This document shows positions 1 to 64,000 of a stretch of DNA of 64,000 bases, piece by piece. Position 1 is the first letter of the stretch, and each line of letters begins with the position of its first letter. The stretch is from contig CAINNJ010000033.1 of the NCBI GenBank assembly GCA_903851195.1, forward strand, positions 186,001 to 250,000. Direction: 5' to 3'. This stretch comes from an uncultured Acidobacteriia bacterium (GTDB lineage: Bacteria > Acidobacteriota > Terriglobia > Bryobacterales > Bryobacteraceae). Below the pieces are notes generated by a model. The model saw only the letters and a list, made by a program, of their open reading frames with translations. It searched no databases and had not been told where the DNA came from. A program made the translations under genes and the position numbers.

Positions 1-387
1 TGGCTGGTGCGCGAGTGGAAGTACGCGCTGGGGCGGCCAACCATCGAGGTGGTGAGCGGCGGCCTGGAACCTGGTGAAGATCCCGTGGACGGCGCTCGCC
101 GCGAACTGCGCGAAGAGGCCGGCCTGACCGCTGCTGAGATGATCCCCCTGGGTCACGTGGACCCTTTTACGACGATGCTTCGCTGTCCCAACTACCTTTT
201 TCTGGCGCGCGGGCTGACGCCGGTGCCGCACGAACGGGAAGAGGCGGAGATCATGGAACTGCTCCGCGTGCCGCTCGAAACGGCCGTCCGGATGGTGATG
301 GACGGAGAGATCACCCACGGCAGCAGCAGCGTACTCATCCTGAAAGCAGCGGCGCTGGTAAACAAAGAAGCTAAGTTCACCGCGTAA
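1..387 (+). CDS. NUDIX hydrolase, 5' truncated by window edge
   Basis: The reading frame is open from the first base, so the N-terminus lies outside the window; an internal GTG at 7 is only a possible start. The visible 128 codons hold a full Nudix box (GG..PGE...GA.RELREEAGL), which binds the divalent metal and positions the pyrophosphate of a nucleoside-diphosphate-X substrate. A helical C-terminal part follows. The fold and the 'EVVSGGLEPGE' approach to the box resemble ADP-ribose pyrophosphatases (NudF type), but the substrate cannot be set from this fragment. The stop overlaps the end of the convergent small gene downstream by 11 nt. NUDIX identity is firm; substrate assignment is inference. 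Confidence 0.9.
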   Translation, partial: WLVREWKYALGRPTIEVVSGGLEPGEDPVDGARRELREEAGLTAAEMIPLGHVDPFTTMLRCPNYLFLARGLTPVPHEREEAEIMELLRVPLETAVRMVMDGEITHGSSSVLILKAAALVNKEAKFTA

Positions 388-673
388 TCATGTTACTGCC
401 CGACTGGTGCCCCGCGCTAACTTCCGCGTGGGGAAGCACGGAAACAAACCAATACTGAATGTTGCGCAGCACGCGCGGAGTAAGTCCGGCGGAGAGCCGG
501 AAACTTTGCTCCGCATGCGGCAGCGGATCGCGCAGACTAACTTTCATCTCAAACGAGCCAGGCCGGGCGACAGTTACGTCGAACGTCCCCGGATATCCGT
601 GCTGATCTGCGAGAGCCTGAACGACTCTCCGGATTTCCTTTTGATACGACATGGGTAATTCCAGCGTAGCCAT
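377..673 (-). CDS. hypothetical small protein
   Basis: I do not recognise this family. From the ATG at 673 it is 98 residues; a second ATG at 652 (MSYQKEIRR...) gives 91 residues, and a TTG at 706 would add an unconvincing hydrophobic stretch. The protein reads as soluble and mixed alpha/beta, with an N-terminal amphipathic helix (KEIRRVVQALADQHGY) then strand-like segments. It ends inside the NUDIX gene on the other strand, with an 11-nt convergent overlap. A competing plus-strand frame (407-658) looks more basic and less protein-like. There is no clear ribosome site at any start, so gene reality is moderate. Confidence 0.45.
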   Translation of the reverse strand: MATLELPMSYQKEIRRVVQALADQHGYPGTFDVTVARPGSFEMKVSLRDPLPHAEQSFRLSAGLTPRVLRNIQYWFVSVLPHAEVSAGHQSGSNMITR

Positions 674-739
674 AGCTGAAAATAATATCCATATGTAACG
701 TTCCAAACAGGTATTACAACTTACGTAGTGTAAGTAAGT

Positions 740-2728
740 TTACTCCGGAAGCCCAAATGCAAGGATTGTTCCCCCCGCCGCGACCGCGATATATTCCTTT
801 CCATCGAACTGGTAAGCCATCGGAGATGCTTTCCAGGTCTGGCTGGTCTGGAAGGCCCAGAGCAGCTTACCGGTAACGGCGTCGGCCGCGGCGAACGCGC
901 CGCTGTCATCGCCAAAGAAGACAAGACCGGTGGAGGTGGCCAGCGTGCCGCCCCAGGAATCGGCGGTTCCCTGTTGCGGAAGTTCCCATTTCACGGCGCC
1001 GGTCTGCAGGTCGAGAGCGCGCAGGATGCGGCGGGCCTTGAAACCGGGATCGGTCTTCTCGGCGCCGCCGAGGAAGGCCTTACCCGCCTCCCATTCGGCC
1101 GGGCGCAGGGAGTAGATGGAGCACTTCTCGTTCGTCTGCATATAGAAGAGTCCGGTGGCCGGGTTGTAAGAAGGCGAATACCAGTTGGTGGCGCCGTCCT
1201 GGGAGGGGCAGACGCGGGTTCCCTTCTCAGTGGGCGCCTGGCCGGGGATCTTGACCGGTTTGCCGTCCGGGCCGATTCCGCTGGCCCAGGTCAGTTCCTT
1301 AATGAATTGTTTGGCAAGCAGCAGTTTGCCGTTGGTGCGGTCGAAGATATAGAAGAAACCGTTGCGATTGCCCTGGACGAGCAGTTTGCGGGGCTGGCCC
1401 TGCCAGGTGGTGTTAATAACGAGCGGGGTTTCCGTGGTGTCCCAATCCCACTGGTCGTGCGGCGTGGTCTGGTAGAACCACTTCATCTTGCCGGTTTTCG
1501 AATCGAGCGCGAGAATGCTGTCGGAATAAAGGTTATCGCCGCCGCGTTCGTCGCCGTTGTAATCGGGGCCGGGATTGCCGGTCTGCCAGAAGATGGTGTC
1601 GGTTTCGGCATCGTACACGCCGGTGAACCAGGTGGTGGAGCCGCCGTGGGCGATGTCGCGCCCTTTCCAGGTGTCGGCGTTCGGTTCGCCCGGAGCGGGG
1701 ACGGTCCAAGTCTGCCAGAGACGCTTGCCTGTGGTCTGATCGTAGGCGGAAAGAAAGCCGCGGACGCCTTCTTCGCCGCCGGCCGTTCCGCTGACCACCA
1801 TGTCGCCGACGATGATGGGCGCGGAGGTGGCGTTGTAGTTCTGGTGCCAGTCGGCCATCTCGGTTTCCCAGACCAGGGCGCCATCGGTGCGGTTGAGCGC
1901 GATCAGATGGGCATTGTCCGTGACCATGAAAATCTTCTCGCCCGCAATGGCGACGCCGCGGTTGTTACCGCCGGCCGCGTTGCCGACCAGCGAACGGGTG
2001 CGGGGGCGCTTGTAGTGCCAGACGGTGCGGCCGCTGCCGGCATCGAGCGCGAAACACTCGTTGGCGTTGGTCACGTACATCAGTCCATCGACGACGACGG
2101 GAGTTCCCTGCAGGGCGGAGGCGCCGGGGAGGGTGAAGGTCCAGCGCGGGGAGACACGTTTCACGTTCGCCTTCGTGATCTGGCTGAGCGTGATATAGCG
2201 ATTCCCGCCGATGTTGCCGTTGTAAGACGGCCAGTTCACTTCGGAGGTCACTTCACGGAACTTGCCGCCCTCGGCTTTGCGCAGCAGGTGGATCTTCTTG
2301 TCGGCGGAACGCACCTGGAGATCGTCCAGACTCTCATTAACCACGCTGCCTTCGAGCGTCTTTCCGCTCGTGAGGCGCGCTTTGATGGCGTAGGGCTGGA
2401 AGCCGACCACGCCCGGTTCCAGAGACTTCAGGAAGGCGATGAGCTTCGGCATGTCGGCGTCATTCACGTTGTTGCCCGGCATGCCGCGGGTAGGCAGACC
2501 TTCGCGAACGGTAGTGGCGATCTGGGCGGAGGAAAGAGAGCGCACGCGTTCACCGGCGATGGGCGGGCCGAGTTCACCGCCGTTGCCATCGGAACCGTGG
2601 CATCCGGAACAGCGGTTCTCAAAGATCTTGCGGCCGTCCGCGAGAGAATCCTGCGCCAGCACAGCCGACGCGGCGACGATCATCAAAATGCCGGAAAACG
2701 CGGTAGTTCGCTTCAAATCTTCCCTCAT
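740..2728 (-). CDS. secreted quinoprotein (PQQ-type) dehydrogenase with N-terminal cytochrome c domain
   Basis: The 662-residue protein starts with a Sec signal peptide (hydrophobic core about residues 10-25, ending AVLAQ). A class I cytochrome c domain follows, with haem site CSGCH at 40-44 and a likely axial Met83 (TRGMPG). A long eight-bladed PQQ-type propeller fills about residues 165-660, with repeated W-containing blades such as AGSGRTVWHY, KTGKMKWFYQ and TGKLLWAFQ. Family members oxidise alcohols or sugars in the periplasm and pass electrons to the attached haem. Unlike classical methanol or ethanol dehydrogenases, the cytochrome is at the N-terminus, as is common in Acidobacteria. It is divergent from the TPR/ASPIC gene at 2835, with about 106 bp between them. 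The substrate is unknown. Confidence 0.88.
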   Translation of the reverse strand: MREDLKRTTAFSGILMIVAASAVLAQDSLADGRKIFENRCSGCHGSDGNGGELGPPIAGERVRSLSSAQIATTVREGLPTRGMPGNNVNDADMPKLIAFLKSLEPGVVGFQPYAIKARLTSGKTLEGSVVNESLDDLQVRSADKKIHLLRKAEGGKFREVTSEVNWPSYNGNIGGNRYITLSQITKANVKRVSPRWTFTLPGASALQGTPVVVDGLMYVTNANECFALDAGSGRTVWHYKRPRTRSLVGNAAGGNNRGVAIAGEKIFMVTDNAHLIALNRTDGALVWETEMADWHQNYNATSAPIIVGDMVVSGTAGGEEGVRGFLSAYDQTTGKRLWQTWTVPAPGEPNADTWKGRDIAHGGSTTWFTGVYDAETDTIFWQTGNPGPDYNGDERGGDNLYSDSILALDSKTGKMKWFYQTTPHDQWDWDTTETPLVINTTWQGQPRKLLVQGNRNGFFYIFDRTNGKLLLAKQFIKELTWASGIGPDGKPVKIPGQAPTEKGTRVCPSQDGATNWYSPSYNPATGLFYMQTNEKCSIYSLRPAEWEAGKAFLGGAEKTDPGFKARRILRALDLQTGAVKWELPQQGTADSWGGTLATSTGLVFFGDDSGAFAAADAVTGKLLWAFQTSQTWKASPMAYQFDGKEYIAVAAGGTILAFGLPE

Positions 2729-2834
2729 GTTCAGGTCTACTTTAGCGTAGGCGGGAACGGCGGCGGGAAATCGCGCTAAATTGGTCCTTGCGCCGGTTGG
2801 CGGGCATCAGACAAGTGGAAAAAGGTGGATTTGC

Positions 2835-5795
2835 GTGAAGAGAAAGCGCTTTTGGCGAGACAGCGCGCTGGCCTGCGCCGGCCTGGGACTGGCGGGATTG
2901 ATGCTGACTGGATTGATGCTGATGGGTGCGGCGCCTTCCGCCAACGATCGGCTGGAGCAGAACCGTAACCTGGGGAAGGCGTTTTACGAGAATCCCACGA
3001 CGGCGACCGAGGCGGTGGGCGAGTTTAAGAAAGCGCTGGATCTGGCGCCCGATTCCACGCGCGAAAAGCTCAATTATGCCCTGGCGCTGCTGCACGCGGG
3101 CAAGGCGGAGCAGGGTGTGGCGCTGCTGAAAGAGGTGCAGAAGCGCGATCCGAAGCTGCCGCACACGTGGTTCAATCTGGGGATTTACTACCGCAAAAAC
3201 GGCGACGCGGAGACGGCGATTCCGCAATTCGAAGGCATGCTGAAGCTGACGCCGGAAGAGCCGGTGGCGCATTACCAGCTGGGCGCGCTTTACAAACAGC
3301 TGGGGAAGAACGCCGAAGCCGCGGCGCAGTTCGAAGAGGCCGCGAAGCTGAATCCGCTGCTGGCGGGGGCGCATTTCCAGCTCTATAACCTCTACCGGCA
3401 ACTGGGCCGCACGGCGGACGCGGCGCAGCAACTGCAGACCTTTCAGGCGCTGAAGAAGCAGCAGGAAGGCGCGGCGGTGGCCGAGGATGTGGACTGGTGC
3501 AATTACGCGGAAATCTACGATCCGCCGCGGATGCCGACGGCGGTCGGCGCGGAACCCGCGCCTTCGTTCGATGACAAGACGCTGGCGGACAAGGTGGATG
3601 CGAAGTCGGCCGGGATGCTGGCGATCGATTTGAACGGTAAAGGGCAGACGGATCTGCTGGTCTGGTCGTCACTCGGCGTTTCCGTTTATCGGCAGGGCAA
3701 TGCCTTGGTTTCCGATACCGGGCTGGGCGAACTGAAGGGTGTGGTTCATGTGGCCGCCGGGGATTTCGATAACGACGGGCTGATGGATTTGTGCATCCTG
3801 ACCGGGCAGGGTCCGGCGCTTTACCGGAATACGGGCGGGAAGTTTGCGAAGTTCGCGGCGGAACTTCCGCAGCGGCGTTTCGAGCGGGCGGTGTGGGTGG
3901 ATTACGACCACGATTACGATCTGGATCTGGTGTTGCTGGGCGAGAAATCCACGGCGGTGCGCAATCAGGGCGCGGCGGGTTTCGCGGAACGCGCGACCGA
4001 TCTGCCGTTCGTGAACGGGCAGGTGACCGATGCGTACAAACTGCGGGCCGTGCCGGATACGAAGGCGTTCGACATCGCGGTGTTCTTCACGGGACACGCG
4101 CCGGTGATCTATCGCGATCAGCTGGGTGGTCATTACGAAGCCGCGGCTTACGACGGAAAGCCAGTTGATGCGGCGCAGTTGGAGGCCGATTTCGATGGCG
4201 ACGGGAAGGCGGACCGCGTCCGGATCGCGGAAGACGGCGCGGTGCACTTCCTGCATAACCAGACGAAGACCACGCACCACTGGATCCGCGTGCAGCTGGC
4301 CGGTGTGAAGAGTCTGAAGCTCGGCCAGGACGCGGAGATCGAGATTAAGGCCGGGACACTGTATCGCAAGCAGATGTATACCGGCGTGCCGTTGACGTTC
4401 GACGTGGGCGACTATGCGCAGGTGGACGTGGTGCGCATCACGTGGATGAACGGGCTGATCCAGAACGAGACGAAGCAGGCAGCCAACAAGGCGTACCGGT
4501 ATGAAGAGGCGCAGCGTTTGTCCGGTTCCTGCCCGATGGTGTGGACCTGGAATGGTCATGAGTTCGAGTTCATTACCGACGTTTTAGGGGTGGCTCCTCT
4601 GGGCGCGAGCGACGGGGACGGCTCGTATTTTCCGGTGGATCACGACGAGTATGTGTCGATTCCGGGAAAGTCGCTGGTGGCGGTGGACGGGCGTTATCAG
4701 GTGCGGATTACCGAGGAGCTGAGCGAAGTTTCGTATCTCGATCAGGTGCAGTTGTTCGCGGTGGATCATCCGGCCGATACGGAGATTTTTACGAACGAGA
4801 AGTTCAAGAGTCCGCCGTATCCGGAAGATCGTTTGTTCGGCGTGAAGCGGCGGGTGTATCCGCGGGCGGCGCGCGACGGGCAGGGCAGGGATGTGCTGGA
4901 GCGGATTTTGAAGACCGACCAGCGGTATCCGGATCAGTTCGCGCGGAAGGAGTCCGGGGCGGCGGAGACACATACGCTGGAGCTCGATTTCGGTAAAGCG
5001 GCGCCTTCCGGAGAGGCGGTTTTGTTACTGCGGGGCTGGGTGGACTGGCCGGACGGCAGTACGTTCCGCGCGGTGTCGCAGGAGAAGAAGGACGGGTTCG
5101 TGATGCCGCAGTTGCAGATGCAGGATGCGGCGGGGCAATGGCAGACGGTGAATCCGGATATGGGGATGCCGGCGGGCAAGCCGAAGACAATTGCGGTGCC
5201 GGTGAAGTTTATCTCGGCGAGCCGGAAGCTTCGGATCGTGACGAACCTTTGTGTTTACTGGGATGAGATTTTCCTGAGTGAAGACGCGGGAGCGCCGGTG
5301 GTGAGTCAGTTGCGGGCGCCGCTTGAGAGCGCGGATCTGCATTTCCGGGGGTTTTCGGAAGCGGTGATCGATCGGGACCGGAAGCAGCCGGATACGTATC
5401 GGTACGGGAGCGTGACGGCGAATTCGTTCTGGAATCCGACGCCGGGGATGTATACGCGGTTCGGCGATGTGCGGGAACTGATGACGGATGCGGACGACCG
5501 GCTGACGATTATGGGCTCCGGGGATGAGTTGACGCTGCGGTTCGGGGCGGCGGGATTGCCGGCGGTGAAGCCAGGCTGGAAGCGGGATTATCTGTTGAAG
5601 GTGGACGGGTGGGCGAAGGACCGGGATCCGAATACGGCGTTTTCGGGGTCGGTGGAGCCGCTGCCGTTTCATGGGATGAGTGTTTATCCGTATCCGGCGG
5701 GGGAGCATTTCCCGAACGATGCGGGGCATGAGAAGTGGCGGAAGGAGTACAACACGCGGCCGGCGCTGCGGTTGGTCCGGCCGTTGAGCGATTGA
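2835..5795 (+). CDS. large secreted TPR / FG-GAP / ASPIC-UnbV protein
   Basis: A GTG start at 2835 is chosen because AAGGTGG sits about 6 nt upstream; the open frame extends back to a TTG at 2781. The 986-residue product has an N-terminal membrane or signal segment (ALACAGLGLAGLML...), then TPR repeats over about residues 30-210. FG-GAP/VCBS-like calcium-loop repeats follow (D.DNDG.MDL, DYDHDYDLDL, DFDGDGKADR), and an ASPIC/UnbV module around 475-545 (HHWIRVQLAGV...). The last ~430 residues are a separate region rich in Trp and Tyr that I do not recognise. Such proteins are abundant in Acidobacteria and are thought to be extracytoplasmic binding or assembly factors. No enzyme active site is evident. 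Confidence 0.85.
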   Translation: MKRKRFWRDSALACAGLGLAGLMLTGLMLMGAAPSANDRLEQNRNLGKAFYENPTTATEAVGEFKKALDLAPDSTREKLNYALALLHAGKAEQGVALLKEVQKRDPKLPHTWFNLGIYYRKNGDAETAIPQFEGMLKLTPEEPVAHYQLGALYKQLGKNAEAAAQFEEAAKLNPLLAGAHFQLYNLYRQLGRTADAAQQLQTFQALKKQQEGAAVAEDVDWCNYAEIYDPPRMPTAVGAEPAPSFDDKTLADKVDAKSAGMLAIDLNGKGQTDLLVWSSLGVSVYRQGNALVSDTGLGELKGVVHVAAGDFDNDGLMDLCILTGQGPALYRNTGGKFAKFAAELPQRRFERAVWVDYDHDYDLDLVLLGEKSTAVRNQGAAGFAERATDLPFVNGQVTDAYKLRAVPDTKAFDIAVFFTGHAPVIYRDQLGGHYEAAAYDGKPVDAAQLEADFDGDGKADRVRIAEDGAVHFLHNQTKTTHHWIRVQLAGVKSLKLGQDAEIEIKAGTLYRKQMYTGVPLTFDVGDYAQVDVVRITWMNGLIQNETKQAANKAYRYEEAQRLSGSCPMVWTWNGHEFEFITDVLGVAPLGASDGDGSYFPVDHDEYVSIPGKSLVAVDGRYQVRITEELSEVSYLDQVQLFAVDHPADTEIFTNEKFKSPPYPEDRLFGVKRRVYPRAARDGQGRDVLERILKTDQRYPDQFARKESGAAETHTLELDFGKAAPSGEAVLLLRGWVDWPDGSTFRAVSQEKKDGFVMPQLQMQDAAGQWQTVNPDMGMPAGKPKTIAVPVKFISASRKLRIVTNLCVYWDEIFLSEDAGAPVVSQLRAPLESADLHFRGFSEAVIDRDRKQPDTYRYGSVTANSFWNPTPGMYTRFGDVRELMTDADDRLTIMGSGDELTLRFGAAGLPAVKPGWKRDYLLKVDGWAKDRDPNTAFSGSVEPLPFHGMSVYPYPAGEHFPNDAGHEKWRKEYNTRPALRLVRPLSD

Positions 5796-5852
5796 TAAGG
5801 TTCTGAGACGTTGCCATGCAAATCGGATATCGGGCAGAATGTTCATCTGTGA

Positions 5853-5911
5853 GCCGGTTGGTTACCGGCGCTAAGGGCGGGTTTCCAACCCGCCGCAGGA
5901 TGTCATCCTGC
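5853..5911. repeat. cluster of three adjacent palindromes (REP-like element)
   Basis: Three hairpins lie within 59 nt between two converging genes: GCCGGT-N5-ACCGGC (5853-5869), GGCGGGTT-N3-AACCCGCC (5876-5894) and GCAGGAT-N3-ATCCTGC (5895-5911). There is no T-run after them, so a simple intrinsic terminator is not supported. Their compact, back-to-back layout in an intergenic gap is typical of REP/MITE-like interspersed elements. I saw no second copy in this window. The rest of the gap (5796-5974) holds nothing else recognisable. Confidence 0.6.
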
Positions 5912-5974
5912 CCCACATTGAGAGAACACCTTCCTGCGGTCAAATTCGAGCTCACGAAGAACTGAGTCGCCCTC

Positions 5975-7621
5975 TTACGTTGAAGGTTTTTTCCCTTCGA
6001 TGCAGGTCCATCTTCCCGCACTCAAACCATTGAAATCCTGAGTCTGGCCGCTCGGCCATTCAATGACGACGCGGTCGGCTTTGTCGCGCCTACCCAGGCC
6101 GAAGGTCAGAGCCGTTTCGGATTGCGAGAGATAGCTGGAACCGGTCTTCACCATGCGTGTCTGCGTGCCGTCCGGCGTGGTGAGGCGAACCACCGCGCCG
6201 ATCGCGTCGCGATTCGATTTTGTCCCCTGCAGACGGAGGCGGAGCGACTTGTTGCCCGAGGTCACATCGTTGCGATACAGGTATGCCGGGCCCTGATTGG
6301 TTGTCATCAGGATATCGACGTCGCCATCGTTGTCGAAGTCTCCAAACGCCAAACCGCGGGCCACTTTCGGCGACGCGAAGCCGCCGCCGACCTGCGCCGC
6401 GATGTCACGGAACGCGCCTTTGCCGTCGTTCAGAAACAGATGCGGGGGCTGGGCGTAGCCGTGGTTGCCCGAGATGTTGCGCACGGTTTCGTCGATGTGA
6501 CCGTTGACGGCGAGCAGATCGAGATGACCGTCGAGATCGGCATCCATAAACGAACACCCGAAACCGAGGCGCAGGCGGGAGGCCTGGCCGATCCCGCTGC
6601 GCAGCGCGGCATCGGAATAGGCGCCGTTGCGACCCTGGCGATAAAGCGCGATCATCTCATCGTCGAAGTTGGTGATGGCCAGACCGGCGATGCCGCTGTT
6701 ATCGAAATCGGCCGCATCCACGCCCATGCCGGCGCGGGCTTTGCCGTCTTCGCTGAAAGCTACGCCGGCGCGCACGGCAACGTCCTCGAAGGTCCCGTTG
6801 CGCAGGTTGCGATAGAGCTTGTTGGGCTGCGTGTCGTTGGCGACGAAGAGGTCGGGCCAGCCGTCGCGATCGTAGTCGAGCAGCGCGACGCCGAGCGATT
6901 TCGAGGTGGTATCGAAGATCCCGCACTTCGCGGTCACGTCTTCGAAACTGCCGTCGCCGCGATTGCGGAAGAGCCAGCAGGTGGAGCCGTGAAACGCTTC
7001 CGGCGTGCAGTAGGACTTGTTCTTGCCATCCACGCTGCAGAACACGTCATGCTCCGGCGACCACTGCACGTAGTTGCAGACGAAGAGGTCGAGCAGGCCG
7101 TCGCGGTCGTAATCGAACCAGAGCGCGGAGGTGCTGAAGGCGCTTCGACCGCCGAGCCCGGACTTCTGCGTGACGTCGACGAACGTGCCTTTGCCGGTAT
7201 TGCGGAAGAGGCGGTTCTGGCCGACGGCGGTGATCAGAAGATCGGGGAACCCGTCGTTGTTGTAGTCCGCGACGGCGACGCCCATGCCGTACATTTCGAG
7301 ATCGAGGCCCGCGCGTTTCGTAACGTCCGTGAATGTGCCGTTGCGATTGTTGCGATAGAGGCTCAGGGTGGAACGGCGGCGCTTGTGGCCGGGCCAGTCG
7401 GCGCCGTTGACCAGCAGGATGTCGAGCCAGCCATCGCCATCGTAGTCGAGAAAGGCGCAGCCGGGGCCGAGTGTTTCGGGCAGGTATTTGGCGCCGAAAG
7501 CCCCGCTGTTGTGTTGAAAGGAAAGGCCGGCCTGCGCGGTGATGTCGGCGAGGCGGAAACCGGGGTCGCGCGTGGCGGCCGCGAGGGGCAAAGCGCCCGC
7601 TAGAAACGTCCGGCGCGTCAC
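5975..7621 (-). CDS. CRTAC1-like FG-GAP / ASPIC-UnbV protein
   Basis: The 548-residue protein begins with a short twin-arginine-like signal (TRRTFLAGALPLAAA). Successive FG-GAP blades with Ca-binding loops follow (DYDGDGWLD, DYNNDGFPD, DYDRDGLLD, DYDRDGWPD, DFDNDGDVD), then a C-terminal ASPIC/UnbV domain from about residue 450 (NKSLRLRLQGTKSNRDAIGA...). It is expected in the periplasm or at the surface; its biochemical role is not established. The GTG start at 7621 overlaps the response-regulator stop (GTGA), so it is the last gene of a kinase - regulator - ASPIC operon. It is a clear paralogue of the protein at 12248-13909; both contain VANDTQPNKLYRNL. Confidence 0.88.
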   Translation of the reverse strand: MTRRTFLAGALPLAAATRDPGFRLADITAQAGLSFQHNSGAFGAKYLPETLGPGCAFLDYDGDGWLDILLVNGADWPGHKRRRSTLSLYRNNRNGTFTDVTKRAGLDLEMYGMGVAVADYNNDGFPDLLITAVGQNRLFRNTGKGTFVDVTQKSGLGGRSAFSTSALWFDYDRDGLLDLFVCNYVQWSPEHDVFCSVDGKNKSYCTPEAFHGSTCWLFRNRGDGSFEDVTAKCGIFDTTSKSLGVALLDYDRDGWPDLFVANDTQPNKLYRNLRNGTFEDVAVRAGVAFSEDGKARAGMGVDAADFDNSGIAGLAITNFDDEMIALYRQGRNGAYSDAALRSGIGQASRLRLGFGCSFMDADLDGHLDLLAVNGHIDETVRNISGNHGYAQPPHLFLNDGKGAFRDIAAQVGGGFASPKVARGLAFGDFDNDGDVDILMTTNQGPAYLYRNDVTSGNKSLRLRLQGTKSNRDAIGAVVRLTTPDGTQTRMVKTGSSYLSQSETALTFGLGRRDKADRVVIEWPSGQTQDFNGLSAGRWTCIEGKKPST

Positions 7622-8247
7622 GCGATACTCACCAGGCCGGTGCGGATCGCGTAAACGACAAGCTCGGCCGTGTTGTGGATTTCGAGCGCCTGCATGATGT
7701 TCGAACGATGCACCGCGATGGTGTTGACGCTCAGGCCGAGGAGCACGGCGATGTCCTTATTCGACTTGCCATGCACAATCAACTGGAGCACTTCGAGTTC
7801 GCGCGTGGAAAGCGAGGGCGCGGCCGGGGCGTTGGCGACCAGACGGCCGAGGCGCGGATCGAGGACCTGCTCGCCCGCGGCCACGCGGCGGACGGCCGAG
7901 ACCAGTTCGAGGTCCATCGCGTTCTTCAACAGGTAACCCCGCGCGCCGGCTTCGAGACACGTGCGCACGTAACTGGCTTCGGCGTGCATGCTCAGCATGA
8001 GCACGGCGATGTGCGGCGCGGCTTCCAGAATGCGCCGCGTGGCGACGGCGCCGTTCATGCTGGGCAGCGCGAAATCCATCACGACGACGCGGGGTTGCAG
8101 GGCGATGGCGGTCTGCACGGCTTCGTGGCCGTCGCTCGCCTCCCCTACGATGTCAATGCCCGGCTCGTCCTCCAGCATGCGCCGGAAGCCGCGCCGGACC
8201 AGCGCGTGATCATCCACCAGCAAGACGGAAAGGGGCGCTTCAGGCAT
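7618..8247 (-). CDS. NarL/LuxR-type response regulator
   Basis: From the ATG at 8247 (MPEAPLSVLLVDDH) the protein is 209 residues. The frame opens further upstream, but only this start gives the receiver fold its usual N-terminus. The receiver domain has acidic pocket D12/D13, phospho-acceptor D58 (VVVMDFALP) and the Lys of YLLKNA. A LuxR-type helix-turn-helix occupies about 144-205 (LSTRELEVLQLI..GKSNKDIA..L..SVNTIAVH). The start overlaps the kinase stop by 8 nt, so the two form one two-component system. Target genes are unknown. The co-transcribed ASPIC/UnbV gene and the divergent cytochrome operon at 9673 are the obvious candidates by position. Confidence 0.95.
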   Translation of the reverse strand: MPEAPLSVLLVDDHALVRRGFRRMLEDEPGIDIVGEASDGHEAVQTAIALQPRVVVMDFALPSMNGAVATRRILEAAPHIAVLMLSMHAEASYVRTCLEAGARGYLLKNAMDLELVSAVRRVAAGEQVLDPRLGRLVANAPAAPSLSTRELEVLQLIVHGKSNKDIAVLLGLSVNTIAVHRSNIMQALEIHNTAELVVYAIRTGLVSIA

Positions 8248-9538
8248 GCAGGTTCTCCGCGTGGACCGGCACCGTGACGCGCACCAGCGCGCCGCCGTTT
8301 TCGCCGAGATATTCAATGGTTCCGTTCATCAGTTCCGCCCGTTCGCGCATGGAAACCAGGCCCAGGCCCTTCTGCTGCGTGCTGCCAAAGCCGGAGCCTT
8401 CATCTTCAATTTCCAGCACCAGATTCTGTTCTCCGAAGCGAAGGCGAACCGCCGCGCATTTCGAGCCGGAGTGGCGGGCCACATTGGTGAGCGCTTCCTG
8501 CATCACGCGGTAGAGGTGGATGGAAAGCTCACGATCCAGAGGACGCGCCTCGCCGGACTTTTCATAGCGGATTTCAATACCTGTCTGTCTTTCGAAATTG
8601 GGCAGGTAGACGTCGAGCGCGCTTTCGAGACCGATCTCGTCGAGCACCACGGGATGCAGAGCGTGAGACAGCGAACGCACTTTATCGAGAGTAGTCTGGA
8701 CGATTTCGCGCACTTCGAGAAGCGTCTGCCGGTCCGGCCGCTGCAGCATGGCGCCAATAGCCGTGAGGATCTGGCCGAAATCGTCGTGCAGTTCCCGCGA
8801 GATGGAGCGCAGGGTGGTTTCCTGCATGGTGATCAGCTGGCGGGCCAGTTCGCTGCGGCGTTCCGAAAGGATCGCCACGCGATCAAAGAGGCGCCGGTTG
8901 TAGTTGACGAGATAGAGACTGCTCAGCACAATCACGACCAGCATGGCAGCCAGGAAGACATAGACGTTGCGTTCGACGCCGGAATAGAGTTGTTCGGTGC
9001 GGGCGGCGGCGGCCTGCTCGCTTTCGTTGTTCTGGACAAGCAGACGCGCGACGGCGCTGCTGAGCGCGGCTTGGCGGGCCTGCAGCGACAGGCGGATCTG
9101 GGCGCGCGCTTCGTTTTCCGAAGACAGGGAGAAGATGCGGTCCAGCGCCTCCCAGAACTGGCGGAAGGCGTCGGCCAGGAAGCGGCGCTGTCCGGGTGTG
9201 CGGTCGGCCAGCGCGACTTTCTCTTCGCGGCTGAGGGCGTCTTCCAGGTCGCCGCGAATGCGCCGGAACTGCGGCTGCCAGGCGCTGAGGGGGTACGATT
9301 CCCCGGGATTCAGTTCCGTATCGAGCATGTCGCGCATGGTGAGGCCCAGGCCGTTCAGGCCATTCTGGATGCGCAGAAGCAGCAGAGTATCCGTGCGGTT
9401 GCGGTCGATGGTGTGCGCCTGCAGTTCGCGCAGGCTGCGCAGTTGCAGGATGGTGTAGCCCGAGTAGACGCCCACGGCGAGCAGAGTCACGGCGAGGCCG
9501 GCCAGCAAGCGAAGCGTGGGGGAGGATCGGGTGTTCAA
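8240..9538 (-). CDS. NarX/DegS-type sensor histidine kinase
   Basis: A membrane sensor of 432 residues. TM1 (about 9-30) and TM2 (192-212) enclose a ~160-residue helical periplasmic domain resembling four-helix-bundle (CHASE3-like) sensors. A HisKA_3 dimerisation domain follows, with phospho-accepting H251 in ISRELHDDFGQ. The HATPase domain has an N box (QEALTNVARHS) and G boxes (EDEGSGFG, GLGLVSMRERA). The start is TTG at 9538 without a clear Shine-Dalgarno; it is kept because TM1 begins right after it. The gene overlaps the response regulator downstream by 8 nt. The signal sensed is unknown; nearby cytochrome genes suggest a respiratory or redox cue, which is inference. Confidence 0.93.
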   Translation of the reverse strand: MNTRSSPTLRLLAGLAVTLLAVGVYSGYTILQLRSLRELQAHTIDRNRTDTLLLLRIQNGLNGLGLTMRDMLDTELNPGESYPLSAWQPQFRRIRGDLEDALSREEKVALADRTPGQRRFLADAFRQFWEALDRIFSLSSENEARAQIRLSLQARQAALSSAVARLLVQNNESEQAAAARTEQLYSGVERNVYVFLAAMLVVIVLSSLYLVNYNRRLFDRVAILSERRSELARQLITMQETTLRSISRELHDDFGQILTAIGAMLQRPDRQTLLEVREIVQTTLDKVRSLSHALHPVVLDEIGLESALDVYLPNFERQTGIEIRYEKSGEARPLDRELSIHLYRVMQEALTNVARHSGSKCAAVRLRFGEQNLVLEIEDEGSGFGSTQQKGLGLVSMRERAELMNGTIEYLGENGGALVRVTVPVHAENLHA

Positions 9539-9672
9539 GGGTTAGCTGCCGGATTGTCCGCCGCGGGCCGGGCGGATCTCAATAGTATGTTTCTATTATT
9601 GTCCCGGCAGCGGGGCAGGTTGTAGTATCGGGGATACTCGCCTGGCTCCGGTCTTAAACTCTGGTCAATCTT

Positions 9673-12336
9673 GTGTTCTGGCTCATCGTTCTGGCAATCC
9701 TCAACATCGCGTACGTGGCGGCACTGCCCGCCGCGAGCCTCTTCTACGTGGCGAATATCCTGTTGCATCTGGTGCTCAGCGGGGCCGCCGCGGCGTGGCT
9801 TTGCTGGCAGTGGCGCCGCAGCGGGAAGGTGATTCCGCTGGCTGCGGCGTCGCTGCTCGGGGTGTATCTGATTGCGCGCGGCGCCACCAGCGACCACCGT
9901 GTGGCGCTGTGGATCCATATCGCGCTGGGCGTGATCGGGCTGCTGATGCTGGTGCCGCGGGCGCGAACGCTGCTGGTGACGCTCGGGCTGATCGCGGTTA
10001 CGCTGCGATTCGGACGGCCGGAAGAACACATTCAAAACCCGCGCGTTCCGCCGATGTCGATGGCGGAAGAGGGCGCGGGACCGAAGTCGCCGTTCTGGCC
10101 GTCTTCGGCGCGCACGAATACCGGCGGGCTGATTCCTTCGGACTTCTTCATGGATTCGAAGGCCTGCGGGGAGTGCCACAAAGATATCTACGACCAGTGG
10201 AAGGGTTCGATGCACCACTGGGCTTCGTTCAACAACAAGGTCTATCGCGCGTCGATTCTGCACATGCAGGAACTGAGCGGCACGCAGGGCAGCAAGTGGT
10301 GCGCGGCGTGTCATGACCACGCGGTGTTTTTCAACGGCCGCTTCGAGAAGCCGATCAAAGAACAACTGGAAACCGAAGAGGCGCAGAACGGTCTGGGTTG
10401 CGTGTCCTGCCACTCGATTGTGCATGTGGACAGCTCGATGGGGAACTCCGGGTTCACCATCATGTATCCGCCGCTGCACCGCCTGGCCTCCAGCAAAAAC
10501 CGTTTAATCCGCAAGGCCGGGGATTTCCTGACGTACCTGAATCCCGAACCGCATAAGCGGACGTTCATGCAGCCGTTCATGCGCACGGACACTTCCGAGT
10601 ATTGTTCCGCCTGCCATAAGGTTCATCTGGATGAGCCGGTGAATCACTACCGCTGGATCCGCGGGTTTAACGAGTACGACAACTGGCAGGCGAGCGGCGT
10701 TTCCGGGCAGGGCGCGCGGTCGTTTTACTACCCGCCGAAGTCGCAGGGTTGCGGCGATTGCCACATGCCGCTGGTGAAGTCGCAGGACGCGGGGAACAAG
10801 GCCGGCATGGTGCATTCGCACCGGTTTCCGGCGGCGAACACGGCGATCCCGTTCGCGAATAACGACGCCGCGCAACTGGCGGAAGAAGTGAAGTTTCTGC
10901 AGTCCGGCTTCATGACCGTCGATCTGTTCGCGGTGTCGCAGGTGGACGACAGCAAGCCGCAGGTGCAGACGAAGCGCGCGGGCAGCGAAAACGTCCCGAC
11001 GTCGCAATCCATGTTCGGCGTGGGCGAGGAGTCGGATCAGAACGGGCCGGTGGTGATCCGGGATCCGGGCAAGATCATGGCACCGCTGAATGCGCCGGGC
11101 GTGGCGCTGCAGCCGGGCTCGAACGTGCGCGTGGACGCGGTGGTGCGCACGAAAAAGATCGGGCATTTCTTCCCCGCCGGCACGGTGGACGCGTACGACG
11201 TCTGGCTGGAGTTTCAGGCGCGCGACGCGGCCGGGAAGATTCTGGCATGGAGCGGCCGGGTGGATGACGACGGCAAAGGGCCGGTGGACAAAGGCGCTCA
11301 CTTCTACAAGTCGTACCAGCTCGATGGCGAAGGCAATCCCATCAACAAACGCAATGCGTGGCAGACACGCAGCGTGTTGTACGTTCGGCTGATTCCGCCG
11401 GGCGCGGACGATACGGTGCACTTCCGGCTGGCGATTCCCAAAGACGCGGTGGGCCCGGTCACGCTGGAAGCGAAGCTGAATTACCGGAAATTTTCGAATT
11501 ATCTGACGAAGTTCGCGTTCGCGGGCGTGCCGAAATCGGGTCTGGCCGGGGTGTCGTTCGACAGCCGGGAGTACGCGTTCGATTCCGCGCCGGTGCCGAA
11601 TATGCCGATCGTCTTAATTGCCTCGGCGAAGACGCAGGTGCCGCTGGGCGAGCCGCACTGGGCGCCCGTGGTGAGGAAACAGGACCGCGAACGCTGGAAC
11701 GACTGGGGCATCGGGCTGCTGCTGCAGGGCGATCTGAAGGGCGCCGAGTACGCGTTCAATCGCGTGACGGAAGCCGATCCCGGCTATGCGGATGGATGGC
11801 TTAATGTGGGCCGCGCGCTGATTCAGGAAGGCGAAACGGAGCGGGCGCGTCCCTACGTGGAAAAAGCTCTGCACCTGCAGCCGGGTCTGGCGCGCGGCGA
11901 GTTTTTCCTCTCGCAAATTCAGAAGGCGGCGGGCGATTACGAAGGCGCGCTGCGGAGCCTTACCGCCTGCACGGCGCAGTATCCGCGGGACCGCGTGGCC
12001 CTGAATCAGATGGGGCGCGTCTATTTTCTGCAGAAGAAGTATGCCGAAGCCGCCCGCCTGTTCGAGCACACCCTGACGGTGGACGCCGAAGACGTGCAGG
12101 CGCACTACAACCTGATGCTCTGTTACCGCGGCATGGGCCAGAACGACCTGGCGGAGCGGGAGCGGAAGCTGTTTCTGCGCTTCAAGGCCGATGAATCGGC
12201 GCAGGCGCTGACGGCGAAGCCCCGCCTGCTCAATCCGGAAGACAACAATGAAAGACAGTCGATTCACGATCACGTTTCTGACTACGCCGGCGCTGGCGGT
12301 TTTGCTCACGGTGCTGCTCGCGTCGCTGCACGGTAA
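9673..12336 (+). CDS. membrane-anchored five-haem cytochrome c with C-terminal TPRs
   Basis: An 887-residue protein with a GTG start; an in-frame TAA at 9655 limits upstream extension. The N-terminus has about four transmembrane segments (3-43, 54-70, 77-94, 98-111). A cytochrome c554-like region follows with five CXXCH sites: CGECH 165-169, CAACH 210-214, CVSCH 243-247, CSACH 311-315 and CGDCH 360-364. A beta-rich middle and TPR repeats (about 680-860) complete it. It probably carries electrons on the periplasmic face while the TPRs dock partners. The 3' end overlaps the next gene by 89 nt in a different frame, an unusually long overlap. It lies divergent from the two-component operon. Confidence 0.9.
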   Translation: MFWLIVLAILNIAYVAALPAASLFYVANILLHLVLSGAAAAWLCWQWRRSGKVIPLAAASLLGVYLIARGATSDHRVALWIHIALGVIGLLMLVPRARTLLVTLGLIAVTLRFGRPEEHIQNPRVPPMSMAEEGAGPKSPFWPSSARTNTGGLIPSDFFMDSKACGECHKDIYDQWKGSMHHWASFNNKVYRASILHMQELSGTQGSKWCAACHDHAVFFNGRFEKPIKEQLETEEAQNGLGCVSCHSIVHVDSSMGNSGFTIMYPPLHRLASSKNRLIRKAGDFLTYLNPEPHKRTFMQPFMRTDTSEYCSACHKVHLDEPVNHYRWIRGFNEYDNWQASGVSGQGARSFYYPPKSQGCGDCHMPLVKSQDAGNKAGMVHSHRFPAANTAIPFANNDAAQLAEEVKFLQSGFMTVDLFAVSQVDDSKPQVQTKRAGSENVPTSQSMFGVGEESDQNGPVVIRDPGKIMAPLNAPGVALQPGSNVRVDAVVRTKKIGHFFPAGTVDAYDVWLEFQARDAAGKILAWSGRVDDDGKGPVDKGAHFYKSYQLDGEGNPINKRNAWQTRSVLYVRLIPPGADDTVHFRLAIPKDAVGPVTLEAKLNYRKFSNYLTKFAFAGVPKSGLAGVSFDSREYAFDSAPVPNMPIVLIASAKTQVPLGEPHWAPVVRKQDRERWNDWGIGLLLQGDLKGAEYAFNRVTEADPGYADGWLNVGRALIQEGETERARPYVEKALHLQPGLARGEFFLSQIQKAAGDYEGALRSLTACTAQYPRDRVALNQMGRVYFLQKKYAEAARLFEHTLTVDAEDVQAHYNLMLCYRGMGQNDLAERERKLFLRFKADESAQALTAKPRLLNPEDNNERQSIHDHVSDYAGAGGFAHGAARVAAR

Positions 12337-13909
12337 GGCCGCGGAGAGCGGAGCGGTTCCGGTCCGCTTCACCGATGTGACGGCGGCGGCGGGCATCCGG
12401 TTCACCCACAACGCGGGACGCACGGGCAAGAAGTGGCTGCCGGAAACGATGGGCTCCGGCGTGGCGTTTTTCGACGCGGATGGCGACGGTAAACTGGACG
12501 CCCTGCTGCTGAACGGCAAGGACTGGATTGCGCGCGGCCGGCACACCACGGCGGCTCTTTACAAGGGCAATGGCGGCACGTTCACGGACATCACGAGGGG
12601 CAGCGGTCTCGATATCGAAATCCACGGCATGGGCGTCGCGGTGGGCGATTACGATAACGACGGCCGGGACGATCTCTACATCACCGCGGTGGACGGCGAT
12701 CACCTGTTCCACAACGAAGGCGGCGGGCATTTTCGGGATGTGACGAAGGACGCCGGAATTCAGAACGCGCGTTTCGGATCGAGCGCCGCGTGGCTGGATT
12801 ACGACCGCGACGGCAAGCTGGACCTGTTTGTCTCGAACTACGTGCAGTGGACGGCGGAGGGCGATTTGTGGTGTTCGCTCGACGGTTCGGCGAAATCGTA
12901 CTGCACGCCGGAATCGTACAAGGGGTCGTCGGCGAAACTGTTCCACAACCTGGGCAACGGCAAGTTCGAAGACGTTACGGACAAAGCCGGGCTGGGCGAG
13001 GCGAACAGCAAATCGCTGGGCGTGGTGGTGTTCGATTACAACGCCGATGGCTGGCCGGATATCTTCGTGGCGAACGACACGCAGCCGAACAAGCTGTATC
13101 GGAACCTGGGCAACGGGAAGTTCAAAGAGGAAGGGCTGGCGGCCGGGGTTGCCTTCGGTGAAGACGGCGTGGCGCGCGGGGCGATGGGCGCGGATTACGC
13201 GGATTACGACCGGTCCGGCCGGCCCCATCTGGCGGTGGGGAACTTCGCCAATCAGATGATCGGGCTGTATCACAACGAGGGCAACGGGCTGTTTGTGGAT
13301 GAAGCGCCGCGGTCGGCCATCGGGCGCGCGTCGCTCCTGAGCCTGACGTTCGGGCTGTTCTTTTTCGATTACGATCTGGACGGGCTGCCGGATATCTTCG
13401 CGGCGAACGGGCACCTGGAAGAAGAGATCGGGCGCGTGCAGCCGAAGATCCAGTATGCGGAACTGCCGCTGCTGTTCCACAACGCGGGCGGCGGGAAGTT
13501 CGATCCCGTGCCGGCGTTCTCGAAGCCGCTGGTGGCGCGCGGCGCCGCCTATGGCGATTTCGACGGCGACGGCGATCTGGACATTCTCGTGTCCAACAAC
13601 AATGGCCCGGCGGCGCTTTACCGGAACGACGGCGGCAACCGGAATCACTGGCTGCAGCTGAAGCTGACCGGGACGAAGAGCAACCGCAGCGGCATCGGCG
13701 CGAGTGTGCGGGTAACCAGCGCGCAGGGGCGGCAGTGGCAGGCGGTGCACAGCGGGTCGAGCTACTGTTCGTCGAGCGATCTGGCGCTGACGTTCGGTTT
13801 GGGGAAAGACGCGGTGGCGGGCACGGTGGAGATCGACTGGCCAAGCGGCAAGCACCAGAAGCTGACGAATGTGAAGGCCGATCAGCGGCTCGCGGTCACC
13901 GAACAATGA
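12248..13909 (+). CDS. CRTAC1-like FG-GAP / ASPIC-UnbV protein (paralogue)
   Basis: Starts at ATG 12248 with GGAAG 8 nt upstream, 89 nt inside the preceding cytochrome frame. The 553-residue product has a signal peptide (about residues 9-30) and repeated Ca-loop blades (DADGDGKLD, DYDNDGRDD, DYDRDGKLD, DYNADGWPD, DYDLDGLPD, DFDGDGDLD). A C-terminal ASPIC/UnbV module begins near 460 (NHWLQLKLTGTKSNRSGIGA). It aligns along its length with the protein at 5975-7621, so the two operons facing away from the two-component system each encode one paralogue. Its stop overlaps the amidase start (ATGA). It is likely periplasmic; the function is not established. Confidence 0.9.
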   Translation: MKDSRFTITFLTTPALAVLLTVLLASLHGKAAESGAVPVRFTDVTAAAGIRFTHNAGRTGKKWLPETMGSGVAFFDADGDGKLDALLLNGKDWIARGRHTTAALYKGNGGTFTDITRGSGLDIEIHGMGVAVGDYDNDGRDDLYITAVDGDHLFHNEGGGHFRDVTKDAGIQNARFGSSAAWLDYDRDGKLDLFVSNYVQWTAEGDLWCSLDGSAKSYCTPESYKGSSAKLFHNLGNGKFEDVTDKAGLGEANSKSLGVVVFDYNADGWPDIFVANDTQPNKLYRNLGNGKFKEEGLAAGVAFGEDGVARGAMGADYADYDRSGRPHLAVGNFANQMIGLYHNEGNGLFVDEAPRSAIGRASLLSLTFGLFFFDYDLDGLPDIFAANGHLEEEIGRVQPKIQYAELPLLFHNAGGGKFDPVPAFSKPLVARGAAYGDFDGDGDLDILVSNNNGPAALYRNDGGNRNHWLQLKLTGTKSNRSGIGASVRVTSAQGRQWQAVHSGSSYCSSSDLALTFGLGKDAVAGTVEIDWPSGKHQKLTNVKADQRLAVTEQ

Positions 13910-15282
13910 ATCCTGTCCTGACGCTTTCCGGAACCGCGCAGGCGCGGCTGATTCGGGAAGGGCAGATCTCGTCGGAAGAACTGATTGGGGCGCACCTGGC
14001 GCGGATCGAGGAGGTGAATCCCGGCCTCAACGCGGTGGTGGAAGTGCTGCGGGAGGAGGCTCTGACGGCCGCGCGCGGGTCGGATGACCGCCGGTCGCGC
14101 GGGGACGCGGGCGGTCCGCTGGAGGGTGTTCCGTTCTCGGTCAAGGATTCAATCGAGGTGCGGGGAACGGTTTGTTCGGCCGGGACGCTCGGATACCGGA
14201 ACAACGCGAAATCCACGCGCGACGCGACTCTGGTGAGCCGGTTGCGCGGGGCCGGGGCGATTCCGCTGGCGCGCACCAATCTGCCGGATCTGCTGTTCGC
14301 TTTCGAGAGCGACAACCTGATCTTCGGGCGCACGAACAACCCGTATGACGCCACGCGGAGTTCAGGCGGATCGAGCGGGGGCGAAGCGGCGCTGATCGCG
14401 GCTTGCGGGTCGCCCTTCGGGCTGGGCAGCGACGCGGCGGGCAGCGTCCGGTTGCCGGCGCATTATTGCGGGATTGCGGCGCTCAAACCGACGTCGGGAC
14501 GCCTGCCGCGCACCGGCCATGTGCCGCCGGCGGGCGGCTGGATCGAGATGCTCTGGCAGATCGGGCCAATGGCGCGGCGGGTGGAAGATCTGTGGACCCT
14601 GATGCCGGTGCTGCTGGGTGCGGACGGGGAAGATCGCACGGTGGTGCCGATGCCGTTCGCGACGGAGCGTTCGGGCGGTCCGGTGCGGGTGGCATTCTTC
14701 ACGGATAACGGCATTCTGGGGGCGGATGCGGATACCTCGGCGGCCGTTCGCGGCGCGGCGCGTGACCTGCATGCACGCGGCTTCGAAGTGGAGGAGTTTC
14801 GTCCGGCGGGAATTGAACAGAGCTACGAACTGGAAATGAAGTTCCTCGGGGCGGATGGCGGGGACGGGCTTCGGGCGTTCGCGGCAGGGATCGGCAGTGA
14901 GCGGACGCATCCGCTGCTCGAAGGCTGGCTGGCGAAACTGGAGAAGTACCGGACGGATCTGGCGGGTTTCGCGGGCTATTGGGCGGAATTGGACCGGTTC
15001 CGGAGCGAGATGTACCGCGTTCTGCGGCGCTTCGATGTGATTCTGTCGCCGGTGGCCGCGCAGCCCGCCGTGCCGCACGGGACGTCGATCGACGACAGCG
15101 TTTTCCCCGGCTTCAGCTATACGATGACGCATAATCTGACGGGCTGGCCGGCGGCGGTGGTGCGGTGCGGAACTTCGGCGGAAGGACTACCCATCGGCGT
15201 CCAGATCGCAGCCGCGCCGTGGCGGGAAGACGTGGCGTTGAGCGTGGCTTCCCTGGTCGAGGAGTCGGCAGTCGGCTGGTAA
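13906..15282 (+). CDS. amidase signature family hydrolase
   Basis: The start is the ATG at 13906, which overlaps the preceding stop as ATGA; the open frame extends upstream but reads as the neighbour's shadow. The 458-residue protein carries the complete amidase-signature triad: Lys80 (PFSVKDS), cis-Ser156 in GGSSGGE, and nucleophile Ser180 (GSDAAGSVRLP). Family members hydrolyse amides, carbamates or fatty-acid amides; the substrate here is not predictable. No signal peptide is visible, so it is probably cytoplasmic. Its position between two secreted multihaem cytochromes in one operon is odd and suggests a shared physiological cue more than direct interaction. Confidence 0.92.
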   Translation: MNPVLTLSGTAQARLIREGQISSEELIGAHLARIEEVNPGLNAVVEVLREEALTAARGSDDRRSRGDAGGPLEGVPFSVKDSIEVRGTVCSAGTLGYRNNAKSTRDATLVSRLRGAGAIPLARTNLPDLLFAFESDNLIFGRTNNPYDATRSSGGSSGGEAALIAACGSPFGLGSDAAGSVRLPAHYCGIAALKPTSGRLPRTGHVPPAGGWIEMLWQIGPMARRVEDLWTLMPVLLGADGEDRTVVPMPFATERSGGPVRVAFFTDNGILGADADTSAAVRGAARDLHARGFEVEEFRPAGIEQSYELEMKFLGADGGDGLRAFAAGIGSERTHPLLEGWLAKLEKYRTDLAGFAGYWAELDRFRSEMYRVLRRFDVILSPVAAQPAVPHGTSIDDSVFPGFSYTMTHNLTGWPAAVVRCGTSAEGLPIGVQIAAAPWREDVALSVASLVEESAVGW

Positions 15283-15294
15283 CCTGAAGAGGTT

Positions 15295-17484
15295 TTGGGT
15301 CTCCCCTTCGCTCGGGCCGCGTTTTTTGGCGTTTTTCCTCTGGTTTTGTCGTTATCGGGAGGCACTTACACCGACTCGAAAGAGTGCGCCGCCTGCCACT
15401 CCGCAATCTACAAAAAGTACCAGCGAACCGGCATGGCGAGATCCTTCTCGCGTCCGTCGCCGGAAAACATGGTGGAGAACTTCCGCGCCGGCAACCTCTA
15501 CTACCACGAAGCGAGCGACACCTGGTATGAGATGACGGAGCGGGACGGCAAGTACTTCCAGCGCCGTTTCCAGAAAGGCCCGTTCGGCGATGAGCGGAAC
15601 GTGGATATCAAGTCCATCGACTACGTGATGGGCTCCGGAAATCACGCGCGCACCTACCTGCACCGGACGCCGGAGGGTACGCTCTCGGAGTTGCCACTCT
15701 CCTGGTATGCCGAGAAGGGCGGTTCCTTGGCGATGAGCCCGGGCTACGACAATCCGCGGCATCCCGGCTCGCGCCGGCCCATCGGGTACGACTGCATGTT
15801 CTGCCATAACCAATACCCGAAAGTCACGCCGGTGGAAGACCGTTTCGGCGACCCGCCGGTGTTTGCGGGAGAACTGCCGGAGGGCATCGATTGCCAGCGG
15901 TGTCATGGTCCCGGCGGCGAGCACGTGGCGAGCGGCGGCGCGGCGGCGAAGATCGTGAATCCCGCGCGGCTCACCGCGGACCGGCAGATGGAAGTCTGTC
16001 TGCAATGCCATCTGGAGCCCGACAGTTTTCGCCCGACCCTGAATTTTAAACGTTACGAGCGGGGGTCTTTTTCCTACACGCCGGGCGAGCCGCTGGCGGC
16101 GTTCATGAGCCTTTTCGACACGCCGCAACCCGCGGGTGGCGACCGGTTTCAGATTGCGGGCGCGGCGTGGGAACTTCGCGGGAGCGCCTGTTTTCTGAAG
16201 AGTCAGGGCGCGCTGGGCTGCACCACGTGCCATGATCCGCATGAGGAACGGCACGCTTCAGAGTCCGCAGAAATGTACAACGACGTTTGTCAGTCCTGTC
16301 ACGCGCGCACGAACCGGGTGGCCGGCCATCCGTCGAACGCCGGGGACTGCATTGGCTGCCACATGCAGAAACGGCGCACGCAGGACGTGGTCCATGTGGC
16401 GATGACGGACCACCGGATCCGTCGACAGCCTCTGCCCGGGGATTTGCTGGCGGCGTTCGCGGAAATCGGCAGCCTTGCACCGCCGCCCGGTGCGGCGTAC
16501 CCGTACTATCCAGCCACGACTGGAAACCTGGAAGGCGCGGTGGCGCAGGTTCGCGCGGGCGCTAATCCGGGCCTGACGGTGCCGGCGCTGGAAAAAGCGC
16601 TTGCCGCTGCGCCCGCGCGGCGTCCGGAGCCCTGGTTCGAACTGGCCGAAGCGGAAAGATCCGCAAAGAAACTGACCGCAGCGGCGCAGTCTTACCGGAG
16701 TGCCCTGCAGCGGGATCCGAACTATTTCCCTGCCCTGCTGGGTTTGAGCACACTACTCGAGGACGAAGGGCGGGATGCGGAGTCGGTCCCCTATCTGCAG
16801 CGCGCTTCGAAGGCCGCGCCCGCGGACGCGCGTCCCTGGGCGGTGCTGGGCAAAGCCCACGAAGCGCTGGGGCGGAAGGCCGAGGCGAAGACCGATTTCA
16901 CCAAGGCCGCGCAACTGGATCCGGACAATCCGGACGGGCAAAACGGGCTGGGTATTCTGCTGGCCGAAGAACAGGATATACCCGACGCGGAGGCTTGTTT
17001 CCGGGAGGCCGTGCGGATTCAGCCCAATCACGCGGGCTCGCATGCCAATCTGGCCCGAATTCTCGCCGCGAAACAGGACCTTCCCGGAGCCTTGACGGAA
17101 TACAGCCTCGCGACGCATCTGGCTCCGGAGGATGCCGGTATCCGGTTCGACTACGGTTCCCTGCTGAATGCCGCGCGGCGGTTCGTGGAAGCCACCGTGC
17201 AACTGGAAGCGGCGGTGTCCGCGAACCCGGGCCACGCGGAAGCCCACGCGCTCCTGGGTAATTTGCGGGAACGGGAAGGGCGTACTGAGGACGCGCTGGC
17301 CGAGTACCGGGCGGCGGTCCGGCTTCGTCCGGAAGCGCTGCGGGCGCAACTGGATCTGGGCGCGGTTCTGCTGAAACAGGGGGATCGGGCGGGCGCGATT
17401 TCCCACCTGAAGCTGGCCGCGGCAGACCCGGCACTGCGTCCGCTCGCGCTGCGCCTGCTCTCGGCAGCGGCGGCAGCCCGGTAA
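15295..17484 (+). CDS. seven-haem secreted cytochrome c with C-terminal TPRs
   Basis: The TTG start at 15295 is supported by GAAGAGG 2-8 nt upstream and by the signal peptide that begins there (AAFFGVFPLVLSLSGG). Of 729 residues, the first ~360 hold seven CXXCH haem sites: 31, 167, 200, 235, 309, 332 and 352 (CAACH, CMFCH, CQRCH, CLQCH, CTTCH, CQSCH, CIGCH). Residues about 430-720 are TPR repeats (KAAQLDPDNPDGQNGLG and similar). The layout resembles the octahaem/c554-type periplasmic cytochromes with TPR tails common in Acidobacteria. It is the last gene of the 9673-17484 operon and is followed by a likely terminator. Confidence 0.9.
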   Translation: MGLPFARAAFFGVFPLVLSLSGGTYTDSKECAACHSAIYKKYQRTGMARSFSRPSPENMVENFRAGNLYYHEASDTWYEMTERDGKYFQRRFQKGPFGDERNVDIKSIDYVMGSGNHARTYLHRTPEGTLSELPLSWYAEKGGSLAMSPGYDNPRHPGSRRPIGYDCMFCHNQYPKVTPVEDRFGDPPVFAGELPEGIDCQRCHGPGGEHVASGGAAAKIVNPARLTADRQMEVCLQCHLEPDSFRPTLNFKRYERGSFSYTPGEPLAAFMSLFDTPQPAGGDRFQIAGAAWELRGSACFLKSQGALGCTTCHDPHEERHASESAEMYNDVCQSCHARTNRVAGHPSNAGDCIGCHMQKRRTQDVVHVAMTDHRIRRQPLPGDLLAAFAEIGSLAPPPGAAYPYYPATTGNLEGAVAQVRAGANPGLTVPALEKALAAAPARRPEPWFELAEAERSAKKLTAAAQSYRSALQRDPNYFPALLGLSTLLEDEGRDAESVPYLQRASKAAPADARPWAVLGKAHEALGRKAEAKTDFTKAAQLDPDNPDGQNGLGILLAEEQDIPDAEACFREAVRIQPNHAGSHANLARILAAKQDLPGALTEYSLATHLAPEDAGIRFDYGSLLNAARRFVEATVQLEAAVSANPGHAEAHALLGNLREREGRTEDALAEYRAAVRLRPEALRAQLDLGAVLLKQGDRAGAISHLKLAAADPALRPLALRLLSAAAAAR

Positions 17485-17511
17485 CCGGGAATTCCAAATT
17501 CAGGATGACGC

Positions 17512-17572
17512 GAAGCCGCCCGGAGGGACAGGTCCCTCGGTTCCCGGCGGACGGCGGGCTTCTTTTGTTTTT
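17512..17572 (+). terminator. candidate intrinsic terminator after the cytochrome operon
   Basis: GAAGCCGCC (17512-17520) pairs, with one bulge, with GGCGGGCTTC (17553-17562). An inner hairpin GAGGGAC-AG-GTCCCTC lies within, and TTTTGTTTTT follows directly. It sits 28 nt after the seven-haem gene stop. Confidence 0.6.
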
Positions 17573-17718
17573 GATTACAACTATTTACGGCCGGAGAGTC
17601 GCGTGAGGCCCGAAGCGGGAAGGTTCTTCGCGTTTTCATATTCCGCGACAAGCCTCCGAATGAAGTTTTAAAGTTCACGGTTACTGCGAGGAAGTTCAAT
17701 ATTTTCTATCGTTTAGGC

Positions 17719-17747
17719 TTGCACGTAACGCGCTGATCATATATTCT
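17719..17747 (+). promoter_or_regulatory. sigma-70 type promoter for the TonB receptor gene
   Basis: TTGCAC (17719-17724) and TATTCT (17742-17747) are separated by exactly 17 nt in an AT-rich patch. The implied start site near 17754 leaves a leader of about 210 nt before the ATG at 17967. I see no riboswitch that I recognise in that leader. The stretch 17573-17718 holds nothing recognisable. Confidence 0.55.
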
Positions 17748-17966
17748 TAACGCAATTCGCTCTGCTGATAAACCGGGGGAAATTTCGGTTGCACAACGCA
17801 CCTGAAAATCCGGTTATCCGCGGGCAAACCGCCTTCACAACGGCGGTGTTGGGGTGGACCGGGGGCAGATCGGGGACCGTCCGCGCACACGATGCGGCGT
17901 GGTCCGATTGCCTGCCGGTAAGCAGTCGATGAAGAAGTTGAAGCAGAAACTAAGGAGCACCAGAGA

Positions 17967-20900
17967 ATGCGAAAAGTATCCGTGATGATACTGCTCTCCC
18001 TGCTCGTACTTGCGATCCAGGGGTACGCGCAAACCATTACCGGGTCCATGTCTGGCCGAGTGATCGACCAGCAGGGAGCAGCGGTTCCGAACGCCACCGT
18101 TACGGCGACGGAACCGACCAGAAAAACAACGAACACCGCAAAGACCAACGGACAGGGCGAGTTCCAGTTCGCCGGCCTGAATCCGGGCAGCTACACGATT
18201 GCGGTTGAAGCGGCGGGCTTCAAGAAGCTCGACCGGAAAAATACGGCTCTCGACGCCAACGACAAGCTCTCGCTGGGCGATCTCACGCTGCAGGTCGGCG
18301 CGGTCACCGAGTCGATTGAAGTTTCGGCCTCGGCAGCCACCCTGCAGACGGAGAGCGTGGATCGTTCCGCGACCATCACCGGCAAGCAGGTGGAAAACAT
18401 CCAGGTCAACGGGCGCAACCCCCTCGACATGGCGAAGCTGATTCCGGGCGTGGTTTCGACCGCGAACGTTTCGGCCGGCGGCGTGGGCGGGTTGAGTGGC
18501 CTCCAGGTCAACGGCAACCGCGGCACGTCGAACCAGCTCACCATCAACGGCGTCAGCGACATCGACACCGGCGCGAACGGCAGCCAGAACGTCACCGTCA
18601 GCCAGGATTCCATGGCTGAGTTCAAGATTCTGACCGGCACCTACCAGGCGGAATACGGCCGCAACGCCGGCGCGCAGATTTCCCTTGTGACCAAGTCGGG
18701 AACCGACCAGTTCCACGGCAGCGGTTACTGGTATCACCGGCACGACGATCTGAACGCGAACACCTATATCAACAACGTTCGCGGACTGAACAAGCCGCTG
18801 TTCCGGTACAACGATCCGGGCTACACGATCGGCGGACCGGTCTACATTCCGAAACTGGAAACGAAGACGAAAGACAAGGTGTTCTTCTTCTGGAGCCAGG
18901 AATGGCAGAAGCAGTTGCTCGCCAACGGCATTCAGAACAAGACGGTTCCGACGGCCGCCGAGCGCAATGGCGACTTTTCGGCCACGAAAGACAACAACGG
19001 CAACCTGCTGACGGTTCTCAACGACCCGCTGGGCGGCACGTTCCCCAACAAGATGATCCCGCAGAGCCGGTTCTATGGCCCGGGCGTGGCGATTCTGAAG
19101 CTTTATCCGCTGCCGAACACCAGCCAGGTCGGTTATAACTACAGTTCGCAGATCTCCGGTCAGGCCCCGCGCCGCGAAGACCTGCTTCGCCTTGATTCCA
19201 ACATCACGTCGAACCTCCGCGTGTTCGGCCACTGGATCAACAACCTGCAGGACAACCTGAGCCCGTACGGCTCCTTCGTGCTCGGACCGACGGTGCCGAT
19301 CGCGAACGTGCTGGATCGCCGTCCCGGCCACAGTCTGGCCGCCGGCGCCACCTGGATCGTCAACCCCACGATGACGAACGAATTCAACTGGGGCTTCACG
19401 AAGAACACTATCGACATCACGGAAACCACCAACGTGCTGCGCCGCGCCACCAGCGGCATCAACCTGCCGGTGCTGTATCCCAGCGCGGTTCAGGACGACT
19501 ATATTCCGAACCTGCAGTTCGGCGGCACGCACACGGCGAACAGCCCGACCTTCGTGACCAACGATGCGCCGTTCCACAACTACAACACCAGCATCGACTG
19601 GAGCGACAACCTGACGAAAGTCTGGGGAAAGCACACCATCAAGGCCGGTATCTTCCTGCAGCGCAGCCGGAAAGACCAGACGGCGTTTAACGACAACAAC
19701 GGTTCTTACAACTTCGGCGACAACCCGGCCAATCCGCTCGACACGGGCTACGGCTATTCGAACGCACTGCTCGGCGTCTACAACACGTTCGATCAGGCGA
19801 GCACCTACATCAACGGCATGTACCGCTACTGGAATATCGAGCAGTTCGTGCAGGACACGTGGAAGATCACGCCCCGCCTGACCTTCGACTTCGGTCTGCG
19901 CGGCCAGTGGTACCAGCCGCAGTACGACGCGTCTCTGCAGGCCTCCACCTTCGTTCCGCAGGTCTGGGACCCGAAGAAGGCCCCGCGTCTCTACTTCCCC
20001 GCGACCAATCCGGCCAACGGCGCGCGCGCCGCGTACGATTCGGTTACCAATGCTTACCTGCCGTCCTATGACGTCGGGCTGGAAATTCCGGGCAGCGGCG
20101 ATCCGTTCAACGGCATCTGCCAGGCGACCAAGTGCGTCAACAAGTACCTGCAGAAAAATCGTGGCGAACAGTGGGGCCCGCGTTTCGGCTTCGCGTGGGA
20201 TGTCACCGGCAAGCAGGACATCGTGGTTCGCGCCGGCAGCGGTATCTATTACGATCGCTTCCAGGGCAACCGCGTGTTCGATTCCGTCCGCAATCCGCCC
20301 GAGTCGATTCAGCCCGTGTTCAACCAGGGCTTCGCGAAGGACATCAATCCGAACAACGTGATTCTGGGACCGCCCAGCCTGTTCATGGCGGATCCGGTCG
20401 CGAAGGTTCCGACGGTCACCAACTATCAGCTCAGCGTGCAGGCTCGTCTGCCTTACAAGATGATGCTCGATGTGGCCTATGTGGGCAGCATCTCGCGCCA
20501 CCTGCAGGACAACCGCAACCTGAACTATGTGCCTTACGGCGCCAACTATCTGCCGCAGAATCAGGACCCGCAGAAACTTGCGGCCAGCCCGACCGCTCTG
20601 CTGGGCAACAACTCCCTGACGCAGCCGTTCCTGGTTCCGTACTACGGATTCAACAACATCACCGTGTATGAAAGCCAGGCGACCGCGAACTACAACTCGG
20701 CGCAGTTCTCGCTCAATCGCCGCGCCAACGACAACCTGCTCCTCGGTATTGCCTACACGTACAGCAAGACTCTGACGACGGCAACCAGCGACACCTCGTC
20801 GGTTCGTGTCGATCAGTTCCAGAGACTGGCGAACTACGGTCCGGCCAGCTTCGATCGCCGTCAGGTCTTCGTTGCGAACTGGGTTTACACAACGCCGAAA

Positions 20901-21512
20901 CTGAAGTTCGGCAATTCGCTCACCCGCATCGTGACGGACCGGTGGCAGTGGTCCGGTGTCGCCCAGGCGACGTCCGGTTCGCCGTTCACCCCCGGTTTCA
21001 GCGTCTCCGGCGCCGGCAACAGCAACATCACGGGTTCCAACACGGAAGGTTCGCGCATTGGTCTGGTGAAGGGCTGCAATCCTTACACGGGTTCCAGCGA
21101 TCCGTTCAACCGTCTGAACGCGGCCTGCTTCTTCGCTCCGTCGCCGGGCAGCATCGGCACGGAATCCGGTGTGAACTTCCTCTACAACCCCGGTGTGATC
21201 AACTTCGATATGGCGGTTCAGAAAGAATTCGCCATCGCGAAGGAAGGCAAGGCGAAACTGCAGTTCCGTATCGACGCGTTCAACGTGTTCAACCACGCGA
21301 ACTTCACGGGTCTCAACACCACGCTGAACTTCAACTCCTATGCGACCACCAACGGCGTGATCACCGGCCTGCCGACGATCACGTCCTCGGCGCTCGGCCG
21401 CAATGCGAACGGCAGTTTCAACGTCACTGGTTTCGGCACCGCAACACAGCCGGGTCCGGGCGCGCTGGGCTACGCTCGTATTCTGCAGACACTCGTTCGC
21501 GTTCAGTTCTAA
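17967..21512 (+). CDS. Oar-like TonB-dependent receptor
   Basis: The ATG at 17967 has AAGGAG 9 nt upstream. The 1181-residue protein has a signal peptide (1-22, ...IQGYAQ), a carboxypeptidase-regulatory-like beta-sandwich (about 24-105, with GRVIDQQGAAVPNATVTATE), a plug domain (about 125-230) and a long outer-membrane beta-barrel ending in the aromatic signature VRVQF. This architecture matches the Oar/TonB-dependent family heavily expanded in Acidobacteria, which imports large or complex substrates using TonB energy; the substrate is unknown. It is transcribed alone between a good promoter and a strong terminator. Confidence 0.93.
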   Translation: MRKVSVMILLSLLVLAIQGYAQTITGSMSGRVIDQQGAAVPNATVTATEPTRKTTNTAKTNGQGEFQFAGLNPGSYTIAVEAAGFKKLDRKNTALDANDKLSLGDLTLQVGAVTESIEVSASAATLQTESVDRSATITGKQVENIQVNGRNPLDMAKLIPGVVSTANVSAGGVGGLSGLQVNGNRGTSNQLTINGVSDIDTGANGSQNVTVSQDSMAEFKILTGTYQAEYGRNAGAQISLVTKSGTDQFHGSGYWYHRHDDLNANTYINNVRGLNKPLFRYNDPGYTIGGPVYIPKLETKTKDKVFFFWSQEWQKQLLANGIQNKTVPTAAERNGDFSATKDNNGNLLTVLNDPLGGTFPNKMIPQSRFYGPGVAILKLYPLPNTSQVGYNYSSQISGQAPRREDLLRLDSNITSNLRVFGHWINNLQDNLSPYGSFVLGPTVPIANVLDRRPGHSLAAGATWIVNPTMTNEFNWGFTKNTIDITETTNVLRRATSGINLPVLYPSAVQDDYIPNLQFGGTHTANSPTFVTNDAPFHNYNTSIDWSDNLTKVWGKHTIKAGIFLQRSRKDQTAFNDNNGSYNFGDNPANPLDTGYGYSNALLGVYNTFDQASTYINGMYRYWNIEQFVQDTWKITPRLTFDFGLRGQWYQPQYDASLQASTFVPQVWDPKKAPRLYFPATNPANGARAAYDSVTNAYLPSYDVGLEIPGSGDPFNGICQATKCVNKYLQKNRGEQWGPRFGFAWDVTGKQDIVVRAGSGIYYDRFQGNRVFDSVRNPPESIQPVFNQGFAKDINPNNVILGPPSLFMADPVAKVPTVTNYQLSVQARLPYKMMLDVAYVGSISRHLQDNRNLNYVPYGANYLPQNQDPQKLAASPTALLGNNSLTQPFLVPYYGFNNITVYESQATANYNSAQFSLNRRANDNLLLGIAYTYSKTLTTATSDTSSVRVDQFQRLANYGPASFDRRQVFVANWVYTTPKLKFGNSLTRIVTDRWQWSGVAQATSGSPFTPGFSVSGAGNSNITGSNTEGSRIGLVKGCNPYTGSSDPFNRLNAACFFAPSPGSIGTESGVNFLYNPGVINFDMAVQKEFAIAKEGKAKLQFRIDAFNVFNHANFTGLNTTLNFNSYATTNGVITGLPTITSSALGRNANGSFNVTGFGTATQPGPGALGYARILQTLVRVQF

Positions 21513-21531
21513 ACGACGCGGGCTTCCTGGA

Positions 21532-21573
21532 GCCGCCTGCCGCGAGAGAAGTTCTCGCGGCGGGCGGCTTTTT
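21532..21573 (+). terminator. strong intrinsic terminator after the TonB receptor gene
   Basis: GCCGCCTGCCGCGAGA (21532-21547) pairs with TCTCGCGGCGGGCGGC (21553-21568) around a 5-nt loop, giving a 16-bp stem with one G-T pair. TTTTT (21569-21573) follows. It lies 20 nt after the stop codon. Confidence 0.9.
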
Positions 21574-21598
21574 CATTTGCGGCTGATATGCTTGCGCC

Positions 21599-22813
21599 TT
21601 GACCTCATCCCGCCGCTGGCTCATGATCTCGCTCGCCTTTTTCGCGACGATGATCAACTATCTCGACCGCCAGGCGCTTTCCGTGGCCGCTCCCGCGCTG
21701 CGCGAGCAATTCCACATGAGCAACGTGACGTACTCGCGGGTGGTCTTTGGATTCCTGCTTTCGTACACGATCATGAACGGCGTCTCGGGGCCGCTGATAG
21801 ACCGTTTAGGAACACGGCTCGGGTATGCGCTCTGCATCGCCTGGTGGTCGGCAGCGTCCATTCTGCATGCGTTCGCGCGCGGGGCGGTGAGTCTCGGCGT
21901 CTTCCGCTTTTTACTGGGCGCTGGCGAGGCCGGCAACTGGCCGGCGGCGATCCGGATTGTCGCCGAATGGTTTCCGGAGAGCGAGCGCGCGCTGGCGTCC
22001 GGCATCTTCAACAGCGGCTCGGCGGCGGGCGCGATACTGGCTCCGCCGGTGGTCGCGTGGATCCTGCTGCACTACGGCTGGCAGTATGCGTTCGTGCTGA
22101 CCGGCGTGCTGGGCTTCGTGTGGCTGCTGTTCTGGTGGCCCGTGTATAAGACGCCTCCGGAGGCGGAGCGCGAGGTGAAAGCGCCCGTGCCTTCCGCATG
22201 GCGGTTGTTCCGGACCCGCTTCGTCTGGAGCTTCACGGTCGCCAAGATCTTTCTCGACCCGGTCTGGTACTTCTACATTTTCTGGTTCCCGGAATACCTG
22301 AAAAACGCGCGGCATTTCGATATGGCCGCCATCGGGACCTACTCGTGGATACCCTTCATGGTGGCGGGCTCGGGCAACATTCTGGGCGGCATGGTCTCCG
22401 GGTATCTGGTGAAGCGCGGGTTGGCGGTGCCGGTGGCGCGGAAGACGTCCGTGACCCTGTTCGCGCTGCTGATGCTGGCGGCGATTCCGGCGGTCCTGGT
22501 TTCCTCCGCGGCGGTGTCCATCGCGTTCGTGTCCCTGGCCATGACCGGCTATACCGGCGCGCTCGCGAGCATGCTGGCGCTGCCGGCGGACGTGTTCCCG
22601 AAGAATGCGGTAGCGTCCGTCTATGGGCTGGCGAGCATGGGTTCCGGGTTTGGCGGGATGGTGTTCACGCTGATCACCGGGTGGGTGGTGGAGCATTACT
22701 CTTACACGCCGGTGTTCTTCGGTTTCGGGGTGATCCCGCTGATCTGCGCGACCATCCTGTGGACGCTCACGACGTGCGAAGACACGTCATATATTCGCGA
22801 GCAGCCGCTTTAG
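21599..22813 (+). CDS. MFS transporter, anion:cation symporter (ExuT-like) family
   Basis: A 404-residue polytopic membrane protein with about 12 predicted TM helices. The N-terminus carries the family signature INYLDRQALSVAAPALR, and the loop GSAAGAILAPPVVAW follows in TM5. This subfamily typically imports hexuronates, glucarate/galactarate or other organic anions. The TTG start at 21599 has no Shine-Dalgarno; the ATG at 21623 is an alternative that would shorten the cytoplasmic N-terminus. It sits just behind the TonB-receptor terminator and overlaps the convergent ArsR gene by 27 nt. The substrate is not determined. Confidence 0.9.
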   Translation: MTSSRRWLMISLAFFATMINYLDRQALSVAAPALREQFHMSNVTYSRVVFGFLLSYTIMNGVSGPLIDRLGTRLGYALCIAWWSAASILHAFARGAVSLGVFRFLLGAGEAGNWPAAIRIVAEWFPESERALASGIFNSGSAAGAILAPPVVAWILLHYGWQYAFVLTGVLGFVWLLFWWPVYKTPPEAEREVKAPVPSAWRLFRTRFVWSFTVAKIFLDPVWYFYIFWFPEYLKNARHFDMAAIGTYSWIPFMVAGSGNILGGMVSGYLVKRGLAVPVARKTSVTLFALLMLAAIPAVLVSSAAVSIAFVSLAMTGYTGALASMLALPADVFPKNAVASVYGLASMGSGFGGMVFTLITGWVVEHYSYTPVFFGFGVIPLICATILWTLTTCEDTSYIREQPL

Positions 22814-23086
22814 CGCTTTGATGGCGGATTTCTCGCGTTTGTAAAAGGTCCACCGTTTGATGCGTTTGCCGCGAATCAGTCCGGCGGCCGCGAGGATCCC
22901 GAGGTGCTGGCTCGCGGTGGGCTGGGTGACGTGCAGCTTTTGCGCGATGGATATGCCGCAGACGCCGTCCTTTACGAGATCACCATCCACCTGCGGAGGG
23001 AAATGCCTCTCCGGATCGCGCAGCCATTCCATGATCAGCAGCCGCCGATCGTTCGCGAGAGCCTTCAGCGTTGATTCGGGATCCAT
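22787..23086 (-). CDS. ArsR-family winged-helix regulator
   Basis: A 99-residue DNA-binding protein. Helix-turn-helix about residues 44-66 (ISIAQKLHVTQPTASQHLGIL), followed by a wing (LIRGKRIKRWTFYKRE). It lacks the ELCVCDL metal site of arsenic or cadmium sensors; its only Cys is in DGVCGIS, so it probably senses something other than thiophilic metals, or none. It is divergent from the PLP dehydratase at 23128 with just 41 bp between, and that gap holds a perfect 6-8-6 inverted repeat. Autoregulation together with control of the dehydratase is the simple inference. Confidence 0.88.
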   Translation of the reverse strand: MDPESTLKALANDRRLLIMEWLRDPERHFPPQVDGDLVKDGVCGISIAQKLHVTQPTASQHLGILAAAGLIRGKRIKRWTFYKREKSAIKALKRLLANI

Positions 23087-23087
23087 A

Positions 23088-23117
23088 TAGACACTTAGGC
23101 AACTGACTAAGTATACT
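23088..23117 (+). promoter_or_regulatory. promoter with embedded ArsR-type operator
   Basis: TAGACA (23088-23093) and TATACT (23112-23117), 18 nt apart, form a good promoter toward the dehydratase gene. The perfect inverted repeat ACTTAG-N8-CTAAGT (23093-23112) exactly fills the spacer, where a bound repressor would block polymerase. The same site lies immediately upstream of the arsR-like start on the other strand. Confidence 0.6.
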
Positions 23118-23127
23118 GAAACTCTCC

Positions 23128-24072
23128 ATGCCTGCCAACGGACTCGGGACCGAAGCGATCGCCGCCGCGGAACAACGAATCCGGCCGTATATCCGCCGGA
23201 CGCCGGTCGTTTCCCTGGACGGCGCGGACCTGGGACTGCCGGGCGTCGATTTCACGCTGAAGCTGGAACTGCTGCAGCACGCGGGATCGTTCAAGACGCG
23301 CGGCGCGTTCGCGAGTCTGCTGGGCCGGGAGATACCGGCGGCGGGTGTCGTCGCGGCATCCGGAGGCAATCACGGCGCGGCGGTGGCCTACGCGGCGGGC
23401 AAGCTGGGAATACCCGCAACCATCTTCGTGCCGGGCGTGTCGTCGGCCGCCAAGATCGACAGAATTCGCGGTTACGGCGCGCGGCTGGTGATCGGCGGGG
23501 AGCGTTACAACGACGCGCTCGAAGCCTCTGTGGAATTTGCCGCGGTGTCCGGCGCGCTTCCCATCCACGCTTACGATCAGGTGGAGACGCTGCTCGGGCA
23601 GGGAACGCTGGGGCTTGAACTGGAGCGGCAGGCGCCGGATCTGGATACGCTGCTGGTGGCCGTGGGCGGCGGCGGGCTGATCGGCGGAATTGCCGCGTGG
23701 TACCGGGGGCGCGTGAAGATCGTCGGCGTGGAGCCGGAGAAAGCGCCGACTCTCAGCGCGGCGCTGCAGGCCGGCTGTCCGGTGGATGCGGAAGCCGGTG
23801 GCGTGGCGGCGGACTCGCTCGCTCCGAAGCAGGTGGGCCGGATGATGTTCCCGCTGGCGCAGGCTTTCGTCAGTCGTGTGATTCTGCTCACCGACGAGGA
23901 AATCGTGCAGTCGCAGAGGAAGATGTGGGATCTGCTGCGCGTGGTCGGCGAACCGGGCGGAGCGGCCGCGTTCGGCGCCATTCTTGCGGAAAAATACCGT
24001 CCGGAGCCCGGCGAAAAGGTGGGCGTGCTGGTTTGCGGAGGCAACACGACGGCGGTCCGCTTCGACCGGTAA
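23128..24072 (+). CDS. PLP-dependent threonine/serine dehydratase-like enzyme
   Basis: A 314-residue fold-type II PLP enzyme. The Schiff-base Lys is K56 (HAGSFKTRGAF); the phosphate or carboxylate loop is SGGNHG (78-83); the glycine loop that grips the cofactor phosphate is VGGGGLIGG. It has the length of a catalytic-domain-only dehydratase, lacking the C-terminal ACT regulatory domain of biosynthetic IlvA, so it fits catabolic TdcB-type or serine/threo-3-hydroxyaspartate dehydratases. It is divergent from the ArsR regulator and follows the operator between them. The exact amino-acid substrate is unproven. Confidence 0.88.
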   Translation: MPANGLGTEAIAAAEQRIRPYIRRTPVVSLDGADLGLPGVDFTLKLELLQHAGSFKTRGAFASLLGREIPAAGVVAASGGNHGAAVAYAAGKLGIPATIFVPGVSSAAKIDRIRGYGARLVIGGERYNDALEASVEFAAVSGALPIHAYDQVETLLGQGTLGLELERQAPDLDTLLVAVGGGGLIGGIAAWYRGRVKIVGVEPEKAPTLSAALQAGCPVDAEAGGVAADSLAPKQVGRMMFPLAQAFVSRVILLTDEEIVQSQRKMWDLLRVVGEPGGAAAFGAILAEKYRPEPGEKVGVLVCGGNTTAVRFDR

Positions 24073-24181
24073 GTTTCGACTCGCGCCAGGGCCGACTTAC
24101 AGGCGCGCCGCCACGGTCAGACGCAGGAGAAAGACGCGATATTCATCCTGTTGAAATACTTACTTAGGGTAAGGTTTATAG

Positions 24182-26695
24182 GTGCACTCCAGAATCGTAT
24201 TGATGATCGCCGCGGGGGCTGTTTCGCTCGCCGGAATTGCCGCCGTTCCCACGTTGTTTCCACTGCTGAAATCGGATGTCCGGATCGGGCGACAGCCCGC
24301 CGGATTCTTCCTGCTGCCAACCAATCAACTGCTGCAGCCGTGGGGCGAGCAATCCGTCATGAAAGGCCGGCCTGTCGATGCGGCGCTCGATTCCGGACAG
24401 CGGCTGCTCGCGGTTCTGAACACCCGCGGTATCGACATGTTCGACGCGTTGACCAGCACTCCGCTAGGGTCGGTCAGAACCAAATCGAGCTCTTATACGG
24501 GAATTGCATTTCGCCCCGGGGCGAACGAAATCTGGACGGGAGAAACTTCCCGGAACGGTCCGGATTTCATTCTTGTTACGCCGGTCTCCGCGACAGGAGT
24601 GCCGGGCGCCGGACAGGAGATCGCGCTGGGCACGCATGCGGTGCCTACCGGTGTGGCTTTCTCGGAAGACGGCAAGACCGCCTGGATCGCGATGAGCCGG
24701 TCCAATACGGTGGCGGTTTTCGACGCCGTGGCGAAGAAGATGATCAAAGAGATTCCGGTGGGCGTCGCGCCGTTCGCGGTCCGGTATTCGAAGGAGCGGC
24801 AGGCCGTTTATGTCAGCAACCGGGGCGGACGGCGGGCGCGTGAGTCGGAAACCACCGCGCCGAGCAGCGGCACCGAAGTGCTGACCGATCCTTTGACCGG
24901 CACCTCGGTTTCCGGAACGGTGAGCGTGATCGGTGCGAAGACCTATGCGGTGAAAGAAGTCACCGTTGGTCGCGCGCCTTCCGGCCTGGCTTTGAGCAAA
25001 GACGAGAGCCTGCTGGCGGTGGCGAACGGGCATGCCGATTCCGTGTCTTTGATCGACACAAAAACGCTGCAGACGGCGGAAGTGAAAATCCCCGCGTACC
25101 CGCAAGGCGTAACGGGCAGTCAGCCGATCGCGGTTGCTTTCGCCGGCGATGGCAAGACCCTTTACGCGGCCTGCGGAGGAACCAACGCGATTGCCGTGGT
25201 GCAGCGTTCCGGCAACAAATGGACGGTGGCCGGATCGGTTCCGTCCGGCTGGTTCCCGTCCTTCGTGACGGCGATGGAAGATGGCTCCCTGCGCGTGGTC
25301 AACGTGAAGGGCGTGGGGAATACAGCCAACGGCCGTGGTGCGTTCAGTTCGCTGGTTTACGAAGGCTCGCTGGCGCGGATTCCGGCCCTGCAGAAAGGCC
25401 AACTGGAAGCCGCCACGCGGGAAGTTATCGCGGAAAATAATCCGAAGCTGGAGCCCGCGGGCGGCGTTTCCAATCTGGTCTCCCTGGGCATTCAGCACGT
25501 CCTGCTGATCGTGAAAGAGAACCGCACCTACGACCAGGTATTCGGCGATCTGAAGCAGGCCAACGGCGACGCAGGTCTCACGATGTTCGGGCGCGACGTG
25601 ACGCCGAATCACCATGCGCTCGCCGAAAAATACGTGATCCTCGATAACTTCCACACCGGCGGCGCGATCAGCTTCGACGGCCACCCCTGGCTGATGCAGT
25701 CCTTCGTGAGCGATTACACGGAGCGGGCGTTCGCGGCCTCGCCGCGCGGCTATGCGTGGAACATGGCGGACGCGCTTACCGTTTCCCCGGCGGGATTCTT
25801 CTGGCAGGGCGCGCCGAAAACACCCAGTGTCCGCATCTACGGCGAATTCTGTCTGCCCGCGCGCTGGGATGCGAAGAGCAACAGCGTGAAAGACATCAAC
25901 GAAGACGAACTGCTGCGCTGGTCGGATTACTGGAAGATGTACAAGTCCGGCACGCTCAAAGACGTGATCGCCTCGCGCAGCGGTGTGCCGGCGCTGCAGA
26001 AGTTTATCGACGAAAGATATCCGTTCAATGACACCAGCATTACGGATCAGATACGCGCCGACGAGTTCCTGCGTGAGCTGGGCGAATTTGAAAAATCCGG
26101 CAACATGCCGCAACTCTCCGTTCTGACTCTTACCTCCGACCACACCAACGGCACCCGGCCGGATTCGCCTACGCCGCGCGCGATGGTGGCCGATGACGAT
26201 TACGCCCTGGGCCGCATTGTCGAGGGCGTCACGAAGAGCCGCTTCTGGGGTTCCACGCTGATTCTGGTGGTGGAAGACGACGCGCAGAACGGCCTGGACC
26301 ACGTCGACGGCCACCGGACCGTGGCGCTCGCCATCGGGGCGCATATCCGGCGCGGCGCGGTGGATTCCAATCACTACAACCACTCCAGCATGATCCGGAC
26401 GATTCAGGATATTTTCCGGATTCCGCCGCAGACCCGGTTCGTTGCCGCCGCGCGTCCCATGACCAGCGTCTTCACGGCCACCGCCGATGCGTCGCCTTAC
26501 CGGGCGGTGCAGCCGGGCATTGCCTTCGACGAAATGAATCCCCAGCTGAAGGGATTGCTCGGACGGGAGCGCTGGGCCGCGCAGCAGTCTCTGGCAATGA
26601 ACTGGCATGACCCGGACGATATTCCCTCCGACGTGCTGAACCGGATTCTCTGGTGGAAGAGTAAGGGTTACGACAAGGAATATCCCCGTCGGTAA
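24182..26695 (+). CDS. secreted YncE-type propeller fused to phosphoesterase domain
   Basis: The 837-residue product has an N-terminal signal segment (about 5-25). A seven-bladed YVTN/YncE-type propeller follows (about 60-400, with blades such as TNAIAVVQRSGNKWTV). The C-terminal domain (about 430-800) is of the phosphoesterase/alkaline-phosphatase superfamily, starting VKENRTYDQVFGDL and containing VEDDAQNG..HVDGHR, the expected metal-ligand regions. This two-domain layout is common in soil bacteria; its substrate is unknown. The start is GTG at 24182; an ATG at 24203 is possible but would remove the basic n-region. TTGAAA-N18-TTTATA ends one base before the GTG. Confidence 0.87.
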   Translation: MHSRIVLMIAAGAVSLAGIAAVPTLFPLLKSDVRIGRQPAGFFLLPTNQLLQPWGEQSVMKGRPVDAALDSGQRLLAVLNTRGIDMFDALTSTPLGSVRTKSSSYTGIAFRPGANEIWTGETSRNGPDFILVTPVSATGVPGAGQEIALGTHAVPTGVAFSEDGKTAWIAMSRSNTVAVFDAVAKKMIKEIPVGVAPFAVRYSKERQAVYVSNRGGRRARESETTAPSSGTEVLTDPLTGTSVSGTVSVIGAKTYAVKEVTVGRAPSGLALSKDESLLAVANGHADSVSLIDTKTLQTAEVKIPAYPQGVTGSQPIAVAFAGDGKTLYAACGGTNAIAVVQRSGNKWTVAGSVPSGWFPSFVTAMEDGSLRVVNVKGVGNTANGRGAFSSLVYEGSLARIPALQKGQLEAATREVIAENNPKLEPAGGVSNLVSLGIQHVLLIVKENRTYDQVFGDLKQANGDAGLTMFGRDVTPNHHALAEKYVILDNFHTGGAISFDGHPWLMQSFVSDYTERAFAASPRGYAWNMADALTVSPAGFFWQGAPKTPSVRIYGEFCLPARWDAKSNSVKDINEDELLRWSDYWKMYKSGTLKDVIASRSGVPALQKFIDERYPFNDTSITDQIRADEFLRELGEFEKSGNMPQLSVLTLTSDHTNGTRPDSPTPRAMVADDDYALGRIVEGVTKSRFWGSTLILVVEDDAQNGLDHVDGHRTVALAIGAHIRRGAVDSNHYNHSSMIRTIQDIFRIPPQTRFVAAARPMTSVFTATADASPYRAVQPGIAFDEMNPQLKGLLGRERWAAQQSLAMNWHDPDDIPSDVLNRILWWKSKGYDKEYPRR

Positions 26696-26735
26696 GTAAT
26701 TCCCCGGAGCAATACCGGCGATTCGAAGTTTCTAT

Positions 26736-26765
26736 TTGATCGGGGCCTGAAACCTGCCGTATAGT
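26736..26765 (+). promoter_or_regulatory. promoter of the AtzH/AtzG-AtzE-like operon
   Basis: TTGATC (26736-26741) and TATAGT (26760-26765) are spaced by 18 nt. The implied start near 26772 gives a leader of about 125 nt that is rich in stem-loops. Confidence 0.45.
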
Positions 26766-26769
26766 CAGG

Positions 26770-26859
26770 TTTTCAGCGCCCCGTCCCTTTTCAGCGCCCG
26801 CACCGGTCCGGCATAAAAAGCCGGATTTTTCCTGTTCCGGTGCGGCACAGTTTTGCTGT
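26770..26859 (+). promoter_or_regulatory. structured 5' leader with nested hairpins and 12-bp direct repeat
   Basis: TTTTCAGCGCCC occurs twice (26770-26781 and 26788-26799). An 8-bp stem CGCACCGG/CCGGTGCG (26799-26806 with 26837-26844) then encloses a 6-bp hairpin TCCGGC-N7-GCCGGA (26807-26825) followed by TTTTT. A third small hairpin ACAG-TTTTG-CTGT (26847-26859) comes next. The inner hairpin plus T-run could act as an attenuator, and the outer stem as its competitor. I do not recognise a known riboswitch class. Confidence 0.45.
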
Positions 26860-26896
26860 CGGGCGTTGATTCTTACTGGATCCAGACGCCTCCGAC

Positions 26897-27445
26897 ATGA
26901 AGATCAACGACGCCGTTGTGATCGCCGAACTGATGGATCGGCAAACCGTCTACGAACGTGCCCTTATGGACAACGACGTAGAAGTCCTCCAGAGCCTCTT
27001 CTGGGAATCACCCCACGCCGTGCGCTACGGCATTACGGAAAATCTCTACGGGGTGGATGAGATTCGCGCCTTCCGGCAGGGGCGGCCAACCGTGAATGTC
27101 GCGCGCACCGTAACGCGGGTGGAGATCGCGGCGGTGGGAGATTCGGCGGGCGTGGTGAATCTGGAATTCGTACGGCCGATCGGGGGCACGGAGCGGGCCG
27201 GACGGCAGACGCAGTTCTGGATCCGGTTTCCGGAAGGCTGGAAGATTCTGTCGTCGCACATTTCGCTGCTGCCCGGGCCGAAGTCGTATCTGGATGCCGC
27301 GGCGGCGCAGATCGGCGTTCCGGTCGACGCCATGAACCGTGCGACTGTCAGCGAGGATCTGAACCGGATTGGCGTGGTGGCGCGCTTTCTGATGGAGTTT
27401 CCGTTGAGCCAGGGCCAGGAGCCGGCGGCGGTGTTTCAACCGTGA
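26897..27445 (+). CDS. AtzH-like (DUF3225) and AtzG-like (DUF4089) fusion protein
   Basis: 182 residues in two parts. Residues 1-125 match the AtzH/HpxZ-type cone fold (NTF2-like): MDRQTVYERALMDNDVEVLQ..., the RYGITENLYGVDEIRAFRQ core, and FWIRFPEGWKILSSHIS. Residues about 130-182 match the AtzG/DUF4089 small-subunit pattern (YLDAAAAQIGVPVD......VARFLMEFPL.....PAAVF). In the cyanuric-acid pathway AtzG is the small partner of the AtzE amidase and AtzH a separate enzyme; here both look fused in one gene. It overlaps the AtzE-like gene downstream (GTGA). Family assignment is from memory of the motifs; the actual substrate is unknown. Confidence 0.75.
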   Translation: MKINDAVVIAELMDRQTVYERALMDNDVEVLQSLFWESPHAVRYGITENLYGVDEIRAFRQGRPTVNVARTVTRVEIAAVGDSAGVVNLEFVRPIGGTERAGRQTQFWIRFPEGWKILSSHISLLPGPKSYLDAAAAQIGVPVDAMNRATVSEDLNRIGVVARFLMEFPLSQGQEPAAVFQP

Positions 27446-28872
27446 GCCGCGCCAGGAACTGGGATCATGACGACGCGGGGGCGCTCGCGATTGCGTCGGC
27501 GATAAAGTCCCGCCGGATCACCGCTTTGGAAGTGGTGACGGGTGCGTTGGACCGGATCGGGCGCTTCGACGGTATTCTGAATTGTTTTACATCGGTGATG
27601 GCGGAGCGTGCGCTCGCGGATGCCCGCAAAGTGGACGAAGCCGTCGCGCGCGGGGAAGATCCCGGGCCGCTGGCAGGCGTTCCGTTCGCGGTCAAGAACC
27701 TGCTGGACATTGGCGGCGTAACCACGCTGGCGGGTTCGATTATCCGCGCGGACGCGGCTCCGGCGCGCGAAGACGCCGCCGCGGTTGCCTCGCTGCGTAA
27801 AGCGGGCGGGGTGCTGGTCGGCGCGCTGAATATGGACGAGTTCGCGTACGGCTTCACGACGGAAAACTCCCACTACGGGCCCACGCGGAATCCGCACGAT
27901 CTGGCGCGCGTGGCCGGGGGATCGTCCGGTGGGTCGGCGGCGGCGGTTGCGGCGGGTCTGGTGCCGCTGACGCTGGGTTCCGATACCAACGGCTCGATCC
28001 GCGTGCCCGCGGCATTCTGCGGCGTATTCGGACTGAAGCCGACGTATGGGCGTGTCTCCCGGCGCGGCGCTTTCCTGTTTGTGAGCAGCCTCGATCACGT
28101 GGGTCCGCTGGCGCGTTCGGCGGAAGATCTCGCGCTGGCGTTCGATCTGCTGAACGGGCCGGATCCGCGCGACCCGGTCTGCAGCAAACGTCCTGCGGAG
28201 ACCTGCCTGCCCGATCTGCGGCGCGGCGCTGAGGGCCTTCGTATCGCTGTGGCGGGCGGGTACTTTTCGAAGCGGGCGGAAAGCGCGGCATTCGAAGCGG
28301 TGGAGAAAGTATCGGCCGCGCTGGGGTGCGAACGCGTGGTGGAGATCCCGGAAGCGGCGCGCGCGCGGGCGGCGGCCTACGTCATTACAGCGTCGGAAGG
28401 GGGCAACCACCACCTGGCGGACCTGCGCACGCAGGCGGAACGTTTCGATCCGATGACCCGCAGCCGGCTGCTGGCGGGAACGCTGGTTCCGGCGGCCTGG
28501 GTGAGCTTCGCGCAGCGGTTCCGGGCGTGGTATCGGGACCGGCTCCGGGAACTGTTCCAGACCGTCGACGTGATTCTGGCGCCCTGCACGCCGTGCGCGG
28601 CGATCCGCATTGGCCAGAAGACGATGGTTCTCGACGGCGAGGAAATGCCTTCCCGCCCGAATCTGGGAATCTTTTCACAACCTATCTCCTTTGTCGGTCT
28701 GCCGGTGGTTTCCGTGCCGGTGCATCTGCCGGGCAAAATGCCGTTCGGCGTGCAACTGATCGGCGCGCCTTATCAGGAAGCGAAACTGTTGCGGGTTGCC
28801 TGGGAGTTGCAGTCGCGCGGCGCCATTTCTTCCGCGATCGCGCCTGCCTTCCGCGCCCTCGCCTGTCAGTAG
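27442..28872 (+). CDS. AtzE-like amidase (GatA superfamily)
   Basis: 476 residues with a GTG start overlapping the upstream stop. The Ser-cisSer-Lys triad is complete: Lys85 (PFAVKNLLDI), cis-Ser161 in GGSSGGSAAAVA, and nucleophile Ser185 (GSDTNGSIRVPA). The N-terminal half is close to the pattern of AtzE/GatA-type enzymes that need a small partner subunit, and the gene just upstream supplies an AtzG-like domain. AtzE hydrolyses 1-carboxybiuret; HpxY-type relatives act in purine (oxalurate) breakdown. A carbamate, ureido or related C-N hydrolase role is therefore inferred, without a fixed substrate. Confidence 0.9.
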   Translation: MSRARNWDHDDAGALAIASAIKSRRITALEVVTGALDRIGRFDGILNCFTSVMAERALADARKVDEAVARGEDPGPLAGVPFAVKNLLDIGGVTTLAGSIIRADAAPAREDAAAVASLRKAGGVLVGALNMDEFAYGFTTENSHYGPTRNPHDLARVAGGSSGGSAAAVAAGLVPLTLGSDTNGSIRVPAAFCGVFGLKPTYGRVSRRGAFLFVSSLDHVGPLARSAEDLALAFDLLNGPDPRDPVCSKRPAETCLPDLRRGAEGLRIAVAGGYFSKRAESAAFEAVEKVSAALGCERVVEIPEAARARAAAYVITASEGGNHHLADLRTQAERFDPMTRSRLLAGTLVPAAWVSFAQRFRAWYRDRLRELFQTVDVILAPCTPCAAIRIGQKTMVLDGEEMPSRPNLGIFSQPISFVGLPVVSVPVHLPGKMPFGVQLIGAPYQEAKLLRVAWELQSRGAISSAIAPAFRALACQ

Positions 28873-28934
28873 GAAGTCGCCTGCGCCGGTATGGCGCATA
28901 ACTTGCAATGTTCATTCCACAGAAGGACCACCCT

Positions 28935-29084
28935 ATGGAACGAGCAATGTTTCTCGCACTTTCTTTCACCGCTCTGGTTCAGCCGGGAAGCCGGTCTCAG
29001 GACGCACTCCGGTCCGTCGACGCCGCCATACTGCCGGGATGGAGCTTTAATCCCGGCCGGTTTCAGGAGAATTCACGTGGCTAA
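28935..29084 (+). CDS. candidate small protein or leader peptide (49 aa)
   Basis: An ATG at 28935 has a very good ribosome site, AGAAGGA, 7 nt upstream. The 49-residue product starts with a short hydrophobic stretch (MERAMFLALSFTALVQ) then a polar tail. Its stop lies 5 nt past the GTG start of the next gene, so translation of the two could be coupled. There is no recognisable domain. It could be a small secreted peptide, a leader peptide, or chance. The strong Shine-Dalgarno is the main support, because many real genes in this window lack one. Confidence 0.35.
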   Translation: MERAMFLALSFTALVQPGSRSQDALRSVDAAILPGWSFNPGRFQENSRG

Positions 29085-29664
29085 TACAGCGGTTTTTGGA
29101 ATTTATCAGACTCGTGACGACGTTTCCGCCGCCGTGGACGCACTTCGCGCCACCGGTTTCCGGAATACGGACATTTCGGCGCTCTTTCCCGCGAATGAAG
29201 GAACAAAAGACTTCGCGCACGAAAAGAACACCAAGGCTCCGGAAGGGGCGGCGGCGGGCGTTGCGTCCGGCGCGATTCTGGGCGGAGCGCTGGGCTGGCT
29301 GGCCGGGATCGGCGCGCTGGCGATCCCGGGACTCGGACCATTTATTGCCGCGGGGCCGATTATGGCCGCTTTGGCGGGCGTTGGCGCCGGCGTGGTCACG
29401 GGCGGCATGGTCGGGGCGCTGGTTGGCCTGGGAATGCCCGAATATGAAGCGAAACGCTACGAAGGCCGTATTAAAGGCGGCGGCATTTTGCTTTCGGTGC
29501 ACTGTGACGATCGCGAGTGGGTCGCGCGCGCCGAAAAAGTCCTGAAACAGACCGGCGCCGACGATATTGCCTCCGCCGGAGAAGCCAGCGCCGATTTCGC
29601 TTCCGGCGACAAGCCGCTGCCTCGCGTCGTGGGTGGAGCCACGGGCGGCACAAGTCTTAGTTGA
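29077..29664 (+). CDS. glycine-zipper stress-type membrane protein (17M/YflT-like)
   Basis: The GTG at 29077 is chosen because CAGGAG precedes it by 9 nt and the conserved opening VFGIYQTRDDVSAAVDALRATGF follows directly. The 195-residue protein has an N-terminal ferredoxin-like alpha/beta domain (1-50) of the general-stress-17M/YflT type. A long Gly/Ala-rich double membrane hairpin follows (about 60-122), then a second domain (ILLSVHCDDREWVARAEKVLKQTGADDI) and a Gly-rich tail. Such proteins are stress-linked or annotated as membrane 'ActD-like' in this phylum; the role is unproven. Confidence 0.8.
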   Translation: MANTAVFGIYQTRDDVSAAVDALRATGFRNTDISALFPANEGTKDFAHEKNTKAPEGAAAGVASGAILGGALGWLAGIGALAIPGLGPFIAAGPIMAALAGVGAGVVTGGMVGALVGLGMPEYEAKRYEGRIKGGGILLSVHCDDREWVARAEKVLKQTGADDIASAGEASADFASGDKPLPRVVGGATGGTSLS

Positions 29665-29690
29665 AGAGCGGGACTCTACACTAAATACAG

Positions 29691-31097
29691 GTGCAGAGTT
29701 CGGCTTATTTCGCGCGGTTCCTGTTATTGGGGCTGATTCTCGCGGTGAACGCTTTTTTCGCCGCGGCGGAAGTTGCCCTGTTGTCTGTCCGGGACTCCCG
29801 TCTCCGCCATATGGCGGAGGAAGGTCATCAGGGCGCGAAGATGGCTCTCGCCCTGCTTGCAAATCCCGGCCGGTTGCTTTCGGTAACTCAGGTTGGCGTG
29901 ACCCTGGCGAGCCTTGGGCTGGGATGGGCGGGAGAAGACACGCTGTATGAAATCCTGCTGGTTATTTTTCACCCGATCCTGACACCCGCAACATCCACCG
30001 TTCTGCACGCTGTTTGTTTTGTGCTTGCTTTTGCCGTGATGACGTACTGCCATGTCGTGATCGGCGAAGTGGTGCCGAAAAATGTGGCCATCGAGAAGGC
30101 GGGACGCCTGGCGGTTATCGTCGCGCCCACTCTCACGCTGATTTCGAAAATCGCATCCCCGTTCGTGAATCTGATCGACGGTTCCTCGCTGGCGATCACG
30201 CGTCTGCTTGGTGTCCGCAGCGACCATCGGGCCGGCGGCCACTCCACGGAAGAACTCAAGCTGATTGTCAGCTCCAGCCGTTTTGCCGGGCATTTGCCCA
30301 AGACGCAGGAAGACATGATCCATCGCGTGCTCGACCTGGAGGAACTCTCGGTCCGGGAGATCATGCAGCCCCGGCACGACATCGTTTCGGTGCCGTTGAC
30401 TTCGAATCTGGATCAGGTTCTGGAAACCATGGTTCTGAGCCAGCATTCCCGGCTTCCGGTCTGGGATGAAGCGCCGGAACACATCGTCGGCGTGGTGTTC
30501 TTTAAAGACATGCTGCGTCTCTGGCACGAGCGCCGGCACAGCATGCGCGGCGGCCGCGCTGCCGGAGTTTTCCAGCTCGCGCAGATTATGCGAAAACCGC
30601 TGATCGTTCCCGAAACCAAGCCGTTGCCGCAGATGCTCGAAGAGTTTCGCCTCGGCCATACCCACATGGCGCTGATCGTGGACGAATTCGGCACGGTCAC
30701 CGGTTTGGTGACGGTGGAAGACGTGCTGGAACAGATAGTTGGCGCGATTGAAGACGAATTCGACGAAAAGCCGGCGTCGCCCTCGATCCCGGCCGACGAA
30801 GCGGAAGTGGACGGCGCCACTTCCATCCGGGAATTTACGGCGTTATATGGGATTGAAATTCCCGCAAACGCCGGTTTTGAGACAGTTGCAGGGTACATGC
30901 TCTATAAATTGGGACACATTCCGCAGGCCGGCGAGGAGATCCTTCTCGAGGATTGCCGGCTGATCGTCAGCCATATGGAAAGAAACCGGATAGCGAAGGT
31001 GCTGGTCAAACGAGTGCCTTCCGCGGCGCCATCGGCAGAGCCAGTGGCTGACCGAGCGGCAGCCCCGCGGAAAAGCGGGCAGCATGCTGGGAATTGA
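29691..31097 (+). CDS. CNNM/CorC-family transporter with CBS pair (HlyC/CorC type)
   Basis: 468 residues with a GTG start. An N-terminal CNNM (DUF21) domain of about four membrane helices (1-185; NAFFAAAEVALLSVRDSRL) is followed by a pair of CBS domains (about 210-340, with IMQPRHDIVSVP and FGTVTGLVTVEDVLEQIVG). A C-terminal CorC/HlyC transporter-associated domain (about 360-450) ends it. The family exports Mg2+ or related divalent cations; the CBS pair usually binds ATP-Mg. It overlaps the AI-2E transporter gene by 14 nt. The older 'hemolysin' label is misleading. Confidence 0.92.
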   Translation: MQSSAYFARFLLLGLILAVNAFFAAAEVALLSVRDSRLRHMAEEGHQGAKMALALLANPGRLLSVTQVGVTLASLGLGWAGEDTLYEILLVIFHPILTPATSTVLHAVCFVLAFAVMTYCHVVIGEVVPKNVAIEKAGRLAVIVAPTLTLISKIASPFVNLIDGSSLAITRLLGVRSDHRAGGHSTEELKLIVSSSRFAGHLPKTQEDMIHRVLDLEELSVREIMQPRHDIVSVPLTSNLDQVLETMVLSQHSRLPVWDEAPEHIVGVVFFKDMLRLWHERRHSMRGGRAAGVFQLAQIMRKPLIVPETKPLPQMLEEFRLGHTHMALIVDEFGTVTGLVTVEDVLEQIVGAIEDEFDEKPASPSIPADEAEVDGATSIREFTALYGIEIPANAGFETVAGYMLYKLGHIPQAGEEILLEDCRLIVSHMERNRIAKVLVKRVPSAAPSAEPVADRAAAPRKSGQHAGN

Positions 31098-32103
31098 CCT
31101 GAAAGCGGCGCGTTACACCTGGACGGCGGCGTTCGTGCTTCTCTTGCTCGGCGTCATCTATCTGATCCGCGAAACGCTTTTTGTCTTCACGATCGCGCTG
31201 ATGTTCGCTTATCTGCTCTACCCGCTGTTCGACGGCATCGACAGGCGGCTGGGCTCGACACGTCGCACCGCGGCACTCGCGATTACTTATCTGATCGTGC
31301 TGAGTGTGATCGGCGGCTTCAGCGCGTTTATCGGCAGCCATATCGCCAATGAAGCCGGACAGCTGGCGGCTCAGATCCGCAAGCCGGGCTTCGAAGATCA
31401 GGTCCGAAACTGGAATTTGTTCGGATTTGCCGTGGGTGAGCAGATCGTCAGCCATTACGCGCAGATTGTCGGGGCGATTCCGTCGATTTCCCTGAAAGTT
31501 CTGTCGGCATCCACCAACCTGGTTTATCTGGTGATTATTCCGATTCTGAGCTTCTTTATTCTGAAAGACGGCCGGGAAATCCGGGAAAGCTTTCTGCAGC
31601 TTCTGGATCACGGGCGTCAGACCGCGGAAGACACGCTGGCCGACGCCCACACTCTGATGCTGCAGTACATGCGCGCGCTGCTGTTTCTGTGTCTCGCGAC
31701 CCTGGTTGCGTTCAGCATCGTGCTCAGCGTCATGCGCGTGCCCTATGCCATCCTGCTCGCGTCGATTGCCTTCCCCCTGGAGTTTATTCCGTTGGTGGGG
31801 CCGCTGACGGCGGCGGCAATTATCATCAGCGTGAGCCTTTTCAGCGGGGCGCACGTGGTGGGCGTTGTGATATTTTTGATGATCTACCGGATGTTTCAGG
31901 ACTACGTGCTTTCGCCCCATCTGATGAGCAAAGGAGTGGAACTGCATCCGCTGCTGGTCATCTTCGGCGTCTTCGCGGGCGGCGAGATCGGCGGCGTCGA
32001 GGGAGTCTTCCTGAGCGTTCCGGTGCTCGCGCTGCTTCGCCTGCTCTACTATCGGTTGCGCAAAGGACGGGTCATATCGGGCATGCAGGCTATCGCGCGG
32101 TGA
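31084..32103 (+). CDS. AI-2E family (PerM/YdiK-type) membrane transporter
   Basis: 339 residues with the AI-2E transporter layout: three N-terminal TM segments (about 10-85), a soluble helical region (90-140), and a C-terminal cluster of TMs including the conserved PLEFIPLVGPLTAAAIIIS and the ending DYVLSPHLMSKGVELHPLLVIFGVFAGG. Despite the name, most members are not autoinducer exporters; some act as Na+/H+ antiporters. The gene is between the CorC-type gene (14-nt overlap) and the HupE-like gene (GTGA overlap), so the three are likely co-translated. Confidence 0.93.
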   Translation: MLGIDLKAARYTWTAAFVLLLLGVIYLIRETLFVFTIALMFAYLLYPLFDGIDRRLGSTRRTAALAITYLIVLSVIGGFSAFIGSHIANEAGQLAAQIRKPGFEDQVRNWNLFGFAVGEQIVSHYAQIVGAIPSISLKVLSASTNLVYLVIIPILSFFILKDGREIRESFLQLLDHGRQTAEDTLADAHTLMLQYMRALLFLCLATLVAFSIVLSVMRVPYAILLASIAFPLEFIPLVGPLTAAAIIISVSLFSGAHVVGVVIFLMIYRMFQDYVLSPHLMSKGVELHPLLVIFGVFAGGEIGGVEGVFLSVPVLALLRLLYYRLRKGRVISGMQAIAR

Positions 32104-33098
32104 GAACTTCGGGCGGCCCGCGCCGCCTCGCCGCGCTGTTTGTGCTGCTGCCGCTCTGCCCGGCGGCACACGCGCACGTGATCAGCATGTCCACGGGATA
32201 CGCGACGGTTACCGGCAACCGCGTGGAATACCTGCTGCGGATGCCCGCCTACGAACTGACGAATGTCAAAGATCCGCAAAGCGCACTGCTGGGACATATT
32301 CACTTCACCAGCGGCTATGAAGCGGGCCGTATAACCGGCCAGGAATGTCACCGCGACACCGCTTCGGATACGTTCATCTGCGCCGCCAACTATAAGTTTT
32401 CTCAACCGGTGGACCGGCTGCGGGTGGAATGTTCGTTCTACCTTGTCACCGTGCCCAACCATATCCACATGCTGCATGCGGAGCGCGCGGGCAAGTCGGA
32501 CCAGGCGATTCTCGATTCTTCGTTTTCCTCCGCGACGCTGACCTTTCGTCCGCCCACCGCGGCGGAGGTGGCGGCCGAGCAGTCCGGCGCCGGCGCGATC
32601 CGCGTGTGGACCAACGGCGCGCAACTCCTGCTGCTGGTGGCTCTGGGAATCGCGTCCCGCAACCGGCGTGAACTGGTATGGACGGGCGCGGCGTTCCTCG
32701 CCGGGGAGATGGCGGGCACCGCAGTGATTCTGCGGTCCGCCTGGCAGCCCTCGCCGCGTTTCGCGGAAGCCGCGGTGGCCCTGGCGCTGGCGTATCTGGC
32801 GCTCGAGATCATCGCGTTTCCGAAATCGAAGGGGCGCTGGATGCTCGCTCTGCTCTTCGGCGCATTTTGCGGCATGTATTTCTCGGTATTCGTCAATGAG
32901 TCCGGCTACAGCGCGGCATGGGTAGTGGGCGGCGCGGTGTTCGCGGCCATCACCGTATTGGCTGCGGTGGCCCTGGCAGGGTACGCGGTGTCACGGCTTC
33001 CGCTGCGCGAGTTTGGCCGCCTGGTTCTCACCAGGATCGCGGCGTCGGCACTCTTCCTTACCGGCTCGGTTTGGTTTTACGTTCGTTTACGTGCGTGA
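32100..33098 (+). CDS. HupE/UreJ_2-like membrane protein, divergent
   Basis: The GTG at 32100 overlaps the previous stop as GTGA and leads straight into a signal peptide ending AAHAH. The 332-residue protein has an N-terminal extracytoplasmic beta domain of about 155 residues with two Cys pairs possible (ECHRDTASDTFIC, VECSF). About six or seven TM helices follow (about 165-330). The layout matches HupE/UreJ_2 proteins, though the usual GxxHI..G.DH motif before the first TM is replaced by IRVWTNGAQ. Nickel or cobalt transport is therefore not supported. The role is unknown. Confidence 0.6.
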   Translation: MRTSGGPRRLAALFVLLPLCPAAHAHVISMSTGYATVTGNRVEYLLRMPAYELTNVKDPQSALLGHIHFTSGYEAGRITGQECHRDTASDTFICAANYKFSQPVDRLRVECSFYLVTVPNHIHMLHAERAGKSDQAILDSSFSSATLTFRPPTAAEVAAEQSGAGAIRVWTNGAQLLLLVALGIASRNRRELVWTGAAFLAGEMAGTAVILRSAWQPSPRFAEAAVALALAYLALEIIAFPKSKGRWMLALLFGAFCGMYFSVFVNESGYSAAWVVGGAVFAAITVLAAVALAGYAVSRLPLREFGRLVLTRIAASALFLTGSVWFYVRLRA

Positions 33099-33160
33099 TT
33101 TTGGTTCGCGCCGGAACTTTACGATTTCCAGAGAGTTTAAGAAAGCAGCCGAATATCTCC

Positions 33161-34960
33161 ATGCGCAGAATACCCTTCTTGCCCCTTTGTTGTGCGTTTC
33201 TGTTGCTGTCCAGCGGACTTTCCGCCCGGAAAAAGCCGAAAGCGCCGCAGCCGCCCCCGGTCCCGCAGATGAGCGCGGACCAGAAAATTCTGCATGTGCT
33301 GAACCGGCTGACGTTCGGCGCGCGGGAAGCGGATGTGGAGGCCGTGAAACAACAGGGCCTGGACCACTGGATTGAGACGCAACTGCATCCGGAGACGATC
33401 CCCGAGAACCCCGTGCTCGAAGCCCGCCTGGCTCCGCTCGACACGCTGCGTATGAGCACCGCCGAGATGCTGCGCAAATATCCGAGCCAGCAGATGATGA
33501 AGGCGATGCGGGACGGCCGGATGGACCTTCCCGAAGACCCCGGTGTTCGCGCCGCCGTGCGGATCGCGATTGCCCGTTTCGATGAGAAGAAGACCGACGC
33601 CGCGAACGTCCCGGCAGTTGTCCCCGCCGTCATGCCGTTGCAGGGCTCGCCCGCCGAGCGTCTGCAGGCCCTGCAGGCGATGCCGCCCGAACAGATGTTC
33701 GCCGCGCTCGAAGCCATGCCGCCAGGCGCACGGGGCAGACTGGCTTCCCTTGCCTCGCCCGAATTGCGGCGCAAAATTCAAGTGCTCAACGGCCCGGCCC
33801 AGATTCCCAACCGCGACCTGGTGGAAGGCAAGCTGCTGCGCGCCGTTTACAGCAACCGCCAGACCGAAGAAGTGTTGACGGATTTCTGGTACAACCACTT
33901 CAACGTCTACCTGGACAAAGGCGCCGACCGCTCCCTGGTGACGTCCTACGAACGCGATGTGATCCGACCGCATGTGCTCGGCCGGTTCAAAGATCTGCTG
34001 CTGGCCACGGCGCAGAGTCCCGCGATGATGTTCTATCTGGATAACTGGCAGTCGACGGGACCGGACGCGAGGCCGAATCCGAACCAAAAAGCGCGGCGCG
34101 GACTGAATGAAAATTACGGCCGCGAACTGATGGAACTGCACACGCTGGGCGTCGACGGCGGTTACACGCAGCAGGACGTGACGGAAGTGGCGCGCTGCTT
34201 CACCGGCTGGACCATCCGGCAGCCCCAGATGGGCGGCGACTTCTTCTTCAACCCGCGCATGCACGATACCGGCGAGAAGCACGTGCTTGGCGTGACCATC
34301 CCCGCGGGCGGCGGCATGGACGATGGCCTGAAGGTGCTGGATCTGCTGGCGCACCACCCGGCAACGGCGCAATTCATCGCGCGCAGCCTGGCGATCCGGT
34401 TCGTCTCCGACGATCCGCCCCAGACGCTGGTGACGAAGATGGCGAATACGTTCACCAGCACGGAGGGCGACCTCCGCGAAGTGATGCGAACCATGCTGGC
34501 CGCGCCGGAGTTCTGGGCGCCGGCCGCTTTCCGGGCGAAGGTGAAATCGCCGCTCGAAATGGTGGTCAGCGCGGTGCGCGCGGTGAACGGGGAGGTGGAA
34601 ATGGCCACCTCCATCGCCGGCCTGATGAACCAGTTGGGCGAGCCGCTTTATCGTAAGCAGGAGCCGACCGGCTACTCGAACCGCGGCGGCGACTGGATGA
34701 ATTCGGCATCCCTGCTGGCCCGCATGAATTTCGCGCTGGCCCTGGCGCAGGCGAAGGTCCCCGGCGTGAAGGTGGATGCCGCGCGGTTCGCGCGAGATCC
34801 CCGGCAAATCGAAAAAAGCCTGCTGCTGACCGAACCTTCTCCGGAGGCCCTCGCGTCCATACAGGCCGGGCTTGGGGAACAAAAAGACCCGAAGCCCGAA
34901 AAGACCGGCCCTCTGGTGGCCGGGCTCACCCTGGGTTCGCCCGATTTTCAGCGCCGATAG
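33161..34960 (+). CDS. DUF1800 family secreted protein
   Basis: The ATG at 33161 is chosen because a clean signal peptide begins there (MRRIPFLPLCCAFLLLSSGLSA); the open frame upstream overlaps the neighbour. The 599-residue product matches DUF1800: an opening LNRLTFGAREADVEAV...GLDHWIETQL, the FWYNHFNVY core, and the ENYGRELMELHTLGVDGGYTQQDV segment. An insertion at about 95-190 is rich in Pro, Met and Ala. DUF1800 genes are nearly always next to DUF1501 genes, as here (16 nt away). The biochemical role of the pair is not established; a surface or export function is suspected. Confidence 0.9.
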   Translation: MRRIPFLPLCCAFLLLSSGLSARKKPKAPQPPPVPQMSADQKILHVLNRLTFGAREADVEAVKQQGLDHWIETQLHPETIPENPVLEARLAPLDTLRMSTAEMLRKYPSQQMMKAMRDGRMDLPEDPGVRAAVRIAIARFDEKKTDAANVPAVVPAVMPLQGSPAERLQALQAMPPEQMFAALEAMPPGARGRLASLASPELRRKIQVLNGPAQIPNRDLVEGKLLRAVYSNRQTEEVLTDFWYNHFNVYLDKGADRSLVTSYERDVIRPHVLGRFKDLLLATAQSPAMMFYLDNWQSTGPDARPNPNQKARRGLNENYGRELMELHTLGVDGGYTQQDVTEVARCFTGWTIRQPQMGGDFFFNPRMHDTGEKHVLGVTIPAGGGMDDGLKVLDLLAHHPATAQFIARSLAIRFVSDDPPQTLVTKMANTFTSTEGDLREVMRTMLAAPEFWAPAAFRAKVKSPLEMVVSAVRAVNGEVEMATSIAGLMNQLGEPLYRKQEPTGYSNRGGDWMNSASLLARMNFALALAQAKVPGVKVDAARFARDPRQIEKSLLLTEPSPEALASIQAGLGEQKDPKPEKTGPLVAGLTLGSPDFQRR

Positions 34961-34976
34961 AGGAGATTCAAGAGAC

Positions 34977-36233
34977 ATGCTCAGAAACCGACGGATTTTC
35001 CTGCGCGATGCCGCGCTGGCGATGGTGGGAGTGGGTTCCGCGCCGCTTTGGCTCCAACGCGCGGCACTGGCGGACGACGCCCCGGGCAGACGGAAGAAAG
35101 TCCTTGTCGCGATCTTTCAGCGGGGCGCGGCGGACGGTCTGAATATCGTGGTGCCGCACGGCGACCCGCGCTATTACGAATTGCGGCCCTCCATCGCGAT
35201 CCCCCGGCCTTCCGCCTCGGCGCCGGGCGAAAGCGCCATCGATCTCGATGGCTTCTTTGGCCTCCACCCGGCGCTCGCTCCCCTGAAGCCTTTGTGGGAC
35301 AGCAAGCAACTCGGGATCGTGCACGCCGCGGGGTCGCCGGACCCCACGCGATCGCACTTCGACGCGCAGGACTACATGGAATCCGGCACGCCGGGTTTCA
35401 AGGCGACCAGCGACGGCTGGCTGAACCGCGCGCTGCCTGTCGCGAGCGGCAAGCCTTCTCCGGTGCGTGCCGTGAGCCTGGGTCCCTCGCTGCCCCGCAC
35501 GCTCCGCGGAAAGAACAGCGCCGTCGCGGTCGATAATCTCAGCAACTTCACGGTGCGCGATTCCGCCGCCGCGAAGACCCTGCAATCGCTTTATGCGGGA
35601 TCGCACGATCAGATTCTCGGCGGCACGGGGCGAGAGACTTTCGAAGCCGTGGCGTTGCTGCAATCGGTCGAAAAGATGCCCTATCAGCCGGCCAACGGCG
35701 CCGAATACCCGCGCGGCCGGTTCGGCGACAGCCTGCGGCAGATCGCCCAGCTGATCAAGGCCGACGTCGGGGTGGAGGTCGCATTCGCCGATCTCGGCGG
35801 CTGGGATCACCACGTGAATGAGGTTGGACCGAAAGTTTCTCTGGGACAACTGGCCGGGAAGGTGGAGGAGTTTGGTGGTGCCCTGGCTGCTTTCCACCGG
35901 GATATGGGCGACCGGATGGAAGACGTGGTGCTGGTGACCATGTCCGAATTCGGCCGCACGGCGAAAGAAAACGGGAATCGCGGCACCGACCACGGCCATG
36001 CGAACGCCATGTTCGTCATGGGCGGTCCGGTGGCGGGCGGGAAGGTCTACGGAACGTGGCCGGGACTCGCCCAGGAGCAGTTGTATGAAGGCCGGGACCT
36101 TGCTTTAACGACCGATTTTCGCGATGTTCTGAGCGAGGCGGTGGTGCGGCATCTGGGCAACCGGTCGTTGCAGCCGGTGTTTCCCAACTACGCCGGCAGC
36201 CCGGACAAGTTCCGCAATTTCCTGAAAAGTTAA
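34977..36233 (+). CDS. DUF1501 family protein with Tat signal
   Basis: The ATG at 34977 has AGGAG and AAGAGA just upstream and starts a twin-arginine signal (LRNRRIFLRDAALAMVGVG). The 418-residue protein has the alkaline-phosphatase-like DUF1501 fold: VAIFQRGAADGLNIVVPHGD near the start, SHFDAQDYMESGTPG, then DLGGWDHHVNE and TMSEFGRTAKENGNRGTDHGHA near the end, where metal ligands lie in related sulfatase/phosphatase folds. Tat export suggests cofactor or metal loading before secretion. It is the second half of the DUF1800/DUF1501 pair. Confidence 0.92.
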   Translation: MLRNRRIFLRDAALAMVGVGSAPLWLQRAALADDAPGRRKKVLVAIFQRGAADGLNIVVPHGDPRYYELRPSIAIPRPSASAPGESAIDLDGFFGLHPALAPLKPLWDSKQLGIVHAAGSPDPTRSHFDAQDYMESGTPGFKATSDGWLNRALPVASGKPSPVRAVSLGPSLPRTLRGKNSAVAVDNLSNFTVRDSAAAKTLQSLYAGSHDQILGGTGRETFEAVALLQSVEKMPYQPANGAEYPRGRFGDSLRQIAQLIKADVGVEVAFADLGGWDHHVNEVGPKVSLGQLAGKVEEFGGALAAFHRDMGDRMEDVVLVTMSEFGRTAKENGNRGTDHGHANAMFVMGGPVAGGKVYGTWPGLAQEQLYEGRDLALTTDFRDVLSEAVVRHLGNRSLQPVFPNYAGSPDKFRNFLKS

Positions 36234-36288
36234 AGGGTCGCGGCGTTGGCCCTCGGTGTGCTTTATTGTGGCAGTGAGGGTACTCGCC

Positions 36289-37302
36289 ATGAAGACGCGG
36301 ATTTTCCTGTTATCGATCGCCGGTTTGGCTGCGACAGCCAATTTCGGATTCAGCCAGACTTTTCAACGGACCGCCACGATGCGGGGCGGCGGGAACGGGT
36401 CGCAAGGCAAGTGCACCATCGAAGTGGTGGTGGACGGCGCGGCGCAGGTGGAGGTCCGGGGGACGTCCGCGTCGCTGATCAATCTGAAAGGGCAGCCTCC
36501 GCAGTGGCGCCGGTTCGAGTGCAACTCGCCGCTGCCGGCCAATCCGGCTGGATTCCGCTTTGCCGGTGTGGACGGCCGGGGGCGCCAGACGCTGATCCGG
36601 GAACCGCGTGGCGGCTCGCCGGCGGTGGTGGAAATCAACGATCCCGATAACGGAACGGAAGGTTACACGTTCGATCTGATCTGGGACCAGCAGGGGAATT
36701 ACTCGGGCGATCGCGGGCCCGGCGATCGTGGGCAAGGCGGCTATCCGGTGCCTGTGCCCGTGCCGGGCGGCAGGCCCGAATATCCTCGCGGGGGCGGGCG
36801 TTTCGGAACCGATCAGGCCGTCCAGATCTGTCAGGACAGCATCCGGCAGCAGATCTCAGATCGCTACCGCACGAATGACATTCGCTTTCGCGAGACCCGC
36901 ATCGACGATAATCCCGGGCGCCGCGACTGGGTCTTAGGCGCCGTGGAAGTGCGTTCGCCCCGGCAGCCCGATCAGGTCATGCGCTTTTCATGCTCTGTCG
37001 ACTTCGAGTCGGGACGCGTCCGCAGTGCCGAACTGCAGCCGGGGCCAGTCGAAGGCGGCGGCCGCGGCGACAATGCCCGCGCCATTCAGAATTGCGAACG
37101 GGCCGCGCAGCAGCGGATGCGGGAGCAGGGCTTCGGACGTGTGGAACTCGGCGAATCCCGGGTGGATTTCGACCGGGGAATGCGTGTGAATGGCGAACTG
37201 CGGGCTTATGGACGCGACGGCGCGCAGCCATTCCGGTTCTCGTGCGCTGTCGAAGGGCGGGACGGCGATGTGCGATCCGTGGAAGTCTTCCCGCGCCGCT
37301 AG
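36289..37302 (+). CDS. secreted protein with two tandem Cys-paired repeats
   Basis: From the ATG at 36289 (GAGGG upstream) the protein has 337 residues with a signal peptide ending about FGFSQ. I recognise no family. An N-terminal beta-rich domain (about 20-150) is followed by a Gly/Pro/Arg-rich linker (DRGPGDRGQGGYPVPVPVPG) and two related repeats of ~75 residues, starting near 175 and 263. Each holds a helix with one Cys (C181 QICQDS; C269 QNCERA) and a later FSC (C235; C319), so each may form one disulfide. This suggests a periplasmic or secreted binding protein produced by internal duplication. Confidence 0.8.
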   Translation: MKTRIFLLSIAGLAATANFGFSQTFQRTATMRGGGNGSQGKCTIEVVVDGAAQVEVRGTSASLINLKGQPPQWRRFECNSPLPANPAGFRFAGVDGRGRQTLIREPRGGSPAVVEINDPDNGTEGYTFDLIWDQQGNYSGDRGPGDRGQGGYPVPVPVPGGRPEYPRGGGRFGTDQAVQICQDSIRQQISDRYRTNDIRFRETRIDDNPGRRDWVLGAVEVRSPRQPDQVMRFSCSVDFESGRVRSAELQPGPVEGGGRGDNARAIQNCERAAQQRMREQGFGRVELGESRVDFDRGMRVNGELRAYGRDGAQPFRFSCAVEGRDGDVRSVEVFPRR

Positions 37303-37304
37303 TT

Positions 37305-38015
37305 CTACGCCTTCATAGCGATACAGTGTGGCACCGAGAGGCGCAGCAGTTCCTTGAAATCCGCCGCCTTTTCGGGCTGCCCGTTGCGTTTGTAATAGAC
37401 CGCTAAAGCCCACGCACACATGCCCGGCATGAGTCCGTGCTGCTTTTTAGCGGTCTTCTCCAGGCGGGGGATCACATCGTCCGCCGGCGTGCCGGCCACC
37501 AGGCGGATCACGTCGTCCAGCAGTTGCAGGCCGCCCGCGGGATCCTGCTTTTCGAGTTCCTGTCCCTCATCCGCCAGCCGAAGCGCCTTCGGATAATCGG
37601 TTTCTTCGAGTAAAGCCAGCACGGCCAGCACATACATCCGGTGGCCCTGGTACATCGGCGTCGTCTTGCGCCAGTCCACCGCCTGCAGTTCGGCGCGGGC
37701 CCGGTCGAACTCGCCAAAGAAAGCTGCAGCGAGAGCGGAGAGCCAGGCGGCCGCCGCGTCCGCGTGAGGAATCCGGCGAACGCCCTGATGGTAGTGCGCG
37801 ATAATGCGGTCCGGCGTGGTGTCCCGCAGCATCAGGCGAACCTGAAAATGCTTCGCGGCGATCGCGAGACCACAGATGGCCAGAGCCGTAAACACAATGG
37901 GAATCGCCACGTAGTTGCCCTGCCGGACGTTCCCGACCAGTCCGGTCAGCATCAGGGCCACGAACAGGCCACCCACCACCATCACACTCAGGAAATTCCG
38001 GTTTGTCGATTGCAC
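37305..38015 (-). CDS. membrane protein with TPR-like soluble domain, unknown
   Basis: 236 residues with a GTG start. Two membrane helices near the N-terminus (about 9-28 and 35-54) are followed by a cytoplasmic or periplasmic helical domain with TPR-like helix pairs (AAAWLSALAAAFFGEFDRARAELQAV; ALRLADEGQELEKQ; WALAVYYKRNGQPEKAADF). No catalytic motif is visible and I do not recognise the family. It is convergent with the repeat protein upstream (2-nt gap) and divergent from the Fe-S protein at 38156. Confidence 0.75.
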   Translation of the reverse strand: MQSTNRNFLSVMVVGGLFVALMLTGLVGNVRQGNYVAIPIVFTALAICGLAIAAKHFQVRLMLRDTTPDRIIAHYHQGVRRIPHADAAAAWLSALAAAFFGEFDRARAELQAVDWRKTTPMYQGHRMYVLAVLALLEETDYPKALRLADEGQELEKQDPAGGLQLLDDVIRLVAGTPADDVIPRLEKTAKKQHGLMPGMCAWALAVYYKRNGQPEKAADFKELLRLSVPHCIAMKA

Positions 38016-38155
38016 CCGTCGTCAACTATAGCGAACGGGCCCCGAAGCGTGGCGGGCGCGGAGTCGGTGAGATGCCGGGTCTTCCGCTTTCCGGTGAACT
38101 ATGATAGAGCATTGCGGGGGACGCCGGTCACGGCCAGCCCGCCTTACGAAAGCCT

Positions 38156-38995
38156 ATGCGGATCAATCCCGATAAATGCGTCGCCTGCGGTAACTGCACG
38201 TACGTTTGCCCGATGGAAGCGATTTACATCGACCCCGTAATCAAGCGCGCCACCATCAAGCGCGATGAATGCGTCGAGTGCTACGCCTGCTACAACGGCC
38301 TGAGCCAGGAGCATCTGAATCCGGTGATGGTGCGGACAGTGCGGAAGATCTTCGCGATGATGCGGGTCCGCTTCGATCCGGAGCCGGATGTCTGCCCCAC
38401 GGCGGCCTTCGAGCCCGACGAACTGACCTGGCCGCGCGTGGTGCGGCGGGCGTTTTCCGATCCGCGCGTGCCCCATGAATCCACCGGCGTGGAAGGGCGC
38501 GGCACGGAAGAAGTCAAGACCAACGACGTCAGCGGCCGCGTCAAAGTGGGCGAAGTCGGCTTCACCATCGAATTCGGACGGCCCGGCGTCGGCGCTCGCT
38601 TTTACGAGATCCAGGAAATGTGCTGGGCGCTCGCGAAGGCCGGCGTGGCATTTGAAAAGAAGAACCCCATCACTTCCCTGATGACCGATGTGCCTTCCGG
38701 CACGCTGCGCGCGGACATCCTGAATGAAAAAGTGATGTCGGCGATTGTCGAAATCAAAGTGACGGTTGACCGCACGGAAGAAATTGTCCGTCTGGTCTGG
38801 GACGTGGAAAAGAAACTGAAAACCGTGATCGCGCTGGGCGTGGGCACGCGCTGCGACGAGAAGGGCGAAGACACCGTGGTCGCGCCGATTCTGGAACGCC
38901 TCGGGTATAAACTGGAGCGCGCCAAGACGAATATCGGACTGGGCCGCGCCAGCCGCCCGCTGGAAACGCCCGCCAGGGAGACCGTGAACGCATGA
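38156..38995 (+). CDS. ferredoxin-like Fe-S protein of unknown function
   Basis: 279 residues. The N-terminus is a dicluster-ferredoxin-like module: C8-C11-C14-C18 (CVACGNCTYVCP) and C39-C42-C45 (CVECYACYNG). The fourth ligand of the second cluster may be C80 (VCPTAAF), 34 residues later, which is unusual. The remaining ~190 residues are alpha/beta with GRGTEEVKTNDVSGRVKVGEVG and GVGARFYEIQEM, which I cannot place firmly. A resemblance to ferredoxin-fused reductases such as 6-hydroxynicotinate reductase is a weak recollection only. Its stop overlaps the next gene (ATGA), so the two likely work together. Confidence 0.85.
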   Translation: MRINPDKCVACGNCTYVCPMEAIYIDPVIKRATIKRDECVECYACYNGLSQEHLNPVMVRTVRKIFAMMRVRFDPEPDVCPTAAFEPDELTWPRVVRRAFSDPRVPHESTGVEGRGTEEVKTNDVSGRVKVGEVGFTIEFGRPGVGARFYEIQEMCWALAKAGVAFEKKNPITSLMTDVPSGTLRADILNEKVMSAIVEIKVTVDRTEEIVRLVWDVEKKLKTVIALGVGTRCDEKGEDTVVAPILERLGYKLERAKTNIGLGRASRPLETPARETVNA

Positions 38996-39696
38996 CCAAT
39001 ACACTGCATCGCTTCGGAGACGCCGAGAGTTTCCGCGACGACTTCGTCATCTTTGCCATCGCCAGCAAAGGCACCAACGATAAGGATTCCCTGCCGAAGC
39101 TGCGGCGTTTTCTGGAGATCGCGGCCGAGTATAAGCCCGTCAACCTGGGCGACGCCCGTCATGGCGGCGCGCTGCGGCCGTCGAAGAGCATGAATCCGAT
39201 GGCGCACTGGAATCGCGATATTCAGCCGGATTTCGCGGCTGTCATCGCGGGTCTGGATCATCCCACCACCTGCGCGGCGGTGTTCGATAACAAGGTTGCG
39301 GCGGAAGATTTCGTCAGCCGGATCAGGAAGGAAGATCTGGGGCTTAGTATCAATATTTCAACGTCCATCGATGGCGCCGAGCAGTGCTGCCATCACGCCT
39401 GCATCCCGCGGCACAGCGTGGGTTACTCGCTGGGCTTCGAGGGCAGCGTGGAGAAGTTGCCGAGTTCGCAGGTGATGACGCTTTCCACCATGTGCGGTCA
39501 CGGCATGGTGAGCCACTCGCTGGCCAAGAAGATGGTGGACTGGGTGAAGGAAGGCCGCCGCACGCCGGAACAGGCGGTGTCTTACATGGCGCGGTTCTGT
39601 TCGTGCGGCGTATTCAATCCCGCGCGCGCGAAACGCGTGCTGGCGGAGGCCGTGAGTCAGGGCGCTATTAGTCAGGGAGCCCCGAATGCGAAGTAG
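38992..39696 (+). CDS. Cys/His-rich metal-binding protein, partner of the Fe-S protein
   Basis: 234 residues, not recognised as a named family. Its conserved-looking residues cluster in three motifs: C132-C133-H134-H135-x-C137 (QCCHHAC) with H141, C168-G-H170 (MCGHGMVS), and C203-x-C205 (FCSCGVFNP). Together they could bind an iron-sulfur cluster or zinc. There is no signal peptide, so it is cytoplasmic. It starts inside the Fe-S gene's stop (ATGA) and overlaps the secreted amidohydrolase gene by 11 nt. A two-subunit redox enzyme is the most natural reading, but no reaction can be named. Confidence 0.8.
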   Translation: MTNTLHRFGDAESFRDDFVIFAIASKGTNDKDSLPKLRRFLEIAAEYKPVNLGDARHGGALRPSKSMNPMAHWNRDIQPDFAAVIAGLDHPTTCAAVFDNKVAAEDFVSRIRKEDLGLSINISTSIDGAEQCCHHACIPRHSVGYSLGFEGSVEKLPSSQVMTLSTMCGHGMVSHSLAKKMVDWVKEGRRTPEQAVSYMARFCSCGVFNPARAKRVLAEAVSQGAISQGAPNAK

Positions 39697-40996
39697 CGCG
39701 TTGCGGTTGCTGTTGCCGCTGCTGGCCGTTTCCCTTCACGCCGAAGTGAAGGTGCTGAAGAATTTCACGCTGATCGATGGCACCGGCCGTGCGCCCGCCG
39801 CGAACAGCGCCATGATTATCGACGCCGGACGTATTACGTGGGTGGGTCCCGCGGCGCAATTGAAAGCCCCGGCAGGCGCCGAGACGGTGGACTTGGCGGG
39901 CAAGTTTGTCATGCCCGGCATCATCAATCTGCACGGCCATCTGGGCGCCGTGGTGGACCTGCAGCAGAGCGCCGATAACCTCACGGAAGCGAACGTAGAA
40001 AAGAACCTGAAGACCTACGCGTCTTACGGCGTGACCACCGTGCTGAGCATGGGAACCGACAAAGACCTGGTGATCGGAATGCGCGACAAACAGCGCGCCG
40101 GCGGCCGTCCCGGAGAGACCCGGATTTACACGGCGGGCAAGGGCTTTATCTTTACTGGCGGCTATGGCGGCTTGGCGGGCGTGAACGTCGGTGTTTCCAC
40201 CCCGGTGGACGTCTCGAAACAGCTGGATTCGCTGGCGTCGCAAAAGGTCGACATGGTGAAGCTCTGGATGGACGATCACCTGGGCGAACAGAAGAAGATG
40301 CCCTATGAGATCGGCAAAGCGATCATCGACGGCGCGCACCAGCGTAATCTGCCGGTGTCCGCCCACATCTTCTACCTGGCGGACGCGAAAAAGCTGGTGG
40401 AGTACGGCGTGAACGGCCTGGCTCACAGTGTCCGCGATAAGCCCGTGGATCAGGAACTGATCGATTCCATGAAGAAGCACGGCACCTGGCAGCTCGCCGG
40501 TACGCTCAGCCGCGAAGGCAGCATGTTCGTGTACGCGCAGACGCCGCCGTTCGCGAGCGATCCGTTCTTTACGCGCGGTGTTTCGCAGAACGTGATCCGC
40601 ACGCTGAAGAGTCCCGAGTACCAGAAGACGCAGGCGGCCGACCCTCACTTCGCCCACTACAACGAATTCCTCGAAACCGCCAAGAAGAACCTGAAGAAGC
40701 TGGTGGATGGTGGCGTGAAGTACGGCTTCGGCACGGATTCCGGGCCTCCCGGACGTTTTCCCGGCTACCTGGAGCACTGGGAAATGGAGCTGATGGTGGA
40801 CGCGGGTCTGACGCCTTCCCAGGTGATCCAGGCCGCCACGAAGAACTCCGCGGAGTTCCTCAAGGCGAAAGACCTGGGCACGCTGGAAACGTCGAAGTGG
40901 GCCGATCTCATCGTGCTGGAGAAAAACCCTCTCGAGAACATCAAAAACACGCGCACCATCAACGCCGTTTACATCGCCGGCAATAAGATCAAATAA
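39686..40996 (+). CDS. secreted amidohydrolase family protein
   Basis: 436 residues with a signal peptide (1-19, ...LAVSLHA). It has the imidazolonepropionase/adenosine-deaminase-like amidohydrolase fold: an N-terminal beta-sandwich (KNFTLIDGTGRAP...), metal motif LHGHLG, and a late Asp in KYGFGTDSGPPG. The C-terminal return to the sandwich is typical (KWADLIVLEKNPLENIKNT). Members hydrolyse cyclic amides, dipeptides or similar bonds; the substrate is unknown. It starts 11 nt inside the Cys/His-rich gene, although that protein is cytoplasmic and this one exported. Converges with the minus-strand gene after only 3 nt. Confidence 0.9.
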   Translation: MRSSALRLLLPLLAVSLHAEVKVLKNFTLIDGTGRAPAANSAMIIDAGRITWVGPAAQLKAPAGAETVDLAGKFVMPGIINLHGHLGAVVDLQQSADNLTEANVEKNLKTYASYGVTTVLSMGTDKDLVIGMRDKQRAGGRPGETRIYTAGKGFIFTGGYGGLAGVNVGVSTPVDVSKQLDSLASQKVDMVKLWMDDHLGEQKKMPYEIGKAIIDGAHQRNLPVSAHIFYLADAKKLVEYGVNGLAHSVRDKPVDQELIDSMKKHGTWQLAGTLSREGSMFVYAQTPPFASDPFFTRGVSQNVIRTLKSPEYQKTQAADPHFAHYNEFLETAKKNLKKLVDGGVKYGFGTDSGPPGRFPGYLEHWEMELMVDAGLTPSQVIQAATKNSAEFLKAKDLGTLETSKWADLIVLEKNPLENIKNTRTINAVYIAGNKIK

Positions 40997-40999
40997 GGC

Positions 41000-43330
41000 T
41001 CACGGCAGCGTGCTGCAGAGCGGCGTGTTCTTGTCGTAGTTGTAACAGGGCGAGCAGAGCGTGCTTCCGGCGGGGCATTTGCCGTCCGGCGTCCGCTCGC
41101 CGATCCAGAAGATGGCCGAAGTCGGCATGATATCGGCATTGTGGCTGAAGCCCTGCAACATGTGGGTGGTGCCCGTGAGCGTGTTGAAGTCGTTCATGTT
41201 GTCGCCACCCTGCGCGGTGCAGTTGGGCCCGTCGAAGAGAGTTCCCTGCAGGGGCACGGGTTTTGAAGTCCGCAGGGCGAAATCCACTTCCTGGTAATTG
41301 CCGGTGATGCCGTAGAAAGTCGCGGGAAGCCAGCAACCGCCGTACCACGTGACGGAGATATCGGACGCGTTCGGCGTCATCACCTGCACGGAGTTACTCT
41401 GCGAGGAGTAATTGCCGGCCGCGTCATAAGCCCGGATGCTGTAGGTGTAATTCGAACTGGTATAAACATCGGTGTCCACGTACGTGTTCTGCGACGCGGG
41501 CACGGTGGTCAACTGCCAGCCATTGCGCACGATCCCGTAGGACGCGATACTGGACGCGGTGCCGGCGATCCACGTAAGATCCACTTCGTTGGCACTTTTG
41601 GCGACGGCGGACACAAGAGTCGGCGTGGCGAGGGCCGGACCGCTTACCGGAACGGTAACGGTGACCGAAGCACTGCTGACGCCCTGGGTATTCGTTGCCG
41701 TAATTGTCCAGGTGGTGGTCTGTACGGGGTTCACGACGGCGCTGGAGCGTGTCGTCACGTCGCCGACGCCGTTATCGATACTGATGGACGTGCCGCCGGA
41801 AACGGACCAGGAAAGCGTGACGGGTTGTCCGGCCGCCACGTTGTTGGCGTTCGCGGTGAACGACGAAATCAGCGGCGCGTTGGGTGCGGCTGAAGTGTTC
41901 TTCCACGACACCTGCACCACGTCGCCGCCGTTCGCTTCGTAGTGATCCACCTCGATCAGGTGAGTGCCCGCCGACACGGCCTGCGTGACCGTGTAAGCGG
42001 TCGGGTAGTGATCCACCCAGTTGTTGAGAAGCGGCTGGCCGTCAATGAGCAGGCGGATCCCGTCTCCGGCAACCACCGTGAACGTGTACGTCCCGGGATT
42101 CAGCACGAAGTTCCCCTGCCAGCGAACGGAGAAGTTACGCGCGGGCACGGAAGGATCGGGCGGGAAGTTCAGGTAATCGAAATTGAGCTGGCTGTCGGTG
42201 CGCACCAGGATGGTGTTGCCGGAGAGCGTCGTGTTGCTGTAGTAACAAGCGGTCCACGCGCCTGTCGCAGCGGACGGGCACGCGCCGGAGGGGGTCGACG
42301 ACGACGGCGTGGTCACCTGGATGCTGTTGCCGGCGGCCGAGTAGTTTCCCGCGGCATCGAACGCCTTCACGGCGTAGGTATACGCGGCGCCGGCAATGAC
42401 CGAGGTATCCGCGTAAGACAGCGCGGACGCGCCGGTAGAAGTGCCCGTGGAGGCGATGGGCGAGCCGTTCCGCAGGATCTGATAACCGGCCACCTCGACG
42501 TTATCCGTGCTCGCCAGCCAGGTAAGATCCACTTCCGTCGCGCTCTTCGCGATCGCGGAAACCAGCGACGGCGATGTCGGCGCCTGCGTATCCGGGACGG
42601 CGCCCGAGGACACAATGACCGTGGTCTGCGCCGTCACCGCGCCCGTGCTGCCCGTCGCCGTGAGCGTGTACGTCGTCGTCGCGGCAGGCGTAACCGTGAC
42701 GCTGGTTTTACTGGTCACGTCGCCGATCCCGTTGTCCACGGTGACGTTCGTGGCGCCTGAAACATTCCACGCGAGCGTGACCAGTTGGCCCGGCGCCGTC
42801 GCGGAAGGGGTCGCCGTGAATGAGGAAATCACCGCCGGAGCCACGGGTGGTGGTGGCGCGGTCACCGTTCCGTTGCTCTTCCACGTTACCTGCGCGGTCG
42901 CACCGCCGGATTTTTCGTAATATTCGACCTTGATGACGTGATTGCCCGCGCTGAGCGTTTTCGTCAAATTGTAAAAAAGCGCGGATCCATCGGTCCATTT
43001 TTCAAAGGCGAGATTGCCGTCGAGATAGAACCGGATGCCGTCGGAAAAGATCAGAGTGAACGTATAATCGGCGGCCGCGAAGACGAAATTGCCCTGCCAG
43101 CGCGCGGAGAAATTGAGCGGTTGCAGGGAGGGATCCGGCGAGCCGTTTTCCCAGTCGAAGTTAACGTCTTTGTCGGTTCGGATCAGCACCGGGTCGCCCG
43201 AAAGCGTGGTGTTGCCGTAATAACAGCCTGTGAAGGCCTGCGTCGCCGGAGGCGGACAGACTGGCGGAGGAGTCTGGGCCTGCGCGGCGACCGCCGCGAA
43301 CAGCAGAGCGAATAAGGTAGTTGTGCGCAT
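41000..43330 (-). CDS. secreted modular PA14 / Ig-like / fibronectin III protein
   Basis: 776 residues with a signal peptide (ALLFAAVAAQA). The body is a duplicated triplet: PA14-like carbohydrate-binding sandwich (about 30-155 and 350-480; CYYGNTTLSG / CYYSNTTLSG), Ig-like domain (about 165-245 and 490-565; VTLAWNVSGATNVTVDNGIGDVT / VTLSWSVSGGTSISIDNGVGDVT) and FN3 (about 250-345 and 570-660; DAAGNYS...NSVQV). A final ~110-residue region is Cys-rich (GGCW, GPNCTAQ, GKCPAGSTLCSPCYNY) and unfamiliar. It is probably a surface adhesin or polysaccharide-binding protein. A 6-8-6 inverted repeat lies just upstream. Confidence 0.88.
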   Translation of the reverse strand: MRTTTLFALLFAAVAAQAQTPPPVCPPPATQAFTGCYYGNTTLSGDPVLIRTDKDVNFDWENGSPDPSLQPLNFSARWQGNFVFAAADYTFTLIFSDGIRFYLDGNLAFEKWTDGSALFYNLTKTLSAGNHVIKVEYYEKSGGATAQVTWKSNGTVTAPPPPVAPAVISSFTATPSATAPGQLVTLAWNVSGATNVTVDNGIGDVTSKTSVTVTPAATTTYTLTATGSTGAVTAQTTVIVSSGAVPDTQAPTSPSLVSAIAKSATEVDLTWLASTDNVEVAGYQILRNGSPIASTGTSTGASALSYADTSVIAGAAYTYAVKAFDAAGNYSAAGNSIQVTTPSSSTPSGACPSAATGAWTACYYSNTTLSGNTILVRTDSQLNFDYLNFPPDPSVPARNFSVRWQGNFVLNPGTYTFTVVAGDGIRLLIDGQPLLNNWVDHYPTAYTVTQAVSAGTHLIEVDHYEANGGDVVQVSWKNTSAAPNAPLISSFTANANNVAAGQPVTLSWSVSGGTSISIDNGVGDVTTRSSAVVNPVQTTTWTITATNTQGVSSASVTVTVPVSGPALATPTLVSAVAKSANEVDLTWIAGTASSIASYGIVRNGWQLTTVPASQNTYVDTDVYTSSNYTYSIRAYDAAGNYSSQSNSVQVMTPNASDISVTWYGGCWLPATFYGITGNYQEVDFALRTSKPVPLQGTLFDGPNCTAQGGDNMNDFNTLTGTTHMLQGFSHNADIMPTSAIFWIGERTPDGKCPAGSTLCSPCYNYDKNTPLCSTLP

Positions 43331-43341
43331 GAAAATCAGAT

Positions 43342-43361
43342 CGTAAACGCATCAATTTACG
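43342..43361. promoter_or_regulatory. operator-like inverted repeat upstream of the PA14 gene
   Basis: CGTAAA-N8-TTTACG is a perfect 6-bp inverted repeat 12 nt before the ATG at 43330 (minus strand). Its 6-8-6 spacing equals that of the ArsR operator, but the sequence differs. The rest of the 43331-43511 gap holds nothing I recognise. Confidence 0.35.
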
Positions 43362-43511
43362 CTATTTTCCCGGCGCGTTACTACCGCCATCACAAACTTC
43401 TTTTCTTACCACCGTACTCCAGGACATACTTCCAGAGCTTTCGGAGTAAGCTTTTATGCACTCAAATTGTCGCGATTTTTCCCTGATATCGCTCGCTCAG
43501 AGAAACCTGAT

Positions 43512-45452
43512 CTAATCCGTATTTGTCTTCGCCGCGATCTCTGCGGTGATGGAGGCCACGAACTCGCCGGTGGCGATGGGACCCAGATCCCCGCGCTTCC
43601 GGTGCCGGACCGCGACCTTGCCCGCCTCGGCTTCACGACCGCCGATCACCAGCATGTAAGGCACTTTCTGCATCTGCGCGTCGCGGATTTTGAGGTTGAC
43701 CTTCTCGTTCCGGTCGTCCACGGTGGCGCGTACGCCGGCGGCTTTCAACTGCTCCGCCACTTCCTGCGCGTAAGGCAGCTGTTTGTCCGTAATCGGCAGC
43801 ACGGCCGCCTGCACGGGCGCCAGCCAGGTGGGAAACGCGCCGGCATAGTGTTCCACCAGAATGCCGAAGAACCGTTCCACGGACCCGAACAGAGCGCGAT
43901 GCACCATCAGCGGGCGGTGCTTCCGGCCATCCTCGGCGACATACTCGAGTTCGAAGCGGCGGGGAAGCGTGAAATCGAACTGCACGGTGGAAAGCTGCCA
44001 GAGACGCCCGATGGCGTCCACCAGTTTCACGTCGATCTTGGGACCATAGAAAGCCGCCTCGTCGGGGATGACCGCCGCGTCGATGCCCAGCCGGTCGCAG
44101 GCTTTGCGCAGCGCGCCTTCGGCGAGGGTCCACTGGTCGGCTTCGCCGTCGTACTTGCCGCTCGCGCCGCCATCCCAGGTGGAAATCTCAGCCTTATAAG
44201 ATTCGAAACCGAAGGTCTTCAGCGTGTCGGTCGCGAAATCGAGGCACTTCACTACTTCGTCCTCGATCTGCTCCGGGGTGCAGAAGATGTGCGCGTCGTC
44301 CTGCGTAAAGCCGCGGACGCGCAGCAGACCGTGCATGGTGCCGGACCGTTCATACCGATACACAGTGCCGAGTTCGCCCAGACGCACCGGCAGATCGCGA
44401 TAGCTGTGCTGCCGATCCCGATAGATCAGGATGTGGCCGGGACAGTTCATCGGCTTCAGCTGGTACTCGGCGTCGTCCAGTTCCATCGGCTTGAACATGT
44501 TGTCCGAGTAGAAGCCGGCGTGGCCCGAAACCTTCCAGAGGTCGCGCCGCATCACGTGCGGCGTGTAGACCAGCGAGTAGCCGCGCTGCAGATAGGCGTC
44601 GCGCATCCAGTCTTCCAGCTGCTTACGGATGATGCCGCCTTTGGGATGGAAGAAGATCAGACCGGGGCCGGCCAGTTCCTGAATGCTGAACAGGTCGAGT
44701 TCCTGACCCAGCTTACGATGGTCGCGCCGCTTCGCCTCTTCGAGCTTCGCAAGGTATTCGTCCAGCTCTTTCTTCGTGAACCAGGCGGTGCCGTAGATGC
44801 GCTGCAGTTGCTTATTCTTCTCGTCGCCCTTCCAGTAGGCGCCGGCGATGCTGAGCAGCTTGAAAGCCTTGAGCTTCGACGTGTCGGGGACGTGCGGGCC
44901 CCGGCAGAAATCGATGAAATGGGGCCCAAGCGTGTACTCGGAGAAGATGTCGTCCGCGCGCTCTTCGATCAGCTCCACCTTCATCGGCTCGTTCATCTGC
45001 CGGTACTTCTCCAGGCCTTCGGGCTTCGCGATCAGCTTGCGATCGAACGCGAGGCTCTGGCCCTGCAGTTCCCACATTTTCGCCTCGATCTTCTCGAGAT
45101 CCTGCGGCGTGAAGGGCTCCGGACGGTCGAAATCGTAGTAGAAACCGGTATCGATGGGCGGCCCGATACCGAGCTTGGTTTCAGGGAACAGCTCCAGCAC
45201 GGCGGCGGCACAGAGGTGAGCGGTGGAGTGCCGGTAGACCTCGAGAGCCTCCGGGTCTTTGTTGGTGAGAATCTGGACCGCGGAGTCCTGCTCGAAGGGT
45301 CTTTTCAGATCGTAAAGCCGGCCGTTCACCTTCGCGACAATCGCGGCATCAGCGAGACGGGGGCTGATCTTCTGCGCCACGTCGAGGGCGCTGGTTCCTG
45401 CCGGGACCTGCTGTACACTTCCGTCCGGCAGGGTAATTTGAAAGCTGCTCAT
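43512..45452 (-). CDS. thrS: threonyl-tRNA synthetase
   Basis: 646 residues, normal for bacterial ThrRS. Domain order: TGS (1-62), editing domain with HSTAH (75-79) and the later FCRGPHVP, class II catalytic core with the zinc/threonine Cys in KPMNCPGH and motif 2 RYERSGTMHGLLRVRGF, motif 3 near LMVHRALFGSVERF, and the anticodon-binding domain (about 545-640; VRATVDDRNEKVNLKIRDAQ). It charges tRNA-Thr and edits mis-attached serine. It is preceded on the same strand by the SMP-30 gene (61-nt gap) and rpoD, so co-transcription with rpoD is possible. Confidence 0.98.
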   Translation of the reverse strand: MSSFQITLPDGSVQQVPAGTSALDVAQKISPRLADAAIVAKVNGRLYDLKRPFEQDSAVQILTNKDPEALEVYRHSTAHLCAAAVLELFPETKLGIGPPIDTGFYYDFDRPEPFTPQDLEKIEAKMWELQGQSLAFDRKLIAKPEGLEKYRQMNEPMKVELIEERADDIFSEYTLGPHFIDFCRGPHVPDTSKLKAFKLLSIAGAYWKGDEKNKQLQRIYGTAWFTKKELDEYLAKLEEAKRRDHRKLGQELDLFSIQELAGPGLIFFHPKGGIIRKQLEDWMRDAYLQRGYSLVYTPHVMRRDLWKVSGHAGFYSDNMFKPMELDDAEYQLKPMNCPGHILIYRDRQHSYRDLPVRLGELGTVYRYERSGTMHGLLRVRGFTQDDAHIFCTPEQIEDEVVKCLDFATDTLKTFGFESYKAEISTWDGGASGKYDGEADQWTLAEGALRKACDRLGIDAAVIPDEAAFYGPKIDVKLVDAIGRLWQLSTVQFDFTLPRRFELEYVAEDGRKHRPLMVHRALFGSVERFFGILVEHYAGAFPTWLAPVQAAVLPITDKQLPYAQEVAEQLKAAGVRATVDDRNEKVNLKIRDAQMQKVPYMLVIGGREAEAGKVAVRHRKRGDLGPIATGEFVASITAEIAAKTNTD

Positions 45453-45513
45453 AAGATTCGGGGAATCTTCAGGTTATCACTCATGGCGGACGCTTTCGCC
45501 CGCTCCGTCGGCC

Positions 45514-46434
45514 TCAGCGAGGTCCGGCGTATAACGGGCGGCCGACGCGATCCGTCTGCGCGCGGAAAAGGAAGCCCTCAATAGTGGTGACGTAAAGCTG
45601 AGTGAGATCTTCTCCGCCGAAAGCGCAGTTCGTTGGGCGCGTGCAGGGCACCGGGTGGGTTTCGAGCACTTCGCCGGAGGGCGAGAAGACGTAGATCATC
45701 GGGCCCGGTCCGCTGACTTCCCAGCCGCAGCAGGCGATGATGTTGCCTTCCGTGTCGAGCCGCATTCCGTCGATGCCGCGATGCGCTCCGAAATCGTGCA
45801 GCACCTCGCCGGCGCCCAGCGACTTATCGTCATTCACGGGATAAGCGCGCAGTTGGCGCTTCTCGGAAGGTTCGCGGCCGCTCTGGGCGACGTAAAGCGT
45901 CTTGTAATCGAGCGAGAACAGCAGGCCGTTCGGGCGGGTGGTGTCGAATGTCACCCGGCTGATCGAATAATTGTCCTCCGCGTCCGGATCGAGCCGGTAC
46001 ACGGAATCGTGATCGAGTTCCTTGTGCGTGCGGTCCTGGCTCCAGGGCCCGGCGGAATTCTCGTAGAACGGATCGGTAAACCAGATGGAGCCCGCCGGAT
46101 CCGCCACGAGATCGTTGGGGATGTTCAGGCGTTTGCCTTCGAACCGGTCGGCCAGCACTTTGACGGAGCCATCCGGTTCAAAGCGGACCACGCGGCGCAG
46201 GTCTTCGGTGACGCCGCCCTGGCAGGCATAAAGCCGGCCCTGAGCGTCGAAAGTGAGACCGTTCGAGCAGTTCGTGTCTTCCCGCCAGACGGAAACCGCG
46301 TTCGCAGCCGGATCGTAGCGCATGATCCGGCTGTGCTGAATGCGGGTGAAGAGCATGCCGGAGCCGTCCCAGGCATTGCCCTCGGACACCTTGCCGTAGG
46401 CAGGGTCCAGCGTTTCAAAGTTCCAGTTGGCCAA
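45514..46434 (-). CDS. SMP-30/gluconolactonase/LRE family protein
   Basis: The TTG at 46434 is chosen because AGGAG lies about 9 nt upstream and the longer frame would run back into rpoD. The 306-residue protein is a six-bladed SMP-30 propeller: EGNAWDGSGMLFTRI (first metal Glu), NCSNGLTFDAQGRLYACQGG, IPNDLVADPAGSIWFTDPFY, PNGLLFSLDYKTLYVA (Asn/Asp ligands) and GIDGMRLDTEGNIIAC. The family hydrolyses sugar lactones using one divalent cation. It is wedged between rpoD (19-nt gap) and thrS, an unexpected place for a sugar-lactone enzyme. Confidence 0.9.
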   Translation of the reverse strand: MANWNFETLDPAYGKVSEGNAWDGSGMLFTRIQHSRIMRYDPAANAVSVWREDTNCSNGLTFDAQGRLYACQGGVTEDLRRVVRFEPDGSVKVLADRFEGKRLNIPNDLVADPAGSIWFTDPFYENSAGPWSQDRTHKELDHDSVYRLDPDAEDNYSISRVTFDTTRPNGLLFSLDYKTLYVAQSGREPSEKRQLRAYPVNDDKSLGAGEVLHDFGAHRGIDGMRLDTEGNIIACCGWEVSGPGPMIYVFSPSGEVLETHPVPCTRPTNCAFGGEDLTQLYVTTIEGFLFRAQTDRVGRPLYAGPR

Positions 46435-46453
46435 GCGCGGTTTCTCCTGAAAA

Positions 46454-47980
<1,527 letters not shown>

Positions 47981-48265
47981 AAAAATTACCTTCCCAGCAA
48001 AGATACGCGCGTGTTCGAACGCACGCCAAGGCCAATCATGTTTATTGTTTTGTTAACTTTAGGAATGGCGAAACGCCTCAAAGCCGCACTAGCGGGAAGG
48101 GAGTCAATCCTGGCACAAAGGCGCGGGACTCCCGGGACTCATGTTAACACAGTCGAAGCAGTTTTGGTCCTCAATCCTTTGGATGCTCGATTTCCGTTGT
48201 GGTTACAGAAACATACGGGCACACGAAGCGGCTTACCACGGCCGCTTCGTGCGCGCCAGCCTGTC

Positions 48266-49312
48266 TTAGCCGAGAAGGATATCGCGGCAGAACTGCAGAC
48301 ACTTCGCGACTTCAATGACGGAGTCGGTGCCCTGGTACTCGTACTCGATGTTGGCCGGGAACGGATATTTCTCGGTCTTGAGGAGTTGTAGTACCGCTCT
48401 GATCGGAGTCTCGCCGTCGCCCCAGCGCAGGTTGCCGCCGCGTCCGCCGCCCGCGGGGTTCCGGGTCCGGTCTTTCAAATGGAGGTTGGAAATCCGGGCG
48501 TGATTTTCCTTTATATAGGAGACCGCGTCGTAACCGGCGGCGGTGAAATGCCCGATATCGAGATTTACACCCATGTATTTTCCGAAGGACATGATCTTCG
48601 CGTAGCTCTCGAGCGTGGCGAACTGTTCCGGATCGTTCACGGCGTCATGACCGTGGCCCGCCCAGAGCATCTTGTACTTGTCGGCGAAGGGCGCCACGCG
48701 TTTCGCGATCGAGACGGTGGAACTGGAGGAAATTCCGCTCACGCCGAGGGCCTGCGCCATCCGGAAGGAGTAGTCGATCTCGTCATCCTTCACGTTGCCG
48801 TTCAGGTTGTAGCAAAGAATCCGGAGGTCGATACCCGCGTCGTCGAACTGTTTCCGGATGCCTTTATAGGTATCCATGGAAACGCCGGCCCGCCATTTTT
48901 CCATCTCCGCGCGGGCAGCCTGCTGCGCTGCCTGGGCAGCGGCCTGCTGTTCGGGCGTCATCTGACCACGACCGCGTCCACCGCCGCCGCCGAAAGCAGG
49001 CCCGGCCGGTGCGCCCGCAAGTGCTTCGGCGTGATTCGACATGAGTTCCACGCTGCTGATCCCGAGTTTGGTGATTACAGGGATCAGATCCTGCGCGGTA
49101 ACGCCCTGGCGAAAGCTGTAGGTAATGACGCCGATCTGCACTCCCGCGTAGTTCGAGTTCGGCTTCGGGGGCGGACCGCCGCGGCCGAATGCACCGGGGC
49201 CACCCGGCGGCGGACCTGCCGGTGGCTGCGCTTCGGCGGATCCGGAAAGTGCCAACTGAGCGGCGGGTACGGCCCCGAGCGCGAGTTTTCCAAAATTTCT
49301 TCTTGAGACCAC
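48266..49312 (-). CDS. sugar-phosphate isomerase/epimerase-type TIM-barrel protein with Tat signal
   Basis: GTG at 49312 with AGGGAG upstream starts a twin-arginine-like signal (SRRNFGKLALGAVPAAQLALSG). The 348-residue product has the xylose-isomerase-like/AP-endonuclease-2 barrel: VQIGVITYSFRQG, ISSVELMSNHAEA, LGVSGISSSST, MGVNLDIGHFTAAG (metal Asp/His), ARISNLHLKDRTRN and FPANIEYEYQG. Two low-complexity inserts stand out: a Pro/Gly stretch (about 29-50) and a Gly/Arg/Gln/Ala stretch (about 100-140), lying on loops. The export signal is typical for this group in soil phyla; the substrate is unknown. Confidence 0.88.
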   Translation of the reverse strand: MVSRRNFGKLALGAVPAAQLALSGSAEAQPPAGPPPGGPGAFGRGGPPPKPNSNYAGVQIGVITYSFRQGVTAQDLIPVITKLGISSVELMSNHAEALAGAPAGPAFGGGGGRGRGQMTPEQQAAAQAAQQAARAEMEKWRAGVSMDTYKGIRKQFDDAGIDLRILCYNLNGNVKDDEIDYSFRMAQALGVSGISSSSTVSIAKRVAPFADKYKMLWAGHGHDAVNDPEQFATLESYAKIMSFGKYMGVNLDIGHFTAAGYDAVSYIKENHARISNLHLKDRTRNPAGGGRGGNLRWGDGETPIRAVLQLLKTEKYPFPANIEYEYQGTDSVIEVAKCLQFCRDILLG

Positions 49313-49452
49313 TGTGTTTTGCTCCCTGGCCGGCGAACCGGGCGGCCACTCGGAGTATAGGCGACGGAAGGCACACCTTGGTTATGCGTTACATTGCATT
49401 TACAAGAAATTGCGGAATGAATTCGCGTCCGGGGCGCTTCTTCCCTGCTCCT

Positions 49453-50205
49453 CTAACGTAGCTTCGCGGCTGCCGAGGGATCCAAGAACAACGTCGCGGC
49501 GGGGTGGCGCCGCAGCGCCGAAGCGGGACAGGACTCGGTCTTGGGACCTTCCAGCGCGGCTTTCACGGCGGCGCTTTTGTGGGGTCCGTTCACGAACACC
49601 AGCGCGCGCGGCACCCGAAGGAAGAAGGGAACGGTGAGCGACAGCGCCCGCTTCGGAACTTCGTCGAGACTCGCGAAAGCGCCGTCATGCACCTGCTGCA
49701 TCCGGCAGACATCGTCGAGATCGACGGGCCGTACGTCGCGGGGCTCATTGAAATCGCAGACCGGGGGATCGATAAATGCGAGATGTCCGTTTTCCCCGAT
49801 CCCCATGATGACGAGCGAGGGTTGCGCTTCCCGAAGAAGTTCGGCGTAACGGGCACATTCGGCGTCGGCGTCCGGCGCTTCCCCGTTCAGTTGGTGGAAC
49901 GCGGCCACGGGCACATGGTCCAGCAGACGCTCGCGCAGGAAGCGGCGGAAAGACGCGGGGTGATCGCCACTCATTCCCGCGTACTCGTCCATATGGAAAG
50001 CGGTGATCTTGTCCCAGGCAATGTCCGGCTGCAGCCGAAGCGCGGCAAGAAAAGGGTCCTGGGAAACGGCCGAGGCGAACACGATCGCCATGCGGCCATC
50101 GCGGGCAATCGTGGATCGGATCAGGTCCGCGGCTAGTTTCGCGCCCGCTTCGCCCGCGCTTCGCGCGTCACTGCAAATCCGCACTTCCAGAAGATCGATC
50201 GTCAT
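49453..50205 (-). CDS. glucosamine-6-phosphate deaminase-like protein
   Basis: 250 residues of the NagB/RpiA/SugarP isomerase fold. Key parts: FASAVSQDPFLAAL (phosphate loop, diverged from ASGSSQ), FHMDEYAGMSGDHPASF with the catalytic Asp73, and GIGENGHLAFIDPP. The catalytic surroundings fit deaminase more than 6-phosphogluconolactonase. It follows the DapA-like gene with a 9-nt gap and appears to be the last step of a three-gene catabolic operon. Conversion of an amino-sugar phosphate to fructose-6-phosphate plus ammonia is likely but unproven; the glycine-rich start loop is atypical. Confidence 0.85.
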   Translation of the reverse strand: MTIDLLEVRICSDARSAGEAGAKLAADLIRSTIARDGRMAIVFASAVSQDPFLAALRLQPDIAWDKITAFHMDEYAGMSGDHPASFRRFLRERLLDHVPVAAFHQLNGEAPDADAECARYAELLREAQPSLVIMGIGENGHLAFIDPPVCDFNEPRDVRPVDLDDVCRMQQVHDGAFASLDEVPKRALSLTVPFFLRVPRALVFVNGPHKSAAVKAALEGPKTESCPASALRRHPAATLFLDPSAAAKLR

Positions 50206-50214
50206 AATCTCAGC

Positions 50215-51216
50215 TCAAAGCCTCAGCCAGCGTTCCCGGTTGCCCGCCACGAATTCATCGTCCATCAGGTGCGGGTATTCTTTGCAGACCCGGTCGATCT
50301 CCTCGATCTGACCCGGCGAAAGATCTTCTTTCGGATCGAGGCACCAGCGGCCGGCGAGAAGACCCTGACGGCGCAGAATCTCATGTAGTCCAGCGATGCA
50401 GCCGTGGAAGGCGTTGCGAACATCGAACAGGGCCGCGTTGGCATCCGTCAGGGCGGCGCCCTCGGCCAGCAGATCCGCGGCCTCTCTGGTTTTCAGGCTC
50501 TCCGCCATTTCGACGGCGCTTCGGGTCCAGACGGCCCACTGCCCGAGCAGGCCGCCGCTGAACCGCACGCTGCCGGAGGCGAAGCAGAATTCGGTAATCA
50601 GATCCGGAATGATGTTGTCGTCGTTGCCGGTGTAGAGAGCGATGTCTCTCGCCCGGCCGCTGTCGGCGACGGCGCGGAGCACATCCAGAGTCTGGTAGCG
50701 ATTAAACGGGGCGACCTTGATGGCGCGCAGTTCCTCGATCTCGTCGCAGCAGCGGCGCCAGAACTCGTAGGAAAGCGGGCGGCCACCCACCGCGGGCTGC
50801 AGATAGAAGCCGCAGAGCGGGATCTCTTCGGCGATCGCTTTGCAGTGCTGCAGCAACTGGTCGTCGGTGGCGTGCGGGAGCGCCGCCAGACTCACCAGAC
50901 CCAGTTCATAGCCGACGCCGCGCGCGAAAGCCGCTTCGGCGGTGGCCTGCGCGGTGGGCCCGCAAATACCGGCAATCCGGAGGATGCGCTTGTCGGATCT
51001 CTGCTCGAACTCCCGAATGGTTTCGACAGCCAGACGAAGCACCGGTTCGAAGAGGCCGACGTCGGGATCGCGAATCGCGAACTGGGTCGTGTGGACACCC
51101 ACCGCGATGCCGCCGACTCCGGCTTCGCAGTAGTACCTGGTGAGAGCCACCTGACGGCGTTCGTCGAGGACGCGGCGGGAGGTGAGCGCAAGCGGGTGTG
51201 CGGGTATGACGATCAA
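50215..51216 (-). CDS. DapA/NanA-superfamily aldolase-lyase
   Basis: 333 residues with a TTG start overlapping the upstream stop (TTGA). It shows the class I aldolase pattern: IPAHPLALTSRRVLDERRQVALTRYYCEAGVGGIAVGVHTTQFAIRD replaces the usual GT/SGE substrate loop, and the Schiff-base Lys is probably in IEELRAIKVAPFNRYQT. The longer C-terminus has extra helices. Family members cleave or condense pyruvate with aldehydes; the VGVHTTQF variant is a distinct environmental subgroup with unknown substrate. It lies between an NAD(P)-oxidoreductase and a NagB-like enzyme, so a sugar-acid or amino-sugar route is likely. Confidence 0.85.
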   Translation of the reverse strand: MIVIPAHPLALTSRRVLDERRQVALTRYYCEAGVGGIAVGVHTTQFAIRDPDVGLFEPVLRLAVETIREFEQRSDKRILRIAGICGPTAQATAEAAFARGVGYELGLVSLAALPHATDDQLLQHCKAIAEEIPLCGFYLQPAVGGRPLSYEFWRRCCDEIEELRAIKVAPFNRYQTLDVLRAVADSGRARDIALYTGNDDNIIPDLITEFCFASGSVRFSGGLLGQWAVWTRSAVEMAESLKTREAADLLAEGAALTDANAALFDVRNAFHGCIAGLHEILRRQGLLAGRWCLDPKEDLSPGQIEEIDRVCKEYPHLMDDEFVAGNRERWLRL

Positions 51217-52190
51217 AAGCGGCCGTCCGAAACTTCGAAATGGGTTGGCTTATTCAGGGTAACTCCGCCGGCCTCCGTCCACTGCGCGACGCGTTCGAGG
51301 AGGTCCGCGCCGGAGACCGCGGGTGGTCCCAATAAAGCGTGGCTGACGGCGGCGTCGCTGAGCAGGGCGGTGCTGCCTTCTTCGCCCTCGAACCGGCACG
51401 GTTTGCCGAAACGGGCGGCGAAGAAGGCGGCGCAGTCCCGCACGCGGAACGTTTCGGCGCCGGTGATGTTCAGAATGCGCGGCGGCGATGCGCAGTATTC
51501 CAGAGACCGCAGAGCGTACGAGTTCGCGTCGCGCTGCCAGATGACGTTGAAGGCCGGCACCGCCAACGGCACGGGTTCACCGTTCCAGATTTTGCCCGCG
51601 AGATCGACCAGCACGCCGTAGCGGAGGTCCACGGCGTAGTTCAGGCGGAAGAGCAGACACTGCAGACCCAGAGCGCCGGAGAAATACTCGAAGACGCGTT
51701 CGCGGCCCAGGCAGGACTGGGCGTACTCGCCGACCGGCGCCGGCGGATCGGTCTCCTTCGAGCCTCCGTCGGCCAGGCGGCGCAGGGGATAGACATTGCC
51801 CGTGGAAAACACCACGATCCGGCTGTTCCGGAAGCGTTCCGCGACGATCGCGGGGACCACGGTGTTCATCGCCCAGGTGAGTTCGGGATTTCCCGTGGAG
51901 CCGAACTTGCGACCGGCCAGATAGAGCACATTCGGGCAGTCGGGAAGCTTTTCCACCTGGGCGCGATCCAGCAGATCACAGCTAAGGCTATCGACCCCGC
52001 TCACGGAGATCTGCCGGCGGGAGACGGCGATCACGCGTCGCGCCAGCCCGGCTGCATCGCTGGCCCGGCGGCATAATGCCGAAAGCGATGGCCCCATCTT
52101 CCCGCTCGCGCCCAGAATGAGGATGTCACCGGTCAAACGCGCGGCGCAAGCCACGTCGTCCGGGGACGGACGCGAGATATTCTCTTCCAG
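51213..52190 (-). CDS. NAD(P)-dependent epimerase/dehydratase (extended SDR)
   Basis: The start is uncertain. Coding-like sequence begins around 52190 (a CTG codon, ENISRPSPDDVACAARL...). The first standard start is a GTG at 52154; the ATG at 52346 would overlap the divergent gene by 72 nt. From 52190 the protein has 325 residues: a Rossmann NAD site DILILGASGKMGPSL, then CPNVLYLAGRKFG, IVVFSTGNVYPL, and a C-terminal substrate lobe. The usual YxxxK is degenerate (VGEYAQSCLGRE), so it may have an altered mechanism. It is the first gene of the trio with the aldolase and the NagB-like enzyme. Confidence 0.8.
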   Translation of the reverse strand: MEENISRPSPDDVACAARLTGDILILGASGKMGPSLSALCRRASDAAGLARRVIAVSRRQISVSGVDSLSCDLLDRAQVEKLPDCPNVLYLAGRKFGSTGNPELTWAMNTVVPAIVAERFRNSRIVVFSTGNVYPLRRLADGGSKETDPPAPVGEYAQSCLGRERVFEYFSGALGLQCLLFRLNYAVDLRYGVLVDLAGKIWNGEPVPLAVPAFNVIWQRDANSYALRSLEYCASPPRILNITGAETFRVRDCAAFFAARFGKPCRFEGEEGSTALLSDAAVSHALLGPPAVSGADLLERVAQWTEAGGVTLNKPTHFEVSDGRF

Positions 52191-52274
52191 TTCGGTTTCG
52201 GTTCGCGTTTTCGGCCCCTGCCTGGTTCGCCTGTCTGGCAGTTTAGTACACGCCGGTGTGGAATTCTGTAAGGA

Positions 52275-53288
52275 ATGAAGATCCTCTTTCTGCTGGCGGT
52301 TCCGGTCCTTGGCCTTGCGCAACGGTGGGCGCCGCAGGTCAGCCATTCGAAGGCTTCCCTGCGCGGCGTCTCAGCCGTGAGCGAGCAGGTGGCCTGGGCG
52401 AGCGGAAGCAAGGGAACGTGGCTCCGCACCACGGATGGCGGCGCGAACTGGACGGCGGGCACGGTGCCGGGCGCGGAGGAACTCGATTTTCGCGGCATCT
52501 CCACGCGGGACGGCCGCACCGTCTGGCTGATGAGCAGCGGGCCCGGTGAGAAATCGACGGTCTACCGGACGCAGGACGCGGGCGAGCACTGGGAATTGCT
52601 GTTTACCAATAAAGAGCCGAAGGGCTTCTTCGATTCCATCGTTTTTCGGGATGCGCGGCACGGCGTGATTTTCGGGGATCCGGTGGATGGTCACCTGACG
52701 GTTCTGACCACGGAGGATGGCGGACTGCACTGGTCGAGGCAAAACACCCCGGCCGCGTTGCCGGATGAAGCGGCGTTCGCGGCCAGCAATTCCTGTCTGG
52801 CGCTGGGGGACAAGAGCACTGTCTGGCTGGCGACGGGCGGACGGGGCGGGGTTCGCGTATATCGTTCGCCGGACAACGGCAAGACCTGGACTGTCGCGCC
52901 GACGCCGATCCGCAACGACGCGCCCAGCGCCGGGATCTTTTCGGTCGCGTTCGCGGATGCGGCAAAGGGAATCGCCGTTGGAGGCGACTACGCCAAACCT
53001 ACGGAAGCGCGCGACAACATCGCCCTTACCTCCGATGGAGGACGCACCTGGACCGCGCCCACCGGCGCGAGCCCGACGGGTTTCCGGTCAGCCGCCGTCT
53101 GGCTCGAAAAGCTGCGCCTCTGGATCGTTACCGGCACTTCCGGGTCGGATGTTTCAGGCGATGGCGGACTCACCTGGAAGCGCTTCGACGACGGCGCTTA
53201 CAACGCTCTTTCCGTTGCCGCGGGACGTGTCGCATGGGCCGTCGGGCCGGAAGGACGCATCGCGAAACTAACTTTTCCAGACCGCTGA
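52275..53288 (+). CDS. secreted YCF48/BNR-type beta-propeller protein
   Basis: 337 residues with a signal peptide (MKILFLLAVPVLGLAQ). The body is a propeller of repeated W-containing BNR-like blades: WLRTTDGGANWTAG, VYRTQDAGEHWELL, LTTEDGGLHWSRQ, VYRSPDNGKTWTVA, LTSDGGRTWTAP and SGDGGLTWKRF. Plant and cyanobacterial YCF48/HCF136 homologues assist photosystem II assembly. In a non-phototroph the role is unknown, perhaps binding of a surface ligand. AAGGA directly abuts the ATG, too close for an ordinary ribosome site. The 3' end overlaps bpt by 21 nt. Confidence 0.88.
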   Translation: MKILFLLAVPVLGLAQRWAPQVSHSKASLRGVSAVSEQVAWASGSKGTWLRTTDGGANWTAGTVPGAEELDFRGISTRDGRTVWLMSSGPGEKSTVYRTQDAGEHWELLFTNKEPKGFFDSIVFRDARHGVIFGDPVDGHLTVLTTEDGGLHWSRQNTPAALPDEAAFAASNSCLALGDKSTVWLATGGRGGVRVYRSPDNGKTWTVAPTPIRNDAPSAGIFSVAFADAAKGIAVGGDYAKPTEARDNIALTSDGGRTWTAPTGASPTGFRSAAVWLEKLRLWIVTGTSGSDVSGDGGLTWKRFDDGAYNALSVAAGRVAWAVGPEGRIAKLTFPDR

Positions 53289-53987
53289 TTGGCCTTCGCC
53301 GGGCAGGCCCTGCAGAATCTCGTGCGGCACGTACCGCGATTTGTAACTGAGCGACGGGCAGCCCTCCACCCAGTAGCCGAGATAAGCATAATCGAAGCCG
53401 GCCGCCTTCGCCCACAGAAGCTGATTCAGAATCGAGTAGGTGCCCAGCGACTGATCTCGCCATTCCGGATGGTAATAGCAGTAAACCAGCGAAATGGCGC
53501 CCGGCACGGCGTCCATTAAAGCGACACCCACCAGCACTTCGCCGTCGAAATACAGCCATTGTTTGCCGGAATCCGCCGCGCCCGCGATAAAATCGCGGTA
53601 ATAGGTCTGCAGCGTGACCTGCTGCAGTGGCCAGCCGCGGTGCCGGTGCATATAGCGGTGATAGCGATTAAAGAGGTCCACGTGCTGGCCGGTCGCGAAC
53701 GCGGGATGCAGTTCCGCGCGGAGGTGGCGGTTCAGGCGCAGCACGCGTTTCTGGCTGCGGCTGAGGGTGAACTGCTGAACCGGCACGCGCATGCTGCGGC
53801 ACTCGCGGCAACTTTTGCAGGCAGGCCGGAAAATCTGAATGCCGAACCGGCGATAGCCGCGCTCCATCAGGTCGCGATATTCACCGGCATCCATATTCGT
53901 GACCAGGCGAATTTCGAGTGACGCCCGTTCCTGGGGCAGGTAGGAACAGGTTCTGGGATCTTCGATAACTCGAAACAGTTCCTGCAT
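53268..53987 (-). CDS. bpt: bacterial aspartate/glutamate N-end leucyltransferase
   Basis: 239 residues, the normal length. The ATE_N domain has the Cys set CSYLP near 14 and FRPACKSCRECRSMRVPV (about 53-70). The ATE_C domain has the GNAT-like core with LYFDGEVLVGVALMDAVPGAISLVYCYYHPEWRDQSLGTYSILNQL and DYAYLGYWVEGCPSLSYKSRYVPHEIL. Bpt transfers leucine from Leu-tRNA to N-terminal Asp/Glu, marking proteins for the ClpS-ClpAP N-degron pathway. No clpS or aat is visible nearby. It is divergent from the penicillin acylase gene. Confidence 0.95.
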   Translation of the reverse strand: MQELFRVIEDPRTCSYLPQERASLEIRLVTNMDAGEYRDLMERGYRRFGIQIFRPACKSCRECRSMRVPVQQFTLSRSQKRVLRLNRHLRAELHPAFATGQHVDLFNRYHRYMHRHRGWPLQQVTLQTYYRDFIAGAADSGKQWLYFDGEVLVGVALMDAVPGAISLVYCYYHPEWRDQSLGTYSILNQLLWAKAAGFDYAYLGYWVEGCPSLSYKSRYVPHEILQGLPGEGQSAVWKS

Positions 53988-54070
53988 CGCCGCTCCGGCT
54001 GCTTTATTCTACAGTTCCGCACCCCGGCAAGGCGTCGTGGAAAAGACTCTCGTCCGCTACAATCGCAACA

Positions 54071-56302
54071 GTGCGCCGCATCCTGCCTGTGGTCAATGTC
54101 CTGATCGCGATCGCTCTGATCGCGGCGGGCGCCGTATTTTACTGGATTTTTTACCGGTCGCTGCCCCAGACTTCGGGAACGATCGCAACTCAGGTCGGCC
54201 AGCCGGTCGAGGTGACGCGCGACGCGCTCGGTGTCCCTCATATTAAAGCGCAGACGCTGGAGGATGCCCTATTCACGCAGGGCTACGTGACGGCGGAAGA
54301 CCGTATGTGGCAGCTGGATACTCTGCGCCGTCTGCCGGCGGGAGACTTATCCGAGATTATCGGCGTCGCCACTCTGGAAACGGACCGGGAGTCGCGCAGG
54401 CTGCGCCTGCGCCGCCTGGCCGAGCAGATCTACACGCAGTTTTCTCCGGCCGACCGCGCGAGTTTTTCCGCCTACGCGCGCGGCATCAACGCGTACATCG
54501 AATCGCACCATGGCCGCTATGGCCTGGAGTTCCGGCTGCTCAACTACGATCCCCGTCCCTGGAGCGTGGTGGACAGCATTCTGATCGGCCTTCACATGTT
54601 CCGGACCCTGACCACCGACTGGAAGAACAAGCTGGTCAAAGAACAGATGCTGGCGCAGGGAGAGCCGGATAAAGTTCGTTATCTGTTCCCTTCCCGCACC
54701 GGGCTGGAGTTCATGCCGGGCGCGGATATTCATCCCGGTTCCAACGCCTGGGCCGTTTCCGGCGCGCATACCGCGAGCGGCAAGCCTCTGCTTTCCAATG
54801 ACATGCATCTCGAATTCAGCCTGCCGGGCGTTTGGTACATGATGCACCTGCAGGCTCCGGGCATGAATGTGGAGGGCGTGGAATTGCCGGGTGTCCCGGG
54901 AATTATCAGCGGCCACAACGACCGGATTGCCTGGGGTGTCACGAATCTGCAGTTCGACGTGCAGGACGTGTATCTGGAACGGATGGATACGCGAACCGGC
55001 CGGTACGTGTACGCGGGCAAGGTGGAGCAGGCCCGCCAGGAACGGGAAATCATCAATATTAAAGGGAAGCAGCCGGAAGAGATGGTGGTGTGGGTGACGC
55101 GGCACGGGCCGATCTTTCAGCAGACGGAGAATCGGGCGATGGCACTCCGCTGGACCGCGCAGGATCCCTCCATCTTTCACAACGTTTTCCTCGATGTGGA
55201 CCGCGCGCGGAACTGGGATGAGTTCCTGTCCGCGATCACGCCCTATGGCGGACCCGGACAGAACTTCGTTTACGCCGATGTCGACGGCAACATCGGTTAT
55301 CATGCTGCGGGAAAACTGCCCATCCGCCGGAATTATTATGGCGATCTCCCGGTGGACGGCTCGACTGGTGAGAACGAATGGGACGGCTATATCCCGTTCG
55401 AACAACTGCCGCGGGCTTTCAATCCGGCGAACGGATATGTGGTCTCCGCCAATCAGAATCCCTTTCCGGCGGACTTCCCGTACCACGTCAACGGCACCTT
55501 CGCGTCGCCCCACCGTTCCCGGCAGATCTTCGACATGCTCGCGGCGGGCGGGAACAAGCTTACTCCGGCCGACAATCTGCGGATTGAAAAAGACGTCTAC
55601 AGCGGTTTAAGTAAATTCGTGGCCCGCCAACTGGTAGCCGCTTATGAAAAGCGCGGCGCCACGAACCCCCTGTTCACCGACGCCGTGGCGATGCTGAAGA
55701 CCTGGGACGGCCAGATGGACCAGAACAGGGCAGAGCCTTTCATCGTCACCCTCGCCTTCCAGTACATCCGGAAAGCCATCGCCGACCGCGCGTCTCCGGG
55801 CGGCGGAGCGATTTACGACCCGCAGATCTCGGCGTCCGTTGTGGAACGATTGCTGCGGGAGCGTCCGGCGGGCTGGTTCGCCGACTATGACGAACTGCTG
55901 CTGCGCTGCTTTTCCGACGGCATGGAAGAGGGGCAGCGCCTGCAGGGCAAGGATCCGAAGCACTGGAAATGGGGGAAATATATGTTCCTCGACGGGAAGC
56001 ATCCGGTCGGAGGCCAGATCCCGGTGGTCGGAAAGTACTTCAACATTCCTCTCACGCCCATGAGCGGAGGCTCGACCACGGTAAAACAGACCTCCCGCAA
56101 GCTCATACCTTCCGAGCGCATGAATCACTCGCTCGGGAACTGGGACGATTCACTGTGGAGTCTGCCGGTGGGTCAGGCGAGCAATATCGCGTCGCCGCAT
56201 TACAGCGATCAGTGGAGCGCTTACTATGCGGGGCAGGCTTTTCCGATGCAGTTCAAAAAGGTCGAGGGGAAGAGCACGGTGAAGTTCGTGCCGGAGAAGT
56301 AG
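54071..56302 (+). CDS. penicillin-acylase family Ntn-hydrolase
   Basis: 743 residues. An N-terminal membrane or signal anchor (4-27) leads to the alpha-chain region (LGVPHIKAQTLEDALFTQGYVTAEDRMWQLD). The self-processing site is G223-S224 in PGSNAWAVSGAHTASGKPLLSNDMHL, with Ser224 as the new N-terminal nucleophile of the beta chain. The late Asn/Arg pocket is seen in AFNPANGYVVSANQNPFP. Family members cleave amides of aliphatic or aromatic acyl groups, including beta-lactams and acyl-homoserine lactones; specificity here is unknown. A GTG start without Shine-Dalgarno follows a TACAAT element by 7 nt. Confidence 0.92.
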   Translation: MRRILPVVNVLIAIALIAAGAVFYWIFYRSLPQTSGTIATQVGQPVEVTRDALGVPHIKAQTLEDALFTQGYVTAEDRMWQLDTLRRLPAGDLSEIIGVATLETDRESRRLRLRRLAEQIYTQFSPADRASFSAYARGINAYIESHHGRYGLEFRLLNYDPRPWSVVDSILIGLHMFRTLTTDWKNKLVKEQMLAQGEPDKVRYLFPSRTGLEFMPGADIHPGSNAWAVSGAHTASGKPLLSNDMHLEFSLPGVWYMMHLQAPGMNVEGVELPGVPGIISGHNDRIAWGVTNLQFDVQDVYLERMDTRTGRYVYAGKVEQARQEREIINIKGKQPEEMVVWVTRHGPIFQQTENRAMALRWTAQDPSIFHNVFLDVDRARNWDEFLSAITPYGGPGQNFVYADVDGNIGYHAAGKLPIRRNYYGDLPVDGSTGENEWDGYIPFEQLPRAFNPANGYVVSANQNPFPADFPYHVNGTFASPHRSRQIFDMLAAGGNKLTPADNLRIEKDVYSGLSKFVARQLVAAYEKRGATNPLFTDAVAMLKTWDGQMDQNRAEPFIVTLAFQYIRKAIADRASPGGGAIYDPQISASVVERLLRERPAGWFADYDELLLRCFSDGMEEGQRLQGKDPKHWKWGKYMFLDGKHPVGGQIPVVGKYFNIPLTPMSGGSTTVKQTSRKLIPSERMNHSLGNWDDSLWSLPVGQASNIASPHYSDQWSAYYAGQAFPMQFKKVEGKSTVKFVPEK

Positions 56303-56314
56303 CCACCGCCGGAA

Positions 56315-57019
56315 CTATTCGGCGATCCGGAAGCCGTATTCGTGGATCAGGTTTCCGGCCGTACGATAGAGGCGAACCAGATAAGCGCCGGGTTCGAGGG
56401 GTCCCGGCACTTTGACCTGACAGGAGCCCGGTGTATTCGGGCGCAGGGGAGGTCCGCTCCAAACCCAGCTTCCGGAATCGGTGACGATTTCCACCTTCAG
56501 GTTGCTCTCTCCCGCGGTTTCGAGCAAAGTCAGCCGGAGTTCGCGGGTGGCCCGGACCGCCGGCACATCGCCCCGCATCGCGCTCAACTCGAGGCTCGCC
56601 AGGGCCGGAACTCCTGAATCGGGACCTTTCGAGCCGCCCGGCGAGCGGTGAAGGCCCACGATCAACACCGACGCCAGCACCACCGACGCCAGCACCACCG
56701 ACGCCAGGGGTCCGGCGAAAGCCAGCCGGGGCCATACGGAAAAGGCACTCTGCCGCCGGTCTAAAACCTGCCGGCGGAACCAGCCGGACACTTTACCCGA
56801 AGGAGCCGGCGGATTCCCCTGCAGGGCACCCCGCAGCGCAAACGCCAGTCCGGCCACCTCCTCCAGTTCCACCCGGCACGGCTCACAGATCAGCAGGTGT
56901 TCTTCCGTTTCTTCAATCTCGCTCTCCGTGAGGCGGTCGAGCGCGTACATTTCCAGTTGTTCGCTGGACCGGTGGGCCCAAAACCGCGGACTTTCGACGA
57001 CAGTCACAGGGTCGTCCAT
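56315..57019 (-). CDS. zinc-finger anti-sigma-like membrane protein
   Basis: The ATG at 57019 has AAGGGG about 8 nt upstream. The 234-residue protein has an N-terminal ZAS-type zinc finger: H41-xxx-C45-xx-C48 (EHLLICEPCR) set among acidic helices, as in anti-sigma factors that hold ECF sigmas. One membrane segment follows (about 97-123), then a beta-rich extracytoplasmic domain (130-234). A 15-bp tandem repeat (2.7 copies) encodes part of the membrane helix (ASVVLASVVLASV). It is the third gene after CHAT and sigma on the same strand, 108 nt behind the sigma gene. An anti-sigma role is strong inference. Confidence 0.8.
   Translation of the reverse strand: MDDPVTVVESPRFWAHRSSEQLEMYALDRLTESEIEETEEHLLICEPCRVELEEVAGLAFALRGALQGNPPAPSGKVSGWFRRQVLDRRQSAFSVWPRLAFAGPLASVVLASVVLASVLIVGLHRSPGGSKGPDSGVPALASLELSAMRGDVPAVRATRELRLTLLETAGESNLKVEIVTDSGSWVWSGPPLRPNTPGSCQVKVPGPLEPGAYLVRLYRTAGNLIHEYGFRIAE
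56667..56707 (-). repeat. 15-bp minisatellite inside the anti-sigma-like gene
   Basis: ACCGACGCCAGCACC repeats at 56667-56681 and 56682-56696, with a partial third copy at 56697-56707. The unit is a multiple of 3, so it adds or removes five residues (SVVLA) in the transmembrane helix without frameshift. Confidence 0.85.
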
Positions 57020-57127
57020 AACGGATCCCCTTTCGGGAGTTCCAACCAGCGCAAATGCTCCATATACAGGAAAAGTGCGGAGGGAAGAAAAACTTCTCAA
57101 CCTTAATATCAGATTTTTTCGGAAAAA

Positions 57128-57844
57128 TCAGCGCTTTCGGAAACCACTCGGGCTGTTTGCCATGAATCTTCTGCCCAGTTCGCCGAATCTCGCCTTGGCG
57201 CGCGATTTCAGCAGCCGGAACTGATTGTAACTCAGCCCCATTTCCTGGCAGATCTGCTCCTGCGGCTGGTCCTGCACGTAGAACCGGTCCAGAATCTCCC
57301 GGTCCCGCCGGGAGATTCCTTTCATGACGCGCCGGGCGATCTCGGCTCTCTGCTGCTGCTGCAGTGTTCGTTCGGGATCGTCCTTCCAGTCGGTGAGGGA
57401 GAAAAGAGTGTCTTCGTAATCGACGTAGGTGCGGCGCTTGCTGACGTTGGCCTCGATGGCGGCCGCGATGCGGCGTTTGACAACTGTACGCACGAATCCC
57501 ATCAGGCGGGCGGGGTCGCGCAGTTCTCCGTTCCGGATTGCCTGGGCAACGATGACAAAGCAGTCGTGGACCTTGTCGTCGAGCTCATCGGCGCCCAGAT
57601 TCCGCATGAGGAAGTAGCGGATTCCCTTGCCGAAAATGCCGTAGAGCTCCTCCATTGCAGAGGGGTCGCCGTCGTGGATCCGGGCGACAAGCGTAGCCCA
57701 GTCCTGAATCCCGAACGCATCGTCCTCCTGCCTGGTTCCGCGGCCGTCCTCCCCCGACGGGGGTTCGGCGCCGGGTTCCATGCCGGGCAGGAAAGGCTGA
57801 CGGTCCTCCTGTTCGGGCCGCAGCCGTGCCGGTGCGGCTTTCAT
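57128..57844 (-). CDS. ECF-type sigma-70 factor
   Basis: From the ATG at 57844 (overlapping the CHAT stop as ATGA) the protein has 238 residues. A Pro/Glu-rich N-terminal extension (1-45) precedes region 2 (HDGDPSAMEELYGIFGKGIRYFLMRNLGADELDDKVHDCFVIVAQAI...MGFVRTVVKRRI) and region 4 (RAEIARRVMKGISRRDREILDRFYVQDQPQEQICQEMGLSYNQFRLLKSRAKARF). This is a two-region, extracytoplasmic-function-type factor. The gene downstream encodes a zinc-finger membrane protein that fits as its inhibitor. The promoter it recognises is not known. Confidence 0.88.
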   Translation of the reverse strand: MKAAPARLRPEQEDRQPFLPGMEPGAEPPSGEDGRGTRQEDDAFGIQDWATLVARIHDGDPSAMEELYGIFGKGIRYFLMRNLGADELDDKVHDCFVIVAQAIRNGELRDPARLMGFVRTVVKRRIAAAIEANVSKRRTYVDYEDTLFSLTDWKDDPERTLQQQQRAEIARRVMKGISRRDREILDRFYVQDQPQEQICQEMGLSYNQFRLLKSRAKARFGELGRRFMANSPSGFRKR

Positions 57845-60228
57845 AAGGTCCGGCTCAGAAGGAAATATCCCGCCCAGCTTCCCGGCAAGCGGCGTGCGGA
57901 AGGGCTCAGGAGAGCCTTCCGCTGTGCGGTCTGCAGGGCGGCGGCCGCGCCTTGTTCCGGAGCGGCGTGCAGGGAGCGATAGAAATCGGTCATCAGGGAT
58001 TGCGCCGCGTCGTCCGGAATGTCCCATTGCGTCGCCAGCACCGCCATGGCGCCCGCGCCAATCCACGCGCGCGTCAATCCCATCAGACCCGCGCCCGGCA
58101 GAGCCTGGCCCTGCGCGGAGTGGCAGCCGTTCATCACCACGAGCTTCGGACGCACGCCGCGAGCCACGATTTCACGGGGACCCAGCAATCCCATGACGCC
58201 GTCGGAATCGAGGCTCAACGCGATCACACCCGACTGGAACTCGTCTTTCTGGGCCACGATATGAGTCGCGAAGTGCAGTATGGCGGGGTTCGTTTTCAGT
58301 GCCGCGCGAACGGGCACGATCCGCGCGTCCGGGCCGGTCAGCAGGCGCGATCCTGCCGGCCGGCCCCATGCCCTTATACAAGCCTCCAGTTCCGGCGCCG
58401 TGTTGGGGAGGCGGGGGAGGGACTGGCCGGAGTGAAAGCGTGTCCCGCGATATCGCTCGTCGGCCGGGCTGTAGACGGGGTCGCCGATACCCAGAAAACC
58501 GGCGTCCGCGGGAATCGATCCGCGCTGCGCGAGAAGCGCCCCGGGAATGATCCGGATGTCGGCGTGTTCGATCAGATAGACCGGTTCGGCGCCCTGATTC
58601 GTGACCAGAGCGGCAAAGGGCAGCTCGTAAAGTGGTCCGTCGAGTTCGAGGAGCCAGTGCCTGCGGGCGAGGAACGATTCCGGCACGTGACCGAACAGAT
58701 CCCGGTAGAGCTTGCGTCCCTGTTCATTCGCGGCGGCGCCATCGCCATCCCGAAGCGCGCGGCGAAGCGCGGAGACTTCGAGTTCAATCTGTTGTGTCGG
58801 GCACAACCGGACCGCTTCCATGCGGGAACGGTCGACCGCCCAGAGCCAGGCGCTGATTTTCGAGGCATGGAAGCTCAGCAGGACCGTCTCGTCGTCGAGA
58901 ATATTCCGGATGTGAGCGAGAGGCGTTTCCGCGTTCGATTCGGTCGGTTTTCCTCCCGCGTCTGTCTCCATCCGCTGCAACTCCTGACGGAGTGCGTTCG
59001 CCTTTTTTCCGGCGTCGGAAGCCGGCGCGGGCGCCGACCGAACCAGGGACTGATACCTTGCGAGAACATCCCAGTAATGAGAAGGGAGCCTGGTGCGCCA
59101 GTCGTTCGCCTCCGGGATGAGGGCGCGCAGACTCCAGAGGCGGTCCTGCTCGGCCGCATCAAAGGTTTCTTCAAGCAGGGACCGATCCCCGGTCTGCATC
59201 CACAGGCGATTGCCGGAATCGATGTACCCCTCGAGCACCTGACTGAGACCGCTTTCCAGCGCCACGCGGTCCTGGTCGGCGGGAACGATGTCGGTTCGCA
59301 TTTCCGCGGCCATTTTGCGCGATTCGGCATAATCGGCGAACCCGCCGCGAATGTCACCCGTTTTGGACCGGAACTCGCCCCGGTCCGCAAGTACGCCGAA
59401 TCGGGGTGTAAACCGGGGCGGCGAGGCGACGGCGCTGTCGAAGAGCATCGCGGCGGAATGATCGTCGCCCCGCAGATGTCTGACCTTGGCGAGACCCACC
59501 AGGATGGATGCCGACAGAAATACCTTATGGGTTCGCGCCAGCCGGAAGCCTTCATGGAAAGTCCACTCGGCCAGGTCGGTGCGCTGTTTTTCCAGAGATT
59601 TGCGCCCTAACGTTCCGAGGGCAGCGATCGCATTACCCACATCGCCAAGGTCGAGAAATTCATTCAGGCATTGCAGAAAGAGGGGAATCGACTCCTCCAC
59701 CTGCCCGAGCTCGGCCGTAGCGAAGGCGTTCTGATAGAGGAGAAAAGCGTGCAGGGAACGGTCTGTTTTCTCCGCCATCGGTAAAGCGTCGCGCGCGATC
59801 TGCAACGCTTTCTCCGGTTGCCCAATGCGGATATAAAGGGCCGCAATGGAGTTCAGCGCGGTCTCGAGAAGGACGGTTTGACCAAAGTTCAGCGCCTGTT
59901 CTTTGGCGTCTGTCAATTCCACCAGCGCCTCCCGGAACTGAAGCAGCAGCTCAGAACAAATGCCGCCGTTGATCCGGTTTCCCACGGCCACCTTGTAATT
60001 CTTTTCCTTTTCCGCGAGCGCGGCGGCAGCCCGAAACATTTCGCGGGCTTCCAGATAGCGCCCCTCGTTATAGAGGGTTACGCCGCGCGTCTTCAGACGC
60101 ACGAGTTCGGGGGAGCCGGGAGATTTCTGTTGGGATGGACTTGCTGCGTTCCGGGAAGAACCGGTCAGCAAGAGCGCCATCAGAGTCGAACCAATGATGA
60201 CGCCGACCGTCACGGTTTTTACGGGCAC
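57841..60228 (-). CDS. CHAT-domain cysteine protease with TPR repeats, membrane/periplasmic
   Basis: The GTG at 60228 is preferred over TTG 60231 because AGAGG is then 6 nt upstream. The 795-residue product has a hydrophobic N-terminal segment (about 7-22: VGVIIGSTLMALLLTG), so it is exported or membrane-anchored. A TPR array (about 45-330), a helical linker and a C-terminal CHAT caspase-like domain (about 515-795) follow. The His/Cys dyad is intact: H656 (LHFATH) and C702 (NGCHSAQG). CHAT enzymes cleave proteins in defence or stress signalling. It is translationally coupled to the sigma gene. Proteolytic control of the sigma/anti-sigma pair is a reasonable hypothesis. Confidence 0.92.
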   Translation of the reverse strand: MPVKTVTVGVIIGSTLMALLLTGSSRNAASPSQQKSPGSPELVRLKTRGVTLYNEGRYLEAREMFRAAAALAEKEKNYKVAVGNRINGGICSELLLQFREALVELTDAKEQALNFGQTVLLETALNSIAALYIRIGQPEKALQIARDALPMAEKTDRSLHAFLLYQNAFATAELGQVEESIPLFLQCLNEFLDLGDVGNAIAALGTLGRKSLEKQRTDLAEWTFHEGFRLARTHKVFLSASILVGLAKVRHLRGDDHSAAMLFDSAVASPPRFTPRFGVLADRGEFRSKTGDIRGGFADYAESRKMAAEMRTDIVPADQDRVALESGLSQVLEGYIDSGNRLWMQTGDRSLLEETFDAAEQDRLWSLRALIPEANDWRTRLPSHYWDVLARYQSLVRSAPAPASDAGKKANALRQELQRMETDAGGKPTESNAETPLAHIRNILDDETVLLSFHASKISAWLWAVDRSRMEAVRLCPTQQIELEVSALRRALRDGDGAAANEQGRKLYRDLFGHVPESFLARRHWLLELDGPLYELPFAALVTNQGAEPVYLIEHADIRIIPGALLAQRGSIPADAGFLGIGDPVYSPADERYRGTRFHSGQSLPRLPNTAPELEACIRAWGRPAGSRLLTGPDARIVPVRAALKTNPAILHFATHIVAQKDEFQSGVIALSLDSDGVMGLLGPREIVARGVRPKLVVMNGCHSAQGQALPGAGLMGLTRAWIGAGAMAVLATQWDIPDDAAQSLMTDFYRSLHAAPEQGAAAALQTAQRKALLSPSARRLPGSWAGYFLLSRTL

Positions 60229-60247
60229 CAAAACCTCTGGTCCGGCC

Positions 60248-60282
60248 GGTGATAGTCGCCCTATGAGGGCGGAACTATCACC
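60248..60282. promoter_or_regulatory. long palindrome in the CHAT gene leader
   Basis: GGTGATAGTCGCCCT (60248-60262) pairs with AGGGCG and ACTATCACC (60266-60271 and 60274-60282) around an ATG loop; only two bases (GA) bulge. There is no T-run on either strand. It lies 20 nt upstream of the CHAT start codon and next to a predicted -10 (TACACT, 60289-60284 on the minus strand; -35 TTTACG at 60313-60308, weak). An operator or a 5'-mRNA stem-loop is likely. The remainder of 60290-60548 shows no gene. Confidence 0.7.
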
Positions 60283-60548
60283 GAGTGTACCAAAGCAAAC
60301 GACGGATCGTAAAACGTTTTTCCTGACATCGATTCCGAGACAAGGCAGGGCCCTGTTAGAATCCGAACAAATAAAACAAGTTTTGGGCCAAGGTCAGCAC
60401 CACATCGCTGATCATCGAGATTCTCTCCTCTGCAGCCGTTTGCCGCGCGCGACTTGCGACCTCACGCTAGCGGGCAAGGGCAGGAGAAACGCTCGCCGGA
60501 CCTGCTGAAATGGGCTGTAACCCGCTGAAAAGAAAACAAGAAAAATTT

Positions 60549-61103
60549 ATGCGAAACTTGTCACTGATGAAACTCGCCTGGCTCGCTCTGGCTCTCTCAG
60601 CCCTCTCTCTCACCGCCCAGGAACCGAAAGTTCCCCGAAAGGCTGCCGACATCGGAATCCAGACAGCGCCGGAGAAATATGTCTGGCTTAGCCAGCAGAG
60701 CGGGAAGACCTGTGTCCTCGCCTTCATCCTGACAACCTGCCCGCACTGCCAGTTCACGGTCGGGCTGCTGAACAAAATCCAGAAAGACTATGCCGATAAG
60801 GGCGTGGTCATCATTGCCTCGGCGATAGAACCCATGTCTTCCCTGCACATTCCGGATTTCATGAAGTTGCTGAAGCCCCAGTTCCAGGTGGGCTACAACG
60901 AACAGAGTTACGTGCAGAAGTTCTTAGGCCGGCCCGATAACGATCCGATGTTCATGCCGCAACTGGCTTTTGTGGACCGCACCGGAACCATTCAGGCCCA
61001 ATATGCGGGCGACGACCCTCTGCTGGCCAGGGACATTCAGGAGAAAAGTCTGCGCGACGCGCTCGACAAGACGCTGAAGGCAGGAACAGCCCGAAAGCAA
61101 TGA
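60549..61103 (+). CDS. secreted thioredoxin-like (TlpA/ResA-type) protein
   Basis: The start at ATG 60549 (MRNLSLMKLAWLALAL) gives a signal peptide ending SLTAQ; another ATG at 60567 is possible. The 184-residue protein has a thioredoxin/AhpC-TSA fold with a CPHC active site (LTTCPHCQFT) after the first strand (TCVLAFIL). A peroxiredoxin-like insertion follows (KDYADKGVVIIASAIEPMSS), then the cis-Pro (MPQLAFVDRTG). It is probably a periplasmic disulfide reductase, or a thiol helper for cytochrome c maturation. It overlaps the MFS gene start by 4 nt (ATGA). Confidence 0.87.
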   Translation: MRNLSLMKLAWLALALSALSLTAQEPKVPRKAADIGIQTAPEKYVWLSQQSGKTCVLAFILTTCPHCQFTVGLLNKIQKDYADKGVVIIASAIEPMSSLHIPDFMKLLKPQFQVGYNEQSYVQKFLGRPDNDPMFMPQLAFVDRTGTIQAQYAGDDPLLARDIQEKSLRDALDKTLKAGTARKQ

Positions 61104-62317
61104 GCCGTATTCCGGACGCTCCGGAAACACTGGACAAGGCTATCCCGGGCACCGGCGTTTGGGCCACTGGCGGCTGGTGGGGAGTGGTGGCCCGGTTTCT
61201 GGTTCACGGGCTGCTGGTTTCCACGTGGGTATCCCGCATTCCCGCCGTGAAAGGGGCCATCGGCCTCAGCGACGGCGCGCTGGGACTGGCGTTGCTCGGC
61301 AGCGCGATCGGGTCTATGGCTGGAATTCCGGTGAGCGGCTGGCTGGTGAGCCGTTTCGGGAGCCGGCGCGCCTGCACCTGGAGCAGCGCGGGATACTGTC
61401 TGGCGCTTCTGTTGCCGACGACGGCCGGTAGTGCGGTTCAGCTTTTCCTGGCGCTCCTGGTGCTGGGATTCGCCGCCGGCGCGGACGATGTTGCCATGAA
61501 CTCGCAGGCAGTTTCCATGGAAAAGCTGTTAGGGGAACCTTCAATGTCGCGCTTTCACGGGATGTTCAGCTTCGGCGGGATTGCGGGGGCGGGCCTCGGC
61601 GCCTTCATCGCCAGGCTGGGGGTCACGGCCCCGCGGCATCTGACGGCGGCAAGCGGAGTGATTCTGCTGCTGTCTCTGTCCACCGCGCCCCTGCTACTGG
61701 AAGTCGGAACCGCCGCGCCCACCGTGACACCACCCCGGTTCAGCTGGAGAAACCTCACGGCCCCGCTGCTGCTTCTGAGCGCGATCGGCTTCTGCATCTT
61801 TCTTTCGGAAGGCGCGATTGCCGACTGGACGGCGGTTTATCTGAAACAAATACTCCGGGCGGACGCCGGCACAGCCGCCGCCGGATACGCGATCTTCAGC
61901 GCAGCCATGTTCCTGTTCCGCCTGGCCGGAGACCGGATCACGGTGAAACTGGGGCGCGCGTGGACTATCCGCGGCGGGGCGATGCTGGCCGCTTCCGGCC
62001 TCGGCCTGGTGGTTCTGGCGCCGCACCCGCTCTGGGCCATGCCCGGTCTGGCTATGGCGGGCGCGGGTTATTCGTCCATTATTCCGCTGGTGTTCGCGGC
62101 GGGCGGGCGCGTGAGCGGAACCAGCGACGGGGCGGGAGTGGCCACCGTGAGCGGCCTGGGTTATCTTGGCTTTCTGGTGGGGCCGCCGGTGATCGGATTC
62201 ATCTCGCAGATGACTTCCCTGCGTTTCGGGCTGGCCTTCGTGGTGACGCTGACCGCGCTGGTGGCTGTTCTGGTCGGCGTCGTGCAACGGACCGGCGGGA
62301 AACAGGCATTCGGATAA
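61100..62317 (+). CDS. MFS transporter (YbjJ-like)
   Basis: 405 residues with about 12 TM helices. A ~30-residue soluble N-terminus precedes TM1 (VARFLVHGLLVSTWVSRIPAVKGAIGLSDGALG), and the A-like motif GWLVSRFGSRRA lies in the 2-3 loop. The sequence resembles the YbjJ/fucose-permease-like branch whose substrates are mostly unknown. It overlaps the thioredoxin-like gene by 4 nt and is followed after 15 nt by the GyrI-like gene, so a three-gene operon is likely. An efflux role is plausible given the GyrI-like partner, but this is inference. Confidence 0.88.
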   Translation: MSRIPDAPETLDKAIPGTGVWATGGWWGVVARFLVHGLLVSTWVSRIPAVKGAIGLSDGALGLALLGSAIGSMAGIPVSGWLVSRFGSRRACTWSSAGYCLALLLPTTAGSAVQLFLALLVLGFAAGADDVAMNSQAVSMEKLLGEPSMSRFHGMFSFGGIAGAGLGAFIARLGVTAPRHLTAASGVILLLSLSTAPLLLEVGTAAPTVTPPRFSWRNLTAPLLLLSAIGFCIFLSEGAIADWTAVYLKQILRADAGTAAAGYAIFSAAMFLFRLAGDRITVKLGRAWTIRGGAMLAASGLGLVVLAPHPLWAMPGLAMAGAGYSSIIPLVFAAGGRVSGTSDGAGVATVSGLGYLGFLVGPPVIGFISQMTSLRFGLAFVVTLTALVAVLVGVVQRTGGKQAFG

Positions 62318-62332
62318 GGAGGATTTTCCAAA

Positions 62333-62845
62333 ATGATCACGGAACCGCAACTGGAAACGCGGGAGCCGCAACATTACGTGGCGATTCGCGCGCAGGTCAC
62401 GCAGCCGGAGATCGGCGCCGTCCTGCCGCCTCTCTGGCCGGAGGTGTTTGGCTGGCTGGGGGCGAACGGCCTGGCGCCGGCCGGAGCGCCGTTCATCCGG
62501 TATGTCGAATTCGATCGCAGCGGGACGATGGACGTCGAAGTGGGCGTGCCGCTGGGTGCCCAAATACCCGAACCGGTAGAGGGTAATCAGCGGATCGTCC
62601 CCGGAGTTTTGCATGCCGGGGTGTATGCGACACTCACCCACACCGGACCCTACAGCGAACTGATGTCGGCCAATAAAGCTTTGCAGGACTGGGCTGCGGC
62701 CCGGGGAATTCAGTGGCGATACACCGGCGACGCCGCGCACTCCGTCTGGGCCGGGCGGCTGGAATCCTACCTCACGGACCCCGCGAAAGAACCGGATCCC
62801 GCCAAATGGATCACCGTGGTCAGCTACCTGACGAAGGCCCACTGA
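62333..62845 (+). CDS. GyrI-like small-molecule-binding protein
   Basis: 170 residues with an excellent ribosome site (AAGGAGG) 9 nt before the ATG. It is a stand-alone GyrI/AraC-effector-binding (SHS2) domain: PQHYVAIRAQVTQPEIGAVLPPLWPEVFGWLGANG opens it, and VLHAGVYATLTHTGPYSELMSANKALQDWAAARGI closes the two-fold repeat. There is no DNA-binding part. Such proteins bind or hydrolyse hydrophobic, often cationic, compounds and can shield gyrase. Its location behind an MFS gene suggests joint handling of a toxic small molecule. Confidence 0.87.
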   Translation: MITEPQLETREPQHYVAIRAQVTQPEIGAVLPPLWPEVFGWLGANGLAPAGAPFIRYVEFDRSGTMDVEVGVPLGAQIPEPVEGNQRIVPGVLHAGVYATLTHTGPYSELMSANKALQDWAAARGIQWRYTGDAAHSVWAGRLESYLTDPAKEPDPAKWITVVSYLTKAH

Positions 62846-62884
62846 CGGAAGGCGGTCCGGTGGGATCCGCTAATCTTATATATA

Positions 62885-63685
62885 GTGGACCTCGAAAGAA
62901 CGCTTCTCCGTAAAGTTGGCGAAGCCATACACCGCTTCAAAATGATTCGCGACGGCGATCGTATCGCCGTGGCCGTGTCGGGCGGTAAGGATTCGGTGAC
63001 CATGCTGGAGGCGCTCCTCCTGCTGCAGAAGCGGGCGCCGATCCACTTTTCGGTTTGTGCGTTCACGGTGGAACAGGGCAAATTTCTGGCTCCGGTGGAA
63101 GCGGTGGGCGAGTACATCCGGTCTCTCGGCGTCGAGTGGACGTATTTCACGGATAATTCCTCGCTGCGTCTGCTCGAAGAACAACCGGGCCACGGGTGCG
63201 ATCTCTGCAGCCGGTTCCGCAGACGGGCCGTTTATCAGATCGCGCGTGGCCTGCACTGCAACGTGATCGCCTTCGGGCACACGGCGGACGACTTCTGCGA
63301 ATCCCTGTTGCGCAACATTATGTACACCGGCCGGCTGAGCGGATTGCCCGCGGTCACCTATTCCCGGCAAAAGGATTTCCGCCTGATCCGCCCGCTGGTT
63401 TACGTGAATGAGGAAATCACGCGAGGCTGGGTGGAAGCGAAGGGTCTGCCCGTAGTGCCCTGTGGCTGCTCGCTGCGGACCGGCACCGTGCGGCGCGGCA
63501 TTCGGGAAACGCTGGCGGACTGGGAACGCGAAACGCCTCATTTGCGCGAAAACATCCTCAGCGCCATGGGCAATATCAACCATGGCCGCCTGCTCGACAC
63601 CCGCTACCTGGACCTCGACGGGGAGCAGGAAGAGGAGACGGTGGTCACCGGTTCGGAATTGCTGCCCGTCCTGCAGAACGCATGA
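62885..63685 (+). CDS. TtcA-like tRNA thiolation ATPase
   Basis: 266 residues with a GTG start. It has a PP-loop ATPase motif SGGKDSVTML (about 35-44), then the TtcA-type Cys pair C-x-x-C in HGCDLCSRFRR and the third Cys region PCGCSLRTGTVRRGIRE, which together could hold a [4Fe-4S] cluster. AFGHTADDFCESLLRNIMY is the usual adenylation loop. TtcA makes 2-thiocytidine at tRNA position 32; related TtuA and NcsA act elsewhere, so the target base is not certain. There is no Shine-Dalgarno; TAATCT lies 9 nt upstream. It overlaps the CmoB-like gene (ATGA). Confidence 0.88.
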   Translation: MDLERTLLRKVGEAIHRFKMIRDGDRIAVAVSGGKDSVTMLEALLLLQKRAPIHFSVCAFTVEQGKFLAPVEAVGEYIRSLGVEWTYFTDNSSLRLLEEQPGHGCDLCSRFRRRAVYQIARGLHCNVIAFGHTADDFCESLLRNIMYTGRLSGLPAVTYSRQKDFRLIRPLVYVNEEITRGWVEAKGLPVVPCGCSLRTGTVRRGIRETLADWERETPHLRENILSAMGNINHGRLLDTRYLDLDGEQEEETVVTGSELLPVLQNA

Positions 63686-64000
63686 GCGAGGCCCGCAACC
63701 CGGCAGTCATCGCGGCCAGCCAGCGGCAGATCGAGCGTCTCTCGAAACTGGGCTGGTATCACAGCATCGAACTGCCCGACGGTACGGTGATTCCGGGCCA
63801 CCAGTCCCTGGAACAGCAGCGGAAGCGCCTTAGCCAGTTTCCGCTTCCCCAGGATTTGCGGGGGAAGAAGGTGCTGGATATCGGCGCGTGGGACGGCTGG
63901 TTCAGCTTCGAAATGGAACGTCGCGGCGCGCAGGTGCTGGCCGTGGATGCCGCGAAGAACACCCGGCTGCTCGAAGCGCGGAGCATTCTCGGCTCGAAGA
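63682..64000 (+). CDS. CmoB/DUF1698-like SAM methyltransferase, 3' truncated by window edge
   Basis: An ATG at 63682, overlapping the previous stop as ATGA, opens a frame that runs off the window after 106 codons. The protein begins MSEARNPAVIAASQRQIERL, then WYHSIELPDGTVIPGHQSLE (substrate-side helix typical of CmoB-type enzymes) and the SAM-binding motif I VLDIGAWDGWFSFEMERRGA, with VLAVDA as motif II. The pattern fits tRNA (mo5U34)-type or related DUF1698 methyltransferases. Together with the thiolase upstream it suggests a tRNA-modification pair, but natural-product methyltransferases share this fold. Confidence 0.85.
   Translation, partial: MSEARNPAVIAASQRQIERLSKLGWYHSIELPDGTVIPGHQSLEQQRKRLSQFPLPQDLRGKKVLDIGAWDGWFSFEMERRGAQVLAVDAAKNTRLLEARSILGSK

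Follow-up and report, generated by a model that had tools for sequence, protein, structure and literature searches.

Open reading frames and profile searches place three genes on the minus strand of the window (the whole 64,000-nucleotide stretch of DNA analysed here) in the order TPR-CHAT, ECF sigma factor, and membrane zinc anti-sigma factor (Table 1). The CHAT stop codon and the sigma ATG overlap as ATGA, and the six neighbours scanned encode penicillin amidase, ATE transferase, redoxin, BNR-repeat, MFS, and PP-loop proteins. A sequence-only reading had described the same three same-strand genes, and the locus is confirmed as real; the end that it assigned, 60282, lies beyond the CHAT start codon and within a hairpin leader. 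The CHAT start itself can be read as TTG 60231 or as GTG 60228, the latter five bases after AGAGG.

Table 1. Features of the CHAT/sigma/anti-sigma locus (window coordinates).
Feature	Position	Strand	Basis
Hairpin leader preceding CHAT: RNA of the 5′ leader or palindrome overlapping a promoter	60235..60295	-	RNA fold z -5.0
TPR-CHAT caspase-like protease, probably exported, 795-796 aa	57841..60231	-	PF12770, TPRs, dyad, AlphaFold2 model
Candidate catalytic His656 codon of CHAT	58261..58263	-	
Candidate catalytic Cys702 codon of CHAT	58123..58125	-	
ECF-type sigma factor, 238 aa, start overlapping CHAT stop	57128..57844	-	TIGR02937 1.4e-14
Membrane anti-sigma (ZAS zinc finger, TM helix, outer β-sandwich), 234 aa	56315..57019	-	profiles, alignment, model
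ZAS motif H41-x3-C45-x2-C48	56876..56899	-	
Predicted TM helix, residues 104-123	56651..56710	-	hydropathy 2.7; model helix 104-123
Outer β-sandwich, residues 140-233	56321..56602	-	model, eight strands, block pLDDT 73-95
Conserved Arg149-Gly150 following strand 1, candidate site of contact or cutting	56570..56575	-	alignment

Domain architecture of the three proteins

The CHAT ORF matches the Pfam family PF12770 (E = 8.8e-49) and TPR_12 (E = 4e-12). The intact H656/C702 dyad claimed for it is correct when residues are numbered from GTG 60228, and both residues are invariant in the alignment of ortholog CHAT domains (151/151); a strict regular expression demanding TH recovered the catalytic His in 117 of the 151. 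By domain and dyad the protein belongs to the CHAT proteases of clan CD, with protease activity predicted. Its AlphaFold2 model (pLDDT = 80.5) finds its best Foldseek matches in the TPR-CHAT protein of Craspase and in DdvA. Export, which the earlier reading had also proposed, stands as far as the N-terminal hydrophobic segment is concerned (residues about 4–24), but no clear signal-peptidase site is recognizable by eye. The segment is present in 88 of 100 full-length CHAT ORFs of the arrangement seen here (module 1); because 45 of the 100 are equally hydrophobic elsewhere, hydropathy is a weak test of export. CHAT is likely to lie outside the inner membrane, on the same side as the outer domain of the anti-sigma factor.

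The second gene product scores 54 bits against the sigma70-ECF profile TIGR02937 (cut-off 42.9), which places it among the ECF sigma factors; Pfam sigma region 4 falls below threshold (23.4 against a cut-off of 25.7), and Pfam region 2 gave no match in the protein.

The third protein begins MDDPV and carries HxxxCxxC at H41/C45/C48, and the zinc finger, single TM helix, and outer domain attributed to it were all found, the last as a predicted β-sandwich. Scores against zf-HC2 (18.6 bits, E = 0.002) and the antisigma profile NF052375 (33.5 bits, E = 4e-8) lie below the respective cut-offs of 22.2 and 100. In an alignment of 45 orthologs, H41, C45, C48, R216, and E227 are invariant, and the AlphaFold2 model folds residues 19–67 into helices around the ZAS motif, ahead of the membrane helix and the eight strands. 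The HxxxCxxC motif, the modelled helical N-terminus, and the position of the gene next to sigma assign the protein to the ZAS anti-sigma factors, with inhibition of sigma putative. Foldseek matches of the outer domain are weak and mixed, comprising Ig-like, CopC, and TapA folds, the best being a phage baseplate chain. Homology of the anti-sigma factor to any part of CHAT was rejected (hhalign probability 0.14%).

The model places Arg149 after the first β-strand, within the folded outer domain. In the MAFFT alignment, with the Arg column read off the rows, this residue is conserved in 131 of 132 full anti-sigma factors, the exception belonging to a CHAT-less genome (G059), and it is followed by Gly (113), Ser (12), Ala (3), Asn (2), or Gln (1). 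Arg149 is a candidate contact or cut site of the anti-sigma factor; since the cut sites of Craspase are not conserved between orthologs (PMC11106740), a conserved Arg149 need not be a cut site.

Upstream of CHAT, 9 of 16 consensus pairs of the leader hairpin show two-sided changes. Its covariance model was found in 29 of 61 genomes, the window's own not among them, and an Rfam search of the leader returned only matches below the gathering score. Comparison by eye of the regions upstream of unlinked anti-sigma genes revealed no shared sigma promoter, and no regulon of this sigma emerged.

Conservation and coupled loss in Bryobacteraceae

The sigma ortholog is present in 220 of 237 genomes of the window's family, taken to be Bryobacteraceae, and CHAT adjoins sigma in 157 of the 180 Bryobacteraceae loci read, which bears out the conserved co-occurrence of the triplet for which the earlier reading had called. 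The order CHAT/sigma/anti-sigma recurs across the family, and the arrangement is thus not due to chance. A phylum-wide triad with this sigma was rejected: among 247 phylum genomes drawn, two matches were obtained at 1e-25, namely the window's own genome and one Bryobacteraceae member. CHAT is unlinked from sigma in G054 and G322, and the anti-sigma gene is unlinked in 15 CHAT-bearing genomes, with five more having a full unlinked copy. Paralogous sigmas (L129, L130, L131, and L172) and duplicates of genomes already included (L159, L160, L161, L164, and L170) were dropped before counting; L171, with a truncated sigma, was removed from the trait and tree set and kept in the adjacency count (179 versus 180), and L302, a locus ending at a contig edge, was added to the second batch for G049, a genome with no sigma match.

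A second arrangement (module 2), with the order sigma/anti-sigma/(X)/CHAT, occurs in the window's own and other Bryobacteraceae genomes, gene X lying between anti-sigma and CHAT in most loci. Module 2 CHATs are mostly lipoproteins, with a lipobox signal peptide in 9 of 12 by regular expression and in two more by eye, and their dyad is invariant in 11 of 11 domains.

The presence of CHAT is coupled to that of the outer domain of the anti-sigma factor. All 153 assessable CHAT-bearing genomes, those with unlinked genes included, have a full outer domain; this set comprises 147 genomes (15 of them with the anti-sigma copy elsewhere in the genome), G401, in which the outer domain lies in another reading frame, and the five with a full unlinked copy, while six more end at a contig edge. 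Three loci appeared to be exceptions. In L222, which has CHAT and a short anti-sigma, a frameshift is present and the outer domain can be read in another frame; in L214 and L089, which have a full anti-sigma factor and no adjacent CHAT, CHAT is found elsewhere in the genome.

Searches of whole genomes found no CHAT ortholog in 20 genomes (15 + 5), the best CHAT in these reaching 4.6e-105, while ortholog-bearing genomes give 1.5e-134 or better. The full anti-sigma factor is absent from 18 of the 19 assessable CHAT-less genomes: in 15 a short anti-sigma adjoins sigma, G393 has a short one elsewhere in the genome, and in G394 and G395 no full copy was found. The remaining assessable genome, G059, keeps the outer domain and lacks the conserved Arg, and G392 could not be assessed because its anti-sigma gene is cut by a contig end. 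Three genomes predicted beforehand as CHAT-less (G456, G459, and G462) yielded no CHAT ortholog. At the level of the locus, the prediction failed in the second batch for one of five CHAT-less loci, that of G322, which has a full anti-sigma factor; G322 fits at the genome level only, its CHAT lying elsewhere.

CHAT losses are nested in the otherwise CHAT-keeping genera g35, g47, g25, and g59. On supported branches of the sigma tree, five independent pairs gave four concordant, none opposite, and one without difference (sign test p = 0.125, underpowered). Trait coding was partly by hand, covering the unlinked or contig-edge CHATs L089, L128, and L214 and the fifteen unlinked anti-sigmas, with L266 set to full (split match) and L157 and L169 to no outer domain; a final recoding, with L166 (G392) not assessable, L222 and five loci full, and L147 without, left the changes (10 and 9) and the pairs (4, 0, and 1) as before.

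This coupled presence and loss is the strongest evidence for a link between CHAT and the anti-sigma factor. Because CHAT-less genomes have a missing or altered outer domain, the two probably act jointly in relaying a signal, and we consider them very likely to be functional partners. The coupling is equally compatible with a partner that does not cleave.

Relation to known sigma-release systems

Among PDB sequences, the CHAT-domain profile matches DdvA best (8rot_B, E = 6.2e-10), with His and Cys aligned, and Foldseek comparison of the CHAT model with DdvA gives TMq values of 0.51 and 0.49; a single-sequence PDB search with the window CHAT domain returned no CHAT chain, whereas the profile search did find one. 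We take entries 8rot, 8rw5, and 8rlz, by name, to be DdvA of Myxococcus xanthus, whose DdvS/DdvA system pairs an ECF sigma with an anti-sigma factor, as here. The 991-aa chain deposited there goes by the name CHAT domain-containing protein, under an entry title that reads transmembrane anti-sigma factor DdvA. Residues 7–91 of DdvA match the ZAS-TM profile of the window weakly and without significance (E = 0.012). DdvA is a single fused protein, whereas CHAT and anti-sigma are separate genes in the window and the window anti-sigma factor has a β-sandwich instead; the CHAT domains are homologous. A DdvA-type fusion of ZAS, TM, and TPR-CHAT in one polypeptide was thus not found, the locus having two genes with sigma between them. 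The activating signal of DdvA was described as unknown in 2015 (excerpt of PMC4374960).

In Craspase (Csx29, Csx30, and CASP-sigma; type III-E CRISPR), a TPR-CHAT protease cleaves Csx30 and relieves the inhibition of the ECF-like CASP-sigma (excerpt of PMC10028731), and the idea of a CHAT protease freeing an ECF sigma is, going by that excerpt, already known from this system. Its TPR-CHAT fold matches the window CHAT model in Foldseek, and the CHAT profile matches Csx29 weakly (E = 1e-3). Craspase is RNA-activated and bound to Cas7-11; membership in this system was rejected, as neither Csx30 nor Cas7-11 is present at the locus and the six neighbours are without Cas proteins. PADLOC defence models matched none of the three operon proteins. 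The locus is a split-gene variant of DdvA/Craspase-type systems and not a new category.

The RpoE/RseA/DegS/RseP system and RsiW-type regulated intramembrane proteolysis share with the locus an ECF sigma and a single-pass anti-sigma factor with an outer domain. RpoE/RseA-type release uses a PDZ serine protease, whereas the enzyme linked to the window operon is a clan CD cysteine protease; scans of the three operon genes and of six neighbours revealed no PDZ serine site-1 protease. The M50 site-2 protease family has three matches over cut-off in the window's genome, and as it occurs in all 14 control genomes as well, its presence says little. The DegS/RseA/RseP pathway is used here as outlined in an excerpt of PMC10028731. 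CHAT, subtilase, and carboxypeptidase proteins also lie near the ECF sigma of ECF54, which, unlike the window locus, is described as acting without an anti-sigma factor (excerpt of PMC8999054).

A proposed trans-envelope relay and its alternatives

We propose that the three genes constitute a single signalling unit across the envelope, activated proteolytically by CHAT, the likeliest mechanism, to which we assign a probability of about 0.5. By analogy with its family, the ZAS domain would retain the ECF sigma in the cytoplasm, and the single TM helix is predicted to put the small β-sandwich outside the inner membrane, where the exported TPR-CHAT would probably be the dedicated partner of this outer segment, a pairing supported by the coupled loss. 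The TPR part may sense an envelope signal, upon which CHAT would cleave the outer segment, possibly close to the conserved Arg149; the short stub left behind could then be processed by an M50 site-2 protease, which would free sigma for its regulon. The earlier interpretation as a proteolytic signalling switch is in this way partly supported, and we infer the cutting of the anti-sigma factor by CHAT. Somewhat short of even odds, we suggest more generally that exported CHATs of Bryobacteraceae are dedicated site-1 proteases for membrane anti-sigma factors, in two arrangements and with DdvA as the fused form, the conserved Arg loop taking part in recognition.

The coupled presence and loss is also what is expected of a binding partner, and the large TPR superhelix is a typical binding module. 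TPR-CHAT could thus act like RseB or as a sensor, binding the outer domain and shielding it from, or presenting it to, another site-1 protease, with its own protease activity used elsewhere or for tuning. DdvA, one CHAT-named chain titled an anti-sigma factor, suits sensing as well as cutting. A dyad invariant in both modules would be unexpected in a pure scaffold, however, and the three operon genes include no other protease; we regard this alternative as rather unlikely, though a serious one. That CHAT is instead an output, an envelope protease co-expressed with sigma and directed mainly at other envelope proteins, with the outer domain reading its activity or products as feedback, is less probable still. 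CHAT is the first gene of the operon and has its own leader in many genomes, like a separately controlled product, and gene X separates it from the anti-sigma gene in most module 2 loci; yet co-loss is limited to the outer part of the anti-sigma factor, with sigma and ZAS mostly kept, which points to a direct link.

The same restriction of co-loss to the outer domain, and not ZAS, argues against a cytoplasmic switch in which CHAT acts inside on sigma or the ZAS side and its hydrophobic stretch is only an anchor. The CHAT of Craspase does cleave the sigma inhibitor Csx30 (excerpt of PMC10028731), and the signal peptide of the window CHAT is without a clear cleavage site, but the related module 2 CHATs mostly bear a lipobox and the title of DdvA specifies a transmembrane anti-sigma factor, so that we judge this arrangement very improbable. 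Neutral linkage, meaning three unrelated genes side by side with no functional dependence, is disfavoured and the least credible reading: the genes do lie apart in G054 and G322 (CHAT) and in 15 + 5 genomes (anti-sigma), but such genomes keep all partners, and those without CHAT lack the outer domain or have a changed one.

ECF sigma factors are a main bacterial means of sensing the envelope, and many of them, to our knowledge, still lack an identified first protease to begin the release cascade. A caspase-like enzyme that is kept, moved, and lost together with the part of the anti-sigma factor on its own side of the membrane is a candidate for such a first protease under the proposed proteolytic relay. 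If the cut occurs, it would provide a natural extracytoplasmic CHAT substrate outside CRISPR, and DdvA, whose structure is solved and whose signal has been described as unknown, would gain a testable mechanism. Should CHATs prove to be dedicated site-1 proteases in Bryobacteraceae, clan CD proteases would play the DegS-like part of a sigma-E response outside the inner membrane.

Genes of module 1 and their conservation

The sequence-only reading had proposed three same-strand genes for a CHAT protein, an ECF sigma factor and a membrane zinc-finger protein, and Pfam, NCBIfam and the zinc motif with its hydrophobic helix bear this out. The unit, hereafter module 1, runs on the minus strand in the order CHAT, sigma, anti-sigma. 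The residue numbers given earlier for the CHAT catalytic dyad, His656/Cys702, are correct when numbered from the GTG at 60228. In a profile search, the zf-HC2 and antisigma models score the window anti-sigma under their cut-offs.

Module 1 features in the window
Feature	Position	Strand	Characteristics
CHAT gene	57841-60231	minus	Pfam CHAT 8.8e-49 and TPRs
Sigma gene	57128-57844	minus	NCBIfam sigma70-ECF above cut-off
Anti-sigma gene	56315-57019	minus	H41-x3-C45-x2-C48, one hydrophobic helix, outer segment
Leader, window copy	60235-60295	minus	RNA fold z -5.0; missed by covariance model

The AlphaFold2 model of CHAT (pLDDT 80.5) folds into TPR helices followed by an alpha/beta CHAT domain, and that of the anti-sigma (pLDDT 75.6, pTM 0.43) into ZAS helices, a TM helix and an eight-stranded sandwich, the outer domain (residues 140-233).

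A sigma ortholog is present in 58 of 61 genomes drawn across the genera of the family, taken as Bryobacteraceae. In the full family set 220 of 237 genomes have one, compared with only two of 247 genomes drawn from the phylum, namely the window's own (7.7 Mb, 67 contigs) and one family member. With paralogs and duplicates removed, the sigma loci read number 180, each from a different genome. CHAT lies immediately upstream of sigma in 157 of them, so the conserved co-occurrence in relatives by which the earlier proposal was to be checked is found. CHAT proteins diverge quickly (24-40% identity to the window CHAT), and despite this the dyad is invariant in 151/151 domains. The anti-sigma orthologs share 21-34% identity with the window protein, with H41, C45, C48, R216 and E227 invariant (n = 45). 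One typical locus of this family, L136, comes from a record titled Acidimicrobiia bacterium, probably a mislabelled MAG.

Joint loss of CHAT and the anti-sigma outer domain

In a first batch of loci, those lacking CHAT have an anti-sigma that ends after the zinc finger or after the TM helix. A second batch of 100 loci (99 further sigma loci and that of genome G049) was read after the prediction of coupled loss had been written down. CHAT is accompanied by a full adjoining anti-sigma in 76 of these; in 12 others no anti-sigma adjoins, and all 12 genomes hold a full copy elsewhere (seven from one search, five from another). Five further CHAT loci lie at a contig edge, and two were flagged as partial, one for a frameshift (L222) and one, L266, for a split match in a full-length protein. 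Four loci without CHAT have a short anti-sigma, including those of genomes G456, G459 and G462, all three named beforehand, in which no CHAT ortholog was found. A single locus without CHAT has a full anti-sigma (G322), contrary to the prediction at locus level; in that genome CHAT is located elsewhere.

Over 179 genomes, the outer domain is present in 153 of 153 assessable genomes with CHAT, and six more end at contig edges. The remaining 20, each searched whole, have no CHAT ortholog and hold lower-scoring CHATs only (best 4.6e-105 versus 1.5e-134 or below for orthologs). One of these, G392, is not assessable, as its anti-sigma gene runs off the contig. Among the other 19, a short anti-sigma adjoins sigma in 15 and lies elsewhere in one (G393), no full copy was found in two (G394 and G395), and one, G059, keeps the outer domain. 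The G059 anti-sigma has, by deletion, lost the Arg of an L-x-A-x-R-G stretch after the TM helix, and is the sole exception among 132 aligned full anti-sigmas, 131 of which have this Arg (followed by Gly in 113, Ser in 12, Ala in 3, Asn in 2 and Gln in 1). Four members of the same genus (G471, G472, G473 and G477) have CHAT and a full anti-sigma adjoining each other.

Genera g35, g47 and g25 mix members with and without CHAT. On the sigma tree, the minimum number of changes is 10 for CHAT and nine for the outer domain, and supported branches give five independent pairs, four changing the same way, none the opposite way and one showing no difference (sign test, p = 0.125, with too few pairs to reach 0.05). 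Incomplete assembly could mimic one absence, less easily the matching truncation of a neighbouring gene.

In CHAT-less genomes the anti-sigma has shrunk to little beyond the zinc-finger domain, and most of these proteins lack a TM helix (loci L075, L119, L122, L127, L145, L146, L150, L158, L167, L168, L218-L220 and L250). Given this shrinkage, sigma seems in these genomes to have switched to another mode of control.

A leader element, a second module and other CHAT genes

Upstream of many CHAT genes lies a leader, CTGGTATGATTC or similar, followed by a long hairpin with varying arms; L097, L100 and L103 are among the loci with it. An alignment of 26 leaders shows two-sided changes in nine of 16 consensus pairs. 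The covariance model built from them matches in 29 of 61 family genomes and gives no match in 32 (E 0.01, stricter filters). In 28 of the 29 the match is just upstream of the module 1 CHAT, including the unlinked CHAT of G054; in the other, G048, whose CHAT is cut at a contig end, the match on contig C238 was not placed. All other matches fall at these same sites, on the complementary strand. A regular expression for the leader finds it in 0 of 23 loci without CHAT adjoining sigma, and an Rfam search found no family. In the window, the 3' strand of the hairpin overlaps the AGAGG preceding the CHAT start. The element could act as a 5' leader RNA or be a promoter-overlapping palindrome; its TGGTATGAT core resembles an extended -10.

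The window's genome holds a second module (contig C4, locus L010) in the order sigma, membrane ZAS anti-sigma, protein X and TPR-CHAT; this copy of X has no Pfam match. In 13 further loci, chosen for an anti-sigma paralog, sigma always adjoins the anti-sigma; in L340 it is split into pieces and in L343 the start of the contig truncates it. X is detectable in 10 of these 13 loci, and CHAT comes last in 11; of the other two, L339 stops at a contig end after X and L340 has no CHAT. Protein X reading frames encode about 250-340 aa between anti-sigma and CHAT (L010 2540-3331, L333-L339, L342-L344). A lipobox is found in nine of 12 module 2 CHATs by regular expression, L010 included, and in two more by eye. 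These lipoboxes are the best evidence in this analysis for the placement of such CHATs, which are predicted to face outwards. The dyad is intact in 11/11 checked (L345, cut short, was excluded), and by eye all 14 anti-sigmas have an Arg at a comparable place, with G, A, P or D as the next residue. G456 and G462, which lack the module 1 CHAT, keep module 2 (L336 and L337).

Elsewhere in the window's genome, two further TPR-CHAT genes, L007 3748-4974 (minus) and L008 3701-4954 (minus), each overlap an S41 peptidase gene at that gene's start, which suggests another CHAT/protease pairing. Near the former, on the opposite strand, is an HxxxCxxC protein without a Pfam match (L007 3021-3719, plus).

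Known relatives and the proposed switch

A profile of 14 CHAT domains, 12 of them from module 1 and the other two from L010 and L008, was searched against the PDB. The first match is DdvA, by its name the M. xanthus protein (8rot at E = 6.2e-10, with the profile's His and Cys both aligned) and titled in its entries transmembrane anti-sigma factor DdvA, followed by separase (7e-7) and Csx29 (1e-3); the window CHAT domain alone found none of the three. Foldseek with the CHAT model places the TPR-CHAT of Craspase, the type III-E CRISPR assembly, at ranks 1-4 and the DdvA entries 8rw5 and 8rot at ranks 5 and 9. The ZAS-TM part of the anti-sigma profile finds only a weak match in DdvA, at residues 7-91 (E = 0.012). 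The M. xanthus pair that directs a type III-B CRISPR system is presumably DdvS/DdvA. A review assigns that role to one ECF/anti-sigma pair (PMC8156234), and DdvA inactivation is described as rendering the sigma factor DdvS active, the signal being described as unknown (PMC4374960). In Craspase, Csx29 cleaves Csx30, an inhibitor of CASP-sigma (PMC10028731), at sites that differ among Craspase orthologs (PMC11106740), and ECF54 has CHAT genes in its genetic context without an anti-sigma (PMC8999054). Titles and abstract openings of the open-access papers listed by literature searches yielded no description of a split CHAT/ECF/ZAS unit. The theme that links CHAT to an anti-sigma is known from DdvA and Craspase, and module 1 is a version of it with the genes split.

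CHAT and the outer segment of the anti-sigma go together, a pattern that does not itself give which protein cuts which. The main rival to proteolysis is that CHAT binds or shields the outer segment in an RseB-like manner; Arg149, the Arg of the L-x-A-x-R-G stretch, which follows the first outer-domain strand in the model, is a candidate contact as well as a candidate cut site. Under cleavage by CHAT, a cut after Arg149 would, on the structural model, leave an outer stub of about 26 residues past the TM helix. Such a stub would suit a site-2 protease, and the M50 family has three matches in the window's genome. The three-gene unit is real, conserved and evolutionarily coupled, and the proteolytic switch proposed to act through it is plausible and can now be tested sharply.
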